Shown: positions 1-64,000, numbered from the stretch's first letter. The stretch is DNA of 64,000 nt from an uncultured Flavobacteriaceae bacterium (GCA_905181625.1 CAJIYJ010000007.1:1-64000); one strand, 5' to 3'. Numbers and translations are program-made. Notes: generated by a model not told the origin, from the letters alone.

Positions 1-1197
1 AAGCAAGTTGATCTTTATTCAATTTCTAGTACAACTGAAGCACTTGCTAATATTGATGTTGCTATATATTTGGTGCATTCAATGATGCCGTCAACTCGTT
101 TAAATCAAGGAAGTTTTGAAGATACGGACATCTTACTTGCTGATAATTTTTCTAGAGCTTCTGAACAATGTAATTTAAAACAAATAATTTATTTAGGAGG
201 AATACTTCCAAAAGATGAATACACCATCTCTAAACACCTGCAGTCAAGATATGAAGTTGAAAAAACACTAGGCTCTAGAACCACCCCATTAACGTCAATT
301 AGAGCTGGTATTATAATTGGCCCCAATGGATCATCATTTAGAATAGTTCAAAAACTTGTAAAAAATCTTCCAGTAATGGCTTGCCCTGAGTGGACAAAAT
401 CATTAAATCAACCGATAGACATATTGGATGCTTTAAAAATAATTAAATCTTGTATTGGAAACGAAAAAACATTTAACAAACCGCTAGAAATTGGAGGAGA
501 TCAAGTTATTACATACATGGACCTTTTAAATATTACAGCAAAAAAAATGAACAAAAAAAGGTTGATATTTTCATTATCATTCATAACAGTTGGTCTTTCT
601 AAATTATGGGTAAGTCTAATTACAAGCACTAGTAAATTCTTAGTATCTCCCCTTATTGAAAGTCTAAAACATAAAATGACAATAAACCCAGAAAATGAGT
701 ACAGATTTTAATATTAATTATATTTCAGTAGAAGACAGTGTGGAAAAAGCCTTTATCAGCAAAGAAAGAGATTCCAATAAACCCAGAATTTGTTAACGTA
801 AAAAAAGAAAAGAATACACAGTCAGAAGTGTTCAAAGAATTGCTAACCCAAGCAATAGATCTACAGATTTTGTTGCTAGAATTTATCCGATTTGGCTAAC
901 AAAAACCTTCGCTGATTTATTAAAGGCTAACTTTGATGGAAAGTTTATTAAATTTAGTTTTTTGTTAATTCTCTTTTAGAGTTAGAGTTATAAAGTCCAG
1001 GAGTGATGATAACAGAAAGTTTTTTTTATTACTGGTGGTTTGCTTGTTAAAAGAACTTCATTTGGCTGGTTTGAGTTCAGGTCGGTTTTAGATAATGAAT
1101 ATCTGATTGCTGGAATACATGAATTTGTTCCAAGTTTTCCTTGTTTTTTTATAAGTATACTCAAGCAAAATTACATTTAATTGTTATGAAAATTTGA
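1..1197 (+). pseudogene. Decayed long SDR-type NAD(P)-binding protein, 5' end outside window
   Basis: An open frame runs from the left edge to a stop at 709-711 and reads as the middle of an atypical short-chain dehydrogenase/epimerase: YLVHSM near the edge, IIYLGGI, the YEVEKTL segment and the substrate-side part with a PLIE-type motif. The homology does not stop there. In frame 2 from about 700 it continues as NYISVEDSVEKAF, meets a stop at 794-796, then continues as EYTVRSVQRIAN...WLTKTF to another stop near 979. After further shifts come FFITGGLLV, FEFRSVLDNEYLIAGIHEF and HLIVMK. This order matches my memory of the C-terminal domain of ~480-residue SDR proteins; I am unsure of the domain's database name. 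Several frameshifts and stops make it non-functional. The Rossmann glycine motif would lie left of the window. Confidence 0.75.
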
Positions 1198-1237
1198 AAA
1201 ATTTTTATTTAGCGTCCAAAAAAATATTCTATAAATA

Positions 1238-2583
1238 TTAAACAAAACTAAGATCCCAGCCTTTTTCATATTCCCTAGACCAAAACTTTTTCTTTATTTT
1301 TTTATCTAAAACATTACCATTTTTTGAATCTATTTTGAAAGATCTTCCTGATCTATGTGCAAGATTTGCATAATGCACCATGCTTTGACTAATTACGGCA
1401 TCGTCTATTGGAGAATTGAGTGTCTCTCCATTTCTAATGAATTAAAAAAATTTCTAAAATGTTTAGTTGTCATGTTTCCACCTCCTCCAAGTTCAGTGCC
1501 GGATTCTTTATCATCTGAAACAATGTTTTTAATTTCTTTTCCATTCAAATCAAAAATTGAGTAGCCATTTCTGTTTACAAAAGCAGAACCTTTTGAACCA
1601 TAGATCACTGTTCCTCTTCCACCCATAGTTTTTTTATGATGAGCATTTCTACTATGACAATTCCAATCAATTTTCAAGTTATTGGGAAAATGAAATTTTG
1701 CTTCCATAGTATCATACATAGTCCAGCCGTCATCGATAAAATGATTTTTACTAGAATAAACATCAACACTTTCAGGGTAATGAACTCCTAGTGCCCATCT
1801 AGCAACATCAAGTTCATGAGTAGCATTATTACCTGCCTCACCTGTTCCAAAATCCCATCCGTACCATCTCCAATTATAATCCCAAGTATCAAAAGTATAA
1901 GACTTTCTTTTTGAAGGTCCTTGAAATAAATCCCAATTTAACCCATTAGGAATTGGAGCATTAACCTGATTAGGAACTCTTGGTCTGTTATTATTATAAT
2001 AAGCTTTAGCTTTATTTAAATCTCCAATTATTCCATTGTGAAGTAATTTAATTAAATCGGCTGTTTCGTATGAGGACCTTTGTTGATTACCCATTTGAAC
2101 TGATTTATTATAATAGTTCTGATAATTAACTAAAAGTTCACTCTCTCTTAAGTTATGACTACAGGGCTTTTCTAAATAAATATGCTTTCCAGCTTCCATT
2201 CCTTTACAGGCTGCATAAGTATGCCAATGATCTGGAGTGGCAATAATTAAAGCATCTACATCTTTATCATCTATTATTTTATGAATATTTTTCTCTGAGT
2301 TTACTTCTTGTTGTGTTAGATTAAAATATCTTTTGTTGGCTTTATCAACTTGCTTATCCATTACATCACAAAAATATTTTATTCCAACATTTTTAATTTT
2401 AAGAGAAGAGTTTAATAGACCAGGGAATCTTCTTCCCAATCCTTGAAAAGCTAATGTTATCCTATCGTTAGAACCTAATATTCTAGAATAACTTTTCGCA
2501 GAAGTATTATTAAAAGGTGACAATAATGAGACACCAATAATTCCCATTGATGATTTTTTAATAAAACTTCTTCTGTTTTTCAT
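1238..2583 (-). pseudogene. Gfo/Idh/MocA family oxidoreductase with Tat signal, single-base frameshift near the 3' end
   Basis: NAD(P)-dependent sugar-type oxidoreductase. The first 392 codons are open: a twin-arginine signal (RRSFIKK, residues 4-10), a Rossmann segment with FQGLG (46-50), the family motif EKP (138-140) and a C-terminal domain with THELDVARWALG. The frame is lost around 1431-1440: the conserved NFF(N)xIRNGE motif is split. Reading one base out, RNGETLNSPIDDA continues in a clean frame to a TAA at 1238-1240 and ends WDLSFV. One missing A (TCAATTAGA read as TCATTAGA) explains it, restoring about 448 residues. It follows the DUF1080 gene by 9 bases. The export signal and partner suggest oxidation of a sugar or glycoside in the periplasm. 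It may be a real pseudogene or a sequence error. Confidence 0.85.
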
Positions 2584-2592
2584 AATCTTAAT

Positions 2593-4018
2593 TTACAATT
2601 CTCTTATTTTAATGTTTTTAAAAGATACTTTATCTCCATGATCTTGCAATAATATATGTCCAGACTTTGATTGACCAAAATTCTTCCATTTAGAATATTT
2701 ACTGTATTCAACTAATGCTTTAAACATTTGAGAATATCTATTATACTCTAAAAGTTTAATGTTATCGAGCCAATGCTCAACATGTCCATTTTTAACTAAA
2801 ATTCTGGCTCTGTGCCAAGTATCAGGATAAACAGGTCTTTTAGATCTTTCTTCATTTAAATTTTCAGCTTCAATTAAATCATATAAAGAACCAACAGTTC
2901 TGTTTTTTTTAATTCCATCCTTATGAAAAACCCAATCGTTATTTGAATATTCTAAAATTTTAAATTTTTTGTTTGCATCAGGGTGGTTTCTTATCATCTA
3001 AAATTTGATATTCAAGTCCAATTGAAGAACCTGCTCCTTGATTCAAATTAGTGTCAACAAAATATTTAATTCCACTGTTTGCTCCTTTAGATATTTTAAA
3101 ATCTAATTCAAATTCAAAATTTGAAAATTTTTCTAAAGTTACTATATCACCTCCAAAAGAGGATTCTGAACCATCGTTTGCTAAAACTGTTAAAATATTG
3201 TTTTCTATTTCCCAACCTTTTTCAGGAAAAGTATTAAGCTTTGCTCCTCTCCACCCTTCAGATGTATCTCCATTCCATAAAAATCTCCAATTATTTTTTA
3301 TTTGAGTCGCACTCAAAACATTATCAACATTATTAATTTCCGTAGCATAATCCTCTGAGATAGATAAATATTGAGTTATATTTTTAGTTAATATTCTAAT
3401 ATTTTTCCATTTTACCATTTTACCAACTAATGACTCTTCACTGATATTATGTATTTGGAGAGCTATAAATCCGTTTTTTGATAATGGATCCATCAAGTTA
3501 GCACACTGTACTCCATTAATCCAAGTTTTAATAGAATTACCTACAGCTTCAATTCTAGCTTTGTTCCATTGACCATTTTTGAATGCTTTTCTTCCTTTTT
3601 CATTTCTTGTTATAGGGTATAAAAAAAAGTTTTTTCTTGACTGGTCATATACACCACCAGACCAACCTCTATATTCATTCGTATCCAATTCAAATTGATA
3701 TCCATAAACTCGACTATGTACTGGAACATTATTATTAATTGAACTTCTAAACTGAACACCAGAATTTAAACCTTCATCAACAAATACCTCAAATTCTAAA
3801 ATAAAATCATCGTATTGTTTTTTTGTTCCTAAATATGTGCTTGGCGTATTTAAAATTGAAGTTGCTGAAATAACTCCATTTTCTAAAACAAATTTGGCAG
3901 AGCCTTGTTTAATTTCCCAGTTGTTTAAGTTGTCATTGTTAATTAAAGACTTCCAGTTTTCCTGAGAGAAAACGTTAGAAAATATTAATAATATAAATAG
4001 AATTTTAAGAGCTTGCAT
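2593..4018 (-). pseudogene. DUF1080 (3-keto-disaccharide hydrolase family), two domains, frameshifted
   Basis: Secreted protein with a Sec signal peptide (about residues 1-18, ending VFSQ) and two tandem concanavalin-like DUF1080 domains (about 20-210 and 240-474). Domain 1 shows GVQFRS and YGYQFELD. Domain 2 shows NSGIKYFVD and GLEYQILDD. The frame ends early at 2978-2980, but the following open frame starts HPDANKK and carries NRTVGSLYDLI and HVEHWLDN, the expected rest of domain 2. One extra C on the coding strand (G at 2985-2986 on the plus strand) explains the break; without it the protein is about 474 residues. Family members hydrolyse 3-keto glycosides. The start overlaps the upstream hydroxylase gene by 14 bases, so they are probably co-transcribed. 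Real decay and a base-call error cannot be told apart here. Confidence 0.85.
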
Positions 4019-5294
4019 TATTGAATTTAATCATGGATTGATTTTTATTAAAAATTATAACAAATGAAATTACACTACTTAAAATAAAGTAAGTTATTAT
4101 TATTAAAAACTCAGTTGGATGATTAATAAATAAAGCATGATCACTAAATGAATAAAGAATAATAACTGTAAGCATCGATCTGAAAACTTCAAAAAATGGT
4201 GCCCATGAGTGAAAATCCATTAAAGAAGTGAAACCAAAAATTGATATGGCTATAATGAAACCATAAGTTAATCTAAATTCATTACTTAAATCTGAAAAAT
4301 TATATAAAAATAAAGTAAGTAAAAGATTTATAGAAATAAAATGAAAAAGAGCAATTCCTTTTAATAATGGTGAATAATGAGGGTTATATTTCACTCTACT
4401 AATGATGTCTTCAGTAATGGGTCTTGGAAACTTATCAATTACATCTGCAGGCCTCCATCCCGTAGGCATGAACCAGACTCTTAGTTTATCTATAAAATTA
4501 TTAGTGTTATATGCATCTTGAATAACATTCCATGCATGTTGAAAATTTATTAAAATAGGATTCCAGCTATTTACAGGTTTTAAAACACCATAAACCGGAG
4601 GCTCTTCATCTAATTCCTCTTGAAAAGTCCCAAAAATACGATCCCAAATACAAAAAATAGCTGATAAATTTTTATCAATATAAATTGAGTTAATAGCATG
4701 GTGAACTCGATGCTGTGAGGGAGTTACTATTATGTATTCTAAAAAACCTAGTTTTCCTATATGCTGAGTGTGATACCAGAATTGGGCAAATAAATGAAGT
4801 GGAGCGAGTAATGCAATAATATTAGCAGGAACGCCAAATAGAGCTGCAGGAATTAAAAATAAAGCGCCAAATCCTATCCAAGATGAAATACTTTGTCTTA
4901 AAGCACATGCCAAATTAAATTCTTCACTACTGTGATGTATTACGTGTCTGTTCCAGAAAATATTAACCTTATGATTAAGCCTATGATTCCAATAACTAGC
5001 AAAATCCACACATATAAAAGCGACTAAATATAATGTTAGACTTGATTCCAAATTAACAATAGCAATACTTTCAAGAATATATGGATAAGAAACAATTATT
5101 AAAACTAAACCTAAAGAATCTTTAAGGATATTAGTCATTCCAGAGCTTAAACTAGAAAGAGTATCCATAAATGAATGAGTTTGTTTTTTAGTATAATGTC
5201 CATATAGAATCTCAACTAAAATCAAAATCATAAAGGTAGGAATGACCAATAATAATATTTCCGCATAATTCAATGAAAATCCTGATTTTACCAT
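4005..5294 (-). CDS. Fatty acid hydroxylase / sterol desaturase family membrane protein
   Basis: Integral membrane di-iron enzyme of the fatty acid hydroxylase superfamily, 429 residues. The histidine clusters that bind the iron pair are visible: HRLNH (104-108), HVIHH (117-121), HTQHI (175-179) and HRVHH (195-199). Hydrophobic stretches flank them at about 10-30, 58-100 and 140-175, and there are further membrane segments in the C-terminal 120 residues. The family hydroxylates or desaturates lipids or carotenoids; the substrate cannot be read from sequence. The 3' end overlaps the DUF1080 gene by 14 bases and the start lies 61 bases below xylA, so it sits in the same minus-strand run as the sugar genes without an obvious metabolic link. 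Confidence 0.85.
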   Translation of the reverse strand: MVKSGFSLNYAEILLLVIPTFMILILVEILYGHYTKKQTHSFMDTLSSLSSGMTNILKDSLGLVLIIVSYPYILESIAIVNLESSLTLYLVAFICVDFASYWNHRLNHKVNIFWNRHVIHHSSEEFNLACALRQSISSWIGFGALFLIPAALFGVPANIIALLAPLHLFAQFWYHTQHIGKLGFLEYIIVTPSQHRVHHAINSIYIDKNLSAIFCIWDRIFGTFQEELDEEPPVYGVLKPVNSWNPILINFQHAWNVIQDAYNTNNFIDKLRVWFMPTGWRPADVIDKFPRPITEDIISRVKYNPHYSPLLKGIALFHFISINLLLTLFLYNFSDLSNEFRLTYGFIIAISIFGFTSLMDFHSWAPFFEVFRSMLTVIILYSFSDHALFINHPTEFLIIITYFILSSVISFVIIFNKNQSMIKFNNASS

Positions 5295-5355
5295 TGTATG
5301 AATATTTGATTTTAAATTAATTTATTTTTAAAAATAAACTAATTAATTCACTTTG

Positions 5356-6684
5356 TTATTTTACGTAATTAAATAATAAATTTTCTAAAAATTCCTGCTT
5401 CCCACTTTTTAATTTTAACTCGCCATTTTTTTTAGCTATTTTATAAAGATCTTGCAATTCAATCTTTCCTTTTTCAAAATCTCTACCAAAACCTGTATCA
5501 AAAGACTCATATCTCTTTGAAATAAAATCTTTATATGGGGAATTAGACAATAGGTTATTAGCAATCAATAATGATCTAGCAAAAGTATCAGCTCCTCCAA
5601 TATGAGCAATAAACAAATCTTCTTGATCAGTTGAATTTCTCCTCAATTTAGCATCAAAATTTACTCCTCCACCTTGAAGACCACCTGATTTTAATAGTAC
5701 TAACATTGCCTCCGTAGTTTCTTGAATATTTATTGGAAACTGATCTGTATCCCATCCATTTTGGTAATCTCCTCTATTAGCATCTATACTACCTAGCATT
5801 CCTGACTTAGCAGCAACTGTAAGTTCATGTTGAAAGGTATGATTTGCTAGTGTAGCATGATTAACTTCTATATTAATTTTAAAATCTTTATCTAAATTAT
5901 ATTCTTTCAAAAAACCTATTGCAGTTGCTGTATCAAAATCATATTGATGTTTAGTTGGTTCCATAGGTTTAGGTTCAATAAAAAAAGTTCCTTTAAACCC
6001 TTTACTTCTCGCATAATCTCTGGAAATTTTTAAAAATTCCGCCATATGATCTAACTCTCGTTTCATATCTGTATTTAGCAATGACATATACCCCTCTCTT
6101 CCTCCCCAAAAAACATAATTTTCACCATCTAATGCTATTGTAGCATCTAAAGCTAGTTTAACCTGACCTCCTGCCCTTGCTAGAATATCAAACTCTGGGT
6201 TTGTTGCTGCACCATTCATATAGCGTGGATTCGAAAAACAATTAGCTGTTCCCCAAAGTAATTTAATTCCTGAAGTTATTTTTTTTTCTTTAACATACTC
6301 TGTTATTAACTTAAGTCTATGTTCTGATTCAGAAAATGAATTTGCTTCTTGAATTAAATCAAAATCATGGAAACAGAAATAATCAAATCCCATTTTACTA
6401 ATAAATTCAAAAGCAGCATCAGCTTTATCTTTTGCAGCTTGAATAGGATTTTGTGATTTGTCCCATGAAAAATTTTGTGTTTCAGCACCAAAAGGATCAG
6501 TGCCTTTTCCCCCAAAAGAATGCCAATAAGCGATAGCAAATTTAAAATGATCACGCATAGATTTACCAGCAACTAATTGATCTGGATTATAATATTTAAA
6601 AGATAAAGGGTTTTTAGAATCCTTTCCTTCAAACTTTATTTCACCAATTCCTTTAAAATATTCCTTGTTTCCAATAGTTACCAT
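5356..6684 (-). CDS. xylA: Xylose isomerase
   Basis: Converts D-xylose to D-xylulose in the cytoplasm. The 442-residue length matches the longer class II enzymes. Catalytic and metal-binding motifs are present: FCFHDFDL near residues 102-109 (the ring-opening His and its Asp), WGGREGY near 192-198, FIEPKPMEPTKHQYDFD near 235-251 with the metal Glu and Lys, and LGSIDANRGD near 297-306. It begins 11 bases after xylB ends, so xylBA form one operon. No XylR-type regulator or xylose transporter gene is in the window. Function is secure. Confidence 0.97.
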   Translation of the reverse strand: MVTIGNKEYFKGIGEIKFEGKDSKNPLSFKYYNPDQLVAGKSMRDHFKFAIAYWHSFGGKGTDPFGAETQNFSWDKSQNPIQAAKDKADAAFEFISKMGFDYFCFHDFDLIQEANSFSESEHRLKLITEYVKEKKITSGIKLLWGTANCFSNPRYMNGAATNPEFDILARAGGQVKLALDATIALDGENYVFWGGREGYMSLLNTDMKRELDHMAEFLKISRDYARSKGFKGTFFIEPKPMEPTKHQYDFDTATAIGFLKEYNLDKDFKINIEVNHATLANHTFQHELTVAAKSGMLGSIDANRGDYQNGWDTDQFPINIQETTEAMLVLLKSGGLQGGGVNFDAKLRRNSTDQEDLFIAHIGGADTFARSLLIANNLLSNSPYKDFISKRYESFDTGFGRDFEKGKIELQDLYKIAKKNGELKLKSGKQEFLENLLFNYVK

Positions 6685-6694
6685 TTTATACGTT

Positions 6695-8170
6695 TTAAAT
6701 TTTTCTTTCTAATTTTTCTTTCCAAGTATTATAAGCATCAATATATTTTTGACATTTACTTTCTGGCTCAAAAGATTTAATATAGTCACCCTTTGAAAAT
6801 TCTTTACTATAGGATTTAAAATCCTGATTTTTAACCCCTACTGACCTAGCTGCTCCATAAGCACCTGAAACATTATGAATTTCTATTTCATTCTTTAGAA
6901 GTGTTGAAATAGTAGTTGAAAATACTTCAGATTGAAATAAATTGTCATTATCTGCTCTTATTAATGAAGGAATCAAATTGTCATTTTTTAAAAGTTCCAT
7001 CCCATACACAAAAGAAAAGGCAATCCCTTCTAAAGTAGCCCTAAAAAGATGATCATTACTATGAATAGTGGAATCATAGTTTATAATATGAGATCCAATA
7101 TCTTTATTATTAAACATTCTTTCAGCTCCATTTCCAAAAGGCAGTACAACTAAACCTGAACTACCTACATTGATAGATGAGGCTTTCTGGTTCATTAAGT
7201 TATAAGATTTTGAATTAGTTGAGTTTTTTAATTTTTTATACTGAATACCAGCTCCATTAATGCAAAGCAACTTACCAATAATTGGATTTTTTATAGAATA
7301 ATTAACATGTGCAAAGCTATTAATCTTTAAAGATACTTTAGAAATAACTTGATCTGTTATAGCATATAAAACTCCCGAAGTCCCTCCACTAGCTGCAACT
7401 TCTCCTGAATTTAGTACATTAAGAGAAAAAGCATTGTTTGGCTGATCGCCTGCTCTATACATGATTGGTATCCCTTTAGGTAGATTCGATTGCTCAGAAG
7501 CTAATCCATTTACAATTCCTTGATTTGTAAAATTGTCTATTATGTCAGGTACTAAAGATGGGTCTATGTCAAAATATTCTAAAAACCAATTAGCAATATT
7601 ATTATCTTTAAAATCCCAAAACATTCCTTCGGACAATCCTCCAATTGTAGTATTAATCTCACCTGTTAATTTATAAGCTAAATAATCTCCAGGAAGCATG
7701 AATTTATCTATCTTATTATAAATGTCAGGTTCATTTAACTTAACCCATGCTAGTTTAGATGCAGTGAAATTTCCTGGAGAATTTAATAAATGAGATTCGC
7801 ACTTGTCATTTCCTAAATAATCATAAGCTTTGTTTCCAATTTCTACAGCTCTGCTGTCACACCATATAATAGATTTTCTTAAACTATTCCCAACCTTATC
7901 AACTAAAACAAGACCATGCATTTGATAAGAAATTCCTATTCCTAGTATTTGAGATGAATTTATATTGTTTTTATCGATAATTCTTTTTGTTCCTGTGCAT
8001 AAACATTTCCACCAAAAATCAGGATCTTGCTCAGCCCAACCTGGGTTTAAAGAAATAATTTCCATTTCGGTTGAAGGCTCATTAATTATATCTATTTTTT
8101 TTCCTGATTCAGAGTAAACCAAAGCTATTTTTAAAGATGAACTACCTAAATCATAGCCTATATAATACAT
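6695..8170 (-). CDS. xylB: Xylulokinase
   Basis: FGGY-family sugar kinase, 491 residues, phosphorylating D-xylulose to xylulose 5-phosphate, the step after XylA. Visible motifs: the N-terminal ATP phosphate loop [13 protein letters not shown] (4-16), the substrate-side [13 protein letters not shown] (about 83-95), the catalytic-Asp region [11 protein letters not shown], and a C-terminal [10 protein letters not shown] nucleotide-binding segment. It is the first gene of the minus-strand run xylB, xylA, hydroxylase, DUF1080, oxidoreductase. The 126 bases up to tRNA-Arg hold its promoter and are very AT-rich, with the short palindrome ACATATGT near 8223. The adjacency to xylA makes the substrate assignment firm. 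Confidence 0.96.
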
Positions 8171-8252
8171 TGAAATAAAAGTGTTTAAATATAATTTTCT
8201 TTAAAATATAAAATATTATATACATATGTGTAAATAAATCACAAATATTAAA

Positions 8253-8283
8253 TACGTGAATTAAACATATTTATTTACATTTG
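8253..8283 (+). promoter_or_regulatory. Probable promoter of tRNA-Arg
   Basis: An exact Bacteroidota -7 element, TACATTTG (8276-8283), lies 13 bases before the tRNA. A -33 box at the expected 19-base spacing is poor (TACG at 8253-8256 against TTTG), which is tolerable for stable RNA genes in this lineage. Confidence 0.55.
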
Positions 8284-8296
8284 CACTCGTTAAAAA

Positions 8297-8373
8297 GGTC
8301 GCGTAGCTCAGCTGGATAGAGCATCTGCCTTCTAAGCAGACGGTCACACGTTCGAATCGTGTCGCGATCACCA
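8297..8373 (+). tRNA. tRNA-Arg (anticodon TCT)
   Basis: Complete cloverleaf: acceptor GGTCGCG pairs with CGCGATC, D arm GCTC/GAGC, anticodon stem TCTGC/GCAGA around loop CTTCTAA (anticodon TCT), T arm ACACG-TTCGAAT-CGTGT, discriminator A at 8370 and an encoded CCA at 8371-8373. It decodes AGA, a common Arg codon in this AT-rich genome. I saw no second copy of its 3' end nearby that would mark an integrated element. Confidence 0.97.
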
Positions 8374-8380
8374 GAGGAAA

Positions 8381-8403
8381 TAGGGAGTTTTTACTCCCTT
8401 TTT
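8381..8403 (+). terminator. Rho-independent terminator after tRNA-Arg
   Basis: AGGGAG (8382-8387) pairs with CTCCCT (8394-8399) across a 6-base loop and runs into a T tract. It sits 8 bases after the tRNA CCA end. Confidence 0.85.
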
Positions 8404-8449
8404 CTTTTTACCATTTGCACAAAATTTGCGTAAATACTACCGAGATAAA

Positions 8450-8580
8450 TCATTTATTCCCCTTATATTTTTCCTCTAATTGTTTAAGTCTAGTAGCATC
8501 CCAAATGTCATAAAAGAAATGAATTTCACGTTCACTATAATGACCTGAGTTTTTAGCTAAAACTATTAAATCAAAAAATA
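8450..8580 (-). pseudogene. Fragment of an unidentified coding sequence
   Basis: On the minus strand an open frame of about 43 codons ends at a TGA (8450-8452) and reads like real protein: LAKNSGHYSEREIHFFYDIW followed by DATRLKQLEEKYKGNK. It has no start codon and an in-frame stop just upstream, so if real it is the tail of a lost gene. I do not recognise the family. It lies between the tRNA-Arg terminator and a second hairpin, in a stretch (8404-8680) that otherwise has no gene. It could be a chance frame. Confidence 0.3.
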
Positions 8581-8592
8581 TTTTTAAATTCT

Positions 8593-8630
8593 AACGTCTC
8601 TAATTAACTTTAGGGACGTTTTTATTTTTT
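8593..8630 (+). terminator. Hairpin with T tract, orphan terminator-like
   Basis: AACGTCTCT (8593-8601) pairs with AGGGACGTT (8612-8620) with one G-T pair, followed by T-rich 8619-8630. The shape is a plus-strand intrinsic terminator, but no plus-strand gene ends just before it. It immediately precedes the first copy of the accessory-region repeat. Confidence 0.5.
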
Positions 8631-8631
8631 A

Positions 8632-8675
8632 CCATAGGTATATCTTCTTTTTTTAATTCAGGAATACTTAAATTA
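8632..8675. repeat. Accessory-region repeat, copy A
   Basis: Starts CCATAGGTATATCTTC and contains TTAATTCAGGAAT. It is closest to copy D at 11303 (shared CCATAG, TCTTCTTTT, AATTC and AAT blocks in the same order). It ends about 6 bases before the GTG start of the DUF983 gene. Confidence 0.55.
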
Positions 8676-8680
8676 GATGA

Positions 8681-9055
8681 GTGAATAAATTAAATAGTAT
8701 TTTAAAAAATAAATGCCCTAAATGTGGAAATGGTGATTTTTTTATTAATGGAAATCCATACTTAAATATTTTATTTCACAACGGAAATTGTCATAAAAAT
8801 TGTTCTTCTTGTGACTTGAAATACGAATTAGAACCAGGGTTTTTTTACGGAGCGATGTATGTTAGTTATGCTTTAGCTATTGGCTTAGGCTGTTTTCTTT
8901 TAATTCTATTTATAAGCATTCTAGGTAAAGAAGATGTTTTAATTCTAATTGCCATAATAGGTATTAGTATTTTGATTTTTTCACCAATAAACTATTACTT
9001 ATCAAGATTGCTGTGGATTAATATATTTATTGATAAAAACCACCCTAAACCCTAG
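8681..9055 (+). CDS. DUF983 family zinc-ribbon membrane protein
   Basis: 124 residues. The N-terminal half has paired cysteines: CPKCG (12-16) and a second C-x(n)-CSSC cluster near 37-44, suggesting a small zinc ribbon. Then comes the family signature ELEPGFFYGAMYVSYALAIG (about 51-70) and two hydrophobic segments (about 63-84 and 87-108). The start is GTG at 8681; the ATG at 8677 hits a stop after three codons in its own frame. Function is not established for the family. The stop codon TAG is embedded in repeat copy B (CCCTAG). It has no obvious relation to the neighbouring glycan genes. Confidence 0.88.
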   Translation: MNKLNSILKNKCPKCGNGDFFINGNPYLNILFHNGNCHKNCSSCDLKYELEPGFFYGAMYVSYALAIGLGCFLLILFISILGKEDVLILIAIIGISILIFSPINYYLSRLLWINIFIDKNHPKP

Positions 9056-9193
9056 GCATATCAGATTCTGTCAATTCAGCAACTTCTAATCCTCATAAGT
9101 AGATTGAACAAGCTACAATCGTCCAGTACTATACAACAACATAGTCCTCTATAAAGGGATTAGATTAGTAAGGATTAGATAATTATTATATTA
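9051..9193. repeat. Accessory-region repeat, copy B (long form)
   Basis: Left block CCTAGGCATATC...GTCAATTCAGCAACTT (9051-9084) matches copy C almost exactly. Right block 9147-9193 (CTCTATAAAGG, then GATTAG-rich, then TATATTA) matches the right block of copy C. The ~60 bases between are unique to this copy. A 9-base inverted pair TCTAATCCT (9085-9093) / AGGATTAGA (9171-9179) could fold it. It spans the stop codon of the DUF983 gene and ends just before the GH18 start. Confidence 0.7.
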
Positions 9194-9197
9194 GAGG

Positions 9198-10265
9198 ATG
9201 AAAAAATTAATTCTACTATTACTATTTATTTTATCCTGTAGCAACAACACAGAAATAAAACCTCAAGTCATAGCTTATTATGCTGGTGATGAAAAATCAA
9301 TTGATGAATTTAATTTAGATGGAGTTGATCAAATAATATATAGTTTTTTACATCTTAAAGGAAATAAATTAGCAATTGACAACAAAACAGATAGTCTTAC
9401 TTTAATAAATGTTGTTAATCAAAAAAATAAATATCCAAAATTAAAAGTTCTAGTTTCTTTAGGCGGTTGGGGTGGATGTGAAACATGCTCTGATGTTTTT
9501 AGTTCAAAAGAAGCTAGAATGGAATTTGCAATTTCTACAGCTGATATTATAGAATCCTTTAATGCAGACGGTATTGATCTTGATTGGGAATATCCAGGAA
9601 TCTCTGGATTCCCAGGGCACAGTTACAAACCTGAAGATAGAGAAAACTTTACAGAATTATTGATTCAATTAAGAAGATATATGAAAAAAGAGGATATATT
9701 AAGTTTTGCTGCTGGTGCATCTAATAGATTTTTTAAAAATTCAATTGAATGGGATAAAGTAATGCCATTAGTTAATAATGTCAATCTTATGACCTATGAT
9801 TTTTATGGATCAGGTTCTACTAAAACAGGTCATCATACTGCTCTTTCATCTAGTGAATTTCAAGATAGATCTGCAAAGTCATCAATTGAAGCATTAATAA
9901 ATTTAGGTGTAAATCCTAAACAAATATTTATTGGTGGTGCTTTTTATATTAAAACATTTAAAAATGTTGAAAATATTAATAATGGTCTTAATCAAAACAC
10001 TGAATGGAATAAAAGCTACAACCAAATAAATTTTGAAGATGTAAGATCTAATTTTAGTTTTTATTGGGATAGTTTAGCGAATTCACCTTACGCATATGAT
10101 AGTATTAACAAGATTTTTGCCACTTTTGATGATCATAAATCAATAAAGCTTAAATCTAAATACGCATTAGAAAAAAAATTAGGTGGAATTATGTTTTGGC
10201 AGTTAATGAATGATAAGAAACAAAACGGTTTATTAAAAACTATGGTTAATACAATTAAACCATAG
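9198..10265 (+). CDS. GH18 family glycoside hydrolase (chitinase-like) lipoprotein
   Basis: 355 residues. Lipoprotein signal with lipobox ILSC (Cys14), so probably anchored to the outer membrane or exposed on the surface. The GH18 barrel signatures are clear: LKVLVSLGGWGG (82-93) and DGIDLDWEYP (124-133) with catalytic Glu131, plus NLMTYDFYGSG around 196-206 and GGIMFWQLMND near the C-terminus. The DxxDxDxE motif is intact, so it should be active, most likely on chitin or a related GlcNAc polymer. No carbohydrate-binding module or secretion tail is present. The DNA of its first 11 codons closely resembles that of the CIA30 gene and the SGNH pseudogene. Its stop TAG lies inside repeat copy C. 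Confidence 0.92.
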   Translation: MKKLILLLLFILSCSNNTEIKPQVIAYYAGDEKSIDEFNLDGVDQIIYSFLHLKGNKLAIDNKTDSLTLINVVNQKNKYPKLKVLVSLGGWGGCETCSDVFSSKEARMEFAISTADIIESFNADGIDLDWEYPGISGFPGHSYKPEDRENFTELLIQLRRYMKKEDILSFAAGASNRFFKNSIEWDKVMPLVNNVNLMTYDFYGSGSTKTGHHTALSSSEFQDRSAKSSIEALINLGVNPKQIFIGGAFYIKTFKNVENINNGLNQNTEWNKSYNQINFEDVRSNFSFYWDSLANSPYAYDSINKIFATFDDHKSIKLKSKYALEKKLGGIMFWQLMNDKKQNGLLKTMVNTIKP

Positions 10266-10356
10266 GCATATCCTCAATTGTCAATTCAGCAACTTAAAGA
10301 AAACATAACTCTATAAAGGAAATAGATTAATAAAGTTTAGATAATGACTATATTTA
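10260..10356. repeat. Accessory-region repeat, copy C
   Basis: Left block CCATAGGCATATCC...GTCAATTCAGCAACTT (10260-10296) and right block beginning CTCTATAAAGG at 10309 and ending TATATTTA (10349-10356). The right block contains a near-consensus -7 element (TATATTTA), so this repeat probably carries the promoter of the CIA30 gene. It overlaps the stop codon of the GH18 gene. Confidence 0.7.
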
Positions 10357-10360
10357 GTTT

Positions 10361-10924
10361 GTGAGAAAACTAATATTACTATTTATTCCACTTGTTTCTT
10401 TTTCCCAAACCTTTGAATTAACAAATGGTCAAAGTATTGATTTAATTAACCCTAAAAAAAATGTTGGTATAAAAAATTGGAATATTGTTAATGATGATGT
10501 TATGGGTGGAGTTTCCATATCTTACCTATCAATAAATGATGAAAATAATTTGATTTTTAGGGGATATTTATCTCTAGAAAATAACGGAGGATTTGCCTCA
10601 TCAAGATTAAGTTTTACTAAAGAAACCTTAACTGGAGTTAAATCTTTTAAAATAAAATTCAAGGGAGATGGCAATACTTATAAACTACGACTTAGACAAA
10701 ACAACAGACGTGCCTCTTATTCTTGTGATTTTAAATCTTTCAAAGATAAATGGATTGAAGTGAATATTCAGATAGAGGATTTTAAACCCTCGTGGCGAGG
10801 TTATTCTTACTCCAATTATCCTGCTTTGGATATCAAAGAAATAAATTCATTGGGTTTACAAATTTCTGACAAACAAGAAGGGGAATTCAAATTAGAAATA
10901 AAATATATTAAAGCAATCTATTAA
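10361..10924 (+). CDS. CIA30 family protein, secreted
   Basis: 187 residues with a Sec signal peptide (1-15, ending SFSQ). The CIA30 (complex I intermediate-associated protein 30) fold is recognisable from WNIVNDDVMGGVS (about 40-52) and LENNGGFASSRLSF (about 72-85), with the later KIKFKGDGNTYKLRLRQ strand. Bacterial members are jelly-roll proteins of unknown function, often near carbohydrate or redox genes. The start is GTG at 10361. A degenerate SGNH hydrolase begins 4 bases after the stop, so the two were probably one transcript. The first codons nearly duplicate those of its neighbours at DNA level. Confidence 0.88.
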   Translation: MRKLILLFIPLVSFSQTFELTNGQSIDLINPKKNVGIKNWNIVNDDVMGGVSISYLSINDENNLIFRGYLSLENNGGFASSRLSFTKETLTGVKSFKIKFKGDGNTYKLRLRQNNRRASYSCDFKSFKDKWIEVNIQIEDFKPSWRGYSYSNYPALDIKEINSLGLQISDKQEGEFKLEIKYIKAIY

Positions 10925-10928
10925 TAAA

Positions 10929-11254
10929 ATGAAAAAACTAATTCTATTATTATTTATGCCACTTTTAACAACTGGACAGAACAATTCGTTAGTGTCAAGT
11001 GAAATAAAATATTATGGAAAAGATTTTTTAGACTTGAAGGAACCGTAATTCCTGATTCAGTTAAGGAAAATCGTTACGATAGATTGCCTTTTTCATATAA
11101 AAATATTTTTTATATAGACAGTAAAAATGCATTAGGACTTGACCAAGAAGGAACGGTAGATTGAGTTCATTTTAATGATTTAGGTTTTATGAGATATGCA
11201 GACTTTTTAATAGAAAAGTTTGAAGAATTTGAATTAATAGATGTTAAAAAATAA
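10929..11254 (+). pseudogene. Degraded SGNH/GDSL hydrolase (acetylxylan-esterase-like)
   Basis: Starts with an intact signal peptide (MKKLILLLFMPLL) and a plausible N-terminus to YYGKDFLDLKEP, then stops. Shifted by one frame it continues EGTVIPDSVKENRY...LPFSYKNIFYIDSKNALGL and ends in the family's catalytic Asp-x-x-His block, D-stop-VHFNDLGFMRYADFL, where the residue between Asp and Val is now a TGA (11162-11164). Intact family members have ~200 or more residues, so the central part including the GDS serine block is deleted. One frameshift, one nonsense codon and one large deletion make it a clear pseudogene. It follows the CIA30 gene by 4 bases. Confidence 0.75.
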
Positions 11255-11257
11255 TCA

Positions 11258-11282
11258 GAAAAGACAAGTCTTTTCATTTTTG
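11258..11282 (+). terminator. Intrinsic terminator after the SGNH pseudogene
   Basis: GAAAAGAC (11258-11265) and GTCTTTTC (11268-11275) form a perfect 8-base stem with a 2-base loop, followed by ATTTTTG. It sits directly after the old stop codon, so it ends the CIA30-SGNH transcript. Confidence 0.6.
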
Positions 11283-11302
11283 TTAAAGTTTTACAATTCT
11301 AA

Positions 11303-11346
11303 ACCATAGACATACTATCTTCTTTTAATTCTGCAATTTTGTAATT
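11303..11346. repeat. Accessory-region repeat, copy D
   Basis: CCATAGACATACTATCTTCT followed by TTAATTCTGCAAT. Same block order as copies A-C, closest to A. It lies 41 bases before the VF530 start and outside any intact gene. Confidence 0.55.
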
Positions 11347-11351
11347 CCTTT

Positions 11352-11382
11352 TTTAATTTTCGTAAGCATTTAATTATATTTG
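11352..11382 (+). promoter_or_regulatory. Promoter of the VF530 gene
   Basis: TTTA (11352-11355), 19 bases, then an exact TATATTTG (11375-11382). The ATG of the gene is only 4 bases past the -7 box, so the transcript would be leaderless or nearly so. Confidence 0.6.
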
Positions 11383-11386
11383 AATA

Positions 11387-11608
11387 ATGAGTGGACAACA
11401 ACTTAACAATCCTTTACATGGAATAAAATTAGCTACCATGTTAGAACAATTATTTCTAGAATATGGCTGGGAAGAATTAGGAAACACTTTAAATATCAAT
11501 GCATTTAAAAACAATCCTACTTATAAATCGAGTTTAAAATTCTTAAGAACCACCCCTTGGGCAAGAAAAAAAGTAGAGAATTTATATTTAAAAAATATGA
11601 TAGATTAG
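11387..11608 (+). CDS. VF530 family DNA-binding protein (DUF2132)
   Basis: 73 residues, full length for the family. The signature [22 protein letters not shown] is followed by [28 protein letters not shown], nearly the consensus. VF530 proteins are small helical proteins named from a Vibrio structure and thought to bind DNA; a cellular role is not established. It has its own probable promoter (TATATTTG just before the start) and stands alone after repeat copy D. Confidence 0.92.
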
Positions 11609-11714
11609 TCTTTAATTATTTTTTACTTAAAGTCAATATTTAGCTGCCAAGCATTTTTAACCTTTCGACTTTTGATGTTTAATATTATAGATATTCACAA
11701 GAATTTTGTGTTTT

Positions 11715-11771
11715 AATTTATAAATGTAAATAAAACTTTACATTTATAAATTATTTACATATATTTGTAAA
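11715..11771. promoter_or_regulatory. Composite inverted-repeat operator and promoter of the membrane protein/XRE operon
   Basis: A perfect 16-base inverted repeat (arms 11715-11730 and 11737-11752, spacer TAAAAC) is followed by a second palindrome TTTACA-N6-TGTAAA (11754-11771). Both are built from the half-site TTTACA/TGTAAA, four copies in all: TGTAAA-N6-TTTACA-N11-TTTACA-N6-TGTAAA. The promoter TTTA (11737-11740)-N19-TATATTTG (11760-11767) is embedded in them. Binding by a dimeric regulator would block transcription. The XRE protein encoded second in this operon is the natural candidate (inference). Confidence 0.7.
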
Positions 11772-11793
11772 GTAAACATTACAAGATAATATT

Positions 11794-12180
11794 ATGAGAG
11801 AACAAAAAAAACAAATGAAAATTATGCTGGCATGGACATTAGCATGGGTAGTAAGTTTAGGTATTTTAACAGGTGCAGAAAACTCACTTTGGGATAATAA
11901 TATATATACTATAATAGGGTTAATAATAAATTTTGCTATTGGAATAGGTATGATAATCGCTAATAAAAATTTATTTAAGACTTATGACGAATTACAAAAG
12001 AGAATTCAATTTGAAGCAATGGCAATTACATTGGGATTAACTGTAGTTGTTGGTCTTACATATGAGGTCTCTTTTGATTTTGGAATTATTGGTAAGGAAC
12101 CTGAATTCGAATATCTAATGATGTTTATTTCTCTTTCATATGTTGTTGCCAATTTCGTTAATTCAAGAAGATTTCGATGA
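11794..12180 (+). CDS. Four-helix membrane protein of unknown function, paired with XRE regulator
   Basis: 128 residues with four hydrophobic segments (about 11-28, 35-56, 72-92, 102-121) and a short charged N-terminus and C-terminus. Proteins of this type are commonly encoded directly before a small XRE-family regulator in Bacteroidota and Firmicutes, but I know of no established function. Its stop overlaps the start of the regulator (ATGA, 12177-12180), so translation is probably coupled. The composite operator 23 bases upstream suggests tight control of the pair. Confidence 0.82.
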   Translation: MREQKKQMKIMLAWTLAWVVSLGILTGAENSLWDNNIYTIIGLIINFAIGIGMIIANKNLFKTYDELQKRIQFEAMAITLGLTVVVGLTYEVSFDFGIIGKEPEFEYLMMFISLSYVVANFVNSRRFR

Positions 12181-12371
12181 AAAATAAAGTTAAAGAGTTA
12201 AGGAAAAATCAAAAATTGACACAAGAAGAATTAGCAAACTTAATTGGTATATCACGTCAAGCTATAAATGCTATTGAAAAGGAAAAGTTCGACCCAAGTT
12301 TACCAACAGCGTTTAAAATGGCTAATCTATTTAAAACAACAGTTGAAGACCTTTTTATATTTAACAAATAG
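12177..12371 (+). CDS. Small XRE-family helix-turn-helix transcriptional regulator
   Basis: 64 residues, almost entirely one HTH domain: VKELRKNQKLTQEELANLIG (helices 1-2), then ISRQAINAIEKEKFDPSLPT (recognition helix about 26-35) and a C-terminal FKTTVEDLFIF helix. This matches the YozG/Cro-like minimal XRE regulators. It overlaps the preceding membrane-protein gene by 4 bases. I infer that it binds the TTTACA/TGTAAA half-sites in front of its own operon. Confidence 0.93.
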   Translation: MKNKVKELRKNQKLTQEELANLIGISRQAINAIEKEKFDPSLPTAFKMANLFKTTVEDLFIFNK

Positions 12372-12483
12372 ATATATACTAGTTTACGTTTACACAAAAT
12401 TAATAACACTCAACCTTAAAAATTTAATGAAAATATATTCCGTATTTAATTTATTTGATTTTAAATTTAAGGGATTCTGTTTT

Positions 12484-13569
12484 TTAATTTAAAAATTCTG
12501 AAATCAATCTGTGGAAATGATGAACACCCTGCTCTTTTGTTGGTGAAAACCTTCCTGCTTTATAAAAAGACGATCTTAATCCGTTATGAACGTTTTCTAC
12601 TACAAACTCATCCTCTTCTTCCACCTTTTGAAGTTGATTACCTGCTCCCCTATTTAATTTAGACTCGTCAAGAACATAGGATCTAAAAGAAATCTTGGTT
12701 AAAGAATCTGAAATAGGTTTAACAATATTAATTGACAGTCCCCAAGGGTAAAAATTAAACATCATGTTTGGAAAAACCCAGTAATAGTAAGCTGCTACAT
12801 TTTTTCCAAAATCTATGTGACCTTCTGGTAAATTAAAAACATCAGAATCATCCTCACTATATCCGATTTGTAAGTTACAATGATCATAAATTTCTGTTTT
12901 GTAAACATCGTAATCTAAAACTTCATTTAAATCCTTATGGACAAATGGAATATGAAATCCTTCTAAATAATTATCGCAATACAACGCCCAGTGAGCATTA
13001 ATTGTGAAATCTTTTGATAATGATGAGTCTGGTAGAAATTCATCTATTGGCAAAAAACCTACCCTTTCATTTATTTTATTAATTACTTTTTGAAAATCAA
13101 AAGTGGGATTTAAACCTGCAAATAATAATTTTCCCCATTTAACAAGTGGAAAAGTATGTAAATCATCACAAGGTCTAGGGAAATTTTTAGCCTTACTAAA
13201 CTCAGGCATGTATTCAAACTTGCCCATATCATCAAATCTTCTTCCGTGATACATACAAGTGATTTTTTTTGCTTTTCCTGGTTCTATAACCAGAATATTC
13301 CCCCTATGAGTACAAACGTTAGTCATGCAGTTAATACTTCCATCTTTAGCTTTTGACAAAACAATTGGTTCATTCAAGTAATCTTCTAATATTAAAAGAG
13401 GATAAACAGAATTTGTTTCTTTAACTAAATTGTCATCCCCTACCCACTGCCAAGATTTTAAAAATATTTTCTTTTTCAATAACTCAAAAACTGCTGGGTC
13501 TTTATAAAAAAAAGAAGGCAATGTTTCTGCCTTTGTTATATCAGGATCAATTTTATATTTATCTTTCAT
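12484..13569 (-). CDS. Rieske-type ring-hydroxylating oxygenase, alpha subunit
   Basis: 361 residues. The N-terminal Rieske [2Fe-2S] site is complete: CTH (86-88) and CMYH (105-108). The C-terminal catalytic domain has the mononuclear iron motif DNYLEGFHIPFVH (199-211) with His206 and His211, and the bridging Asp199. Reductase and beta-subunit genes are not adjacent. Relatives include choline, carnitine and stachydrine-type monooxygenases as well as aromatic dioxygenases, so the substrate is open. It is divergent from the APC permease (41 bases between the starts), and an aldehyde dehydrogenase follows, which fits uptake and oxidation of an amine or amino-acid derivative (inference). Confidence 0.9.
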   Translation of the reverse strand: MKDKYKIDPDITKAETLPSFFYKDPAVFELLKKKIFLKSWQWVGDDNLVKETNSVYPLLILEDYLNEPIVLSKAKDGSINCMTNVCTHRGNILVIEPGKAKKITCMYHGRRFDDMGKFEYMPEFSKAKNFPRPCDDLHTFPLVKWGKLLFAGLNPTFDFQKVINKINERVGFLPIDEFLPDSSLSKDFTINAHWALYCDNYLEGFHIPFVHKDLNEVLDYDVYKTEIYDHCNLQIGYSEDDSDVFNLPEGHIDFGKNVAAYYYWVFPNMMFNFYPWGLSINIVKPISDSLTKISFRSYVLDESKLNRGAGNQLQKVEEEDEFVVENVHNGLRSSFYKAGRFSPTKEQGVHHFHRLISEFLN

Positions 13570-13610
13570 TAATATTAAATAACTAATTTAAAGAAATATA
13601 GATTTTTATT

Positions 13611-14909
13611 TTGAAGAAGCAAAATCAAAAAATTGGTTTATTAGCGGCTACATCTTTGATAGTAGGAAATATGATCGGAGCAGGTATTTTTGTCTTACCA
13701 GCAAGTCTTGCAAAATTTGGAGGAATAAGTGTTTTGGGGTGGATTTTTACAGCATCTGGAGCATTAGTTATAGCTAAGATTTTTAGTAATTTCAGTAAAC
13801 TAATTTCAGATAGAAATGGAGGTCCATATTTATATTCTAAGATTGTTTTTGGAGATTTTATTGGGTTTTTAGTGGCTTGGGGATATTGGATTTCATGTTG
13901 GGTAAATAATGCAGCAATCGCAGTTGCAATTGTTAGTGCTCTAAGCTTCTTCTTTCCAGAGTTAATAACCAGTCCAACTTCTGCAACTTTAACTGGATTA
14001 GCATTTATATGGTTTTTCACTTGGACTTCCTCTAAAGGGGTTAAATCATCTGGTAATATTCAAATTTTCACAACAGTTGCTAAAATAATTCCTCTACTAT
14101 TTATAATAATTTCGGGAATATTTTTATTTGATTGGAATGTTTTTCCAGAATTTAATATTACAGGTAAAAGTGATTTTGAAGTTTTCCCAATTGTCTGTGT
14201 AATGACATTATATGCTTTCTTAGGTATAGAATCCGCTACGATACCTGCCAATAGTATAAAAAACCCTAGTAATACAATTCCTATTGCGACTATGATTGGA
14301 ACTGTTATTTCTACTTTAATATATGTTTTTGGAACTATCATTTTATTTGGTATTCTTCCTAATGAAGTAATAGCGAATTCACCTGCTCCATTTGCTGAAG
14401 CTGGTGAAGTTATCGGAGGGAAATACGTTGGATATTTTGTTTCAGCAGGTGCTGCAATTTCTGCAATCGGAGCTTTAAATGGTTGGATTTTAATCACTAG
14501 TTACATGCCTATGTCAATGGCTAAAGACAGGCTTTTTCCTGAAATTTTTACAACAAAAAACAAGAAAGGTTCACCAATTTTTAGCTTAATATTTGGAAGT
14601 ATACTAACTTCAATAGTTATGGTAATGAATTTTTCCCAAGGTCTAGTTTCTAGGTTTGAATTTTTAATTTTACTAACAACATTATCAACCCTAGTACCAT
14701 ATCTTTTTGTAAGTGCTTCATATATATTTTTCCATATTCAAAATAAATATTTAAAGATTGAGATTTTCAAATCTGCTAGTCTTGGACTAATTGGATTAAT
14801 TTATTCTGTATGGGCTATTTTTGGTTCTGGCACTGAATCAATTTACTACGGAACTATATTATTACTAATTGGTATCCCATTCTATTTTATAATGAAAATT
14901 AAAAGTTAG
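13611..14909 (+). CDS. APC family amino acid permease
   Basis: 432 residues, about 12 membrane helices. The first helix carries the substrate-site motif GNMIGAGIFVLPASLAKFGG (about 19-38), typical of amino acid/polyamine/organocation antiporters. The likely start is TTG at 13611, giving MKKQNQKIG before helix 1. It shares a 41-base intergenic region with the divergent Rieske gene and is followed 43 bases later by an ALDH7-type dehydrogenase. It probably imports the amino compound that these enzymes handle; the substrate is not readable. Confidence 0.9.
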   Translation: MKKQNQKIGLLAATSLIVGNMIGAGIFVLPASLAKFGGISVLGWIFTASGALVIAKIFSNFSKLISDRNGGPYLYSKIVFGDFIGFLVAWGYWISCWVNNAAIAVAIVSALSFFFPELITSPTSATLTGLAFIWFFTWTSSKGVKSSGNIQIFTTVAKIIPLLFIIISGIFLFDWNVFPEFNITGKSDFEVFPIVCVMTLYAFLGIESATIPANSIKNPSNTIPIATMIGTVISTLIYVFGTIILFGILPNEVIANSPAPFAEAGEVIGGKYVGYFVSAGAAISAIGALNGWILITSYMPMSMAKDRLFPEIFTTKNKKGSPIFSLIFGSILTSIVMVMNFSQGLVSRFEFLILLTTLSTLVPYLFVSASYIFFHIQNKYLKIEIFKSASLGLIGLIYSVWAIFGSGTESIYYGTILLLIGIPFYFIMKIKS

Positions 14910-14952
14910 TTTTCACTCTATTTTTAGTTATTTTTGTTACAAATAAAACAAA

Positions 14953-16497
14953 ATGAATTCCACAAAAAACATAAATCTGCTTCTAAAAAAACTAGGTATT
15001 AATGAAAGTCAAAAAGGCTGCTCAAATGGAAAAAAATGGTCTGGTTCAGGAAATTTCATTGATTCATATAGTCCCGTAAACGGATCTTTATTAGGAAAAG
15101 TTCAGTCAGGTGATAAAAATGATTATGATAAGTTAATTAATGAGGCTGAAATTGCTTTTAAAAGTTTTAGGAAAATTCCTGCTCCCGAAAGAGGAGATTT
15201 AGTGCGTCAATTAGGAAATAAAATAAGAGAAAATAAAGCAGAATTAGGTGAGTTAGTTTCTTGGGAAATGGGAAAATCTTTACAAGAAGGAATGGGGGAA
15301 GTTCAAGAAATGATTGACATATGTGATTTTGCTGTAGGACTTTCCAGGCAATTATACGGACTAACTATGCATTCTGAAAGACCAAACCACAGAATGTATG
15401 AACAATACCACCCTTTAGGTGTAGTAGGAGTTATTTCAGCTTTTAATTTTCCTGTAGCTGTTTGGAGTTGGAACGTGGCATTAGCTTGGATATGTGGAAA
15501 TGTCTGTATATGGAAACCCTCAGAAAAAACACCTCTTTGCAGTATTGTATGTCAAAACTTTATATCTCAGGTATTAAAAGAAAATAATATTCCTGCAGGT
15601 GTATCTTGTCTTATAAATGGTGATAAAAATATTGGCCAGTGGATGTCGGAAGATATTAGAGTTAATCTATTATCTGCTACAGGCTCTACTAAAATGGGAA
15701 AAGAGGTTGCAAAGAAAGTTGGCGCTAGGCTGGGCAAATCTTTATTAGAACTGGGCGGAAATAATGCAATTATAATTACTCCAAGTGTTGATATAAAACA
15801 AGCAGTAATAAACATTGTATTTGGAGCAGTAGGGACTTGTGGACAAAGATGCACCTCAACTCGAAGAATTATAGTGCATGAATCTATAATCGATCAAATA
15901 AAAGTAGAATTAAGTAAAGCATATAAACAACTGAAAATTGGTAACCCTTTAGATCAAAGTAACCATGTAGGACCTTTGATTGATAGTAATGCTGTAAATC
16001 AATATTTATCGGCTATTGAAACAGTTAAAAAGCAAGGTGGCAAGTTCATTGTTGATGGTGGTATATTAAACGGAAAAGATTTTGAAAGCAATTGCTATGT
16101 TAAGCCAGCAATAGCGGAAATTAAAAATGATGTTCCCATTGTACAAACTGAAACATTTGCCCCTATTCTTTATTTAATTAAATATAGTGGGAATCTTGAA
16201 AACGCTATAGAAATAATGAATGATGTAAAACAAGGACTATCCTCCGCTATTATGACAGAAAAGTTAAAAGATTCCGAAACTTTCTTATCACATTGGGGAA
16301 GTGATTGTGGAATAGCTAACGTTAATATTGGCACTTCTGGAGCTGAAATTGGAGGAGCATTTGGAGGAGAGAAAGATACTGGAGGAGGTAGAGAAAGTGG
16401 TTCTGATGCTTGGAAAGTTTATATGAGAAGACAAACTAATACCATAAATTATTCTTCTGAACTAGCATTAGCCCAGGGTATTAATTTTGATTTATAA
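14953..16497 (+). CDS. amaB: ALDH7-type aldehyde dehydrogenase (aminoadipate semialdehyde / piperideine-6-carboxylate dehydrogenase)
   Basis: 514 residues. Catalytic Cys300 in GQRCTSTRR and general-base Glu266 in LELGGN. The segments HRMYEQYHPLGVVGVISAFN, KPSEKTPL and GGAFGGEKDTGGGRESGSDAW are typical of the antiquitin (ALDH7) clade, which oxidises alpha-aminoadipate semialdehyde in lysine catabolism. It follows the APC permease by 43 bases and ends just before a strong bidirectional terminator. The clade assignment rests on these motifs by memory. Its link to lysine or to another amine is inference. Confidence 0.88.
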   Translation: MNSTKNINLLLKKLGINESQKGCSNGKKWSGSGNFIDSYSPVNGSLLGKVQSGDKNDYDKLINEAEIAFKSFRKIPAPERGDLVRQLGNKIRENKAELGELVSWEMGKSLQEGMGEVQEMIDICDFAVGLSRQLYGLTMHSERPNHRMYEQYHPLGVVGVISAFNFPVAVWSWNVALAWICGNVCIWKPSEKTPLCSIVCQNFISQVLKENNIPAGVSCLINGDKNIGQWMSEDIRVNLLSATGSTKMGKEVAKKVGARLGKSLLELGGNNAIIITPSVDIKQAVINIVFGAVGTCGQRCTSTRRIIVHESIIDQIKVELSKAYKQLKIGNPLDQSNHVGPLIDSNAVNQYLSAIETVKKQGGKFIVDGGILNGKDFESNCYVKPAIAEIKNDVPIVQTETFAPILYLIKYSGNLENAIEIMNDVKQGLSSAIMTEKLKDSETFLSHWGSDCGIANVNIGTSGAEIGGAFGGEKDTGGGRESGSDAWKVYMRRQTNTINYSSELALAQGINFDL

Positions 16498-16507
16498 ATT
16501 TTAAAGA

Positions 16508-16537
16508 TAAAAAAAACCTCAATGAGGTTTTTTTTTA
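16508..16537. terminator. Bidirectional terminator between the aldehyde dehydrogenase and acidic lipoprotein genes
   Basis: AACCTC (16515-16520) and GAGGTT (16524-16529) with an AAT loop, A tract on the left and T tract on the right. It can end both convergent genes. Confidence 0.9.
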
Positions 16538-16550
16538 TTTAATAAGACTA

Positions 16551-17273
16551 TTAATCAGAATCGCTATCGGAATGATTCTCATCTGAATCATCATCATGAG
16601 TTTGACTTTGATATTTAAAATAGCCTTCCACAGGAATCATTAAATGATCATAACCAGTTCCCTTAAACATAACATAAGGAGCACCACTGTTAAAATCTGT
16701 AGTTTGACCTTCTAAAGAAGCAGGATCTTTTGGAAATAACATTAAATGCGCTCCAGATTCAATCCATTGTCCCTCAGCCGCATCTTCCTTATTAAACACC
16801 AAGTGTTTAGTGTTATCTTCTCCCATATCGCCATGTAACATCCACGCCCATCCATCAGAATCCATTTCAGGAGCGGTACCACCCATATACGCCATTGCCC
16901 ATTTCATAGCTGGACCATCACCAACCATGGCCATGGCTTCATGTGCATCTATCCAACCATTTACTGGATCAGACATTCCCCTAGGGTTTGCAGCCATTGC
17001 AGTCCATCCATTAGATCCTTCTCTTAAAACGGATCCGTCTATATCAACTACAGTACATTTAGCGGCTATATAAGAAGGTGCAGCTGTACTATAAGCCCAT
17101 ACTTTCCATTCAACAGATGTGTGAGGACCATCAGGCTCTCCAGTTCTATCTATTTCAACCTCAACCTCAATAATTTCGGGTTCAGGATTTAAAAACGATG
17201 TTGCTTTTTTTACGGCAGTATTATTACATGATGCGAAAAGACATATTGTAAATAACAAAATTAAATTTTTCAT
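16551..17273 (-). CDS. Acidic lipoprotein of unknown function
   Basis: 240 residues with lipobox FASC (Cys16). The body is Trp-, Met- and Gly-rich: HTSVEWKVWAYSTAAPS, SNGWTAMAANPRGM, DSDGWAWMLHGDMGED, ESGAHLMLFPKDPASL and GAPYVMFKGTGYDHLMIPV. The last 17 residues alternate Asp, Ser, Glu and His. I have seen similar uncharacterised proteins ending GPYVMWKGTPYxHLMxPV but know no function. Base composition is clearly richer in G and C than that of its neighbours, suggesting strong codon selection or transfer. It is the last gene of the minus-strand metal block, 36 bases after an HMA protein; the acidic His/Asp tail could bind metal (inference). Confidence 0.75.
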   Translation of the reverse strand: MKNLILLFTICLFASCNNTAVKKATSFLNPEPEIIEVEVEIDRTGEPDGPHTSVEWKVWAYSTAAPSYIAAKCTVVDIDGSVLREGSNGWTAMAANPRGMSDPVNGWIDAHEAMAMVGDGPAMKWAMAYMGGTAPEMDSDGWAWMLHGDMGEDNTKHLVFNKEDAAEGQWIESGAHLMLFPKDPASLEGQTTDFNSGAPYVMFKGTGYDHLMIPVEGYFKYQSQTHDDDSDENHSDSDSD

Positions 17274-17276
17274 AAT

Positions 17277-17300
17277 ATTTAAGATTTATTTATCTTAAAT
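17277..17300. promoter_or_regulatory. Short stem-loop before the acidic lipoprotein gene
   Basis: ATTTAAGAT (17277-17285) and ATCTTAAAT (17292-17300) form a perfect 9-base stem with a 6-base loop, in the 36-base gap between the HMA gene and the lipoprotein start (minus strand). It has no strong T tract and could be an operator or an mRNA structure. Confidence 0.4.
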
Positions 17301-17309
17301 CTAGTGAAT

Positions 17310-17732
17310 TTAATTTATATCTGTCTGCATATCGGGATCATACTGACAACATAGAGGAAGGTTATCGTAGGCTTCTTTGTTTAATTCATTTAAGTCTGTT
17401 CCGTATCCAGAATCAGAAATAGCCTTGTGAACTGATATTAGATCAATCATTTGATCATCATACACTAAGCTCACTTGTTTGGTTTTTACGTCCCAATCGG
17501 CCTTCAAAACACCTTCTAAAGACAAAGCTGAGGCTTCAATTGTTTTTTTACACATCTTACAATTTCCTTTAACGCCAAAAGATGTTTCTGTACCCATTAA
17601 TTCTACAATAGCTTCAGCTTTGGCGTCATTAACATCTGAATTAGCTGGATCGTTAAATGACATATCTCTTAGAAAATACACGATAAGTAAAACTATTATT
17701 AAAGACAGTATTATTTTAAATTTTGTTTTCAT
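17310..17732 (-). CDS. HMA-domain protein with C-terminal CC motif, membrane-anchored
   Basis: 140 residues: an N-terminal hydrophobic segment (7-21) that could be an uncleaved anchor, a heavy-metal-associated domain of about 52-115 with GNCKMC (metal Cys58 and Cys61), and a tail YDNLPLCCQYDP. HMA domains carry Cu(I), Zn or Hg ions. The tail matches that of the neighbouring 114-residue HMA protein, so both belong to one family. It lies 12 bases downstream of that gene, and both follow a TonB-dependent receptor on the minus strand. Probable periplasmic metal binding or delivery (inference). Confidence 0.87.
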   Translation of the reverse strand: MKTKFKIILSLIIVLLIVYFLRDMSFNDPANSDVNDAKAEAIVELMGTETSFGVKGNCKMCKKTIEASALSLEGVLKADWDVKTKQVSLVYDDQMIDLISVHKAISDSGYGTDLNELNKEAYDNLPLCCQYDPDMQTDIN

Positions 17733-17743
17733 ATTATTTTATT

Positions 17744-18088
17744 TTAATGTATTGATAAAGTTTCGTACAGACAGCAATCTGGAAGGTTATTATAGATTTC
17801 AGTTGGTGCAGTATATTTATCAGTGCTATGACCAAGCAAGGAAATTTCCTTATGAATGTCATCTAACTTTATTTTTTTAGAATTATATATAAGTGAAATA
17901 TTATTAGAAATTATATCCCACTTAACATATTTAACTCCTTTTAACTTTAATGTGCCATTTTCAATTCTATCTTTACACATTTCACAAACGCCTTTAACGT
18001 TAAAAGAAACTTTTTGAGATTTTAAATTATTTCCTTGAGAGAAACAAATTGATGAAACGAAAAGTGAAACAATAATTAAATATTTCAT
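17744..18088 (-). CDS. Periplasmic HMA-domain protein with C-terminal CC motif
   Basis: 114 residues with a cleavable signal peptide (1-18, ending CFSQ). The HMA domain has GVCEMC (Cys35 and Cys38), followed by the beta-alpha-beta pattern KGVKYVKWDI and the DDIHKEISLLGHST helix. The tail YNNLPDCCLYE repeats the pattern of its downstream neighbour. It lies 10 bases after the TonB-dependent receptor stop, so it is co-transcribed. Expected to bind a soft metal ion in the periplasm after outer-membrane import (inference). Confidence 0.88.
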   Translation of the reverse strand: MKYLIIVSLFVSSICFSQGNNLKSQKVSFNVKGVCEMCKDRIENGTLKLKGVKYVKWDIISNNISLIYNSKKIKLDDIHKEISLLGHSTDKYTAPTEIYNNLPDCCLYETLSIH

Positions 18089-18097
18089 ATTACTAAT

Positions 18098-20323
18098 TTA
18101 GTTATTAAATCTTAAACCTACATAAAATAAAGCTCCATGTATAGGAGCATAAATAAGTGAAGTGTCAAAATCAGTTCCAAAAGGATATCCTCCAAGAACT
18201 GGATTTTTCTGGGTATATCCTCCAATATTTTCTCCACCAATATAAATCTCAAATTTATTAGAAAAAACCCTTGTTATTTGTGAATTTACTAGACTATAAG
18301 AAGGTGAACTTCCTTTAAAATCAATTAATGAAGTGTGGCTTGGTAATCTTTGATTCCCAATCCAATTATAAGTAAAATCGAATTTCCACTTTGATCCATT
18401 TTCATTTTCGTCTGTCGATGCTTCAATATTGGTGAAAAATCTATTTTTTGGAGTTAAAGGATTTTGTTTAAATCCAGAATTATATTGTTTTTTTACATCA
18501 TAGTTCTTAAATGTTGATTTGAATAGTACGTTGTCTAGTATTTGATATTCTAAATCAATTTGCAGACTTTTAGAAAAACTTTTTCCATTTAAATTATAAA
18601 AGGATAATTCCCCTTGCGTTTCCCAATCAACTATAACTTGATTGTCAAAATCTGTAACATAATAATCAAAGGTAATATCGCCTTCTCTATTGTTTATGAA
18701 AAATCCCTGCCTTAAACTTATACCATAATTAAATGCTTTCTCTGGATCAAGTCCATAAAATTTACCAAGATTATTATTAATTTTTATTTCACGACCTGTT
18801 GCAAAAATATTTTGATTTTCTGAAAATATATTGGAAGCTTTTCTTCCACTTCCAAGTGATAATCTTATTACAGATTTTTCATAAGGCTGATATCTCATAT
18901 GAAATCTTGGTGTAAAAAAACTTCCTAAATTATTATGAATGTCATATCTAATACCAGCAACAAGACTTATGGCATCCATACTATCGTAACTGTATTCAAA
19001 AAAACCTCCAATAGATTTATCTATTCTAGTAAAGAAATTGTTTTTAACATCAACAAGTTCATCAAAATCATCATATGAATAATTTAATCCTACTTTAATT
19101 TTATTAAGGGTGTTACCTATAATAGAATTGTAAATTATATTAGAATAAAAACTGTTTTGATTTATATTATAATTTCTAGATCCAAAAAAAGAATTTTGAT
19201 CATGCTTTGAAAAAGCCATTTGTAATCCTAAAGATTGATAAGGAATACTTGGGTTAACATATCCGAATTTAAAATTAGAATCAAATCTACCTGTATTTAT
19301 TCCCCCTTTCCATGGTGCTCTAATAAATGCCATGTCCTTAGTGTTTTCTCCTATAACCTTATCATCTTTCATATAACGAACACCAAGAAAGCTAACTGTT
19401 CCCTTTTCTGGATTTATATATTGCCATCTATTGAATAAATTAAATGCTTTAGACGTAGGTTGATCTAAAAAGCCATCATTATTGTTATCATTAATTGAGC
19501 TATTCTTATTTACATGTAAGTATATCCCTGAACTTAATTTATCGTTAAATTTTTTATTTCCATGAATATTAATTTCATTTCTTCCCATATTAGAAGAATA
19601 AACATTAACAGATAATGGATTATCAGAATAGGGCTTTTTAAGTTCAACATTAATTTGACCTGAAATACTTTCAAAACCATTTACTACACTACCTGAACCT
19701 TTTGTTATCTGCATACTTTCAACCCAAGTACCTGGTATAAAAGATAAACCATAAACTTGAGAAGCTCCTCTAATCATTGGAATGTTTTCTTCTGTTATAA
19801 GCAAATAAGGACTTTCTAAGCCAAGCATTTTAACCTGCTTAACTCCAGTTACAGCATTAGAATAACTTACGTCAATTGAAGGATTTGTTTCAAAACTTTC
19901 TGAGATATTACAACATGCAGCTTTAAGCAACTCATCACTACTAACGTTAATGATGTTTTGTGTTTTAAAGTATGATTTTTGAATAGTTTTCTTTCTTTTA
20001 TTAACTACCACTTCATCCAATTGACTGTTATCTACAACCATTAAATGATTATATTTTTTATTATCACCAATCTCAACTATATCCTCTTTGAATCCAATAA
20101 ATTTAAATATTAATTTATTTGAAGAAGCAGAAAATGGTATTGAGTAATTACCATTAACATTAGATGTAGCTCCGTAAGAAAGATCTTCCCAGTATACAGA
20201 AACACCTTCTAAATTAGATTCAATATTTGATTCATTTATATAAGTTACTTTTCCTGAAATTAGTTCTTGAGATAAAAGGTTTGAAACAAGAAAAAAGGTA
20301 ATTAAAAATAATATTTTATTCAC
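18098..20323 (-). CDS. TonB-dependent outer membrane receptor, metal-linked
   Basis: 741 residues. Signal peptide (1-18), a carboxypeptidase-regulatory-like domain (about 20-100, with NVNGNYSIPF and FKFIGFKEDIVEIG), a plug domain (about 115-230, with VKQVKMLGLESPYLLI and GSGSVVNGFESISGQINVEL) and a 22-strand barrel to the C-terminus. The plug begins with LKAACCNISESFETNPSIDV; this adjacent Cys pair echoes the CC tails of the two HMA proteins downstream. The start overlaps the DUF3089 gene by 8 bases. Likely import of a metal ion or metal complex; copper is a guess from the HMA partners and the nearby sodC. Confidence 0.9.
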   Translation of the reverse strand: MNKILFLITFFLVSNLLSQELISGKVTYINESNIESNLEGVSVYWEDLSYGATSNVNGNYSIPFSASSNKLIFKFIGFKEDIVEIGDNKKYNHLMVVDNSQLDEVVVNKRKKTIQKSYFKTQNIINVSSDELLKAACCNISESFETNPSIDVSYSNAVTGVKQVKMLGLESPYLLITEENIPMIRGASQVYGLSFIPGTWVESMQITKGSGSVVNGFESISGQINVELKKPYSDNPLSVNVYSSNMGRNEINIHGNKKFNDKLSSGIYLHVNKNSSINDNNNDGFLDQPTSKAFNLFNRWQYINPEKGTVSFLGVRYMKDDKVIGENTKDMAFIRAPWKGGINTGRFDSNFKFGYVNPSIPYQSLGLQMAFSKHDQNSFFGSRNYNINQNSFYSNIIYNSIIGNTLNKIKVGLNYSYDDFDELVDVKNNFFTRIDKSIGGFFEYSYDSMDAISLVAGIRYDIHNNLGSFFTPRFHMRYQPYEKSVIRLSLGSGRKASNIFSENQNIFATGREIKINNNLGKFYGLDPEKAFNYGISLRQGFFINNREGDITFDYYVTDFDNQVIVDWETQGELSFYNLNGKSFSKSLQIDLEYQILDNVLFKSTFKNYDVKKQYNSGFKQNPLTPKNRFFTNIEASTDENENGSKWKFDFTYNWIGNQRLPSHTSLIDFKGSSPSYSLVNSQITRVFSNKFEIYIGGENIGGYTQKNPVLGGYPFGTDFDTSLIYAPIHGALFYVGLRFNN

Positions 20324-21368
20324 TTAAATATTTTTTAGATCTTACGATAGAGTTGACACGAATGTCTTCCCAAAACAGGTTAATGTCAGCCTTATGATAA
20401 TCTTTCACGGTAGACAATAAAATTCTTTTAACTAAACCCATTTTTGGCAATTTAACCATCACTTTATCGTCGATGTTTTCAATTTTAACAGTTTTAGGGA
20501 AAATTTTATTGTTTAAATAAAGAAACCCTTTGTGATCTTTATAATCAGTGGAATTCTTTTCATCCCAAGTTATTGGATTAGAACAAATGGCGCCTTTAAT
20601 CCAATCTTTTGAAATTGTATAACTAGCTTTTTTTTCTTTAGAAGAAGACATTACTCTGTAAGTATTCCATGTAACAAAACCACCAGTTTGCTCAGCGCTA
20701 GTCATGTGATTAATATGCTCAAAGTCTTCGTTTATTACTTTTGTCCCTATTAAGTAAGCTGCAATTAATTTCTTTTGAAGGGGTTTTCCATCAAAAAACT
20801 CTTTTAATAATCTTTTAGCATGTCCAGCTCCTTGACTATGACCTGCAATAATAATTGGTTTAGAATTATTATACTTACTTAAATATGTTATAAAAGCTTG
20901 TCTAATATCTTGGTAAGCCATTTCATAGGCTTTCTCTCCACCGTTTTTCCAGAAAGATTCTCTAAATACTCTTAGATGAGCTTGTCTATAAAAAGGAACA
21001 TATAAATCACCTACTGAATACCAAGCTGAAGACTGAAATTTAATTGATGAACCTAAAACATAATCTCTAGTCTTTAAATCATATATGTTGGCATTCCATG
21101 AAGTATCATTTTTATCAGAAAGCATAGTTGGATAAATAAAAAAAACATCAACTGGAAGTTTAGAGTTCTCGTTTTCAAATTCCGAAAGCAACTCAAGCTT
21201 ATTTTCTGGATGAACTGCCCAAGATTTTAATAACTCATAATCTGGTGCTGCAGAAGGCTTAAACTCATTAAAAGATTGGCTATTGTATTCTATAGGACTA
21301 TTACTTTCAGACAATAAACCACAAGATAATAAACTAAATGAAGTTAAAACTAAAATTATGTGTTTCAT
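20316..21368 (-). CDS. DUF3089 alpha/beta-hydrolase-like lipoprotein
   Basis: 350 residues, lipobox LLSC (Cys16). The DUF3089 fold is shown by VDVFFIYPTML (73-83), the helix AYQDIRQAFITYL and the nucleophile elbow IIIAGHSQGAGH (172-183) with Ser178. The late segment around YKDHKGFLYLNN belongs to the family. The enzymatic substrate is unknown; lipase- or esterase-like activity is expected from the fold. It is the first gene of the minus-strand metal block and overlaps the TonB-dependent receptor start by 8 bases. Its 5' end is divergent from sodC. Confidence 0.85.
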   Translation of the reverse strand: MKHIILVLTSFSLLSCGLLSESNSPIEYNSQSFNEFKPSAAPDYELLKSWAVHPENKLELLSEFENENSKLPVDVFFIYPTMLSDKNDTSWNANIYDLKTRDYVLGSSIKFQSSAWYSVGDLYVPFYRQAHLRVFRESFWKNGGEKAYEMAYQDIRQAFITYLSKYNNSKPIIIAGHSQGAGHAKRLLKEFFDGKPLQKKLIAAYLIGTKVINEDFEHINHMTSAEQTGGFVTWNTYRVMSSSKEKKASYTISKDWIKGAICSNPITWDEKNSTDYKDHKGFLYLNNKIFPKTVKIENIDDKVMVKLPKMGLVKRILLSTVKDYHKADINLFWEDIRVNSIVRSKKYLSE

Positions 21369-21412
21369 AATCTTTATATTTCAAATATCGTGCTAAACTA
21401 CGTATACTTTCT

Positions 21413-21420
21413 TAAATTTG
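21413..21420 (+). promoter_or_regulatory. -7 element of the sodC promoter
   Basis: Exact TAAATTTG 15 bases before the sodC ATG. No clear TTTG lies at 19-20 bases upstream; only GTG at 21390-21392. Confidence 0.45.
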
Positions 21421-21435
21421 ATTAAAATATAAATA

Positions 21436-21972
21436 ATGAAAAATAATCTCTTTTTATTAGCCTCTTCTCTTATGTTAGTTAGTTGTAGCATTCCTAACAT
21501 GATTGTAGTCGAACTTGAATCAAAAAACTCAAGTAACGTCAATGGAAATGTAGTTTTTATTGAAGAAGGTGATAATATTAAAATGATAGCCACAATAAAC
21601 AACTTAAGTCCTGGAGAACACGCCATTCATATTCATGAAAAATCAGATTGTTCCTCTAATGATGGTAAGTCTAGCGGAGGACACTGGAACCCAACTTTAA
21701 CAAATCACGGAAAATGGGGAGATCAAAGCGGATTTCATATTGGTGATATAGGAAACTTTACAGCGAATGAAAAGGGAGTTGGGATTATTAATTTTAGCAC
21801 AGATTTATGGTGCTTAGATTGTGGTGATGATAATAAAAATATCATAGGAAAAGCAATTATAGTTCACCAAGGAACAGATGATTTCGTTTCTCAACCATCT
21901 GGTGCTGCAGGATCAAGAATAAGTTGTGGTGGTATTATTTCAGAAAATGCTGTTTTAAGATCTAAAGAATAA
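21436..21972 (+). CDS. sodC: Cu/Zn superoxide dismutase, lipoprotein
   Basis: 178 residues, lipobox LVSC (Cys17), so exported and membrane-anchored. Copper ligands His65 and His67 (HAIHIHEK), bridging His83 (GGHWNP) and late His144 (VHQGTDDF); zinc ligands His91, His101 and Asp104 (HIGDIGN). Cys72 and Cys164 form the conserved disulphide, and SGAAGSRISCG matches the active-site Arg loop. It destroys superoxide in the periplasm. It is divergent from the DUF3089/TonB/HMA block, which may supply copper (inference), and is convergent with plsC, with adjacent ends. Confidence 0.95.
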   Translation: MKNNLFLLASSLMLVSCSIPNMIVVELESKNSSNVNGNVVFIEEGDNIKMIATINNLSPGEHAIHIHEKSDCSSNDGKSSGGHWNPTLTNHGKWGDQSGFHIGDIGNFTANEKGVGIINFSTDLWCLDCGDDNKNIIGKAIIVHQGTDDFVSQPSGAAGSRISCGGIISENAVLRSKE

Positions 21973-22770
21973 TTACCATTCTCTTGATTTGTTTTCTTGT
22001 TCAATCTCTAATAATTGTTTTTCTGATAAAACCTTTAAAAAAGAAGGATGCTGTTCAATGGCATATTCAATTTTTTTAATAATATTTTCAATAGAATCAT
22101 TATCATAATCGATATCCAAAGGTTTCTTTATCTCCATAGACTGAAGTATATTTTTCTTTTTAATTCTTATTCCTTTTTTATCAAAAGATCTTCTAAAACC
22201 ATCAATTACTATTGGAATAACAATTGGTTTATATTTCTTTATTATATGAGCTGTCCCTTTTCTTATAGGTTTATAAGGAGTTGTTGTTCCCTGAGGAAAA
22301 GTAATAACCCAGCCATCATCAAGTGCTTTCCCTATACTACTAATATCACTCATCTTAACTTGTCTATTTATTTCTTCCCCTTTAGCTTTCCAAGTTCTTT
22401 CAATAGACACTGAGCCAGCATAAGCTAATATTCTTGGCAACAACCCTGATTTCATTGTTTCTTTAGCTGCTACAAAATAGAGATTCATTTTAGGCTGCCA
22501 CAAGTAACCTACGTTTTTAATAGAATCAACTCTTCCACTTAAACTGGCATTAAACACATGAATCATTGCGGTAACATCCGCAAAATATGTTTGATGATTA
22601 GAAACAAAAAGAACTTTATTTTCAGGAAGAGACTTTATAATTTCTGATCCTTCAATGTTAAGTTTGTTAAATTTATTAAATCTTCTATGAGATAGAACAC
22701 CAATAATTCTAATTATCCATTTCTTTATTAAAATTATATGTCCAAAAGGATTTCTTTTAAATATACCCAC
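21973..22770 (-). CDS. plsC: 1-acyl-glycerol-3-phosphate acyltransferase
   Basis: 265 residues. PlsC-type acyltransferase with the catalytic block NHQTYFAD (His and Asp of HX4D, about 58-65) and FPQGTTTP (about 155-162, acceptor-phosphate binding). The region between contains VAAKETMKSGLLPRILAYAGSVSIER, as in membrane-bound lysophosphatidate acyltransferases. It acts at the inner membrane in phospholipid synthesis. The gene abuts the stop of sodC (no gap) and is transcribed towards it. Family secure, exact acceptor slightly less so. Confidence 0.9.
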   Translation of the reverse strand: MGIFKRNPFGHIILIKKWIIRIIGVLSHRRFNKFNKLNIEGSEIIKSLPENKVLFVSNHQTYFADVTAMIHVFNASLSGRVDSIKNVGYLWQPKMNLYFVAAKETMKSGLLPRILAYAGSVSIERTWKAKGEEINRQVKMSDISSIGKALDDGWVITFPQGTTTPYKPIRKGTAHIIKKYKPIVIPIVIDGFRRSFDKKGIRIKKKNILQSMEIKKPLDIDYDNDSIENIIKKIEYAIEQHPSFLKVLSEKQLLEIEQENKSREW

Positions 22771-22797
22771 CTATTATAATTTTGATTTGCTAATGTA

Positions 22798-23436
22798 TTA
22801 AGAATTAGTCATATCGAAATAAAATTCTAAAAATTCATAAACCATCATTGCAGTAGCTCCCCACAATATGTGATTATCTATTAAATAACTCGGAACCTTT
22901 TGAGTATGACCATTGACTGAGACTTTCGATTGAACAATTTTTAAATTAATTAAATCCTCAATTAGTGGTGTGATAATTAATGCGACTTCTTTTTTGTCAG
23001 CTTTAAAAGCAAGATTACTATCACTATAACCAACATAAGGTTGGACTTTAAAGTTACTGGGAGGGATATAAACTGAAGACAATTTATTTACAACTTTAAT
23101 AGAAGATGGCCTTACTCCAATCTCTTCATATGTTTCTCTTAAAGCAGTCAATTCTAAGTTACCATCTCCATTTTCCATTTTACCACCTGGAAAACTTATC
23201 TGATTCGAATGCACCCCGTTGTACTTATTTCTAAGTATCAAAACAATCCTCGTATTATTATTATTATCAGGGTAAAAAAGCATAAGAACGGCAGCTTTTT
23301 TATAATCAGGTGGAATTATTCTATTTTTTAGTAATTTTATTCTCGAAAGAGGAGTTATTTTAGACAAAGTATCATGTCCTGGAAGTTTAAAATCATTTAT
23401 TTTTAATAAAATTTTTTTAAAATTATTAAAATGCAT
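22798..23436 (-). CDS. NUDIX hydrolase, CoA pyrophosphatase type
   Basis: 212 residues. The NUDIX box GGKMENGDGNLELTALRETYEEIGV (about 98-122) has the G-x5-E-x7-RE-x2-EE-x-G spacing, and the upstream Q-ISFPGG belongs to the CoA pyrophosphatase subgroup (NudL-like). The start MHFNNFKK...LPGHD matches the flavobacterial family N-terminus. The ATG (complement of 23434-23436) sits next to the ATG of the divergent PPIase gene inside a shared ATGCAT, so there is no intergenic space. Its -7/-33 sequences must lie in the neighbour's coding region. Confidence 0.9.
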   Translation of the reverse strand: MHFNNFKKILLKINDFKLPGHDTLSKITPLSRIKLLKNRIIPPDYKKAAVLMLFYPDNNNNTRIVLILRNKYNGVHSNQISFPGGKMENGDGNLELTALRETYEEIGVRPSSIKVVNKLSSVYIPPSNFKVQPYVGYSDSNLAFKADKKEVALIITPLIEDLINLKIVQSKVSVNGHTQKVPSYLIDNHILWGATAMMVYEFLEFYFDMTNS

Positions 23437-24111
23437 TTTTTAAGATTATTATTAATTACTCTCCTATTTTTCTCTTGTAAAGATATAGGTAATAAAGCAG
23501 AACCTAAAAAGTATAATAAGGAAAAAGAAATTAAAACTTTTGTAAAAGCTAAAAAAGAAACATTTTTATTGAATGATAAAAATGTAATTCCTTTCTTTTT
23601 TGAATATGGAAAAAAAAACACTGAAAGTAAAGTTAAAATCGTTACAGATTTTGGTGATATTGAGATAGAATTATTTAAAAATACACCATACCATAGAGTA
23701 AACTTTATCTATTTAACTAAGAAAAAATATTTTAATGGTGAGTTTTTTCATAGAGTAGTTAAAGATTTTATAATTCAAGGTGGGAATTCAGATAATAAAA
23801 GTACTTCAAAAAAAAGAAGATCAATTGGCAAATACTTATTGCCACCTGACACTAAAAAAGGGTATAAGCACCACAGAGGGATTATCTCCATGCCAAGTAG
23901 TGAAATGGAAAATCCTTATAAATTAGCTTCACCATATGAGTTTTTTATTGTTCAAAAAAATAATGGAGCTTATCATTTAGACGGTAACTACACCCCTTTT
24001 GGACGCGTTACAAAAGGAATGGGCGTGGTTGATGTAATCTCTAATTTAGAAACTGACAACAGAGATTGGCCGTTAGATAATGTTCGTTTTAATATAGAGT
24101 TGATTAAATAA
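23431..24111 (+). CDS. Peptidyl-prolyl cis-trans isomerase (cyclophilin type), lipoprotein
   Basis: 226 residues. Lipoprotein signal MHFLRLLLITLLFFSC (Cys16), a basic linker, then a cyclophilin domain from about 68: IVTDFGDIEIELF, YFNGEFFHRVVKDFIIQGG (about 103-121) and YHLDGNYTPFGRVTKGMGVVD. It is expected to fold envelope proteins from a periplasm-facing membrane anchor. The signal peptide begins at the very first codon, so ATG 23431 is the true start even though it is fused back-to-back with the NUDIX start. Confidence 0.92.
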   Translation: MHFLRLLLITLLFFSCKDIGNKAEPKKYNKEKEIKTFVKAKKETFLLNDKNVIPFFFEYGKKNTESKVKIVTDFGDIEIELFKNTPYHRVNFIYLTKKKYFNGEFFHRVVKDFIIQGGNSDNKSTSKKRRSIGKYLLPPDTKKGYKHHRGIISMPSSEMENPYKLASPYEFFIVQKNNGAYHLDGNYTPFGRVTKGMGVVDVISNLETDNRDWPLDNVRFNIELIK

Positions 24112-24137
24112 TTATTTATATGATTCTATAATAAAAA

Positions 24138-24323
24138 CTAAACTAAAACCTTTTCTAAATGTGGGTTTTCAAAAGTAAATTTTTTAACCCATATAATCAA
24201 TTCATCGTATTCATAGGGGAGTAATCTTGAAGACGCTTTGCTAAGTTCTTTTTTGAACAACAATGGATTAAAACTAACTTTTTTTAATACATCGATTGTA
24301 TAATTATAAACAGATCTTGACAT
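24138..24323 (-). CDS. Small conserved flavobacterial protein of unknown function
   Basis: 61 residues, no signal peptide or membrane segment. The pattern SVYNYTIDVLKKVSFNPLLF...LLPYEYDELIIWV is one I recognise from many flavobacterial genomes as a short hypothetical protein with no known role. It is probably a compact helical protein. It lies between the PPIase and the DUF4442 gene with its own 60-base upstream gap. Confidence 0.72.
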   Translation of the reverse strand: MSRSVYNYTIDVLKKVSFNPLLFKKELSKASSRLLPYEYDELIIWVKKFTFENPHLEKVLV

Positions 24324-24382
24324 AATACATAGTTATTTATTAAATATATGTATTATTTACAATTTTAAATGTTTAAGAAATG

Positions 24383-24847
24383 TTAACGTTTTGATCTAAG
24401 TTTAATGCTCCAGTCAAACGAGAATTCTGAAACAACATCTCCTTTTTCATTAGCTCCTTTAGTTTTAATAGTTATAGTTTGTGGAAGCTTAGTAGTAACT
24501 GCGTCAATAATTAACTTATCTAAATCTTCACCTTGATCATAAGTAAATAAAATTTTTCCAGTTGCCTTCTTAGTAAAAACAGAGCTAGAACCAACCAAAA
24601 GCATAGCAATACTTTGCCCACTTTTATTTATTTTATTCATTAAAAGTAATCCTCCCGCCATTTCTGCAGCCATACCTTGTACCGCCCAAAAAAGAGATTT
24701 AAAAGGGTTTTGATTAATCCACCTATGCTTGACTCTAACTACACATTTGTCTTCGTTCAAAGAATCAACTCTAACTCCACATATCCAAGCAGCAGGTAAC
24801 GCAAAAAAAGACAAAGTATTTCTCATTCTCAATATGATTTTATTCAT
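24383..24847 (-). CDS. DUF4442 hotdog-fold thioesterase-like protein
   Basis: 154 residues. The order of elements fits the DUF4442 hotdog family: an N-terminal helix, a CVVRVKHRWINQNPFKSLFWAVQGMAAEMAGGLLLM core (about 35-70) holding the central hotdog helix, then beta strands ending FSFDWSIKL. Substrate unknown; acyl-CoA is expected from the fold. It lies 40 bases below the trxB stop on the same strand. Confidence 0.8.
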   Translation of the reverse strand: MNKIILRMRNTLSFFALPAAWICGVRVDSLNEDKCVVRVKHRWINQNPFKSLFWAVQGMAAEMAGGLLLMNKINKSGQSIAMLLVGSSSVFTKKATGKILFTYDQGEDLDKLIIDAVTTKLPQTITIKTKGANEKGDVVSEFSFDWSIKLRSKR

Positions 24848-24887
24848 AATAATATACTTAATATAAATATACTGATTTAGTATACAA

Positions 24888-25829
24888 TTATTCTAATCCT
24901 GCTAAATAACGCTCCGCATCTAATGCAGCCATACACCCAGTACCAGCAGCTGTAACTGCTTGTCTGTAATCCTTATCTTGTACATCACCTGAAGCAAAAA
25001 CTCCCGGAAGATTAGTTTTTGTAGTTTTTCCATGAGTTATAATATAACCCGAATCATCCATGTCAATTTGACTTTTAAAAATATCAGTATTAGGCTTGTG
25101 TCCAATTGCTATAAAAAGTCCCGTAACTTCTACATTATCTACTTTATTTGACTGTGTATTAATAATCCTCACACCTTCAACTACATCTTTACCTAAAACT
25201 TCTTGAATTTGAGAATGATATCTTAGTTCAATATTACTTTTTGACTTAACTCTATGTTGCATTGCTTTTGAGGCTCTCATTTCACCTTTTCTTACAATCA
25301 TAGTTACCTTAGAGCATATGTTAGCTAAATAAGTAGCTTCCTCAGCTGCAGTGTCCCCACCACCAACTATTGCTACGTCTTGTCCTTTATAAAAAAACCC
25401 ATCACAAACAGCACAGGCAGAAACACCACCTCCTCTTAATCTTTGTTCTGATGGAATTCCTAAGTATTTTGCTGTAGCTCCAGTAGATATAATTATAGTT
25501 TCAGCTTCAATCTCTAATTTTTCATCTACTATAACTTTATGAATCCCCCCAAATTTATCACTTAAATCAACTTCAGTAACCAAACCAATTCTTACTTCGG
25601 TACCAAATCTTTCAGCTTGTTTTTGCAAATCAACCATCATTGAAGGACCATCTACCCCATCAGGATATCCAGGAAAATTATCAACTTCAGTAGTTGTAGT
25701 CAATTGACCACCCGGTTCCATTCCAGTATATAAAACTGGATTTAAATCTGCTCTAGAAGCATAGATTGCAGCTGAATAACCTGCAGGCCCTGATCCAATG
25801 ATCAATGTTTTAATTCTTTCTATTGACAT
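24888..25829 (-). CDS. trxB: Thioredoxin-disulfide reductase
   Basis: 313 residues, the standard low-molecular-weight length. FAD motif GSGPAG (12-17), GGQLTTTTEVDNFPGYP (40-56), redox-active CAVC (139-142), NADPH motif GGGDTAAEEA (about 155-164) and the C-terminal FAD motif GVFASGDVQD. It reduces thioredoxin with NADPH in the cytoplasm. Its start is 149 bases from tRNA-Pro, which is divergent. Assignment is secure. Confidence 0.97.
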   Translation of the reverse strand: MSIERIKTLIIGSGPAGYSAAIYASRADLNPVLYTGMEPGGQLTTTTEVDNFPGYPDGVDGPSMMVDLQKQAERFGTEVRIGLVTEVDLSDKFGGIHKVIVDEKLEIEAETIIISTGATAKYLGIPSEQRLRGGGVSACAVCDGFFYKGQDVAIVGGGDTAAEEATYLANICSKVTMIVRKGEMRASKAMQHRVKSKSNIELRYHSQIQEVLGKDVVEGVRIINTQSNKVDNVEVTGLFIAIGHKPNTDIFKSQIDMDDSGYIITHGKTTKTNLPGVFASGDVQDKDYRQAVTAAGTGCMAALDAERYLAGLE

Positions 25830-25934
25830 ACTATAAATTTAAAAATATAAATTTAAAATAATTGAGACTTTTCTGAGTAAAAAAACATAAAAAGTTATCA
25901 TCATAAATTATTATCGTATAAATATCATGTATTG

Positions 25935-25965
25935 TTTGATGATTTTTGAAATAATACTATATTTG
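25935..25965 (+). promoter_or_regulatory. Promoter of tRNA-Pro
   Basis: TTTG (25935-25938), 19 bases, TATATTTG (25958-25965): an exact match to the Bacteroidota primary sigma-factor consensus, 12 bases before the tRNA. Confidence 0.8.
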
Positions 25966-25977
25966 CGCCGCTCACTT

Positions 25978-26052
25978 CGGGGTGTAGCGTAGCCCGGTTA
26001 TCGCGCCGCGTTTGGGACGCGGAGGTCGCAGGTTCGAATCCTGCCACCCCGA
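25978..26052 (+). tRNA. tRNA-Pro (anticodon TGG)
   Basis: Acceptor CGGGGTG pairs with CACCCCG, anticodon stem CCGCG/CGCGG around loop TTTGGGA (anticodon TGG), T arm GCAGG-TTCGAAT-CCTGC, discriminator A. CCA is not encoded. It is followed by its own terminator. Confidence 0.97.
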
Positions 26053-26066
26053 CTAATAGAATTCAT

Positions 26067-26092
26067 AAACCCTTAAACTTTAAGGGTTTTTT
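26067..26092 (+). terminator. Terminator after tRNA-Pro
   Basis: AAACCCTTAAA (26067-26077) and TTTAAGGGTTT (26079-26089) with a T run. The next 190 bases, to 26283, hold no gene that I can support. Confidence 0.9.
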
Positions 26093-26283
26093 ATTTCCTG
26101 TATTTAATCTGACCCCCCACATGGTTCCCGAAATTGATTTATTTTACTTAAGTTAAAGAAAATAAAAACCTCATTAAAACTCTTAACTAATAGAAAAAAT
26201 AACAAAGGAGAATATCTAATTATGTGGTCATGGTTATAAATTCCTTCATCCCAAATTTTTTTTAACTTAGATAAAATCTTATT

Positions 26284-27147
26284 ATGTACGATATTCTTTT
26301 TGCCAAAACTTTTTTGATTGTAGGTTGCATGTTAGTTATTACTACCTTCTTTTCAAGAATCAACAAGGCATATGAGACAATGTCTGAGGCTATAATTAAT
26401 ATAGTTGGTACATTTCTATTCTTATTTGCAATAATGTATTATGACGATGTATATCCATTAAATTTAATTCTTGTAGCTATTTTTTCTGGATTTATAGGTT
26501 GGAGTATTGGGCCAACAGTTTCTGCTTTAGGTGAGAACTTCAAGATGAGAAAATATAAAAAAAAATATGGTCTTTTAAGTAAGATTGTAATTACTGAAAA
26601 AAAAACAGTTACTCAAAAAATCTTTGGTCAGCAAGATGAAAAAAAGACAATGTATTATGAAAAATCTAATCCAACTGAGTTATTTGATGCAGATTCCGAA
26701 AAATACAAATTAGCAATTGAGAAAATAATATCATCAAATAGTTTTAAAAAAGACAACTATCATCAAGAATGGCAAAATGTTGTTTTTCAAGCTATGTCGG
26801 GCACAACTATAGCCGTCATTGCAACCGCCTCAATTGTATTTACCTCATCTTTTGATTTTAGTGTTCTTGGCGGATTTTTGTTCATTGCATTGATTGTTCT
26901 TATAATTATGGGAGTTCTTAATGTTTTCATTTTTAAATCAAGAAAATATTCTCTAATTAGAGCATACCTTGGCGTTCTTATTTTTACAGGTTATTTACTG
27001 TATGATTTTGATATGCTAGAAAAACAAATGAATGCAGGAGATGAATCCTGGTCAACTGCTATAAAAATTGCAGTAAATCTATATTTGGATATAATTAATT
27101 TATTTTTAGATTTACTTCAAATTTTAGCTGAAGGTGGCGGCAATTAA
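26284..27147 (+). CDS. BI-1 (Bax inhibitor-1/YccA)-like membrane protein, divergent
   Basis: 287 residues. Three hydrophobic segments before residue 85, a charged soluble stretch (about 88-165, rich in Lys and Glu), then four more segments. The C-terminal third is what identifies it: GYLLYDFDMLEKQMNAGD followed by AIKIAVNLYLDIINLFLDLL, matching the pore-closing helix signature of BI-1/UPF0005 proteins. BI-1 proteins are pH-sensitive cation leak channels in the bacterial case studied. The N-terminal half and the soluble insert are not typical, so this is either a divergent BI-1 or a fusion-like relative. Confidence 0.65.
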   Translation: MYDILFAKTFLIVGCMLVITTFFSRINKAYETMSEAIINIVGTFLFLFAIMYYDDVYPLNLILVAIFSGFIGWSIGPTVSALGENFKMRKYKKKYGLLSKIVITEKKTVTQKIFGQQDEKKTMYYEKSNPTELFDADSEKYKLAIEKIISSNSFKKDNYHQEWQNVVFQAMSGTTIAVIATASIVFTSSFDFSVLGGFLFIALIVLIIMGVLNVFIFKSRKYSLIRAYLGVLIFTGYLLYDFDMLEKQMNAGDESWSTAIKIAVNLYLDIINLFLDLLQILAEGGGN

Positions 27148-27165
27148 ACTTTAAACAAATTAAAT

Positions 27166-28308
27166 ATGAAAAAAGTCTTTTCAATTAGTATCCTATTAGG
27201 AATCTTTATTATAAATTATTCGTGTGCTCAAGATTTAAAACCTTTAGATCTAGAAAATAACAATACAATATTGACAGATGAAGTGAACTATGAAATGGAA
27301 TTAGTGTTCGAAGATGAAAATATAATATGGGCTATTGAGTTTTTTGAAGATAACTCTATCTTGGCAAGTATAAAGTCTGGATCTCTTTTTCATTACAAAG
27401 ATGGAACAAAAACAGAAATAAAAGGACTTCCTAATATATACCTAAGAGGTCAAGGAGGGTTGCTAGATATAGCTTTCCATCCTAATTTTAAAGAAAACAA
27501 ATGGTTGTATTTTTCTTATGCTTCTGAAGGTGTTGGAGAAAAAGGAGGTAATACTACAATAGCTAGAGCAAAACTAATAGAGGATTCTCTAGTAGACTTA
27601 GAAGTGTTATACAAAGGGTCTCCAAATACAAGAAAAGGTCAACACTTTGGAGGAAGGCTGGAATTCGACAATGACAATTATCTCTATTTTTCAATTGGAG
27701 ACAGAGGAAATAGAGAGGTTAACCCACAAGACATAACTATTGATGGTGGAAAAATATACAGAATTAATGATGATGGAACTATCCCAAATGATAATCCATT
27801 TTTTAACACACCAAATGCTAAAAAAGCCATTTATTCATATGGACATAGAAATCCTCAAGGGATGTTTAAACATCCCGTAACTGGAGAAATATGGACTAAT
27901 GAACATGGACCTCGAGGAGGAGATGAAATAAATATTATAAAAAAGGGTAAAAATTATGGTTGGCCTAAAATTACTTATGGGATTAATTATAGCGGAACTA
28001 CTATAACAAAAAACAAAAGTCTTCCAGACATGGAACAACCCTTGTATTATTGGTTACCATCAATAGCTCCTAGTTCATTCGAATACATTTCAAGCGATAT
28101 TTATCCAGGCTGGAAAGGGAGTTTATTAGCAGGTGCCTTAGTTTTTAAACACATTGAAAGAATTGGACTTAACAATAACAAAGTTGTTTCAAGATCAAAA
28201 ATTGCAGAAGATCTAGGAAGACCAAGAGATATAAAACAAGGTCCTGATGGATTTATTTATGTTTCAATTGAGAGTAAAGGATTATATAAAATTTTACCAA
28301 AAAAATGA
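27166..28308 (+). CDS. PQQ-dependent sugar dehydrogenase (glucose/sorbosone dehydrogenase fold), lipoprotein
   Basis: 380 residues, lipobox YSCA (Cys20). Six-bladed propeller: QGGLLDIAFHPNF (about 98-110), GGRLEFDNDNYLYFSIGDRG (about 163-182), YGHRNPQGM (about 225-233) with the catalytic-His region before it, and TNEHGPRGGDEIN (about 244-256). The family oxidises soluble aldoses in the periplasm with PQQ. The stop overlaps the start of a cytochrome c gene by 4 bases (ATGA), so the two are translationally coupled and the cytochrome is the likely electron acceptor. No PQQ synthesis gene is in the window. Confidence 0.92.
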   Translation: MKKVFSISILLGIFIINYSCAQDLKPLDLENNNTILTDEVNYEMELVFEDENIIWAIEFFEDNSILASIKSGSLFHYKDGTKTEIKGLPNIYLRGQGGLLDIAFHPNFKENKWLYFSYASEGVGEKGGNTTIARAKLIEDSLVDLEVLYKGSPNTRKGQHFGGRLEFDNDNYLYFSIGDRGNREVNPQDITIDGGKIYRINDDGTIPNDNPFFNTPNAKKAIYSYGHRNPQGMFKHPVTGEIWTNEHGPRGGDEINIIKKGKNYGWPKITYGINYSGTTITKNKSLPDMEQPLYYWLPSIAPSSFEYISSDIYPGWKGSLLAGALVFKHIERIGLNNNKVVSRSKIAEDLGRPRDIKQGPDGFIYVSIESKGLYKILPKK

Positions 28309-28697
28309 AATTAATATTTTTTTTTTTAATTATTCCATTCTTTAGTTTTTCTCAAAATGAAAAAATATCTGATTCTAGGGAAAATGGGGAATCATTATAC
28401 CAGGATTTCTGCTTAAGATGTCATATGCCAAATGGAAAGGGAGTAGACGGAACTTTTCCTCCGCTTGCAAAATCTGATTTTTTATTTAAACAAATGGAAG
28501 AAAGTATAAAAGCAATTAAATTTGGAGGTATAGATGGTGAGATAATTGTTAATGGAGTAAAGTATAATTCTAAAATGGAAAAAATCGGCTTATATGATGA
28601 TGAAATTGCAGACATAATGAATTACATACTTAATAGCTGGGGAAATAAATATGATAAAATAATAACAGAAGAATATGTTAAGAGTCTAAAAAAATAA
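28305..28697 (+). CDS. Periplasmic mono-haem cytochrome c
   Basis: 130 residues. Signal peptide (1-16, SFSQ), one haem site CLRCH (about 37-41), a PPLAKSDFL stretch, and a distal axial Met in YNSKMEKIG. This is a class I cytochrome c of the type fused to or paired with PQQ dehydrogenases. It overlaps the dehydrogenase gene by 4 bases and is followed 2 bases later by udk. Confidence 0.93.
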   Translation: MKLIFFFLIIPFFSFSQNEKISDSRENGESLYQDFCLRCHMPNGKGVDGTFPPLAKSDFLFKQMEESIKAIKFGGIDGEIIVNGVKYNSKMEKIGLYDDEIADIMNYILNSWGNKYDKIITEEYVKSLKK

Positions 28698-28699
28698 AA

Positions 28700-29299
28700 A
28701 TGATACTAATTGGAATATCTGGTGGAACATGTTCCGGAAAATCAACTTTAGCTAAAGAAATTGAAAAGCACTTTAAAAAGTTAGGCGTAGTGAATATGAC
28801 AACTGATTCTTACTACAAGGATCATTCAGCTTTAGATTTTAAAAAAAGATCTGAAATAAATTTTGATCACCCAGATTCAATTGATTTTGACCTGCTTTAT
28901 TTTAATTTAATTAATATTAAAAAAAATATTAAAATTACAGAACCTATTTATTCATATAAAATTCACAAAAGATTAAAAAAATCAAAATTAATAACTCAAA
29001 AAAAAATTATAATAATTGAAGGATTACATGCTCTTTGTAATGAAAAGATAAATAAACTATTAGATTTTAAAATTTTCCTAGATGTGGACGACAAGACTAG
29101 ACTAGAAAGAAGAATAAATAGAGATGTAAAAGAAAGAGGAAGGTCTGTGAATAAAATTAAAAAAAGATATCAAGAAATGTGTAAACCAATGTATGATGAG
29201 TTTATTTTACCATCAAAAATTCATGCTGACATAGTATCAAATTATGATCAGGATTCAATAGGAAAAATTATAAATTTAATATCTAAAAAATTTGAATGA
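28700..29299 (+). CDS. udk: Uridine kinase
   Basis: 199 residues, close to the usual 205-210. P-loop GGTCSGKST (7-15), TTDSYYKDH (about 35-43) with the catalytic Asp, FDHPDSIDF (about 54-62), EPIYSYKIHKR and RRINRDVKERGR (lid Arg residues). It phosphorylates uridine and cytidine in pyrimidine salvage. It is followed by an FtsB-like gene overlapping by 4 bases. Confidence 0.95.
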   Translation: MILIGISGGTCSGKSTLAKEIEKHFKKLGVVNMTTDSYYKDHSALDFKKRSEINFDHPDSIDFDLLYFNLINIKKNIKITEPIYSYKIHKRLKKSKLITQKKIIIIEGLHALCNEKINKLLDFKIFLDVDDKTRLERRINRDVKERGRSVNKIKKRYQEMCKPMYDEFILPSKIHADIVSNYDQDSIGKIINLISKKFE

Positions 29300-29622
29300 T
29301 AAAGTATTTAAAAAATATAATTTCTAACAAGTATTTTAAAATATTTACGAATATTTACATATTATCGACGACCCTATTTTTATTTTGGATTTTATTTATG
29401 GACACTAACTCATTCATGTTCCATCAACAATTAAATTCTGAAATTGATCAATTAAAAAAACAAAAAAATGAATTGGAAATAAAAATAGAAAAAGACAAAA
29501 AATTAATTAAAGACCTAGAAGATGTTGATAATTATGAAGCGTTTGCAAGAGAGAATTATTATATGAAAAAAGATAATGAAGAAATTTATATAATTGAATA
29601 CAGTGATAGTCTTAAAAACTAG
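29296..29622 (+). CDS. FtsB/DivIC-type septum formation protein
   Basis: 108 residues: a short cytoplasmic N-terminus, one membrane helix (about 16-35), then a coiled coil (about 45-80, QLNSEIDQLKKQKNELEIKI) and the conserved ending DNYEAFARENYYMKKDNEEIYII. This is the FtsB/DivIC layout; the protein links the divisome with FtsL. It overlaps udk by 4 bases, an arrangement often seen in flavobacteria. parA follows after 71 bases. Confidence 0.9.
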   Translation: MIKYLKNIISNKYFKIFTNIYILSTTLFLFWILFMDTNSFMFHQQLNSEIDQLKKQKNELEIKIEKDKKLIKDLEDVDNYEAFARENYYMKKDNEEIYIIEYSDSLKN

Positions 29623-29693
29623 TTAACAAAAACCCATCTTCCTCCTAAATACCGACACCAAAATATTGTATTTTTAAAAATAATATTTTATTA

Positions 29694-30458
29694 ATGGGCA
29701 AAATCATAGCAGTTTCAAATCAAAAAGGTGGTGTTGGTAAAACAACTACATCTTTAAATCTAGCTGCATGTTTAGGGATTTTAGAAAAGAAAGTTTTACT
29801 TATTGACTTAGATCCTCAAGCAAATGCTACTTCTGGCATAGGAATAGACCCTAATGGGTTTAAGAAAACATCTTATCATTTACTAGAACATACGGAAAAA
29901 ATTAATGACATTATTTTAAAATCAACTACCCCTAATTTAGATGTTATTCCATCGAACATTGATTTAGTGGCAATTGAACTAGAACTTGTTAATCATCCAA
30001 ACAGAGAGTTTATGCTTAAAGAAGCGTTAACTGATGTTAAAGAAAACTATGATTATGTTATTATTGATTGTGCTCCTTCACTTGGGCTAATTACTCTAAA
30101 TGCATTAACTGCAGCTGACTCTGTAATAATACCTATTCAATGTGAATATTTTGCTCTAGAAGGACTTGGTAAATTATTAAATACCATAAAAAGCATTCAA
30201 AAGATTCATAATTCAGAATTAGATATTGAAGGAATGTTATTGACTATGTACGATTCAAGGTTAAGACTCTCAAATCAAGTAGTTGAAGAAGTAAGAAAAC
30301 ATTTTAACAACATGGTATTTAAAACTATAATACAAAGGAATGTTTCTCTAGGTGAAGCACCCAGTCATGGGAAAAATATTATAGATTATGATTCAACTAG
30401 TAAAGGAGCGAAGAACTATATTAAACTAGCTCATGAACTAATTAATAACAATAATTAA
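29694..30458 (+). CDS. parA: Chromosome-partitioning ATPase ParA
   Basis: 254 residues. Deviant Walker A KGGVGKTT (10-17), the switch DLDPQANATSGIG (about 38-50), and VIIDCAPSLG (about 123-132). It is directly followed by parB with no gap, so this is the chromosomal ParAB segregation operon. The placement next to dapB, lepB and DUF5683 is the flavobacterial order. parS sites were not found by eye. Confidence 0.96.
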   Translation: MGKIIAVSNQKGGVGKTTTSLNLAACLGILEKKVLLIDLDPQANATSGIGIDPNGFKKTSYHLLEHTEKINDIILKSTTPNLDVIPSNIDLVAIELELVNHPNREFMLKEALTDVKENYDYVIIDCAPSLGLITLNALTAADSVIIPIQCEYFALEGLGKLLNTIKSIQKIHNSELDIEGMLLTMYDSRLRLSNQVVEEVRKHFNNMVFKTIIQRNVSLGEAPSHGKNIIDYDSTSKGAKNYIKLAHELINNNN

Positions 30459-31355
30459 ATGGCAAAAGCTTACAAAAAACAATCTCTTGGAAGGGGACTT
30501 TCCGCATTATTAAATGATCCTATAAAAGATATTAATTCAGCGGATGACAAAAACGCAGATCAAGTTATTGGTAATGTAATAGAATTACACATTGACCAAA
30601 TTGAAGTAAACCCATTCCAGCCTAGAACTAATTTTGAAATTGAAAAAATTTCAGAGTTAGCTAATTCAATTAAAGAATTAGGGATTATTCAACCAATAAC
30701 AGTTCGTAAAACTGGATTTAAATCCTTTCAAATTATTTCTGGAGAAAGAAGGCTAAGAGCAGTAAAATCACTTGATATACAATCAATTCCCGCTTTTATA
30801 AGAATAGCTAACGATCAGCAATCATTAGAAATGGCACTAGTTGAAAACATACAAAGGCAAAACTTAGATCCTATAGAGATTGCATTGTGCTATCAAAGAC
30901 TAATTGATGATGTAAAATTAACTCAAGAGCAAATGAGTTCAAGAGTTGGTAAGAAAAGATCTACGATTTCTAATTATTTGAGATTATTAAAATTAGACCC
31001 AATAATTCAAACTGGAATAAGAGATGGCTTTATTAGCATGGGACACGGAAGAACACTTGTGACAATTGAGAATATAAACGATCAATTAAAAATTTATAAA
31101 AAAATTCTTTCTGAATCACTTTCTGTAAGAGAAGTTGAAAAATTAAGCAGAAACTTAAAAGACTGCAGTAAAGAGATCAAAAAAATAGATAAAAGTCTTC
31201 CCGATCTATTTAAATCTAATGTAAATAGATTAAAAAAGATATTTAATGCTGAAGTTAAAATAAAGTTAAACGGCAAAGAAAAAGGATCCATTATCATTCC
31301 ATTCAATAATATTGCAGAATATAATAAGTTAAATAAAATACTGAATAGTGATTAA
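30459..31355 (+). CDS. parB: Chromosome-partitioning CTPase/DNA-binding protein ParB
   Basis: 298 residues. N-terminal GRGLSALL (about 10-17), the domain VNPFQPRTNFE, the CTP-binding box GERRLRAVKSL (about 97-107), ENIQRQNLDPIE (about 127-138), then a helix-turn-helix (QEQMSSRVGKKRSTISNYLR) and a C-terminal dimer region. It abuts parA. Its end overlaps the following DUF5683 gene by 8 bases. Confidence 0.96.
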   Translation: MAKAYKKQSLGRGLSALLNDPIKDINSADDKNADQVIGNVIELHIDQIEVNPFQPRTNFEIEKISELANSIKELGIIQPITVRKTGFKSFQIISGERRLRAVKSLDIQSIPAFIRIANDQQSLEMALVENIQRQNLDPIEIALCYQRLIDDVKLTQEQMSSRVGKKRSTISNYLRLLKLDPIIQTGIRDGFISMGHGRTLVTIENINDQLKIYKKILSESLSVREVEKLSRNLKDCSKEIKKIDKSLPDLFKSNVNRLKKIFNAEVKIKLNGKEKGSIIIPFNNIAEYNKLNKILNSD

Positions 31356-31881
31356 ACAGTTAATATTATTAATTACAATTTTACTAGCAACAAATAGCTT
31401 TAGTCAAGAAGAAACATTTTCTTTTGATGAGTTAGATCCTCTTAGTCCATCAAAAGCAGCTTTTTATTCAGCTGTCCTTCCTGGTGCTGGACAGGCTTAC
31501 AATAAAAAATATTGGAAAATTCCTTTAGTTTATGTAGCTATTGGAACATCCATATATTCTTATGATTTTAATAAAAAAAAATATTGGAATTACAGAAATG
31601 CTTATAAGAGCAGAAAAGCAGGTTATACAAATGATGAATTTCAAAATTTAATTTTAGATGATGAAAGATTGTTAGACGGAGCTGAATTTCATAAAAAAAA
31701 CAAAGATTTGTCTATGGTCTTTATAATTGGTTTTTATATTTTAAACATTTTAGATGCTAATATAGATTCTCACCTAAAACAATATAATGTAAATGAATCC
31801 TTAACATTAAATCCATTTTTAGATCCTGGATATAATTTTAAATCAGAATCTATTGGATTAACATTAAATTTGAATTTTTAA
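31348..31881 (+). CDS. DUF5683 membrane protein, exported
   Basis: 177 residues with a signal peptide (1-19, NSFSQ). The PSKAAFYSAVLPGAGQAYNKKYWKIPLVY segment (about 33-61) is typical of DUF5683 proteins, which have two or three hydrophobic stretches and no known function. It is conserved between parB and dapB in flavobacteria. The start is GTG at 31348, inside the parB end, giving MIKQLILLITILLAT as signal. Confidence 0.88.
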   Translation: MIKQLILLITILLATNSFSQEETFSFDELDPLSPSKAAFYSAVLPGAGQAYNKKYWKIPLVYVAIGTSIYSYDFNKKKYWNYRNAYKSRKAGYTNDEFQNLILDDERLLDGAEFHKKNKDLSMVFIIGFYILNILDANIDSHLKQYNVNESLTLNPFLDPGYNFKSESIGLTLNLNF

Positions 31882-31882
31882 T

Positions 31883-32590
31883 ATGAATATTGCAATTCTA
31901 GGATATGGTAAAATGGGTAGAGAAATCGAACAGATTTCTATTGATAGAAAGCATAAAATAATCTGTAAAATTGATAAGGGACCAAACAATAAAAGCTTAA
32001 GTGGTGCTGATGTAGCTATAAATTTTAGCACACCCGAAACTGCCTTTGAAAATATCTCCTTAGCTCTTGAAAATTCGATTCCAGTAATTTGCGGTACAAC
32101 AGGGTGGCTGAATGATTTCGATAAAGTTATTGAATTATCTAATAGAACAAACACTAGTTTCTTATACTCATCTAATTTTAGTTTGGGCGTTAATTTGTTT
32201 TTTGAACTGAACAAAAAACTAGCAGCAATCATGAAGGGTTATAATCAATATGAGTTAAGTATTGAAGAAATACATCATAAAGAGAAATTAGATAAACCTA
32301 GCGGGACTGCAATTAGCATAGCAGAGGATATAATTAATAATAGTGATTATAAAGAGTGGTCCTTTAAAAACAACAATAAGGATATTATAAAAATGAGTTC
32401 TAAAAGAATTGATAAAGTTCCCGGAACTCACACTACAAAATACTCGTCAGACATTGATTCTATCGAAATAAAACACACAGCTAATAACAGGAAAGGATTT
32501 GCACTTGGGGCAGTAATTGCTGCTGAGTGGATATTAGACAAAAAAGGTGTTTTCAAAATGGAAGATGTAATTAATAATTTTAAGTTTTAA
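31883..32590 (+). CDS. dapB: 4-hydroxy-tetrahydrodipicolinate reductase
   Basis: 235 residues. NAD(P) motif LGYGKMGREIE (about 4-14), GTTGW (about 75-79), the catalytic block EIHHKEKLDKPSGTA (about 129-143) and the closing IKHTANNRKGFALGA. It makes tetrahydrodipicolinate on the lysine/diaminopimelate pathway. It lies 1 base after the DUF5683 stop and 2 bases before lepB, so it belongs to the parAB-lepB run. The strongly shortened N-terminal domain is normal for Bacteroidota. Confidence 0.96.
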   Translation: MNIAILGYGKMGREIEQISIDRKHKIICKIDKGPNNKSLSGADVAINFSTPETAFENISLALENSIPVICGTTGWLNDFDKVIELSNRTNTSFLYSSNFSLGVNLFFELNKKLAAIMKGYNQYELSIEEIHHKEKLDKPSGTAISIAEDIINNSDYKEWSFKNNNKDIIKMSSKRIDKVPGTHTTKYSSDIDSIEIKHTANNRKGFALGAVIAAEWILDKKGVFKMEDVINNFKF

Positions 32591-32592
32591 AT

Positions 32593-34296
32593 ATGACAAT
32601 TTTAGAGTGGTTTCTATTTTTTTTAGCGATACAATTAATCCACGCCCTAGGGACATGGAAACTTTATAAAAATGCTGGTTTTAATCCAATATATTCCTTT
32701 ATTCCAATTTATAACGGAATAATACTAATGAAAATCATTAATAGACCAACGTGGTGGATTATATTACTTTTTATTCCAATAATTAACCTTTTGATATTTC
32801 CTGTAATTTGGGTTGAAACATCTAGAAGTTTTGGTAAAAACTCTAACTTAGACACCTTACTCTCAATTATAACTTTTGGATTATTCATTTACTCTATAAA
32901 TTATTCTTCAGGATTAAATCATATTAAAGAAAGAGATATAAATCCTAAAACTGCCTTTGGAGAATGGGTAAGCTCAATAATATTTGCTATTGTATTAGCA
33001 ACTCTAGTACATACTTATTTTATCCAGCCTTACATTATTCCAACTGGATCATTAGAAAAAACACTTTTGATTGGTGATTTTTTGTTTGTAAGTAAATTCC
33101 ACTATGGAGCAAGAGCACCTCAATCGGCTATTTCTTTTCCTATGGTTCACGACACAATAGTTGGCACAGGCATTAGATCATATTTAAACAAACCTCAAAT
33201 TCCATATTTTAGACTTCCTGGGTTTCAAAAAATAATAAGAAATGAAATAGTAACTTTCAGTTGGCCTGCTGACACAGTTAGACAGTTTTTTGTAAAAGAA
33301 AAAGGGGTGAAAAAGCCAATTGATAAAAAGTCAAATTATGTTAAAAGATGTGTTGCTATTCCCTCAGATACTTTAGAAATTATTAATGGACTAATTCATA
33401 TTAATGGTAAAAAAAGTATGATGCCTTATAGGGCAAAACCTATTTATTCCTATAAGGCGTACAGTTCAAAAGGCGTTTCTTCAAATGATTTAATTAAAGC
33501 CGGATTAAAAGAGTTTGAAAGAAAATTTAAAATATCTGATATAACTCAAGCTAAATTTGATAAAATAAGACCTTATATTTTAGGAATCGCAGATAATAAT
33601 CCTGAAAATTTCGTTGTAATAACTAAATCCCAAGGTATTCCTTATAATATTAGGTCTGAAAATAGAATAGTAATGACAGAGTTGACTGATTACTCAAGAG
33701 ATCTATTGATAACAGAAAAAAAAGCAGAATTAATCCTTAATAGTAATGCTGTAGATAGTATTAAAAGAACTTTTAAAACTTTTAAATCTTACAACACTTC
33801 ATTTTTTCCAAATGACATTAATTACAATTGGAATGAAGATAACTTTGGACCAATAATTATTCCTAAAAAAGGTGAAAAAATTAAATTAAATTCAAGAAAT
33901 CTCCCACTTTACAAGAAACTAATAAGGGACTATGAAAAAAATAAATTAACTCTTGAAAAAGGCGTTATTAAAATAAATGACATACCTACAAATGAATACA
34001 CTTTTAATCAAAACTATTATTGGATGATGGGTGATAACAGGTATCGCTCTGAAGATAGTAGGTTTTGGGGGTTTGTTCCTGAAAATCATATAGTAGGCAA
34101 ACCAGTATTTATTTGGTTTAGTATTGATGGAATTAATGATGGATTTAAAAATTGGAAAATCAGATGGGAAAGAGTATTCTCAACTGTAAATTTAGACGGT
34201 GAACCAAAATCATATAGGTGGTATTTTTTAATTGGACTTTTATTTGCGATTGGCTACTCTGAATTAAGCAAAAGAAAAAAAAATAAAAGAAATTAA
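32593..34296 (+). CDS. lepB: Signal peptidase I, long Bacteroidota form
   Basis: 567 residues, about twice the usual size. N-terminal membrane domain with three or four helices (about 1-108), another membrane segment (about 126-142), then the catalytic Ser153 in PTGSLEKTLLIGDFLFVSK; most relatives have Ser-Met here, this one Ser-Leu. The catalytic Lys lies in NYVKRCVAIPSD (about 252-263), and WMMGDNRYRSEDSRFWGFVP gives the C-terminal box. A large insertion of about 200 residues separates the Lys and the last box, as in other flavobacteria. It removes signal peptides at the inner membrane. Confidence 0.95.
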   Translation: MTILEWFLFFLAIQLIHALGTWKLYKNAGFNPIYSFIPIYNGIILMKIINRPTWWIILLFIPIINLLIFPVIWVETSRSFGKNSNLDTLLSIITFGLFIYSINYSSGLNHIKERDINPKTAFGEWVSSIIFAIVLATLVHTYFIQPYIIPTGSLEKTLLIGDFLFVSKFHYGARAPQSAISFPMVHDTIVGTGIRSYLNKPQIPYFRLPGFQKIIRNEIVTFSWPADTVRQFFVKEKGVKKPIDKKSNYVKRCVAIPSDTLEIINGLIHINGKKSMMPYRAKPIYSYKAYSSKGVSSNDLIKAGLKEFERKFKISDITQAKFDKIRPYILGIADNNPENFVVITKSQGIPYNIRSENRIVMTELTDYSRDLLITEKKAELILNSNAVDSIKRTFKTFKSYNTSFFPNDINYNWNEDNFGPIIIPKKGEKIKLNSRNLPLYKKLIRDYEKNKLTLEKGVIKINDIPTNEYTFNQNYYWMMGDNRYRSEDSRFWGFVPENHIVGKPVFIWFSIDGINDGFKNWKIRWERVFSTVNLDGEPKSYRWYFLIGLLFAIGYSELSKRKKNKRN

Positions 34297-34299
34297 ATT

Positions 34300-34905
34300 T
34301 TGAAAGAAATTTTCAAAGTCATGACACCGGCCTACTTAGCCCCAATATCTCATTGGGTTCAAATTATAAAAGGAAGGGTAACTTGGGATTATTATCAGAA
34401 TTTCAATAAACAAACTTTAAGAAATAGGACATTCATTCACAGCACTAATGGTTTGTTAAAACTTACCATTCCTATAAAACATTCCAAGAAAAAATTTATC
34501 CTTAAAGAAGCTTTAATTGAAAATGATTTTAAATGGCAACGTGATCATTGGAAATCTATAGAAACCGCATATAGGTCCTCCCCTTTTTTCATGTACTATG
34601 AAGATTCTTTAAAAGAAATATATAATAAAAAGTATGAAAAACTAATAGATATAAATATTGACTTAATTAAACTAATCTTTGACTGGTTGGAAGTTGACGC
34701 TAAAATATATTTCACTCATAATTATATTAAACCCTGTTTAGAAAAAGAAGATCTAAGGTATTTAACAGAAAGCAAAACCTCAGACCAAACTGATGTCAGA
34801 AAATACACTCAAGTCTTTTCTAATAAAAATGGCTTCATAAATAATTTAAGCATAATTGACCTAATATTTAATGAAGGGCCTAATAGCATTAACTTATTAA
34901 AATAA
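34300..34905 (+). CDS. WbqC family protein
   Basis: 201 residues as read from TTG 34300; an ATG at 34321 gives 194 and starts closer to the family N-terminus (MTPAYLAPISHW). Typical WbqC features: YLAPISHWVQII, the block TLRNRTFIHSTNGLLKLTIPI, and WQRDHWKSIETAYRSSPFF. The family is thought to act in polysaccharide or glycolipid modification, with no firm reaction. It starts 3 bases after lepB and ends 3 bases before the 3' end of the oppositely oriented RNase P RNA. Confidence 0.88.
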   Translation: MKEIFKVMTPAYLAPISHWVQIIKGRVTWDYYQNFNKQTLRNRTFIHSTNGLLKLTIPIKHSKKKFILKEALIENDFKWQRDHWKSIETAYRSSPFFMYYEDSLKEIYNKKYEKLIDINIDLIKLIFDWLEVDAKIYFTHNYIKPCLEKEDLRYLTESKTSDQTDVRKYTQVFSNKNGFINNLSIIDLIFNEGPNSINLLK

Positions 34906-34908
34906 AAA

Positions 34909-35198
34909 GCAGGCCATAAGCCGGATTCTGTCGTGCCTTATCATTTATCTAGACAAAATATTACTATTCTGTTCAAACCGCCCACCCTCCAACATTGAAC
35001 GAGCCGTTCTCAAGCGCTGGTCTACGTGACGTTTCACCTTATAGAGTTTACCTGGTTTCACTACAGCCTAACTGTACATACTTTCTGTTGCACTTGTCCT
35101 CTACTTATTAAAGTAGTGACGGGTGTTACCCGCTATAATGCTATTTGGTGTCCGGACTTTCCTCTTTTATTAATATAAAAGCGATAAGGTGGCCTGCA
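34909..35198 (-). ncRNA. rnpB: RNase P RNA
   Basis: Minus strand, about 290 bases. The 5' end reads GCAGGCCACCTTATCGC and the 3' end GGCTTATGGCCTGC, pairing as helix P1. The conserved GAGGAAAGTCCGGACACC box is near the 5' end (complement of 35146-35163) and ACAGAATCCGGCTTAT is near the 3' end. The T run after the 3' end (plus strand AAAAA at 34904-34908) may aid termination. It is the catalytic RNA that matures tRNA 5' ends. Confidence 0.96.
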
Positions 35199-35290
35199 AT
35201 ACAAAAATAGTCTAAAAATTATGTTGATAAAAACTTTTATTTAAACAATTATATTTATGAAATAAATACCTCAATTTTTATATTTGTTAT

Positions 35291-36973
35291 ATGGATAATT
35301 TTGTTGTTTCAGCATTAAAATATAGACCAAATGATTTCGAAAGTGTTGTTGGTCAAAAATCCATCACTCAAACGCTTGAAAATGCAATTACTCAAAATCA
35401 ACTCCCCCAGGCTTTGCTATTCTGTGGACCAAGAGGAGTAGGAAAAACTACTTGCGCTAGAATTTTAGCAAAAAAAATAAATACTAACAACACGTCAGAT
35501 GATTTTTCATATAATATTTTTGAATTAGATGCCGCATCTAATAATGGAGTAGATGACATTCGGAATTTGATTGATCAAGTAAGAATTCCTCCACAAACAG
35601 GAAAATACAAAGTTTATATTATAGATGAGGTTCATATGCTTTCCGGTCAAGCATTTAATGCTTTTTTAAAAACACTAGAGGAACCTCCTTCTTATGCTAT
35701 ATTTATTTTAGCAACAACTGAAAAGCACAAGGTCATACCCACTATTTTATCTCGTTGTCAAATTTATGACTTTAAAAAAATAAGTCCTGATGATATTAAA
35801 AAATATTTAATATCAATAGCTGAAAAAGAAAAAATAAAATATGAAGATGAAGCACTGTATTTAATAGCAAAAAAAAGTGATGGTGCATTAAGAGATGCAC
35901 TTTCTATATTTGATAGATTAGTAAACTACACTGAAGGAAACATAACGAAACAATTAGCTTATGAAAATCTCAATGTATTAGATTATGATATTTATTTTGA
36001 AGCATTTGATTTAATATTAAAAAATGACATAACTAACACCCTGTTGTTATTTAATAATGTATTGGAAAAAGGGTTTAATGGGCAACATTTTATTGATGGA
36101 TTTTGTTCACATTTTAGAGACTTATTAGTTGCTAAAAATTCAAAAAGTCACGTTTTAATAGAACAAAATGACTCAATTAAAGTAAAATATCAAGAACAAT
36201 CTAAAAAACAAGATTTAAGTTTTATTTTACAAGCTATTGAAATAGCAGAAGATTGTAGTTACAGATATAAGAATAGTAAAAATGAGCGGCTCTTAGTTGA
36301 AATTTGTTTAATGAAACTTTGTTCAATTTCTTCAATTGAATTAAAAAAAAAAATAAAAATTCTACCTAATAATGAGATTCCTAAATCAAGAGTTTCCACC
36401 CTCATTAAAGAAGAAATTATAAATGAAGAAATAATTGAAATAAAGGAAGAAAATAATCCATCAAATTATAAAGAAAAAATTAAATACAGAGATAAATCAA
36501 ACAACACTCCAGTTTCTGGGCTCTCAATATCTAGTTTGAAAATTAAAAAAGAATTAGAAAACTCGATAAACGAAAAAAATAAGTTGATTGATGATTCTAA
36601 AGGCTTGACCAATGATTTTGATAACGATCAATTACTTGTTTCATGGGAGGACTTTTATAAAGAGTTAATAAAAAATGGAAGAAAAAATTTAGCTAGTATC
36701 TTATTAATTGATAACCCCAAAATAATAAATAGAAATGAAATTCATTTCACATTAACTAATGAGACTAATAAAATAGAGTTAGAAAAAAATAAAAATGAAC
36801 TTATTAAGTTTCTTAAGAAAAGTTTGAGAAATAGTCAGATTAAACTAATTATTAATGTTGACAAAATAAAAGAAAAAAAGTTCGTCTACACCCCTTTTGA
36901 AAAGTACGAAAAATTAAAATCAATAAATCCAAGTATTGAGAAAATAAGGAAAGATTTTAAATTAAATCTATGA
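35291..36973 (+). CDS. dnaX: DNA polymerase III gamma/tau subunit
   Basis: 560 residues. AAA+ clamp-loader domain: Walker A GPRGVGKTT (46-54), Walker B YIIDEVHML (109-117), SRCQIYDF (about 154-161, sensor/Arg finger) and GALRDALSIFD. The cysteine zinc module normally found between Walker A and B is absent; the segment is short (KKINTNNTSDDFSYNIFELD), as in other flavobacteria. The C-terminal half is Lys/Glu-rich and variable. The last 6 bases overlap the end of the convergent ppx gene. Confidence 0.95.
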   Translation: MDNFVVSALKYRPNDFESVVGQKSITQTLENAITQNQLPQALLFCGPRGVGKTTCARILAKKINTNNTSDDFSYNIFELDAASNNGVDDIRNLIDQVRIPPQTGKYKVYIIDEVHMLSGQAFNAFLKTLEEPPSYAIFILATTEKHKVIPTILSRCQIYDFKKISPDDIKKYLISIAEKEKIKYEDEALYLIAKKSDGALRDALSIFDRLVNYTEGNITKQLAYENLNVLDYDIYFEAFDLILKNDITNTLLLFNNVLEKGFNGQHFIDGFCSHFRDLLVAKNSKSHVLIEQNDSIKVKYQEQSKKQDLSFILQAIEIAEDCSYRYKNSKNERLLVEICLMKLCSISSIELKKKIKILPNNEIPKSRVSTLIKEEIINEEIIEIKEENNPSNYKEKIKYRDKSNNTPVSGLSISSLKIKKELENSINEKNKLIDDSKGLTNDFDNDQLLVSWEDFYKELIKNGRKNLASILLIDNPKIINRNEIHFTLTNETNKIELEKNKNELIKFLKKSLRNSQIKLIINVDKIKEKKFVYTPFEKYEKLKSINPSIEKIRKDFKLNL

Positions 36974-37864
36974 TTTTTTTAGCAATTCATAAACCATACC
37001 ATCAGCCAAACCAATTTTTGGGACTCTAATTTTATCTGAGTTTATGTTTTTAAGTAAGAATTGATAAATTTTTCCAGCAGGCACAATTACATCAACTCTA
37101 TCGGGGTTTAACTTTAACAATAACATCTTATCTGAGTAAGACATTTTTTCTAAAGAAGAAAGTGTAGAATCAATTTTTCTAAGAGATAGCGGGGTGCCGA
37201 TTTTGTTTCCTGACAATTTAAATATTTTATTGATGTTACCTCCAAGGCCAATTACTTCAATATCATTATAACTATTTAAATTTTCAACTATCCAATTTCT
37301 AAATAAATCCCATGTTTTTTTTAAAACTAATCCATTAATAAGTCTGACACCTCCTAATTCAAACGACTTAGACTTAATAACTTTTCTGTTTTTAAATAAA
37401 GTTAACTCAGTACTCCCACCACCTACATCAATGAAACAATACGTCTTTTTATTTGCTTTATCTTTAAAAATTGGATTATTAGTTATTAATTCAGCTTCTT
37501 TTTCTCCATCAATAATTTCTATCTTTAATCCTGCTTTAGTTAAAATCAAATCAATGATGTTACTACCATTTGATGAACTTCTCAAAGCTGAAGTCCCGTA
37601 AGCTAAATACTTTTTAACTTTATGAACTTTCATCAAAAGTTTAAATGAAACCATTGCATCAATCAGTCTTTCAATATTTTTATTAGAAATTTTACCAGTT
37701 GTAAAAGCATCCTGCCCTAACCTAACTGGCACTCTAACTAATGCATTTTTAGTAGAAATAGTTTGTGATTTATTTATTGTTATGATATTAGATATCAATA
37801 ATCTAACAGCATTTGATCCAATATCAATAGTGGCATACTTTTTAATTTCTTTAAAACTGTCCAA
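36968..37864 (-). CDS. ppx: Ppx/GppA-type exopolyphosphatase
   Basis: 298 residues, the short single-domain form. ATPase-fold motifs: ATIDIGSNAVRLLI (about 11-24), YGTSALRSSSNG (about 90-101) and CFIDVGGGSTELTLF (about 143-157). It hydrolyses polyphosphate ends or pppGpp. It lies 1 base after ppk1 in the same run, so polyphosphate making and breaking are coupled. It overlaps the convergent dnaX stop by 6 bases. Confidence 0.93.
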   Translation of the reverse strand: MDSFKEIKKYATIDIGSNAVRLLISNIITINKSQTISTKNALVRVPVRLGQDAFTTGKISNKNIERLIDAMVSFKLLMKVHKVKKYLAYGTSALRSSSNGSNIIDLILTKAGLKIEIIDGEKEAELITNNPIFKDKANKKTYCFIDVGGGSTELTLFKNRKVIKSKSFELGGVRLINGLVLKKTWDLFRNWIVENLNSYNDIEVIGLGGNINKIFKLSGNKIGTPLSLRKIDSTLSSLEKMSYSDKMLLLKLNPDRVDVIVPAGKIYQFLLKNINSDKIRVPKIGLADGMVYELLKKS

Positions 37865-37865
37865 A

Positions 37866-39911
37866 TTAATTTAAATAATATTTATAAAGTTCTTCCTGAG
37901 ACCTTGAATTTGGTTTATCATTTCTATTATATCTATTGATTTTCTCTAAATTAACATACCTTGATTTAATATTGTCATTCCAATAGATATTAAAAATATC
38001 AAAAAGTTCTTTTTTAAGTTCAGGCTGGTAAATAGGACAAGTTACCTCTACTCTATTATCTAAATTTCTAGTCATCCAATCTGCAGATGAAATAAATACT
38101 TCATTATCTTGATTATTACAGAAAATCATAAATCTAGTATGCTCTAAAAATTTATCTATGATACTAATAACTTCAATATTTTCACTCATTCCTACTTGCC
38201 TAGGTATTAAGCAACAAATCCCTCTAACTATCATTTGAATTCTAACTCCACTCCTGCTAGCTTCGTAAAGAGCCTTAATCATACTATAACTTGTGATATT
38301 ATTTAATTTAATTTTAATCCAAGCTGGCTTACCCAATTTAGCATTTTGTACTTCTTTTTTAATTAATTTTTTAAATCTACTTTCTGTATTTATTGGTGAT
38401 ATGATAAGGTTTTTAAAATTGTATTTTTTATAATTAGCATCAAAAAAAATAAAGACATTTGAAATTTCATTTAGAATTTTTTCATTAGAAGTAAATAAAG
38501 TTAAATCTGTATAAATCTTCGCACTAGATTCATTAAAGTTTCCGGTACTTATAAAACCATACTTTTTAATAATTTTATTTTCTACCCTTTCGATAAGGCA
38601 AATCTTACTATGAACTTTTAAATTAGGAGATCCGAAAATTAATTTAATCCCATGAAATTGCATTTCCTTAGCATACTTAATATTAGCTGATTCATCAAAT
38701 CTAGCTTGGAGTTCAATTTGAACCAAAACCTTTTTACCATTTTTGGCAGCGTTTATTAATGCGCTAGCCACTTTAGACAACTTAGATAACCTATAAATAG
38801 TAATAGATATTTTTTTAACCTTAGGGTCTATAGATGCTTCCATTAAAAAATTTATAATAAAAGAAAATTTATGAAAAGGTGTATGAAGCATATAATCTCT
38901 TTCATTTAACTTATTAAAAGTACTTTCACCTAACTTAAACCCTTTAATGTTTAATGGTTTAATAGGTTTGTATAATAAGTTACTTTTTCCTAGGCTTGGA
39001 AATTTCATGTAATCACGTCTATTATGATATTTTCCACCTGGAATTATGCTATCAGTATCATCATCGATTTGCATTTTATTTAATAAAAACTTTAAAGAAT
39101 CTATTCTAATATCACTATCATAGACAAACCTAACAGGATCTCCAGAAGATCTTTCTTTCACACTTTGTGCAATTTTATCCAAAAAACTTTTCGAAATATC
39201 ATCATCAAAGTCTAACTCGGCGTCTCTACTTATTTTTATCATGTTAGCTTGGATGGAAACAGGCTTAAAAATTTTAAAAATATCATTTAAATGGTAACGA
39301 ATTAAATCATCAACCATCATTATATATCTATTTGAATCTTTGGAAGGCAACTCCACAAATCTGTCTAAATCTTTTGGAATATGAATAATGCCATTTTGGA
39401 CTGTTTTGTCAACTAACTCCATGTTGACCATTAGAATGGATAAATTTTCTTTAAAATCTGGGATTTTTCTAAACTTATTTAAAACAATTACTCCAAGAGA
39501 TGGACTAACTTTTTCGAAAAAATATTCTTGAGCAAATTTTACCTGATACTCATAAAGATTATTTTCGTTAATAAAAAATATATTTTCATTTTCTAAGAGT
39601 CTTATTATTTGATCTAAAATTTTAAAACTTTTTTGTTGAAGATCAATAGCTTTAATTGTTATTTCGTTTAGCAATTCATTAGCCGTCCTATCTTTATATA
39701 TTCTTTTACTATTATTATTACTAACGGCTACTCTTTTAACAGTTGCATATCTAACTTTATAAAACTCATCTAAATTATTAGAAAAAATTCCTAAAAATCT
39801 TATTCGTTCAATTAATGGAACTGTTGAATCATCAGCTTCTTGTAATACTCTTTGGTTAAATTCAAGCCAACTTATTTCGCGATTTATAAACTTATTCTGA
39901 ATGCTATTCAT
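37866..39911 (-). CDS. ppk1: Polyphosphate kinase 1
   Basis: 681 residues. N-terminal NREISWLEFNQRVLQEA (about 10-26); phospholipase-D-like catalytic core with LKVHSKICLIER (the His-Lys pair) and GFISTGNFNESSAKIYTDLTLF; and a second His region with LEHTRFMIF near the C-terminus. It builds polyphosphate from ATP. The stop is next to ppx and the start overlaps the sixA-like gene by 4 bases, so the genes ppk1-ppx-sixA form one unit. Confidence 0.96.
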   Translation of the reverse strand: MNSIQNKFINREISWLEFNQRVLQEADDSTVPLIERIRFLGIFSNNLDEFYKVRYATVKRVAVSNNNSKRIYKDRTANELLNEITIKAIDLQQKSFKILDQIIRLLENENIFFINENNLYEYQVKFAQEYFFEKVSPSLGVIVLNKFRKIPDFKENLSILMVNMELVDKTVQNGIIHIPKDLDRFVELPSKDSNRYIMMVDDLIRYHLNDIFKIFKPVSIQANMIKISRDAELDFDDDISKSFLDKIAQSVKERSSGDPVRFVYDSDIRIDSLKFLLNKMQIDDDTDSIIPGGKYHNRRDYMKFPSLGKSNLLYKPIKPLNIKGFKLGESTFNKLNERDYMLHTPFHKFSFIINFLMEASIDPKVKKISITIYRLSKLSKVASALINAAKNGKKVLVQIELQARFDESANIKYAKEMQFHGIKLIFGSPNLKVHSKICLIERVENKIIKKYGFISTGNFNESSAKIYTDLTLFTSNEKILNEISNVFIFFDANYKKYNFKNLIISPINTESRFKKLIKKEVQNAKLGKPAWIKIKLNNITSYSMIKALYEASRSGVRIQMIVRGICCLIPRQVGMSENIEVISIIDKFLEHTRFMIFCNNQDNEVFISSADWMTRNLDNRVEVTCPIYQPELKKELFDIFNIYWNDNIKSRYVNLEKINRYNRNDKPNSRSQEELYKYYLN

Positions 39912-40393
39912 TTGAATGATTTAGGAAAATAATAGTTACATTTTCCTTTGATTATTTCTGACCATAAATATACATCAAATTGAAAAATTAAAATTCCTGT
40001 GGTTGGCACATGTATATTCGATATTCCACCATAATCTGAAATTAATCTATTACAAGAGTTGTTATGAGTAAAAATCATAACATTATCAAATTGATTGTTT
40101 ATCTGTTTTACAAAAACATCAACCATATTTCCTGAAAAATCATATAAATCAATAGATTTTATAATACTTAAATTAGAAGAATAAGGTAGATTGTTATGAA
40201 ATACTTGAGCTGTCTGCATAGTTCTTTTAGAGTGACTTGAAAAAATAGCATCAACTTTAATATCTAAATTATTAAAAATACCGGACATAATTTGAGAATC
40301 TGTATAACCTCGATTAGATATTGGTCTTTTTAAATCCTCCACGTTATGTTCCCAAGAGGATTTAGCATGTCTTATAATAATCAATTTTTTCAA
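39908..40393 (-). CDS. SixA-like histidine phosphatase
   Basis: 161 residues. The RHG-like motif IIRHAKSSWEH (about 5-15) and the second catalytic His in IFTHNNSCNRLI show a histidine phosphatase. The short length and RHAKSSW motif match the SixA/phosphohistidine phosphatase group. It overlaps ppk1 and pdxH by 4 bases each. The target is not known. Confidence 0.9.
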   Translation of the reverse strand: MKKLIIIRHAKSSWEHNVEDLKRPISNRGYTDSQIMSGIFNNLDIKVDAIFSSHSKRTMQTAQVFHNNLPYSSNLSIIKSIDLYDFSGNMVDVFVKQINNQFDNVMIFTHNNSCNRLISDYGGISNIHVPTTGILIFQFDVYLWSEIIKGKCNYYFPKSFK

Positions 40394-41031
40394 GGTGACA
40401 ATCTATAGAGTTTCCAATTCTTATCGTTCTCTTTTTTATAAACAATTCTATCGTGCAAACGGTTGTCTTTGCCTTGCCAAAATTCAATTAAAACTGGTTT
40501 AACAATAAATCCACCCCAACTTTCTGGTTTAATTAAAGCTTTATTAGATTTTTTTAAATTTTCTGCTTTTTTATACAAAAATTCCCTTGATGGAATAACT
40601 TGACTTTGATTAGAAACTATAGCACCTAACTTACTTCCTTCTGGTCTTGAATTAAAATAAGTATTAGATTCAGATTCACTTACCTTAAAAGCTAGTCCTT
40701 TAATTATAACTTGCTGTTCAGTACTAGACCAATAAAATGACAAACAAACATTTGGATTTTGTAAAATATCTTGACCTTTTTTACTTTTATAGTTTGTGTA
40801 AAACACAAAACCTAACTCAGAATATTTTTTTAAGAGAACTACTCTAGTTGATGGAAAACCATTAATGTCAACGGTAGAAACTGACATAGCATTTGGTTCT
40901 CTCTCTGACTTGTTATTTTCAATTATATTAAAAAAATCTGAAAACAATGTAATTGGATTTTTAGGAAGATCGCTTTCATTTAATTCTCCTTTAATATAGC
41001 TTTTTCTGTAATTACTTAAATCTTTTGACAT
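40390..41031 (-). CDS. pdxH: Pyridoxamine 5'-phosphate oxidase
   Basis: 213 residues, normal length. FMN-binding segments PSTRVVLLKKYSELGFVFYTNYKSKKG (about 59-85), FYWSSTEQQVIIKG, and the C-terminal IEFWQGKDNRLHDRIVYKK (about 183-201), the family signature. It oxidises pyridoxine/pyridoxamine phosphate to PLP. It overlaps sixA by 4 bases. Several PLP enzymes lie nearby (the sulfonolipid pair, threonine aldolase), which may be incidental. Confidence 0.96.
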   Translation of the reverse strand: MSKDLSNYRKSYIKGELNESDLPKNPITLFSDFFNIIENNKSEREPNAMSVSTVDINGFPSTRVVLLKKYSELGFVFYTNYKSKKGQDILQNPNVCLSFYWSSTEQQVIIKGLAFKVSESESNTYFNSRPEGSKLGAIVSNQSQVIPSREFLYKKAENLKKSNKALIKPESWGGFIVKPVLIEFWQGKDNRLHDRIVYKKENDKNWKLYRLSP

Positions 41032-41053
41032 ATTATTTAAAGATAAAAAAAAA

Positions 41054-41959
41054 TTAAAAATTAAAAATTTTACCGTCTTTACTTAGCTCAACATTGTTAA
41101 AAACCAATTTAGCTTCAGATTTAAACTCCTCTATATTATTATATCTACATGAAAAATGACCTAATATTAACATTTCAACATTAGCTTGCTTTGCAATTTG
41201 CGCTGCTTCTTTCGCAGTTGAATGCTTAGTCTTCTTTGCTAATTCATAATGTGAATCAAGAAAAGTAGATTCATGGTATAAAACAGTTGAATTTCTAATA
41301 ATTGGGATTATTTCAGGAAAAAAGCAAGTATCACTACAGTATGCATATCTCTTGTGGGGTTTTTTAGGCTCAGTTAACAAAGAATTTTTTATTAAATCTC
41401 CATTTAAAGAAACACCATCATTACCTAGTTTAATTCCTCTATATTGAGTTTTATCAATTTCATATTGTATTACATTTTCAGCTATTAGTTTTTGCTCATT
41501 TATGATTTCTGTGAATAAAAACCCATTAGTATATATTCTATGATTTAAAGGAATAGTTTCTATTTTGAATTTTTCATTTTCTATAAGTAAAATAGATTCT
41601 TTTGAACTTAATTCATGAAAGCATAAATCATAATTTGTCCAAGAATCACCCAATTTAAGTAATAGTGTGATGGCTTTTTTAATTCCCAATGGACCATAAA
41701 TATGTAATGGCTTAGTTCTTCCAATTAACCTTAAAGTTGAGATTAAACCAGGTAATCCAAAAAAATGATCCCCATGTAAATGTGAAATAAAAATATTTTC
41801 AATTGAATTTAATTTAATACCAAATTTTCTTAATTGAATCTGCGCACCCTCACCACAATCAATTAAAAAGGATTTACCATTAATTTCTAATAATTGTGAT
41901 GACGTAAAAGAATTCTTTTTCGGAAAAGCGGAAAAACAACCAAGTATAGTTAATTTCAT
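41054..41959 (-). CDS. rnz: Ribonuclease Z
   Basis: 301 residues. Metallo-beta-lactamase fold: SHLHGDHFFGLPGL (about 59-72, zinc ligands HxHxDH), YCSDT (about 217-221) and the C-terminal LGHFSCRY (about 271-278). It trims tRNA 3' trailers. This fits tRNA-Pro here, which lacks an encoded CCA. It overlaps the STAS-like gene by 4 bases. Confidence 0.95.
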   Translation of the reverse strand: MKLTILGCFSAFPKKNSFTSSQLLEINGKSFLIDCGEGAQIQLRKFGIKLNSIENIFISHLHGDHFFGLPGLISTLRLIGRTKPLHIYGPLGIKKAITLLLKLGDSWTNYDLCFHELSSKESILLIENEKFKIETIPLNHRIYTNGFLFTEIINEQKLIAENVIQYEIDKTQYRGIKLGNDGVSLNGDLIKNSLLTEPKKPHKRYAYCSDTCFFPEIIPIIRNSTVLYHESTFLDSHYELAKKTKHSTAKEAAQIAKQANVEMLILGHFSCRYNNIEEFKSEAKLVFNNVELSKDGKIFNF

Positions 41960-42282
41960 GTCATATTTAAGTCACGCTCGATATCTTCTAATTGAATTAA
42001 GTCTAAAGCTTCTTCAATAGTAGGTACTAGTGATAATTCTAAACCATGAAGATCTCCATTAATTTGACAACTAATAACTACAAAAGATTTATTAAGAGTT
42101 TTATGTTTTATTGATAAAGTATTTAAAAAATCTAAATATTGAATGATTGCTATTGATTTTAAATTAATTATAAAATGTAAATTAAAATATTTCTCAGATT
42201 TAAAATGAATGCTTAAATCACTAATTTTATCATTGTTTTCTATTTCAAATAAAACACAATTATCAACAAATTTAGTTGTCAT
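41956..42282 (-). CDS. STAS-like small protein encoded with ribonuclease Z
   Basis: 108 residues. It is a predicted alpha/beta protein: IHFKSEKYFNLHFIINLKSIA, then a helix and KSFVVISCQING, and a conserved end VPTIEEALDLIQLEDIERDL. This matches the small flavobacterial protein found before rnz, often mislabelled ribonuclease Z. The fold resembles STAS/anti-sigma antagonist domains. Function unknown. It overlaps rnz by 4 bases and starts 1 base after pyrB ends. Confidence 0.75.
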   Translation of the reverse strand: MTTKFVDNCVLFEIENNDKISDLSIHFKSEKYFNLHFIINLKSIAIIQYLDFLNTLSIKHKTLNKSFVVISCQINGDLHGLELSLVPTIEEALDLIQLEDIERDLNMT

Positions 42283-42283
42283 A

Positions 42284-43210
42284 TTAATAAAGCTTTGAGG
42301 CTAATAAGTACATGACAGCCATTCTTATAGCTACACCATTTTCTACTTGATTTAATATAATAGCCTGATCTGAATCAGCAACTTCACTGGTGATTTCAAC
42401 ACCACGATTAATTGGACCAGGGTGCATAACTATAATTTCTTTGTTTAGCGAGTCTAAAATTTGCTTATTCAAGCCAAACTGTTGAACATATTCTCTTATT
42501 GAAGGAAAATAAGGTTCAGACATTCTTTCATTCTGAATTCTGAGCATATTAACAGCATCACATTGATTTAAAGCTTTAACAAAATCTGTTTCAATATTTA
42601 CATTTAGTGACTCTATATGTTTAGGTATTAAAGATTTAGGACCGCATACAGTCACTTTTGCACCTAACTTTTGATAAGTAAAAATATTTGAAAGTGCAAC
42701 TCTAGAGTGTAAGATGTCACCAACAATTAATATTTTTCTATCCTTTAAATCTCCTATTCTTTCTATTAAAGAATAAGCATCTAAGAGAGCTTGTGTAGGA
42801 TGTTCATGAGTTCCATCACCTGCATTTATTATACATGAATCAACATTTTTCGAAAGAAAAACACTTGCGCCAGGACTTGAATGCCTAATGACAACCATAT
42901 CTACTTTCATAGATAAAATATTATTAACTGTGTCTATTAAAGTTTCTCCTTTAGAAACCGATGAACCAGATGAAGAGAAGTTTACAACATCAGCTGAAAG
43001 TCTTTTTTGAGCTAATTCGAATGATATTTTAGTTCTAGTACTGTTTTCAAAAAAAAGATTAGCTATAGTTACATCTCTTAGAGATGGAACTTTTTTAATT
43101 TTTCTATTAATAACTTCTTTGAAGTGATCAGAAGTTTCAAAAATCAATTTTAAATCATTAAGATTTAAATATTTTATTCCCAATAAATGATTAACACTTA
43201 AACTACTCAT
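42284..43210 (-). CDS. pyrB: Aspartate carbamoyltransferase catalytic subunit
   Basis: 308 residues. Carbamoyl-phosphate motif FENSTRTKISFE (about 54-65), GDGTHEHPTQALLDAY (about 130-145) and the Asp-binding MHPGPINRGVEI (about 262-273). It catalyses the committed step of pyrimidine synthesis. No pyrI regulatory subunit is adjacent. The start overlaps pyrR by 4 bases, so pyrR-pyrB form an operon that probably continues into the STAS-like gene and rnz. Confidence 0.97.
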   Translation of the reverse strand: MSSLSVNHLLGIKYLNLNDLKLIFETSDHFKEVINRKIKKVPSLRDVTIANLFFENSTRTKISFELAQKRLSADVVNFSSSGSSVSKGETLIDTVNNILSMKVDMVVIRHSSPGASVFLSKNVDSCIINAGDGTHEHPTQALLDAYSLIERIGDLKDRKILIVGDILHSRVALSNIFTYQKLGAKVTVCGPKSLIPKHIESLNVNIETDFVKALNQCDAVNMLRIQNERMSEPYFPSIREYVQQFGLNKQILDSLNKEIIVMHPGPINRGVEITSEVADSDQAIILNQVENGVAIRMAVMYLLASKLY

Positions 43211-43755
43211 TCTTTATTTTTAATTAAATAAACAGAATCCTCTCCATCATTTTCATTCCAATTAACCTTCACTTTTTCATTTAACCTCGAGTCTACTTGG
43301 ATACCACAATAATCTGGTTGAATAGGTAATTCTCTTGAAAACCTTCTGTCAATTAAAGCTAATAATTGTACTGATTTAGGTCTTCCATATGATTGTAAAG
43401 CGTCTAAAGCTGCTCTTATACTTCTTCCCGTAAAAAGAACATCATCAATCAATATAATAGTTTTGTTTTCTATAGAAAAATCTAATTTTGTAGCGCTGGC
43501 TTTTAAGGACTTTTCGTTTCTTCTAAAATCATCTCTAAAAAAAGTAATATCTAAAAGTCCAAGATCAATCTTGTTATTTTTATCGTTATCAGCTAAAAGT
43601 TTTAAAAGCCTGTTTGCTAACTGGACTCCTCTAGGTTGAATACCTACTAAAACAGTTTCTGAAAAATCATTATGATCTTCAATTAATTGAAAACAAAGGC
43701 GATGAAGTATTGTTGATAATTCATTAGCGTTCAGTATTTTTTTTGGAGTCATCAC
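43207..43755 (-). CDS. pyrR: PyrR: pyrimidine operon regulator / uracil phosphoribosyltransferase
   Basis: 182 residues. PRPP motif IILIDDVLFTGRSIRAALD (about 95-113), GIQPRGVQLANRL (about 43-55) and the late ALIDRRFSRELPIQPDYCG. In Bacillus it binds pyr mRNA; in Bacteroidota the RNA-binding role is unproved, so it may act only as a UPRTase. An exact -7 element (TAATTTTG, complement of 43769-43776) sits 13 bases before its start, leaving little leader for an attenuator. It overlaps pyrB by 4 bases. Confidence 0.94.
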   Translation of the reverse strand: MMTPKKILNANELSTILHRLCFQLIEDHNDFSETVLVGIQPRGVQLANRLLKLLADNDKNNKIDLGLLDITFFRDDFRRNEKSLKASATKLDFSIENKTIILIDDVLFTGRSIRAALDALQSYGRPKSVQLLALIDRRFSRELPIQPDYCGIQVDSRLNEKVKVNWNENDGEDSVYLIKNKE

Positions 43756-43844
43756 GCTGATTTGTCTTCAAAATTAAGGTTTTTTTTGATTATAAGTAGA
43801 GTTTTATGAAATATTGATCTTAAACAAGATAATATAAAGAATAA

Positions 43845-45101
43845 TTATATTTGAGATAAATTTAATTTTTCAGCTATTTTCTTGTAAGTACCATCATAAA
43901 GCTTTGATCTTATTTTAGAAAAAGCAAATAATGTTTCATCAATATCAACCATCTCATGAGAAGTCGTTGGAATCAATCTTAATAAAATTAAGCCTTTGGG
44001 AATTACGGGATAAACTACAATAGAGCAGAAAACAAAATACTTCTCTCTTAACTCTTTAACCATAACCATTGCTTCATAAAATGAGCCTTTTAAAAAAATT
44101 GGGGTAACACAACTTTGTGTATTGCCTAAATCAAAATTTTGTTTATTTAAGCCACCCTGTAAAGCCTTTACATTTGACCATAACTTAGTCCTTAATTCAG
44201 GCATAGTTCTAAGCATGTCTAATCTTTTTAAAACGCCAACCACCAATTGCATTTGTAAAGACTTAGCAAACACTTGAGATCTCATATTGTACTTTAAATA
44301 GTCAATAATCATAGTGTCACTAGCTATAAAAGCGCCTGTACTTGCCATGGACTTGGCAAACGTAGCGAAATAAACATCTATTTGACTTTGAATACCTTGT
44401 TCTTCACCAGCACCAGCACCAGTTGACCCTAAAGTTCCAAAACCATGAGCATCATCAACCAATAATCTAAATCTAAACTGATCCTTAAGAGCAGCTATTT
44501 CTTTAATTCTACCTTGTTCTCCTCTCATACCGAAAACGCCTTCAGAAATAACAAGAATACCGCCGCCAGTTTTTTTAGCAATTTTTGTTGCTCTCTCTAA
44601 ATTAGTTTTAAGGCTTTCCATATCATTGTGTTGATATGTAAACCTCTTACCTATATGTAATCTCACACCATCAACAATACACGCATGCGAATCAATATCA
44701 TAAACAATAACATCATTTTTAGAAACTAAAGAATCTATTGTAGATAATATCCCTTGATAACCAAAATTTAATAGATATGCTTTTTCTTTAGAAACAAACT
44801 CAGCTAATTCACACTCGAGTTGCTCATGTAATTCAGTATGTCCAGACATTAACCTAGCTCCCATAGGATAGGCTGAGCCATACTTCTTTGAAGCTTCAGC
44901 ATCTACTTCTCTAATTTCCGGATGATTTGCTAAACCTAAATAATCGTTAACACTCCATGTAATTACATTTTTTCCATTAAAAGTCATTCTATTTCCGATT
45001 GGACCTTCTAACTTTGGAAATGCAAAATATCCTTCGGCAACTTTAGCATATTTACCTAAAGGTCCCTTGTTTGTTTTTATTTTATCGAATAAATCATTCA
45101 T
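43845..45101 (-). CDS. Alpha-oxoamine synthase, probable cysteate fatty acyltransferase (capnine/sulfonolipid synthesis)
   Basis: 418 residues. PLP alpha-oxoamine synthase: PLP Lys250 in FATFAKSMASTG, His139 (DIDSHACIVDGVR), Asp217 and His219 (LLVDDAHGFGTLG), and SVNDYLGLANHPE (51-63). General homologues are serine palmitoyltransferase, Kbl and BioF. Because a cysteine-synthase-like gene lies directly upstream in the same direction (36-base gap), and because flavobacteria make capnine by condensing cysteate with an acyl group, the better call is the cysteate acyltransferase (CapB/SulA type). Serine palmitoyltransferase is the alternative. Confidence 0.82.
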   Translation of the reverse strand: MNDLFDKIKTNKGPLGKYAKVAEGYFAFPKLEGPIGNRMTFNGKNVITWSVNDYLGLANHPEIREVDAEASKKYGSAYPMGARLMSGHTELHEQLECELAEFVSKEKAYLLNFGYQGILSTIDSLVSKNDVIVYDIDSHACIVDGVRLHIGKRFTYQHNDMESLKTNLERATKIAKKTGGGILVISEGVFGMRGEQGRIKEIAALKDQFRFRLLVDDAHGFGTLGSTGAGAGEEQGIQSQIDVYFATFAKSMASTGAFIASDTMIIDYLKYNMRSQVFAKSLQMQLVVGVLKRLDMLRTMPELRTKLWSNVKALQGGLNKQNFDLGNTQSCVTPIFLKGSFYEAMVMVKELREKYFVFCSIVVYPVIPKGLILLRLIPTTSHEMVDIDETLFAFSKIRSKLYDGTYKKIAEKLNLSQI

Positions 45102-45137
45102 TAATATAGCAGTAAAAGTAATGTGTAAAAATAATGA

Positions 45138-46178
45138 TTATTTTATGTATTCAACTGGTTTTTCTAAATCAGTTTTTTCAGAGTCAAAGAAACCTTGATC
45201 AATCATCCATTTATCAGAATATATTTTGCTCATATATCTTGAACCATGATCACAAAATATCATAACAACATTACTATCCTTAGAAAAAATATTTTGTTTT
45301 GATAATTGTTTAACTGCTTGAACAGCAGCACCAGATGTATAGCCCACAAACATACCTTCTTTAAAAGCTATTTCACGTGAAGAGTGAGCGCTTTGTTCAT
45401 CGTCAACTTTTTCAAAAAAATCAATAACATCAAAATCTGTTGCTGATGGAATTAAATTTTTTCCAAGCCCTTCAATTCTATAAGGATATATCTCATCTTC
45501 ATCAAATTCTTTTGTTTCATGATATTTTTTTAAAACAGACCCATATGCATCTACTCCAATGATTTTAATTTTAGGATTTTTGTTTTTTAAATACTGTCCA
45601 ATTCCTGAAATAGTTCCCCCAGTTCCACTACTTGCAACAAGGTGAGTAATCTTTCCTGCTGTTTGTTTCCAAATTTCAGGTCCTGTAGTTTTATAATGAG
45701 CTTCTATATTTAATTTATTAAAATATTGATTGATGTAGAAGGAACCTTTAATTTCTTCGTGAAGTCTTTTTGCAACTTGATAATAAGACCTTTCATCGTC
45801 AGAGCTTACATGAGCTGGACAAACATAAACTTTAGCACCCATTGACTTTAGCATTGCTATTTTATCGGGGGATGATTTTGAAGTTACTGCTAAAATGCAA
45901 TTATATCCTTTGACTATACTAACCATAGCTAAACTAAAACCAGTATTTCCAGATGTAGTTTCAATAATAGTAGTTCCTTGACTTATAAGACCTTTTTTTT
46001 CTGCTGATTCTAAAACATGAAGAGCTATACGGTCTTTATTAGAATGCCCAGGGTTAAATGCCTCTAATTTTGCATAAAAATTACCAGGAATATCTTTAAC
46101 AATTTCATTAAGCTTAATTAACGGAGTATTTCCAATTAACTCAAGTATATTATTATAAGCTTTTATTTTTCCTTTCAT
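45138..46178 (-). CDS. Cysteine-synthase-fold enzyme, probable cysteate synthase
   Basis: 346 residues. PLP beta-family fold: PLP Lys48 in [18 protein letters not shown] (75-80) and [12 protein letters not shown] (about 178-189). The GHSNKDR variant differs from the GGSxKDR of typical cysteine synthases. It is immediately upstream of an alpha-oxoamine synthase, as in the sulfonolipid locus where cysteate synthase makes L-cysteate from phosphoserine and sulfite. Cysteine synthase or another beta-substitution enzyme is the alternative. Confidence 0.8.
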
Positions 46179-46244
46179 TTAATATTTTCAACTTGAATTG
46201 AAGTGTACAAATTACCTAAAAAAAATTAATAGAACAAAATAAAT

Positions 46245-48380
46245 TTATTTATAAATGTTTTCTAAATCAAGTAAAAAAGCATATTCTTTTGCCAAATCTT
46301 TTAATGCTTCAAACCTCCCTGAGGAGCCTCCATGACCCGTATCCATATCTGTATTTAAAAATAAATTATTTTTATCAGTTTTTAATTCTCTTAATTTAGC
46401 CACCCATTTGGCAGGTTCCCAATACTGAACCTGTGAATCATGTAAACCAGTGGTTACTAATAGATTAGGGTAGTTAATTTTTTTTACATTATCATAAGGA
46501 GAATAAGACATCATATATTTATAATAACTTTTATCATTAGGATTTCCCCACTCATCGTACTCACTAGTAGTTAAAGGAATAGTTTCATCTAACATAGTTG
46601 TTACTACATCTACAAAAGGAACTGCCGCAATAACTCCATTATATAGTTCAGGAGCTAAATTTATAACTGCACCCATCAAAAGTCCTCCTGCAGATCCGCC
46701 GTATGCATAAGTATGTTTTGGAGTTGTAAAGCCTTCAGAAATAAGGTGTTTTGTACAATCAACAAAATCAGTAAATGTATTTAATTTATTAAAAAGTTTA
46801 CCATCTTCATACCAGTCCCTACCTAAGTATTCACTCCCTCTTACGTGTGCAATAGCGTATATAAAACCACGATCTAAAAGACTAAGTCTACTTATTGAAA
46901 AAGAAGGGTCAATAGTATTGCCATATGAGCCATAACCATAAATTAACAAGGGATTAGATCCGTCCTTAATAAGCCCCTTTTTATAAACTAAAGATATAGG
47001 AATCCTCACTCCATCAGCAGCTTTAGCCCAAGTTCTTTCTGAAACATAATTGTCTTTGTTGAAATTTTCGTCGACAACTAAATGTTCTTTTATAGTGACT
47101 TTTTCTTTAGATTTCATATCAAAATCTATAACTGAATATGGCTCTGTCATAGAATTATAAACATATCTAAGTTTGTTGGTATTAAAATCAATATTTGATG
47201 TAGTATAAGCTGTATAGGTATCACTATTGAAGTTTATAAAATAATTTTCTGTCTTATCCCATCTTTTAACATTAATTCTACTTAACCCTTTAACTCTTTC
47301 ACTAACTACTAAGTAATCCTTAAAAATATCAATACCTTCAATTAAAACATCTTCCCTATGATTTATCACGCTTTCCCAGTTATCGAATTCAGTATGAAGT
47401 AAAGAAGTTTTCATCAGTTTGTAGTTCTTGGCATTATCTCTATTGGTAATTATATAAAAATAATCTCCAAAGTGACTAACACTATATTCAACTCCTTTAA
47501 TACGTTTACTAAATAGTTTAAAATCGTCATTAGGATTATCAGCATCAACAAACTGAAACTCTGATGTAAGAGTACTAAATGAAGATATAACAACAAATTT
47601 ATTAGATTTTGTCCTTGAGACGTTTGTGTAAAAAGTTTTATCTTTTTCATGATAAACCAATTCATCATCAATAGAGTTAGTCTCTAACTCATGTTTAAAA
47701 ATTTTATCGTTTCTTAAGGTTTTAGAATCTCTATTTGTGTAAAATAAAGATGAATTATCATTAGCCCAAGCAAAACTTCCTGATGAATTATTAATTTCTT
47801 CTTTATAAATTTCACCAGTTTCTAAATTTTTTATTTTTATAGTATATAATCTTCTAGAAACCGTATCAAAACTATAGGCAGCAAGTTTATTGTTTGGACT
47901 GATTTGAATATTTGATAAATTAAAATATTCGTAGTCCTTGGCTAATTCATTACAGTTAAATAAAACTTCATCTTTAGCGCTAATTGAATCTTTTCTTCTA
48001 ATATAAACTGGATAGTCTTTGTCTTTTTTATATTTAGTTACATACCAATAACCATTTATAAAATAAGGAACAGATTCATCGTCTTCTTTGATCTTACTTT
48101 TAATTTCTTTAAATAATTCACCTTGAAAATCTATAGTATGAGCAGTCATCTTATTGTAATAATCGTTTTCTCTTTCTAAATAATCAATAACTTCAGGGTT
48201 TTCCTTTTCGTTCAACCAATAATAATTATCGACTCTTAAGTCATCATGCTTCTTAAATGAAATAGGAATTTTATCTGCTTTTGGGAGGACGATTGAACTA
48301 TCAAATGGTTGTTTCATATTGTTATTGCAAGAAAACGCAAACATAATACATACTATTAAAAGTCTAGAATATTTAATCAT
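46245..48380 (-). CDS. ptrB: Oligopeptidase B-like S9 serine peptidase, lipoprotein
   Basis: 711 residues. Lipobox FSC (Cys18), unusual for oligopeptidase B, which is mostly cytoplasmic. Propeller domain to about 400, then the catalytic domain with IYGYGSYG, YGGSAGGLLMG (Ser nucleophile, about 558-568), TTGLHDSQVQYWEPAKWVAKLRE (Asp) and DTGHGGSSGR (His). It cleaves peptides after basic residues. The 3-base gap to threonine aldolase suggests co-transcription. Exported members are common in flavobacteria. Confidence 0.92.
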   Translation of the reverse strand: MIKYSRLLIVCIMFAFSCNNNMKQPFDSSIVLPKADKIPISFKKHDDLRVDNYYWLNEKENPEVIDYLERENDYYNKMTAHTIDFQGELFKEIKSKIKEDDESVPYFINGYWYVTKYKKDKDYPVYIRRKDSISAKDEVLFNCNELAKDYEYFNLSNIQISPNNKLAAYSFDTVSRRLYTIKIKNLETGEIYKEEINNSSGSFAWANDNSSLFYTNRDSKTLRNDKIFKHELETNSIDDELVYHEKDKTFYTNVSRTKSNKFVVISSFSTLTSEFQFVDADNPNDDFKLFSKRIKGVEYSVSHFGDYFYIITNRDNAKNYKLMKTSLLHTEFDNWESVINHREDVLIEGIDIFKDYLVVSERVKGLSRINVKRWDKTENYFINFNSDTYTAYTTSNIDFNTNKLRYVYNSMTEPYSVIDFDMKSKEKVTIKEHLVVDENFNKDNYVSERTWAKAADGVRIPISLVYKKGLIKDGSNPLLIYGYGSYGNTIDPSFSISRLSLLDRGFIYAIAHVRGSEYLGRDWYEDGKLFNKLNTFTDFVDCTKHLISEGFTTPKHTYAYGGSAGGLLMGAVINLAPELYNGVIAAVPFVDVVTTMLDETIPLTTSEYDEWGNPNDKSYYKYMMSYSPYDNVKKINYPNLLVTTGLHDSQVQYWEPAKWVAKLRELKTDKNNLFLNTDMDTGHGGSSGRFEALKDLAKEYAFLLDLENIYK

Positions 48381-48383
48381 AAA

Positions 48384-49409
48384 TTAAAACTTTAAATCAT
48401 TTAAAATTTTTAAAAATGATTTATGCATTTCGTCAGAATAATCTAAATGAGTTACAAGCCTAAGTTTATTATCTCCCATCGATATTAACTTAACTCCATT
48501 TTTATTTAACATATTTAAAAAAAGTTCTGAACTAACATTAGCTTCAGTCTCAAAAATTACAATATTAGTTTCAACCTTTTCAACTTTTTTAACAATTGAT
48601 ATACAAGATAAAACATACTCAATCTCTTTAGCTTTTAAGTGATCTGTATTTAATCTTTTTATATTGTTTTCCAAAGCATATATGCCACAAGCTGCTAAGT
48701 ATCCAACTTGCCTCATTCCTCCCCCTAATATTTTTCTTATTCTAATAGCTTTATTTATAAATTCTTTTGAGCCAATTAACATTGAACCTGATGGGCAACC
48801 TAAGCCTTTACTAAGGCAAACCGAAATAGAATTAAATATTGACCCGAAATCTTTGGGTTTTTTGTTAGTTCTAACTAGAGCATTCCAAATACGCGCACCG
48901 TCTAAATGAAATGACAAATTATTATCGTTACAGGTTTTTTTTATTTTCTTAAGTTCTTCTAAATCCCAACATGCACCTCCTCCTTTATTGGTAGTATTTT
49001 CTACACAAACTAAAGATGTTTTTGGACTATGGTAAAAATCTGGTGGGTTGATTGATTCTAAAACCTGTTTATTTGTAAACATTCCTCTTTCTCCATCAAT
49101 TAATTTACAAGATACCCCACTATTAAAACTAACTCCTCCACCTTCATAATTATATACATGTGCATATTTATCACATATAAGCTGATCCCCAGGGTTAGTA
49201 TGTATTTTTATAGCAGTTTGATTAGCCATAGTGCCTGATGGGAAAAACAAAGCAGATTCCATTCCAAACATTTGAGCAATCATTTCTTCTAATTTATTGA
49301 CAGTAGGGTCTTCCTTAAAAACATCATCACCCACTTTAGCATTAATCATAGCTTTAAGCATATTCTCACAGGGCTTTGTTACAGTATCACTTATCAAGTT
49401 AATCATCAT
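48384..49409 (-). CDS. ltaE: Low-specificity threonine aldolase
   Basis: 341 residues. Fold-type I PLP enzyme: SDTVTKPCENMLKAMINAKVGDD (about 7-29), FFPSGTMANQTA (about 56-67), SFHLDGARIWNAL (about 164-176), and the PLP Lys in SVCLSKGLGCPSGSMLIG (about 194-211). It splits threonine or allo-threonine into glycine and acetaldehyde. It lies between ptrB (3 bases) and the metalloprotease (5 bases). Confidence 0.94.
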   Translation of the reverse strand: MMINLISDTVTKPCENMLKAMINAKVGDDVFKEDPTVNKLEEMIAQMFGMESALFFPSGTMANQTAIKIHTNPGDQLICDKYAHVYNYEGGGVSFNSGVSCKLIDGERGMFTNKQVLESINPPDFYHSPKTSLVCVENTTNKGGGACWDLEELKKIKKTCNDNNLSFHLDGARIWNALVRTNKKPKDFGSIFNSISVCLSKGLGCPSGSMLIGSKEFINKAIRIRKILGGGMRQVGYLAACGIYALENNIKRLNTDHLKAKEIEYVLSCISIVKKVEKVETNIVIFETEANVSSELFLNMLNKNGVKLISMGDNKLRLVTHLDYSDEMHKSFLKILNDLKF

Positions 49410-49414
49410 GTTTG

Positions 49415-51820
49415 TTAATTTAAAGAACAGTTATTAATTCCTATTGGAGATCCGTCAGGAATTTTTGGAGAGCTATTTGTTTTATACATTCCTGGCAAGT
49501 CTTTAAAGTTTTTTATTATATATAAATATTCCTCATAATAAGTATTTGTTTTTTTTGTCTTTAAGATCAGTTTCTCAACTTCTTCAAGAGCAATTTTAGC
49601 TTCATAATGGAGTTGCATGTAAACATTATTATCTTGGGATAAATTCAATAAATAAATTAATAAATTACTATTAATAATATGCTGGACCTGACTAATATAA
49701 GGATCCTTATGTGTGATTTTAAAAGAATTAGAGATCAAACTATTTAATAAATACCTAACACTCATTTTTGAACTATCTAAACTATGCTGGACCATAACTC
49801 TGTTTAATCTTTCCGGGTTAAATAAAAGCGAAAGAGTCATGTCACTTGCCGTTGAAGCTGCACTAAATGGGTCAAAGGAAACGCCTGTTTTTCCGTTAAA
49901 AGATTCTCTCGTTCTAGAAAATCCAAAAGCTCTAGGAGGAAATAATTTTAATTTATCTCTTGGAATTGCAAGATTGTTAGCATCTAAAGACTTTAAAACT
50001 GATTTTAAAGCCTTGTTTTGTGTTTCTAAATTTAAACCTTGAACTATTAATTGCCCATCTCCTCTTGTAGCATAATTATAATCCAAACCTCCTATTAATT
50101 TAATTGCAGCTTCTGTCTGATATCTATGCATAAAGTATAAAGGCGCAAAAATATCTTCAAGAACTGAATAAGGCTCAAAACTCTTAATATTAAATTTAGA
50201 AAAATCTTTTATTGCTTTATCTCTTACTTTAAAAATTTCGTCTAAACCAGAAACAACATCTTTTCCGTTATCCCATAAATGAGCTGAGACATGAGCACCA
50301 CCTTGAGGTCTAGCATCATTGTCCGTAATAAATCTTAATCCTTTTAAATTAGCTTGCTTTAAGATCTTTTCTAATTTATTTTTTTCATCAATTGGATCAA
50401 ATTCAGAATAACTATAAGCGATACTCACTTTGTCCCATTCACCAATTCCTTTAGAATAAGCATTAGATAAATCAATTTGATCATTATTTATAGAAATTAG
50501 AGGATGTGGGTAGTCCATGACAGAAGCTCTATCGTTAGTGCTTGAAACAAAATTATGAGCAAAACCTAGAGTATGACCTACCTCGTGAGCACTTAATTGT
50601 CTAATTCTCGATAGAGCCATATCAAGCATAGGTTTATAATTGTTGTTATCATTTTTAAAAGGCTTGTTAATCAATGCTTGAGCTATTAAAAAATCTTGTC
50701 TAATTCTTAAACTCCCTAAACTCACATGTCCTTTAATTATCTCTCCAGTTCTGGGGTCAACAACACTAGCACCATAACTCCATCCTCGTGTAGATCTATG
50801 AACCCACTGAATTACATTATAACGACAATCCATTGGGTCTGCATTTTCCGGAAGAATTTTGACTTGAAATGCATTTTTATATCCTATGCTTTCAAAAGCT
50901 TCATTCCACCAACCTGCACCATCTAATAACGCAGATCTAACTGGCTCAGGCGTGCCAGGGTCTAAATAATAAACGATTGGCTTTTTAACTTCACTAGAAT
51001 CTAAATTTGGATTTAACTTTTCAAGTCGATGTCTTATCAATAATCTCTTAGTTATTGATTCATGAACCGGAGAAGCATAATCCATGTAAGAAATAGGAAT
51101 TCCCCCACTTCTTGAATCAAATTTTCTTGGTTTATAATTGTCATCTGGTAACTCAATAAATGAATGATGCTGAATTACACTTATTATTGATGGATCAGGT
51201 GAAACACTTGAAATCATCTTTCCGTAATCACCAGAGTTTTTAAATGTTAACAATGCTTCAAATTCAACATTTTTTGGAAAAGCCTTAGTTCTTTCAATAT
51301 TTAAAGCACTTTTTGTTAAATCTAAAATATATGAACCTTGATCTAAATTTTTTAATCTATTTGAAACTCCATGTGAATCTTGCATTAAAAACGGAGTAAA
51401 GTCTATCAAATAATAATCTTGATCAAATTCTACAATTTCAAAACCAAAAATTACTGATTTAGCAAAAGCTTCTTCTACACTCGCTCTTTCTAAATTATTT
51501 TCAGAAATTGCTTTAAATTTTTGATTAGGCTGAATTAGCAATAATTTGTTGCCATATTTTTTAAATTTAACGATTCGCTGATCACCTAATTGACCTCTGT
51601 CCAAACCTATATCATTTGATCCAAGACCTGTTGTTAAAGAACTCACGTATAAAAACTCTTTATTAATCTTGTTTACTTCAAGAAAAATTTTATCGTTTGA
51701 TTCTGAATAACTAAAATTAAAAAATCCTGAAAAACTTTTCTTTTCACTCTGAATTTCCTGAGATTTAATTTGAGTTATTAATAAAAATAAGAGCAGGGTA
51801 AACATTAACCTATAATTCAT
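49415..51820 (-). CDS. Zinc-dependent metalloprotease, DUF5117/DUF5118 type
   Basis: 801 residues, signal peptide to about residue 20. Zinc motif HEVGHTLGFAHNF (about 412-424, HExxHxxGxxH) with a later Met in SVMDYPHPLI. The N-terminal segment ESNDKIFLEVNKINKEFLYVSSLTTGLGSNDIGLDRGQL and the middle DPGTPEPVRSALLDGAGWWNEAFE are the DUF5117 and DUF5118 regions. Secreted or periplasmic peptidase of unknown substrate. It is divergent from prfB (87 bases). Confidence 0.92.
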   Translation of the reverse strand: MNYRLMFTLLLFLLITQIKSQEIQSEKKSFSGFFNFSYSESNDKIFLEVNKINKEFLYVSSLTTGLGSNDIGLDRGQLGDQRIVKFKKYGNKLLLIQPNQKFKAISENNLERASVEEAFAKSVIFGFEIVEFDQDYYLIDFTPFLMQDSHGVSNRLKNLDQGSYILDLTKSALNIERTKAFPKNVEFEALLTFKNSGDYGKMISSVSPDPSIISVIQHHSFIELPDDNYKPRKFDSRSGGIPISYMDYASPVHESITKRLLIRHRLEKLNPNLDSSEVKKPIVYYLDPGTPEPVRSALLDGAGWWNEAFESIGYKNAFQVKILPENADPMDCRYNVIQWVHRSTRGWSYGASVVDPRTGEIIKGHVSLGSLRIRQDFLIAQALINKPFKNDNNNYKPMLDMALSRIRQLSAHEVGHTLGFAHNFVSSTNDRASVMDYPHPLISINNDQIDLSNAYSKGIGEWDKVSIAYSYSEFDPIDEKNKLEKILKQANLKGLRFITDNDARPQGGAHVSAHLWDNGKDVVSGLDEIFKVRDKAIKDFSKFNIKSFEPYSVLEDIFAPLYFMHRYQTEAAIKLIGGLDYNYATRGDGQLIVQGLNLETQNKALKSVLKSLDANNLAIPRDKLKLFPPRAFGFSRTRESFNGKTGVSFDPFSAASTASDMTLSLLFNPERLNRVMVQHSLDSSKMSVRYLLNSLISNSFKITHKDPYISQVQHIINSNLLIYLLNLSQDNNVYMQLHYEAKIALEEVEKLILKTKKTNTYYEEYLYIIKNFKDLPGMYKTNSSPKIPDGSPIGINNCSLN

Positions 51821-51883
51821 AGTTAAATCAATTTTATTTAAATATAAAAATTAATTAAGTGAATATTTAGTGTTTTTATAATG

Positions 51884-51891
51884 TATTTTTG
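51884..51891 (+). promoter_or_regulatory. -7 element of the prfB promoter
   Basis: Exact TATTTTTG (51884-51891) 16 bases before the prfB ATG; no clear -33 TTTG at the expected distance. Confidence 0.45.
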
Positions 51892-51907
51892 AAGAATATT
51901 TTTCAGA

Positions 51908-52988
51908 ATGATTACTATTGATCAAATTAAGAATCTTCTTGAACGCACAAAGGCGTTAAGGAGATATCTTTGACGTAGAAACAAAAAATATTGAAATTAC
52001 TAATAAAGAAGAAATTACTTTAGATCCTGATTTTTGGAACGATTCTAAAAAAGCTCAAATTATAATGAAAGAGCTTCAGTCACTTAAACAATGGGTTAAA
52101 GATTATGAAAAAGCAAAATCTTTAACTGAAGATTTAGAAGTTCTTTTTGAATATTTTAAAGATGGCGAAACATCTGAAAAGGAGCTTAATTCCCATTTTA
52201 TTTTATGTTCAGATCACATTGAAAAAATTGAATTTAAAAACATGCTCTCAAACGAAGGAGATGAAATGAGTGTGGTTATTCAAATTACTGCAGGAGCAGG
52301 TGGTACTGAGAGCTGTGACTGGGCTTATATGCTAATGAGAATGTATATAATGTGGGCTGAAAAAAACAATTATAAATTAAAGGAATTAGATCTTCAACAA
52401 GGAGATGTAACGGGAATAAAATCTGTCACACTAGAGATTGATGGAGAGTATGGTTTTGGTTGGTTGAAAGGAGAAAATGGAGTTCATAGATTGGTTAGGA
52501 TTTCCCCTTTTGACAGTAATGCAAAAAGACATACGTCTTTTGCTTCTGTGTATGCTTATCCTCTTGTAGATGATACAATAGAAATAAATATTAATCCATC
52601 TGATATTTCATGGGAAACCATGCGCTCTAGTGGAGCTGGAGGGCAAAACGTTAACAAAGTTGAGACTGCAGTCAGGTTGAGACATGGACCCTCAGGTATT
52701 GTCATTGAAAACTCAGAAACTAGATCTCAATTAGAAAATAAAGAAAAAGCTCTAAAATTACTTAAGTCTCAATTGTATGAAATTCAATTAAAAGAAAAAA
52801 TGATTGAAAGAGAAAAAATTGAATCTAGTAAAATGAAAATTGAGTGGGGATCTCAAATAAGAAATTACGTACTTCACCCTTATAAACTGATTAAAGACGT
52901 TAGAACTGGTCATGAAACTAACAATGTAGATGAAGTACTAAATGGTGGTTTAAACCCATTTTTAAAAGCTTTTTTAATGTCAAATTAA
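51908..52988 (+). CDS. prfB: Peptide chain release factor 2 with programmed +1 frameshift
   Basis: The short frame starts at ATG 51908 and reads MITIDQIKNLLERTKALRRYL, then TGA at 51971-51973. The context AGG AGA TAT CTT TGA C is the classic RF2 site: a purine-rich AGGAG, the slippery CTT and the RF2 stop TGA followed by C. Shifting +1 gives DVETKNIEITNKEE and continues to 52988 (about 359 residues in total). Further motifs: stop-recognition region near HLV-RISPFD/SNAKRHTS and the catalytic GGQ in SSGAGGQNVNKVETAV. RF2 scarcity allows the shift, so the protein regulates its own level. It is divergent from the metalloprotease and followed 2 bases later by a HAD gene. Confidence 0.97.
51956..51974 (+). 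promoter_or_regulatory. RF2 autoregulatory frameshift site
   Basis: AAGGAGATATCTTTGAC: a Shine-Dalgarno-like AGGAG three bases before the slippery CTT-TGA-C. Translation shifts from the CTT codon to the +1 GAC frame. Confidence 0.93.
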
Positions 52989-52990
52989 TT

Positions 52991-53596
52991 ATGAAAACAA
53001 TAATTTTTGATTTAGGTGGAGTATTGGTGGATTGGAACCCTGAATACGTTTATTTGAAAGAATTTAAAGGAGATAGAAGAAAAATGAAATGGTTTTTTGA
53101 TAATGTTTGTACTTCTAGTTGGAATGAAGAGCAAGACGGAGGTAAGTTAATGAAGGAAGCAACAGAAGAAAGAATAAAGCTTTTTCCTGATTACGAAAGA
53201 TTAATAAGAATGTTTTATGGGAGATGGGAGGAGATGCTTAAAGACGAAATTTCTGGGACAGTTGAAATTTTGTATAAATTAAAAAATAAAAATTATAAGT
53301 TAATTGCTCTTACTAATTGGAGTGCTGAAACTTTTCCAGTTGCAATAAAAAAATATAAATTTCTTGAATTATTTGAAGGAATTGTTGTGTCAGGAGAAAT
53401 AAAAATGCTGAAACCTCATCAAGAAATATATCAATATACTCTAAATAAATATGAATTAAATTCTTCTGAATGCCTTTTTATTGACGATAGATTATCAAAT
53501 ATAGAAGGAGCTATAAAATGTGGAATAAAGAGTATTCAATTCAAATCTCCAAGTCAACTGAAATCCGATTTAAAAGAAATAGGAATTGAAATTTAA
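52991..53596 (+). CDS. HAD family phosphatase
   Basis: 201 residues. HAD motif I IIFDLGGVLVDWNP (about 4-17; this family has Asp-Leu-Gly instead of Asp-x-Asp), motif II in LIALTNWSAETF, Lys of motif III in GEIKMLKPHQEIY, and motif IV in CLFIDDRLSNIEGA (about 162-175). Matches the YihX/HAD-IA group. Substrate unknown. It starts 2 bases after prfB. Confidence 0.92.
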   Translation: MKTIIFDLGGVLVDWNPEYVYLKEFKGDRRKMKWFFDNVCTSSWNEEQDGGKLMKEATEERIKLFPDYERLIRMFYGRWEEMLKDEISGTVEILYKLKNKNYKLIALTNWSAETFPVAIKKYKFLELFEGIVVSGEIKMLKPHQEIYQYTLNKYELNSSECLFIDDRLSNIEGAIKCGIKSIQFKSPSQLKSDLKEIGIEI

Positions 53597-53743
53597 TTAA
53601 AAGACCTGTTTTTATGTCAAAATCAAAGGATATAATAGCTATACCAACACAAAAGATTTTAATTGTATTTCAAACTAAACCTTTCTTCCTATTGATTGTC
53701 TGTATATAAAACTCAAACAATTTTAGAGTAACAAATAATTTAA

Positions 53744-56170
53744 ATGAAAAATTTTTTTTTGATTATTGGTTTTATCTCATTTCTAGGAAATGCTCAGCAA
53801 AATAATATAAATATATCTGGACTAGTAATTGACTCAGATTCCAAAACTCCATTAGAATATGCTACAGTAAGTATATCAAACTCAAAAAACACTGAAATTT
53901 TATATGGTGGTATTACTGATTTTGAAGGAAAGTTTAATCTTGAAATTTCCAGAGGAATTTATAACATTAAAATTGAATACATTTCGTTTAAACATAAATT
54001 AATTAAAAATATAAATGTTTCCAATTCATTAGATTTTGGTACAATAGAATTATCTATCGATGAAAATGTTTTAGATGAAGTAGAGTTAATTGGTGAGAAA
54101 ACAGAAATTGAAATTAAATTAGATAAAACTGTTTATAATATTGGAAAAGATTTAACTCTTAAGGGAAGTAGCGTTAGTGATGTTTTAGATAATCTTCCAT
54201 CAATTGAAGTTGATATTGAAGGTAATGTCTCTTTGCGTGGTAATGAGAGCGTAAGAATTCTTATAAATGGAAAACCATCAGGACTTGTTGGAATAAGCAG
54301 TAACGAAGCGTTAAAACAATTTCCATCTGAAAGTGTTGAAAAAGTGGAGGTTATCACCTCTCCGTCAGCTAGATACAATGCAGAAGGCACGGCAGGTATT
54401 ATTAATATTGTATTAAGAAGAAATAAATTGGCAGGTTTAAACGGTTCTTTATCTTTAAATAGTGGGGATCCAAAAAGATATGGTGCTTCAACTAATGTAA
54501 ACTTTAGAACAAAAAATATAAATATTTTTAATAATATTGGATATAACACAAGAGCTACTGATGGTAATTTTTTAAATGAAACAGAATACTATACTGATCA
54601 AGCAATTAACAATTTTTTAAATGAAAATGGCGATAGACAATCAGAAAGAAACTCAAATTACTTAAATACAGGAGTTGAATATTTCATTTTAGATAAAACT
54701 AGTTTTGTTGCTTCATACGTTTTAAGAAAAAGTGATGGAGGCACGAATACTATAAATAATGTTGATCAAAATTTTAATAGTACAACAAAACTTTCTGAAA
54801 GGTTAGAAAATGAAACAGAAACAGATGATACAAATGAATTCTCGCTAAATCTAACCCACGAATTTAATTCTGAAGGACATGTATTAACTATGGACTATCA
54901 AAAAGAAAAATCAACAGAAAATGAAAAAGGATTTATTTCAAATTCTCAATTAAAACCAGTATATACAAAATACTTAAGTGAAAAGGTAGTTACAGATGAA
55001 ATCCAAGAAAGTGAACTATTTAAAATAGATTATGTATTGCCAATTAATAAAGATGGACAATTTGAACTTGGATTTAGAAGAAGTAATCAATATCAAGATA
55101 TTGATTACTTAGTTGAAAATGAAGACTTAAATGGCAATTTTACAAACGATATAAATCTTAGTAATACTCTGCTATACAATGAAAAAGTTAATGCTTTCTA
55201 CACTCAATATGGTAATAAAAAAAATAAATTCTCATATTTATTAGGTTTAAGATATGAAGAATCAAAAACTACTGTTAAGCAATTAGCAAACAATACAAAT
55301 AACATAAAAAAATATAATGATTTATTCCCAACTCTTAATTTAGCTTATGAAATCAAGGAAAATGAGACAATAACTTTTGGATACAATCGAAGAATAAGAA
55401 GAGCTAGATCCTATTTCATTAACCCTTTTCCTTCAAGATCAAGTGCGACAAATATTTTTCAAGGTAATCCAGATATAGACCCTACTTATTCAAACGGAAT
55501 AGACATTGGTTATTTAAAGAGATATGAAAAACTAACCTTAAATGGGTCTGTCTATTATAGAAAATCAACTGGAGAATTTACTTTTATTAGTGAAAACACT
55601 GGAGATTTTGTTCTTGTAAACGACATACTAGTTCCAGTATTAAGAAGAACTCCGGTCAACTTATCAAGCAATAAACAAATAGGTGTTGAATTTAGTGCAA
55701 ACTTTAGTCAATCTAAAAAATGGAGATTAAGAGGAAATGTAAATTTCTATGAATCTGAAACTATAGGAGAATACAAGGGCATAGTCTATGATTCAAAAAA
55801 CTTATCATGGTCGGGTCGAATAAACAATTATTTAAACTTATTTTCAAGTATTGATTGGCAAACTAGTTTTAGATATAGAGCTCCTCAAAAAACTGCAGTT
55901 TCTCAAAGAAAAGCTTCTATTTCTACAAATACTGCATTCAGTAAAGATCTATTAAATGACAAAATAACATTAACCTTTAAGGTTAATGATATTTTTGAGA
56001 CTCAAAAATGGAGAATTGAATCTTTTAATGAAACTTACAGGAATTATAGTGAAAGTAATTGGAGAGGTGGAAGAAGTTTAGAATTAAACCTTATATATAG
56101 ATTTAATCAAAAGAAGAAAAAGGCAGAGCCTAGCTATCAAGATTATGATGGAGAAGGATTTGGTAGTTAA
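53744..56170 (+). CDS. TonB-dependent receptor-like outer membrane protein
   Basis: 808 residues. Signal peptide (1-18), a carboxypeptidase-regulatory-like domain (about 23-108: ISGLVIDSDSKTPLEYATVSI), a plug-like domain (about 125-225: GSSVSDVLDNLPSIEVDIEGN, VRILINGKPSGLVG, VEVITSPSARYNAEGTAGIINI) and a barrel ending LNLIYRF before a charged tail. This is the OMP_b-brl_3 type, which often lacks a SusD partner. Substrate unknown. The 147 bases before it are gene-free and should hold the promoter. Confidence 0.92.
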   Translation: MKNFFLIIGFISFLGNAQQNNINISGLVIDSDSKTPLEYATVSISNSKNTEILYGGITDFEGKFNLEISRGIYNIKIEYISFKHKLIKNINVSNSLDFGTIELSIDENVLDEVELIGEKTEIEIKLDKTVYNIGKDLTLKGSSVSDVLDNLPSIEVDIEGNVSLRGNESVRILINGKPSGLVGISSNEALKQFPSESVEKVEVITSPSARYNAEGTAGIINIVLRRNKLAGLNGSLSLNSGDPKRYGASTNVNFRTKNINIFNNIGYNTRATDGNFLNETEYYTDQAINNFLNENGDRQSERNSNYLNTGVEYFILDKTSFVASYVLRKSDGGTNTINNVDQNFNSTTKLSERLENETETDDTNEFSLNLTHEFNSEGHVLTMDYQKEKSTENEKGFISNSQLKPVYTKYLSEKVVTDEIQESELFKIDYVLPINKDGQFELGFRRSNQYQDIDYLVENEDLNGNFTNDINLSNTLLYNEKVNAFYTQYGNKKNKFSYLLGLRYEESKTTVKQLANNTNNIKKYNDLFPTLNLAYEIKENETITFGYNRRIRRARSYFINPFPSRSSATNIFQGNPDIDPTYSNGIDIGYLKRYEKLTLNGSVYYRKSTGEFTFISENTGDFVLVNDILVPVLRRTPVNLSSNKQIGVEFSANFSQSKKWRLRGNVNFYESETIGEYKGIVYDSKNLSWSGRINNYLNLFSSIDWQTSFRYRAPQKTAVSQRKASISTNTAFSKDLLNDKITLTFKVNDIFETQKWRIESFNETYRNYSESNWRGGRSLELNLIYRFNQKKKKAEPSYQDYDGEGFGS

Positions 56171-56171
56171 A

Positions 56172-56336
56172 CTATTTTTTTAGCTTTTTATCTCTTAACT
56201 CTTTTAGTCTTTCCAATAAAGATCCTCCTACCCAATATGGAACAATAAAGGTTAATAAAAGAATTAGAAGCCAAAAGCCCATTGTAAAAACTGATAAAAA
56301 CAGAATAAAGCCTAAATATTGATCGAATTCGAACAT
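56172..56336 (-). CDS. Small single-pass or hairpin membrane protein, 54 residues
   Basis: Starts with ATG (complement of 56334-56336) and ends at 56172-56174, right beside the stop of the convergent TonB-like receptor. Sequence: acidic N-terminus MFEFDQYLGF, a long hydrophobic stretch (about 9-36) and a basic end LLERLKELRDKKLKK. A basic cytoplasmic tail after a hydrophobic core looks like a genuine membrane protein. The larger overlapping frame at 56188-56397 is a shadow. Function unknown; small proteins like this are common but poorly annotated in flavobacteria. Confidence 0.72.
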   Translation of the reverse strand: MFEFDQYLGFILFLSVFTMGFWLLILLLTFIVPYWVGGSLLERLKELRDKKLKK

Positions 56337-56431
56337 AAATTTTAATTGGTTTACAAATATAAATAAAGATATGATCCAATGAAATTATTTTTAACAAATC
56401 ATATTAAAATTAATATCTAAACGTTTTATAG

Positions 56432-56439
56432 TAAATTTG
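56432..56439 (+). promoter_or_regulatory. -7 element of the fumC promoter
   Basis: Exact TAAATTTG 17 bases before the fumC ATG; the -33 region is AT-rich with no clear TTTG. Confidence 0.45.
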
Positions 56440-56456
56440 TAGAATAATTAAAAATT

Positions 56457-57857
56457 ATGGATCATAGAACTGAAAAAGACACAATAGGAAAAGTTAATGT
56501 TTCTAATGAAGCTTTGTGGGGGGCACAAACTCAAAGATCAATTAATAATTTTAAAATTGGCCAATCCGGTTCTATGCCAATTGAAATCATATACGGATTT
56601 GCCTACCTTAAAAAAGCTGCAGCTTTTACAAATCATGAGTTGGGTGTTTTAAGTACTGAAAAGAGAGATATGATTTCAAAAGTATGTGATGAAATATTAA
56701 AAGGTAAACATGATAGTCAATTCCCACTAGTCATTTGGCAAACTGGATCTGGCACTCAGAGTAATATGAATATAAATGAAGTCATCTCTAATAGAGGACA
56801 TTTATTACAAGGAAATAATTTAGAAGATATAAAAAACAAGTTATTGGCTCCAAATGATGATGTTAACATGTCTCAATCTTCTAACGACACCTTTCCTACT
56901 GCTATGCATATAGCTATATATAAAAAACTTATAGAGCAAACTATTCCAAGTCTTGAAAGTTTTAAACAAACTTTAACAAATAAATCATCTGATTTTAAAA
57001 ATATTATTAAAATAGGTAGAACTCATTTAATGGACGCTACACCTATCACTCTTGGTCAGGAATTTTCTGGATATAGTTCTCAAGTTGAACATGGACTAGA
57101 TTCTTTAAAACACTCTTTAAAACATTTATCAGAATTAGCATTAGGCGCTACAGCTGTTGGAACAGGTATAAACACACCTGATGGTTACGCTAAATTATCT
57201 GCAGAATTCATTTCAAAATTTACAGGTATTAATTTTATTTCTGCAAAAAATAAGTTTGAATCGATTGCTGCCCATGACGCTTTAGTAGAAACTCACGGAG
57301 CATTAAAGCTTATTGCAAATTCTTTAAATAAAATAGCTAACGATATTAGAATGATGGCTAGTGGACCTAGGTCTGGAATTGGTGAAATTTCTATACCGGC
57401 AAATGAACCTGGAAGCTCAATAATGCCTGGAAAAGTGAACCCAACACAATGTGAAGCTATTTCTATGGTATGTGCACAGGTAATAGGAAACGATGTTTCT
57501 GTGACAATCGGAGGAATGCAAGGACATTATGAATTAAATGTTTATAAACCACTAATGGCTGCTAATGTTTTAGAGTCAGCAACATTAATTTCCGATAGTG
57601 TTAATAGTTTTAATAATAATTGTGTAAATGGAATCAAGCCTAACACAAAACGTATTGATGAACTAGTTAATAATTCTCTTATGTTAGTTACAGCATTAAA
57701 TAGTAAAATTGGTTATTATAAATCTGCTGAAATTGCAAATTTCGCTCATAAAAATGATAAAACTTTAAAAGAGGCAACATTAAAGTTAGGTTATGCTAGT
57801 TCTGAAGAATTCGATAAGTGGGTAGATGTAAAAAATATGATAGGTAAAAATAACTAA
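56457..57857 (+). CDS. fumC: Fumarate hydratase, class II
   Basis: 466 residues. N-terminal [39 protein letters not shown] (about 98-111), [20 protein letters not shown] (about 184-203, with the catalytic His) and the signature [16 protein letters not shown] (about 317-332). It converts fumarate to malate in the TCA cycle. Its TAA shares bases with the stop of the convergent CAL67264-type gene. Confidence 0.97.
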
Positions 57858-58033
57858 ACTCTTCCTTTTAGAGCGTTAAAAGCCCAGCCTATTGCAATAA
57901 AACCGGTCCCTACTACACAAAATCCTATAGCATAGTCTTGATACTTAATTGCTCCTAACAAAACTAGAGCAATCCCTAGAAGAGTTAAAACAAAAGAAGC
58001 AATTCCAAAAATTCCATTTTTATTTAATTTCAT
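57854..58033 (-). CDS. CAL67264-type small membrane protein, 59 residues
   Basis: ATG at the complement of 58031-58033, stop at 57854-57856, overlapping the fumC TAA by two bases. Two hydrophobic helices (about 8-28 and 33-50) and the family ending [15 protein letters not shown]. This ending identifies the small flavobacterial membrane protein family named after a Gramella gene. Function unknown. An AAGGA ribosome-binding site lies 4 bases before the start, and directly upstream of that is the 10-base tandem repeat, so the leader of this gene is made of repeats. Confidence 0.85.
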
Positions 58034-58040
58034 AATCCTT

Positions 58041-58105
58041 AGTTGTTGTTAGTTGTTGTTAGTTGTTGTTAGTTGTTGTTAGTTGTTGTTAGTTGTTGTT
58101 AGTTG
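58041..58105. repeat. 10-bp tandem repeat, 6.5 copies
   Basis: Six perfect copies of AGTTGTTGTT (58041-58100) plus AGTTG. Read on the minus strand it is (AACAACAACT)n ending 7 bases before the ATG of the CAL67264-type gene, immediately before its AAGGA. The unit length equals one DNA helical turn. It also lies downstream of the CPBP protease gene on that strand. Confidence 0.98.
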
Positions 58106-58154
58106 CAATGTCTTAATAAAAAATAAATGAATATGTTAAAAAACATATAAAAAT

Positions 58155-59069
58155 TCAATTTATTTTTCCTAATAATTTTTCACGCCAATTAGACCATTTA
58201 TATTTTTTAGAAAAATAAAACAATAGTAATGGATAAACTAATAAAACAGAAAATAGAGTTTCAGTTATAACATCTGGTTTTGAGATAAACTTTAAAATTG
58301 AATTTGTTTGAAAAACCGTCCAGTCTGCAGTTACCAGTAGAGCAATTAATAAATTATTTCCAGCGTGAAAACCAAGAGCTAATTCCATACCTTCATCCAT
58401 AAGAGTAATAATTCCAAGGAAAAATCCAGTAGCAACATAATGTACCAAAATTATATAACCTAGCTCGCTAACTTCTGGGTTCCAAAAATGTAAAAATCCA
58501 AATGAAAAAGATGTTAAAATCAATGGAATCCATCTACTTTTAAAATTAGCGCCTAAACCCTGCATTAAATAGCCCCTAAAAATATATTCTTCCAGACTTG
58601 TTTGGATAGGTATAAAAACTATAGCAACAGCAAATAATCCTAGAAAGGAGGACATGTTAAAATTAAACTCATAGTCTTCTGGCGAAGTAAAGTAATAAAT
58701 AAAAGTATTTGCACAGATTATTATTGAAACACAAAAAAAAGCTGTAAAAAGTCTACTAAAATCAATTTTAGACCTAGATGTTGTTAATGACAAAAAAGAT
58801 TGCTTATGCAAGAATTTTATTACAACTAAAAGACCTAAAAATCCAATTGCAAAAGGAAAAAGAAAATAAAATAACGTAAGATTATTATTCTCAAGTACTG
58901 TCATCATATTAGTCTCTTCCAGACTAGCGGCAGCTTCCAATCCAGCCTTTGAAATAATTGCTATAATAAAAGGGATTGATCCTATTTGTGTAAAAATGAA
59001 AATAATAGTAACTCCAACAATATACCTCCACCAATCTGCACTTACTTTAAAAGCATTCTCTATATACAT
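58155..59069 (-). CDS. CPBP family intramembrane glutamic endopeptidase
   Basis: 304 residues, about eight membrane segments. The catalytic motifs are visible: SLEEYIFRGYLMQGLG (about 163-178, EExxxR), FGFLHFWNP (about 194-202, FxxxH) and FHAGNNLL (about 237-244, HxxxN). These define the CAAX-protease/Abi-type CPBP family. In bacteria the substrates are mostly unknown. It follows the hotdog thioesterase by 9 bases on the minus strand. Confidence 0.92.
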   Translation of the reverse strand: MYIENAFKVSADWWRYIVGVTIIFIFTQIGSIPFIIAIISKAGLEAAASLEETNMMTVLENNNLTLFYFLFPFAIGFLGLLVVIKFLHKQSFLSLTTSRSKIDFSRLFTAFFCVSIIICANTFIYYFTSPEDYEFNFNMSSFLGLFAVAIVFIPIQTSLEEYIFRGYLMQGLGANFKSRWIPLILTSFSFGFLHFWNPEVSELGYIILVHYVATGFFLGIITLMDEGMELALGFHAGNNLLIALLVTADWTVFQTNSILKFISKPDVITETLFSVLLVYPLLLFYFSKKYKWSNWREKLLGKIN

Positions 59070-59078
59070 ATTACTGAG

Positions 59079-59495
59079 TTACCTTTTTTTTAAAATCATA
59101 GTAGAAAGTTTACAATGAGAAATCAATTTATTATCATCATCTGTTATCTTAACCTCCCAAAGCTGAGTTGTTCTTCCTTTATGAATTGGAATAGCTTTAG
59201 CATAGATAAATCCTTCAGTTACACTCTTTAAATGATTAGCAGAAATAACTATTCCTCTTACCATTTGTTTTTCGCGATCTACTGACAAATAGGATGCAGC
59301 ACTACCTACTGATTCAGCTAATGCTACTGTTGCGCCTCCATGTAAAACTCCATCAGGCTGAAAAACCCGTGAGTTTACTGGCATTTTTGCTGTCAAAAAA
59401 TTTTCCCCAATATCAATAAAACTCATCTCTAAAGTCTCCATTAAAGTATTCTTATTAGCAGAATTTATTTTTTTTAAGATTTCTTTTTTATCCAT
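59079..59495 (-). CDS. PaaI-type hotdog thioesterase
   Basis: 138 residues. Hotdog core: FLTAKMPVNSRVFQPDGVLHGGATVALAESVGSAAS (about 33-68) with the GVLHGGA turn and the active-site Glu in ALAES, then ISANHLKSVTEGFIYAKAIPIHKGRTTQLWEVKI. It resembles 1,4-dihydroxy-2-naphthoyl-CoA hydrolase (MenI) and PaaI. No men genes are nearby, so the exact substrate stays open. It is followed 9 bases later by the CPBP protease. Confidence 0.88.
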   Translation of the reverse strand: MDKKEILKKINSANKNTLMETLEMSFIDIGENFLTAKMPVNSRVFQPDGVLHGGATVALAESVGSAASYLSVDREKQMVRGIVISANHLKSVTEGFIYAKAIPIHKGRTTQLWEVKITDDDNKLISHCKLSTMILKKR

Positions 59496-59512
59496 TATCT
59501 AAAAGTATAAAA

Positions 59513-59550
59513 CAAAAAAAACGCATCAAATATTTTGATACGTTTTTTTT
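59513..59550. terminator. Terminator of dnaK (bidirectional shape)
   Basis: AACGCATCAAA and TTTTGATACGTT form a stem around 59519-59542 with one mismatch, with A tract left and T tract right. On the minus strand it lies 19 bases after the dnaK stop. Confidence 0.8.
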
Positions 59551-59568
59551 ATTTAAAATTGATTTTTA

Positions 59569-61485
59569 TTACTTAACCTCTTCAAAATCAACATCTTGAA
59601 CATCATCCGAACCATCTTTTGAATCGGGTGATTCAGGGCTGTCTGGTTGAGCACCTGCAGAACCACCAGCTTGTTGAGTTTCAGCCTGCGCCTTATAAAG
59701 TTCCTCCGATGCATTTTTCCAAGCTCCATTAATTCCTTCAAGTGCTGTTTTAATATTTTCAACATCTTTAGATTCTTTAGCTTTTTTCAATACATCAAGT
59801 GCTTCCTCAATTGCTTTTTTATTACCATCAGAAAGTTTTTCTCCAAACTCTTTTAATTGACTTTCTGTTTGAAAAATCATAGCATCCGCACTATTAAGCG
59901 TATCTACTTCTTCCTTTACCTTTTTATCTGATTCAGCATTTAATTCAGCTTCTTTCTTCATTTTTTCAATTTCTTCTTCAGTAAGACCTGAGGATGCTTC
60001 GATTCTGATATCTTGAGTTTTACCAGTAGCTTTATCAGCAGCTGTAACATGAATCAATCCATTTGCATCAATATCAAAAGTAACTTCAATTTGAGGAGTT
60101 CCTCTTGGAGATGGCGGGATACCATCAAGATGAAATCTTCCAATTGTATTATTGTCTTTGGCCATAGGTCTCTCACCTTGAAGTACATGGATTTCTACTG
60201 AAGGTTGATTGTCAGCGGCAGTAGAAAATACTTGAGATTTTTTAGTAGGGATAGTTGTGTTAGAATCAATTAATTTTGTCATTACACTACCCATAGTTTC
60301 AATTCCTAATGACAGAGGAGTAACATCTAATAACAAGACATCTTTCACGTCTCCAGTAAGAACCCCACCTTGAATTGCTGCTCCAATTGCAACAACTTCG
60401 TCAGGATTAACACCTTTTGAAGGTTTTTTTCCGAAAAACTTTTCAACTTGATCTTGAATAACAGGGATTCTTGTAGAACCACCCACTAAAATAACTTCAT
60501 CAATGTCTTTAATGCTTAAGCCAGCATCATCAATTGCTTTTTTTACAGGCTCCATTGATCTTTTAACTAAATCACTTGAAAGTTGTTCGAATTTAGATCT
60601 TGTTAAAGAAACTACTAAATGTTTTGGACCAGAAGATGTTGCCGTTATATATGGTAAATTAATTTCTGTTTGTTTTGACGATGAAAGTTCAATTTTTGCT
60701 TTTTCAGCAGCTTCTTTAAGCCTTTGTAAAGCCATTGGATCCTTTCTTAAATCTATGTCTTCTTTCTTTTTAAAATCATCAGCTAAAAACTTAATAATCT
60801 CTTCATCAAAGTCATCTCCACCAAGCCTAGTATCACCGTTAGTTGAAAGAACTTCAAAGACTCCATCTCCAAGTTCTAAAATAGAAATATCAAACGTACC
60901 TCCTCCTAAATCATAAACAGCAATTTTTTGATCTTTTCCAGATTTATCTAAACCATATGCTAAAGCAGCAGCAGTTGGCTCATTTATAATTCTTTGAACT
61001 TTAAGTCCTGCAATTTCACCTGCTTCTTTAGTAGCTTGCCTTTGAGAATCATTAAAATATGCTGGAACAGTTACAACTGCTTCAGTAACAGAATTTCCTA
61101 AATAATCTTCAGCAGTCTTTTTCATTTTTTGAAGAATCATTGCAGATAGTTCTTGTGGAGTATATAGCCTTCCATCAATATCAACTCTTGCAGTATCATT
61201 ATCTCCTTTAACTACTTTATAAGCAGATCTATCTGCATCTTTTTTAGACTCGCTATAACTACTTCCCATGAACCTTTTGATAGATGCAATAGTTTTAGTA
61301 GGGTTTGTTACTGCTTGTCTTTTTGCTGGGTCACCAACTTTAATCTCACCACCTTCAACAAAGGCGATAACTGAGGGAGTCGTTCTTTTACCCTCTGCAT
61401 TTGGGATTACCACAGGCTCATTACCTTCCATTACAGAAACACAAGAGTTAGTAGTTCCTAAATCAATTCCAATTATTTTACTCAT
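59569..61485 (-). CDS. dnaK: Chaperone DnaK (Hsp70)
   Basis: 638 residues, standard length. [17 protein letters not shown] (about 4-20), [17 protein letters not shown] (about 190-206), the [14 protein letters not shown] block, the substrate-binding linker [18 protein letters not shown], and the acidic end DVDFEEVK. It refolds proteins with DnaJ and GrpE, neither of which is in the window. The 138-base gap to panB is divergent and contains a perfect TGACA-GTA-TGTCA palindrome. Confidence 0.98.
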
Positions 61486-61547
61486 TTTTTAAATATTTAT
61501 CAATTTATAATTCATTTATTTCAATGATTGTGCCATACAAGCGTATA

Positions 61548-61560
61548 TGACAGTATGTCA
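61548..61560. promoter_or_regulatory. TGACA-GTA-TGTCA palindrome in the dnaK/panB divergent promoter region
   Basis: A perfect 5-base inverted repeat with a 3-base spacer. It lies 63 bases before the dnaK start and 63 bases before panB, in the middle of the gap. It is not CIRCE. It could be an operator or heat-shock element of dnaK (inference). Confidence 0.45.
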
Positions 61561-61623
61561 GTACAAAATTTTGAATTGTATTAATTAAAATATAAATTAC
61601 ATTTACATTTATAAATAAAAATC

Positions 61624-62436
61624 ATGTCAAAAAAAGAATATAAAAGAGTAACTACCCATTCTTTATTAGAAATGAAAAATCGTAAAGAAAAAATTTCTAT
61701 GCTAACAGGATATGATTACTCCATGGCTAAAATAATTGATAAATCTGGAATTGATATAATTCTTGTCGGCGATTCAGCTTCAAATGTAATGGCTGGACAT
61801 GAAACGACATTACCCATAACACTAGATCAAATGATTTATCATGCTTCTTCGGTAGTAAGAGGAGTTAAGAGGTCTCTTGTTGTAGTTGATCTTCCTTTTG
61901 GGAGTTACCAGTCAGACCCAAATGAAGCATTAAGATCAGCGATAAGAATTATGAAGGAATCAGGTGCACATGCCGTTAAAATGGAGGGGGGGCGTGAAAT
62001 TCAAGAATCTATTGTTAAAATACTTAACGCTGGAATTCCTGTCATGGGACACTTAGGGTTAACCCCTCAATCAATATATAAATTTGGAACCTATAGCGTT
62101 AGAGCAAAAGAAGATGATGAGGCTAAAAGACTTCTTGAAGATGCAAAATTATTAGATAAACTAGGTTGTTTTGGAATTGTTCTTGAAAAAATTCCTGCTA
62201 AAGTCTCTAAAAAAGTAACCGATTCAGTTTCAGCACCCATTATTGGTATTGGGGCCGGAAGTAATGTCGACGGTCAAGTACTAGTAACCCATGATTTAGT
62301 AGGTTTAAACTCAGATTTTAATCCAAGATTTTTAAGAAGGTATGTGAACTTAGATGAAATAATGACTAATGCAATTCAATCCTATATTAAAGACGTTAAA
62401 AGTTTAGATTTTCCAAATAAAGACGAACAATATTAA
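61624..62436 (+). CDS. panB: 3-methyl-2-oxobutanoate hydroxymethyltransferase
   Basis: 270 residues. [14 protein letters not shown] (about 26-39), [15 protein letters not shown] (about 48-62), KMEGG (about 120-124), GHLGLTPQS (about 141-149) and [14 protein letters not shown] (about 212-225). First step of pantothenate synthesis. It is followed 8 bases later by the pseudouridine synthase gene. Confidence 0.97.
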
Positions 62437-62444
62437 TTTTTTTT

Positions 62445-63125
62445 GTGGTAGAAATTCTTTTTGAAGATAATCATCTTATAATAGTTAATAAAAAACCTGG
62501 TGACCTAACTCAGGGTGACAAATCTAACGATCATACACTTGGAGATAGAGTTAAAGATTATCTTAAAAAAAAATATAATAAGCCAGGCCAAGCTTTTTTA
62601 GGAATTACACATAGACTTGATAGACCTACAAGTGGAGTTATAATTTTTACTAAAACTTCTAAAGCACTTTCTAGAATGAACGAAATGTTCAAAAAAAATG
62701 AAATTAAAAAAACCTATTGGGCTATTGTAAAATTAGTAGTTGATAAGGCCAGCGGAAAATTAGAGGATTATCTAACTAAAAATCCCAAGCAAAATAAATC
62801 TTACGTAACTAACTCTTTAAATAAAAAAGCAAAAAAAGCTATTTTATATTACGAATCAATCTTAAACTTAGATAATTATTCATTATTAAAAATCAAGCTT
62901 GAAACAGGTAGACATCATCAAATAAGAACTCAATTATCTAAGATTGGAATGTCTATTAAAGGTGATTTAAAGTATGGCTTTCCAAGACCCAATTCAAACG
63001 GTAGCATTCATTTACATTCAAGAAAAACAACATTTATTCATCCAGTAACAAAAAAAGAAGTAATAATTGTTGCTCCTCCCCCTATTGATAAGATTTGGGA
63101 CAAGTGTCTTAAAATGATAGAATAA
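62445..63125 (+). CDS. RluA-family RNA pseudouridine synthase
   Basis: 226 residues from GTG 62445. The catalytic-Asp motif HRLDRPTSGVIIFTK (about 56-70) is preceded by a short N-terminus with no S4 domain, then ARRALxY-like KKAILYYE, LKIKLETGRHHQIRTQLSKIG (about 148-168) and IHLHSRKTTFIHPV. The short form without S4 modifies tRNA or rRNA sites; the exact position is not predictable. Coupling to panB is typical of flavobacteria. Confidence 0.93.
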   Translation: MVEILFEDNHLIIVNKKPGDLTQGDKSNDHTLGDRVKDYLKKKYNKPGQAFLGITHRLDRPTSGVIIFTKTSKALSRMNEMFKKNEIKKTYWAIVKLVVDKASGKLEDYLTKNPKQNKSYVTNSLNKKAKKAILYYESILNLDNYSLLKIKLETGRHHQIRTQLSKIGMSIKGDLKYGFPRPNSNGSIHLHSRKTTFIHPVTKKEVIIVAPPPIDKIWDKCLKMIE

Positions 63126-63192
63126 TAGATTTATTTAACCGATTTTACTACTTTTGAGGTATTAGTTTTAAATTTTAAGATGGAAATCAAAA

Positions 63193-64000
63193 ATGAGTAG
63201 TGAAAATGTTAAAATATTTGATACAACTTTAAGGGATGGCGAGCAAGTTCCTGGTTGTAAACTAGATACTTCTCAAAAGTTAGTTATTGCTGAAAGATTA
63301 GAGGAACTGGGTGTAGATGTTATAGAGGCAGGATTTCCAGTTTCCAGTCCTGGAGATTTTAATTCTGTCGTAGAAATTTCTAAAATTATTAAAAACACAA
63401 CAGTTTGCGCTTTAACAAGAGCAGTGAAAAAAGATATTGAAGTTGCTGCAGATTCGTTAAAGAACGCAAAACATCCTAGAATTCACACAGGAATTGGAAC
63501 ATCAGACTCCCATATTAAACATAAATTCAAGTCTTCAAAAGAAAAAATTATTGAAATTGGTTATGAAGCAGTTAAGTATGCTAAAACATTTGTCAAAGAT
63601 GTAGAGTTTTATGCTGAAGATGCTGGTAGAACTGATAACGAATTTTTAGCTAGAGTTTGTGAAAAAATGATTGAAGCTGGTGCTACTGTGCTCAATATAC
63701 CTGACACAACAGGATATTGTTTACCATCTGAATATGGTGAAAAAATAAAATTTCTTTATGAGAATGTAAAAAATATAGATAAGGCCATAATTTCATGTCA
63801 CTGTCATAATGATCTAGGGCTAGCTACAGCTAACTCTATTGCGGGAATAGTGAATGGAGCAAGACAGATAGAATGTACAATAAACGGAATCGGAGAGAGA
63901 GCAGGCAACACTTCTCTAGAAGAGGTAGTAATGATTATGAGACAACATCCTGATTTAAATTTAGATACAAATATAAATTCGAAACTTTTATTTGACACTA
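63193..64000 (+). CDS. leuA: 2-isopropylmalate synthase, 3' end outside window
   Basis: Starts [21 protein letters not shown] at ATG 63193 and stays open to the right edge (269 codons seen). DTTLRDGEQ (about 10-18) is the DRE-TIM metallolyase signature, [13 protein letters not shown] (about 98-110) and [15 protein letters not shown] (about 197-211, metal-binding HxH) follow, then [19 protein letters not shown] (about 224-242). The catalytic barrel is nearly complete; the regulatory domain would be beyond the window. It makes 2-isopropylmalate for leucine. Homocitrate or citramalate synthase are the alternatives, less likely from the motif set. Confidence 0.94.

Follow-up and report, generated by a model that had tools for sequence, protein, structure and literature searches.

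Short repeats ahead of accessory genes in a flavobacterial genome are likely recombination sites formed by the 3' end of a tyrosine-recombinase gene

A 64,000-nucleotide stretch of DNA from an uncultured Flavobacteriaceae bacterium (GCA_905181625.1, CAJIYJ010000007.1, positions 1 to 64000; hereafter the window) carries four related repeats, A to D, each of which precedes an accessory gene. On the opposite strand, the repeat corresponds to the terminal codons of a tyrosine-recombinase gene (…TYLRGLEVAELTEEDMPMV*), beginning in the region of the catalytic tyrosine and including the stop codon. Comparison of sequences makes it likely that the repeat is the att site of this tyrosine recombinase, and that the segment of the window in which the repeats lie is an integrase-less remnant of a gene-cassette array.

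Repeat finding in the window recovered all four copies without prompting and in register, at 8628, 9046, 10256 and 11300, with 65-83% identity to the reference copy, and the four segments thus form one family, as the first-pass annotation had proposed. A 34-base pattern with up to three mismatches matched A, B and C, with 0 matches expected from 100 dinucleotide shuffles, and CCATAGRCATA with one mismatch was matched 8 times against 1.4 expected; the repeats are real and far above chance expectation. The block layout described earlier for the copies was recovered except in its details, as B opens with CCCTAG, D starts at 11304, and the family, with a length of about 30-80 nt, is longer than the blocks. 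In the whole source genome (1.86 Mb in 8 contigs, 90.6% complete), an exact pattern occurred at 6 places and a reversed control pattern at none, and a sequence-only profile detected about 20 copies at E<1e-3. The profile scores of the window copies (A, 4.8e-12; B, 4.8e-19; C, 8.9e-13; D, 2.5e-11) are partly circular because A to D are among the sequences from which the profile was built, while copies outside the building set have scores free of this circularity.

A lack of copies elsewhere, which would have counted against the first-pass proposal, was not observed, and the family is not confined to this genome. Among 21 further genomes of the same genus, 18 carried copies, with a maximum of 18 in one genome, but copies were found in only two of 18 genomes from other genera, namely G030, in which the match was weak (4.6e-4), and G034. 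Most of the compared genomes are metagenome-assembled and fragmented, and genes were called as long open reading frames. In the source genome, 15 of 19 copies and 6 of 10 clusters (P=1.7e-4) were located within 12 kb of contig ends, a zone that makes up 10% of the genome; such crowding would be expected of arrays that vary from strain to strain and interrupt the assembly.

The G034 match forms the 3' end of an open reading frame of 354 aa with a Phage_integrase domain (PF00589, E=1.7e-11). Homologues of this integrase were found at 26 loci in genome contigs, and 7 out of 200 genomes from the family contained them. Fifteen full-length homologues, with 40-59% identity to the G034 protein, retain the catalytic residues. 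R214, K242, Y302/R305, H328 and Y337 are invariant columns among these 15 proteins, in agreement with the Phage_integrase pattern R-K-(H/Y)xxR-H-Y, and the Y337 region aligns beside the tyrosine of an archaeal Xer structure. LTYLRGLE..L..DMP, which includes the catalytic tyrosine within LTYLRGLE and the tail motif DMP, is likewise invariant. Sequence comparison showed that the repeat comprises the last ~20-25 integrase codons and the stop, antisense to the cassette genes; the copies translate antisense and in register as ..YLRGLEVAEL[TK]EEDMPMV*, with most of the reading frame beyond missing. The first-pass suggestion that the repeats are remains of a small non-coding mobile element was therefore wrong in a key respect, since a coding sequence ends in the repeat; no convincing terminal inverted repeats or hairpin, as expected of MITE/REP-type elements, could be found in it either. 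An AlphaFold model of the integrase (mean pLDDT 72.6, mostly above 80 in the N-terminal block and less sure in the catalytic domain) predicted an N-terminal arm-binding domain of three strands and one helix (E8-11, E17-23, E26-30 and H47-66).

The array copies displayed 80 synonymous changes where 56.8 +- 5.1 were expected, and they contained 17 stops where 27 were expected, a number inside the null range of 14-38; this is consistent with their origin from, or exchange with, integrase ends. Across distant integrases, synonymous conservation of the 3' end was not clearly raised (0.538 v 0.487), so that a DNA-level site is not readable from it.

A scan of the integrase loci and of the richest contigs of the genus yielded 157 copies. 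In about half of the tested intact integrase genes, which are found in related marine genomes, the 3' end was the first repeat of a co-oriented array with units of 0.3-1.6 kb. At locus L144 (genome G224), for example, repeats at 7546, 8967, 9884 and 10630 are followed by an integrase gene on the opposite strand, of which the last repeat is the 3' end. Full-length integrases with an array of this kind were also identified at L143, L098, L099 and L093, and arrays with a truncated or frame-shifted integrase at L108, L106 and L096. No array was detectable in about 10 kb around the intact integrases of L089, L091, L092, L100, L101, L103 and L104, and the divergent freshwater integrases of L103, L104, L107 and L110 had no self-repeats above shuffles.

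The arrays are regular in their layout. Between repeats there is mostly one gene, sometimes two, pointing towards the integrase, and the nearest open reading frame was co-oriented with the repeat in a ratio of 122:21 upstream and 94:26 downstream. In 69 of 144 copies a stop codon fell between -12 and +5 relative to the repeat start, as against 1.3% of random points, and the commonest embedded stops were the TAA of cTAAACC (39 copies) and the TAG of AAACCATAG (13 copies, with proteins ending in KP). Copies elsewhere are often placed at gene ends as well, and the earlier observation that repeats B and C contain the stop codon of the preceding gene is one instance of an array-wide rule.

The array of the window is arranged as A-DUF983-B-GH18-C-CIA30 with a decayed frame-D-VF530, with all features on the plus strand, directly behind a tRNA-Arg(TCT) gene (8297..8373). 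Repeat A (8627..8688), a degenerate copy of the proposed att site, has a right arm (..TTTTTAATTCAGGAATACTT) that moves together with the DUF983 gene (8681..9055, PF06170), the first cassette gene, whose stop codon TAG is inside repeat B (AAACCCTAG). Repeat B (9045..9119) is near full length and translates on the minus strand as VAELTESDMPRV*. It is followed by the first copy of a second block (9147..9192), of the right-arm type CTATAAAGGGA..TATATT, which is likely to be the start region of the GH18 glycosidase gene (9198..10265; PF00704, E=1.3e-61). The stop codon TAG of this second cassette gene is inside repeat C (10254..10332; minus-strand translation VAELTIEDMPMV*), and repeat finding placed the other copy of the second block at 10309..10354, 85% identical to the first, which bears out the reported sharing of this block by B and C; the same type was also found behind repeats in other genomes. 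The third cassette gene (10361..10924; PF08547, E=1.7e-39) encodes a CIA30 domain and a shared signal peptide. The tail of its unit (10929..11254) is a decayed reading frame that begins with MKKLILLLFMPLLTTGQ and has internal stops, and no open reading frame of at least 50 aa is listed there. Repeat D (11298..11362; minus-strand translation IAELKEDSMSMV*) precedes the last gene of the array, which encodes a VF530 domain (11387..11608; PF09905, E=1.3e-31) and is followed by no repeat. The labels originally given to the four genes were confirmed, as DUF983, Glyco_hydro_18, CIA30 and VF530 all scored above the Pfam cut-offs.

Comparison between genomes indicated that units move as wholes, with changed neighbours and boundaries that are sharp at the repeats. 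The DUF983 unit recurs with 80% identity in G015 (contig C3) and with 93% identity in G009 (contig C18), where the similarity starts in the middle of repeat A and stops in repeat B; behind this unit lies GH18 in the window and a decayed integrase in G009. In G007, a relative of the GH18 gene (87% identity) lacks a repeat, and its own stop is overlapped by the sulfatase-like gene that comes next; the similarity to the window stops at 10259, the base preceding CCATAG. A unit with a gene of about 100 aa is 94% identical from repeat to repeat between G007 (contig C2) and G008 (contig C17), with both flanks different. The unit adjoining the intact integrase of L098 recurs in G000 (contig C3), G017, G015, G012 and G011. 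In G019, the same xylulokinase and tRNA-Arg neighbours as in the window are followed by a different first unit and a repeat.

Between array loci of different genomes, similarity ended in repeats of both genomes in 37 of 239 cases (0.17 under the null, and never more than 3 in 1000 circular shifts) and in a repeat of either genome in 67 of 239 (null 12.8, maximum 31), although the null is a simple circular shift and part of the excess reflects the position of repeats at gene ends. The individual unit comparisons are better evidence than these statistics. Together with the integrase-led arrays, the recurring units and the similarity ends make well supported what had been offered as one of three possible meanings, namely that the repeats are recombination boundaries of gene cassettes.

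Conservation across 152 copies was high over positions 1-33 of the repeat and had its peak around positions 10-17 (GGCATATC), a near-invariant sequence that encodes the integrase codons D-M-P. To its left, alternative arms were found, such as TTAGCAGGGGTTTTTATGTTT (three times in L106, with a similar one in L096) and ACATAATGGTATTTATATTTTA (L144 and L151), and to its right the arms belong to several recurring types, among them the integrase body and the second block. Strand exchange would probably occur at GGCATATC inside a 13-8-13 core of ~34 bp (AACTAAACCATAG-GCATATCT-TCTTCTTTTAATT), a proposal made because both sides change around this sequence and because the break between the DUF983 units of the window and G009 is located just to the right of it. 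The arms of the proposed core are weakly complementary or palindromic (7 of 11).

Frame-shifted or truncated integrases are found within arrays (L094, L096, L106 and L108), so that some of the repeats may have arisen by decay. In one alternative explanation, whole elements, each an integrase with its cargo, were inserted at the 3' ends of older integrase genes and the integrase bodies were later deleted; the sites would then remain att sites, yet single cassettes would not move in trans. The truncated and frame-shifted integrases inside or beside arrays and the longer integrase stump behind DUF983 in G009 are in keeping with this explanation, and tRNA islands are a known example of tandem insertion at a single site. 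We nevertheless regard it as unlikely, as deletion of a gene of about 1 kb should leave a broad range of remnants, whereas the integrase-like sequence to the right extended no further than ~84 nt in 110 of the 112 copies from the genus, although the gene is ~1065 nt long, which indicates a bounded repeat rather than a random gene stump. The right arms also form recurring types, and single-gene units recur intact between genomes beside new neighbours.

The repeats are co-oriented with the genes, A-T-rich right arms are located just ahead of start codons, and the second block is common to B and C, all of which would suit a shared regulatory leader or terminator that acts in transcription as a promoter, 5' leader or terminator and was duplicated ahead of accessory genes; a shared leader had also been considered in the first-pass annotation. 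As the main explanation this is very improbable, because the conserved edge keeps a constant position relative to the preceding stop codon and the repeat encodes the end of an integrase, and it leaves the similarity breaks and the arrays at integrases unexplained; a secondary role of this kind is possible for some right arms, such as the second block. Structured RNA or an Rfam element was rejected, as no Rfam match was obtained at the repeats in the window, and single-stranded DNA folding of the consensus and of seven copies gave no consistent structure (z -2.2 to +2.0) and no hairpin; both results also speak against a leader or terminator. Plain homologous recombination between dispersed dead-integrase repeats, with no site-specific enzyme acting now, might be read from the lack of an integrase in the source genome and from copies that are often >80% similar, enough for occasional exchange, but it is the least probable explanation of all, given that the shared stretches of 30-80 nt are short for efficiency, that arrays start at intact integrases in other genomes, and that the proximal units differ at the same place in G019 and G009.

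If the repeat is the att site of a tyrosine recombinase, the integrase would recombine the site that forms the end of its own gene with a partner site carried by a circular cassette, and one cassette would be gained, lost or moved per event. The swap would substitute the last codons of the integrase, and cassette sites would have to retain a workable C-terminus, while the right arm travelling with each cassette probably brings a promoter or start region. In this scheme, catalysis by the integrase, the circular intermediates, the exchange point and the promoter function of the right arms are all steps that we infer from sequence. No intact integrase was found in the assembled source genome, which has probably lost the gene or receives the integrase in trans. 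In the other genomes of the genus, integrase fragments but no intact gene were found, some of them at contig ends; as these genomes are fragmented, intact integrases may have been missed.

A phage origin of the repeat was rejected. An integrase search of viral contigs gave no match, and an exact 19-mer scan of them gave five matches; each was isolated, lay within or next to a coding region of an unrelated phage, and was accompanied by neither an array nor an integrase. Phage and plasmid records contained only partial integrase relatives of low identity (26-29% among the matches listed).

The proposed cassette arrays resemble integrons and CALINs in several respects. A tyrosine-recombinase gene adjoins a primary site and a co-oriented array of small cassettes, and a site is located at the 3' end of each cassette gene, as found at L144, L143, L098, L108, L106 and other loci. 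Integrase-less arrays exist in both, the window array being the counterpart of a CALIN, and the cassette genes are diverse, often secreted or unknown, with neighbours that vary between genomes. The components differ, however. The integron integrase model TIGR02249 gave at most 26 bits against a cut-off of 265 for three integrases and no match for a fourth. The attC pair RYYYAAC..GTTRRRY (R''/R') was present in 0 of 152 copies (0.5% in shuffled sequence), the flavobacterial sites lack the single-stranded DNA hairpin of attC, and the primary site lies within the coding 3' end of the integrase. The cassette genes converge on the integrase, whereas those of typical integrons point away from the integrase gene and those of Treponema share its direction (PMC3607928). 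An arm-binding domain, which simple recombinases (Xer, integron) do not have (PMC8138268), is predicted here. Identity with integrons was rejected on these grounds; the arrays seem integron-like in their working, which is separate from membership, and built from different parts.

In Xer/dif systems and dif-bounded modules, short sites flank small gene modules. The arrays described here share this feature, and the catalytic domain is distantly Xer-like, but the site is the end of the integrase gene itself rather than dif, and the predicted arm-binding domain again sets the enzyme apart. Orthology to XerC or XerD was rejected, as the scores were far below the cut-offs (NF040815, 36-42 bits v 220; XerC, 20-31 v 335; XerD, at most 20 v 330).

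The integrase is closest in predicted architecture to lambda-type and ICE/transposon integrases (lambda Int, Tn1549/Tn916 Int and IntCTnDOT), with which it shares the three-strand/one-helix N-terminus, the core-binding domain and the catalytic domain. The best fold matches of the predicted structure were lambda Int and Tn1549 Int, at 14-17% identity and TM-scores of ~0.5 from a model of middling confidence. Lambda-type and ICE integrases move one large element, and we know of none at the head of arrays of single-gene cassettes. No description of such a system was found in a search limited to the full text of open-access papers.

The textbook example of a system that gathers single-gene cassettes and changes their order is the integron. 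We give about even weight to a wider proposal, that marine Flavobacteriia possess a second, independently evolved cassette platform, with a lambda-type recombinase whose primary site is its own C-terminal coding sequence. Captures would rewrite the last codons, cassettes would carry a promoter arm, and the array would grow towards the integrase. The platform would have spread through marine Flavobacteriia, and the integrase-less arrays left behind would drive gene turnover at the strain level. If this is true, the same architecture has arisen from a different integrase and unrelated sites, so that the solution evolved more than once, and streamlined marine flavobacteria would have a mechanism by which their gene content varies. 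With the sequence of the site, cassettes can be located in any metagenome, and the integrase and its site are a single piece of DNA, which makes the idea directly testable.

Recombinase-driven variable islands are also formed in marine bacteria by tycheposons and tandem tRNA-site islands, the repeats of which are tRNA ends. The present arrays are similar to them in being variable islands in ocean bacteria, and the window array starts beside a tRNA-Arg gene, but its repeat is an integrase 3' end and its units are single genes.

A near-identical signal peptide, MKKLILLLLFIPLVSFGQ, opens many cassette genes whose mature domains are unrelated, including those starting at positions 9198 (GH18), 10361 (CIA30) and 10929 (a decayed reading frame) of the window and genes at the compared loci L021, L022, L025, L115, L125 and L132. 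The likeness extends to the DNA level, as if a module of promoter and signal peptide were common to, or swapped among, the cassette genes. In the array loci, 16 instances lie at most 250 nt after a repeat, vs 77 elsewhere, with the near-repeat share of the loci amounting to 3.3% of strand space. Further recurrent non-coding modules, AAATTATTGTAAATTGTA, ACCTCACTATTATACATACTTATACAAACAC and TCCAGTATTATACAACAACATAGTC, were observed downstream of repeats (L125, L127, L130, L132, L135 and L154; window 9101–9146), and these modules also occur without a detectable repeat.

At locus L044 (G010:C1:1–736), an integrase tail, ..MGHSSLNLSLNYLRGLEVAELKKED, stands at the contig start and continues in an unbroken reading frame into a glycosidase-like sequence of about 200 amino acids. 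This fusion, joined at the proposed point of exchange, may have arisen by recombination.

A similar two-gene unit, encoding a membrane protein and a helix-turn-helix (HTH) regulator, was found in two genera: at L144 (10019–10639) it is the cassette nearest the integrase, and at L161 (in G019, 2216–2820) it is the unit nearest tRNA-Arg. A gene pair of similar make-up, again a membrane-protein gene and an HTH gene, lies directly outside the array in the window (11794–12371).

The array regions of L118, L106, L099, L117 and L125 contain large, internally repetitive reading frames with short-period repeats, some of them MORN-like, and repetitive frames in array regions gave numerous overlapping inter-genome matches. 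The system is also carried on a contig filed under Rhodobacteraceae (L093, CALSPC010000003.1), which is probably mis-binned; its neighbours are flavobacterial-looking and close to those of L094. Elsewhere in the window, positions 58029–58108 hold a near-perfect tandem array with a 10-base period, TTAGTTGTTG.
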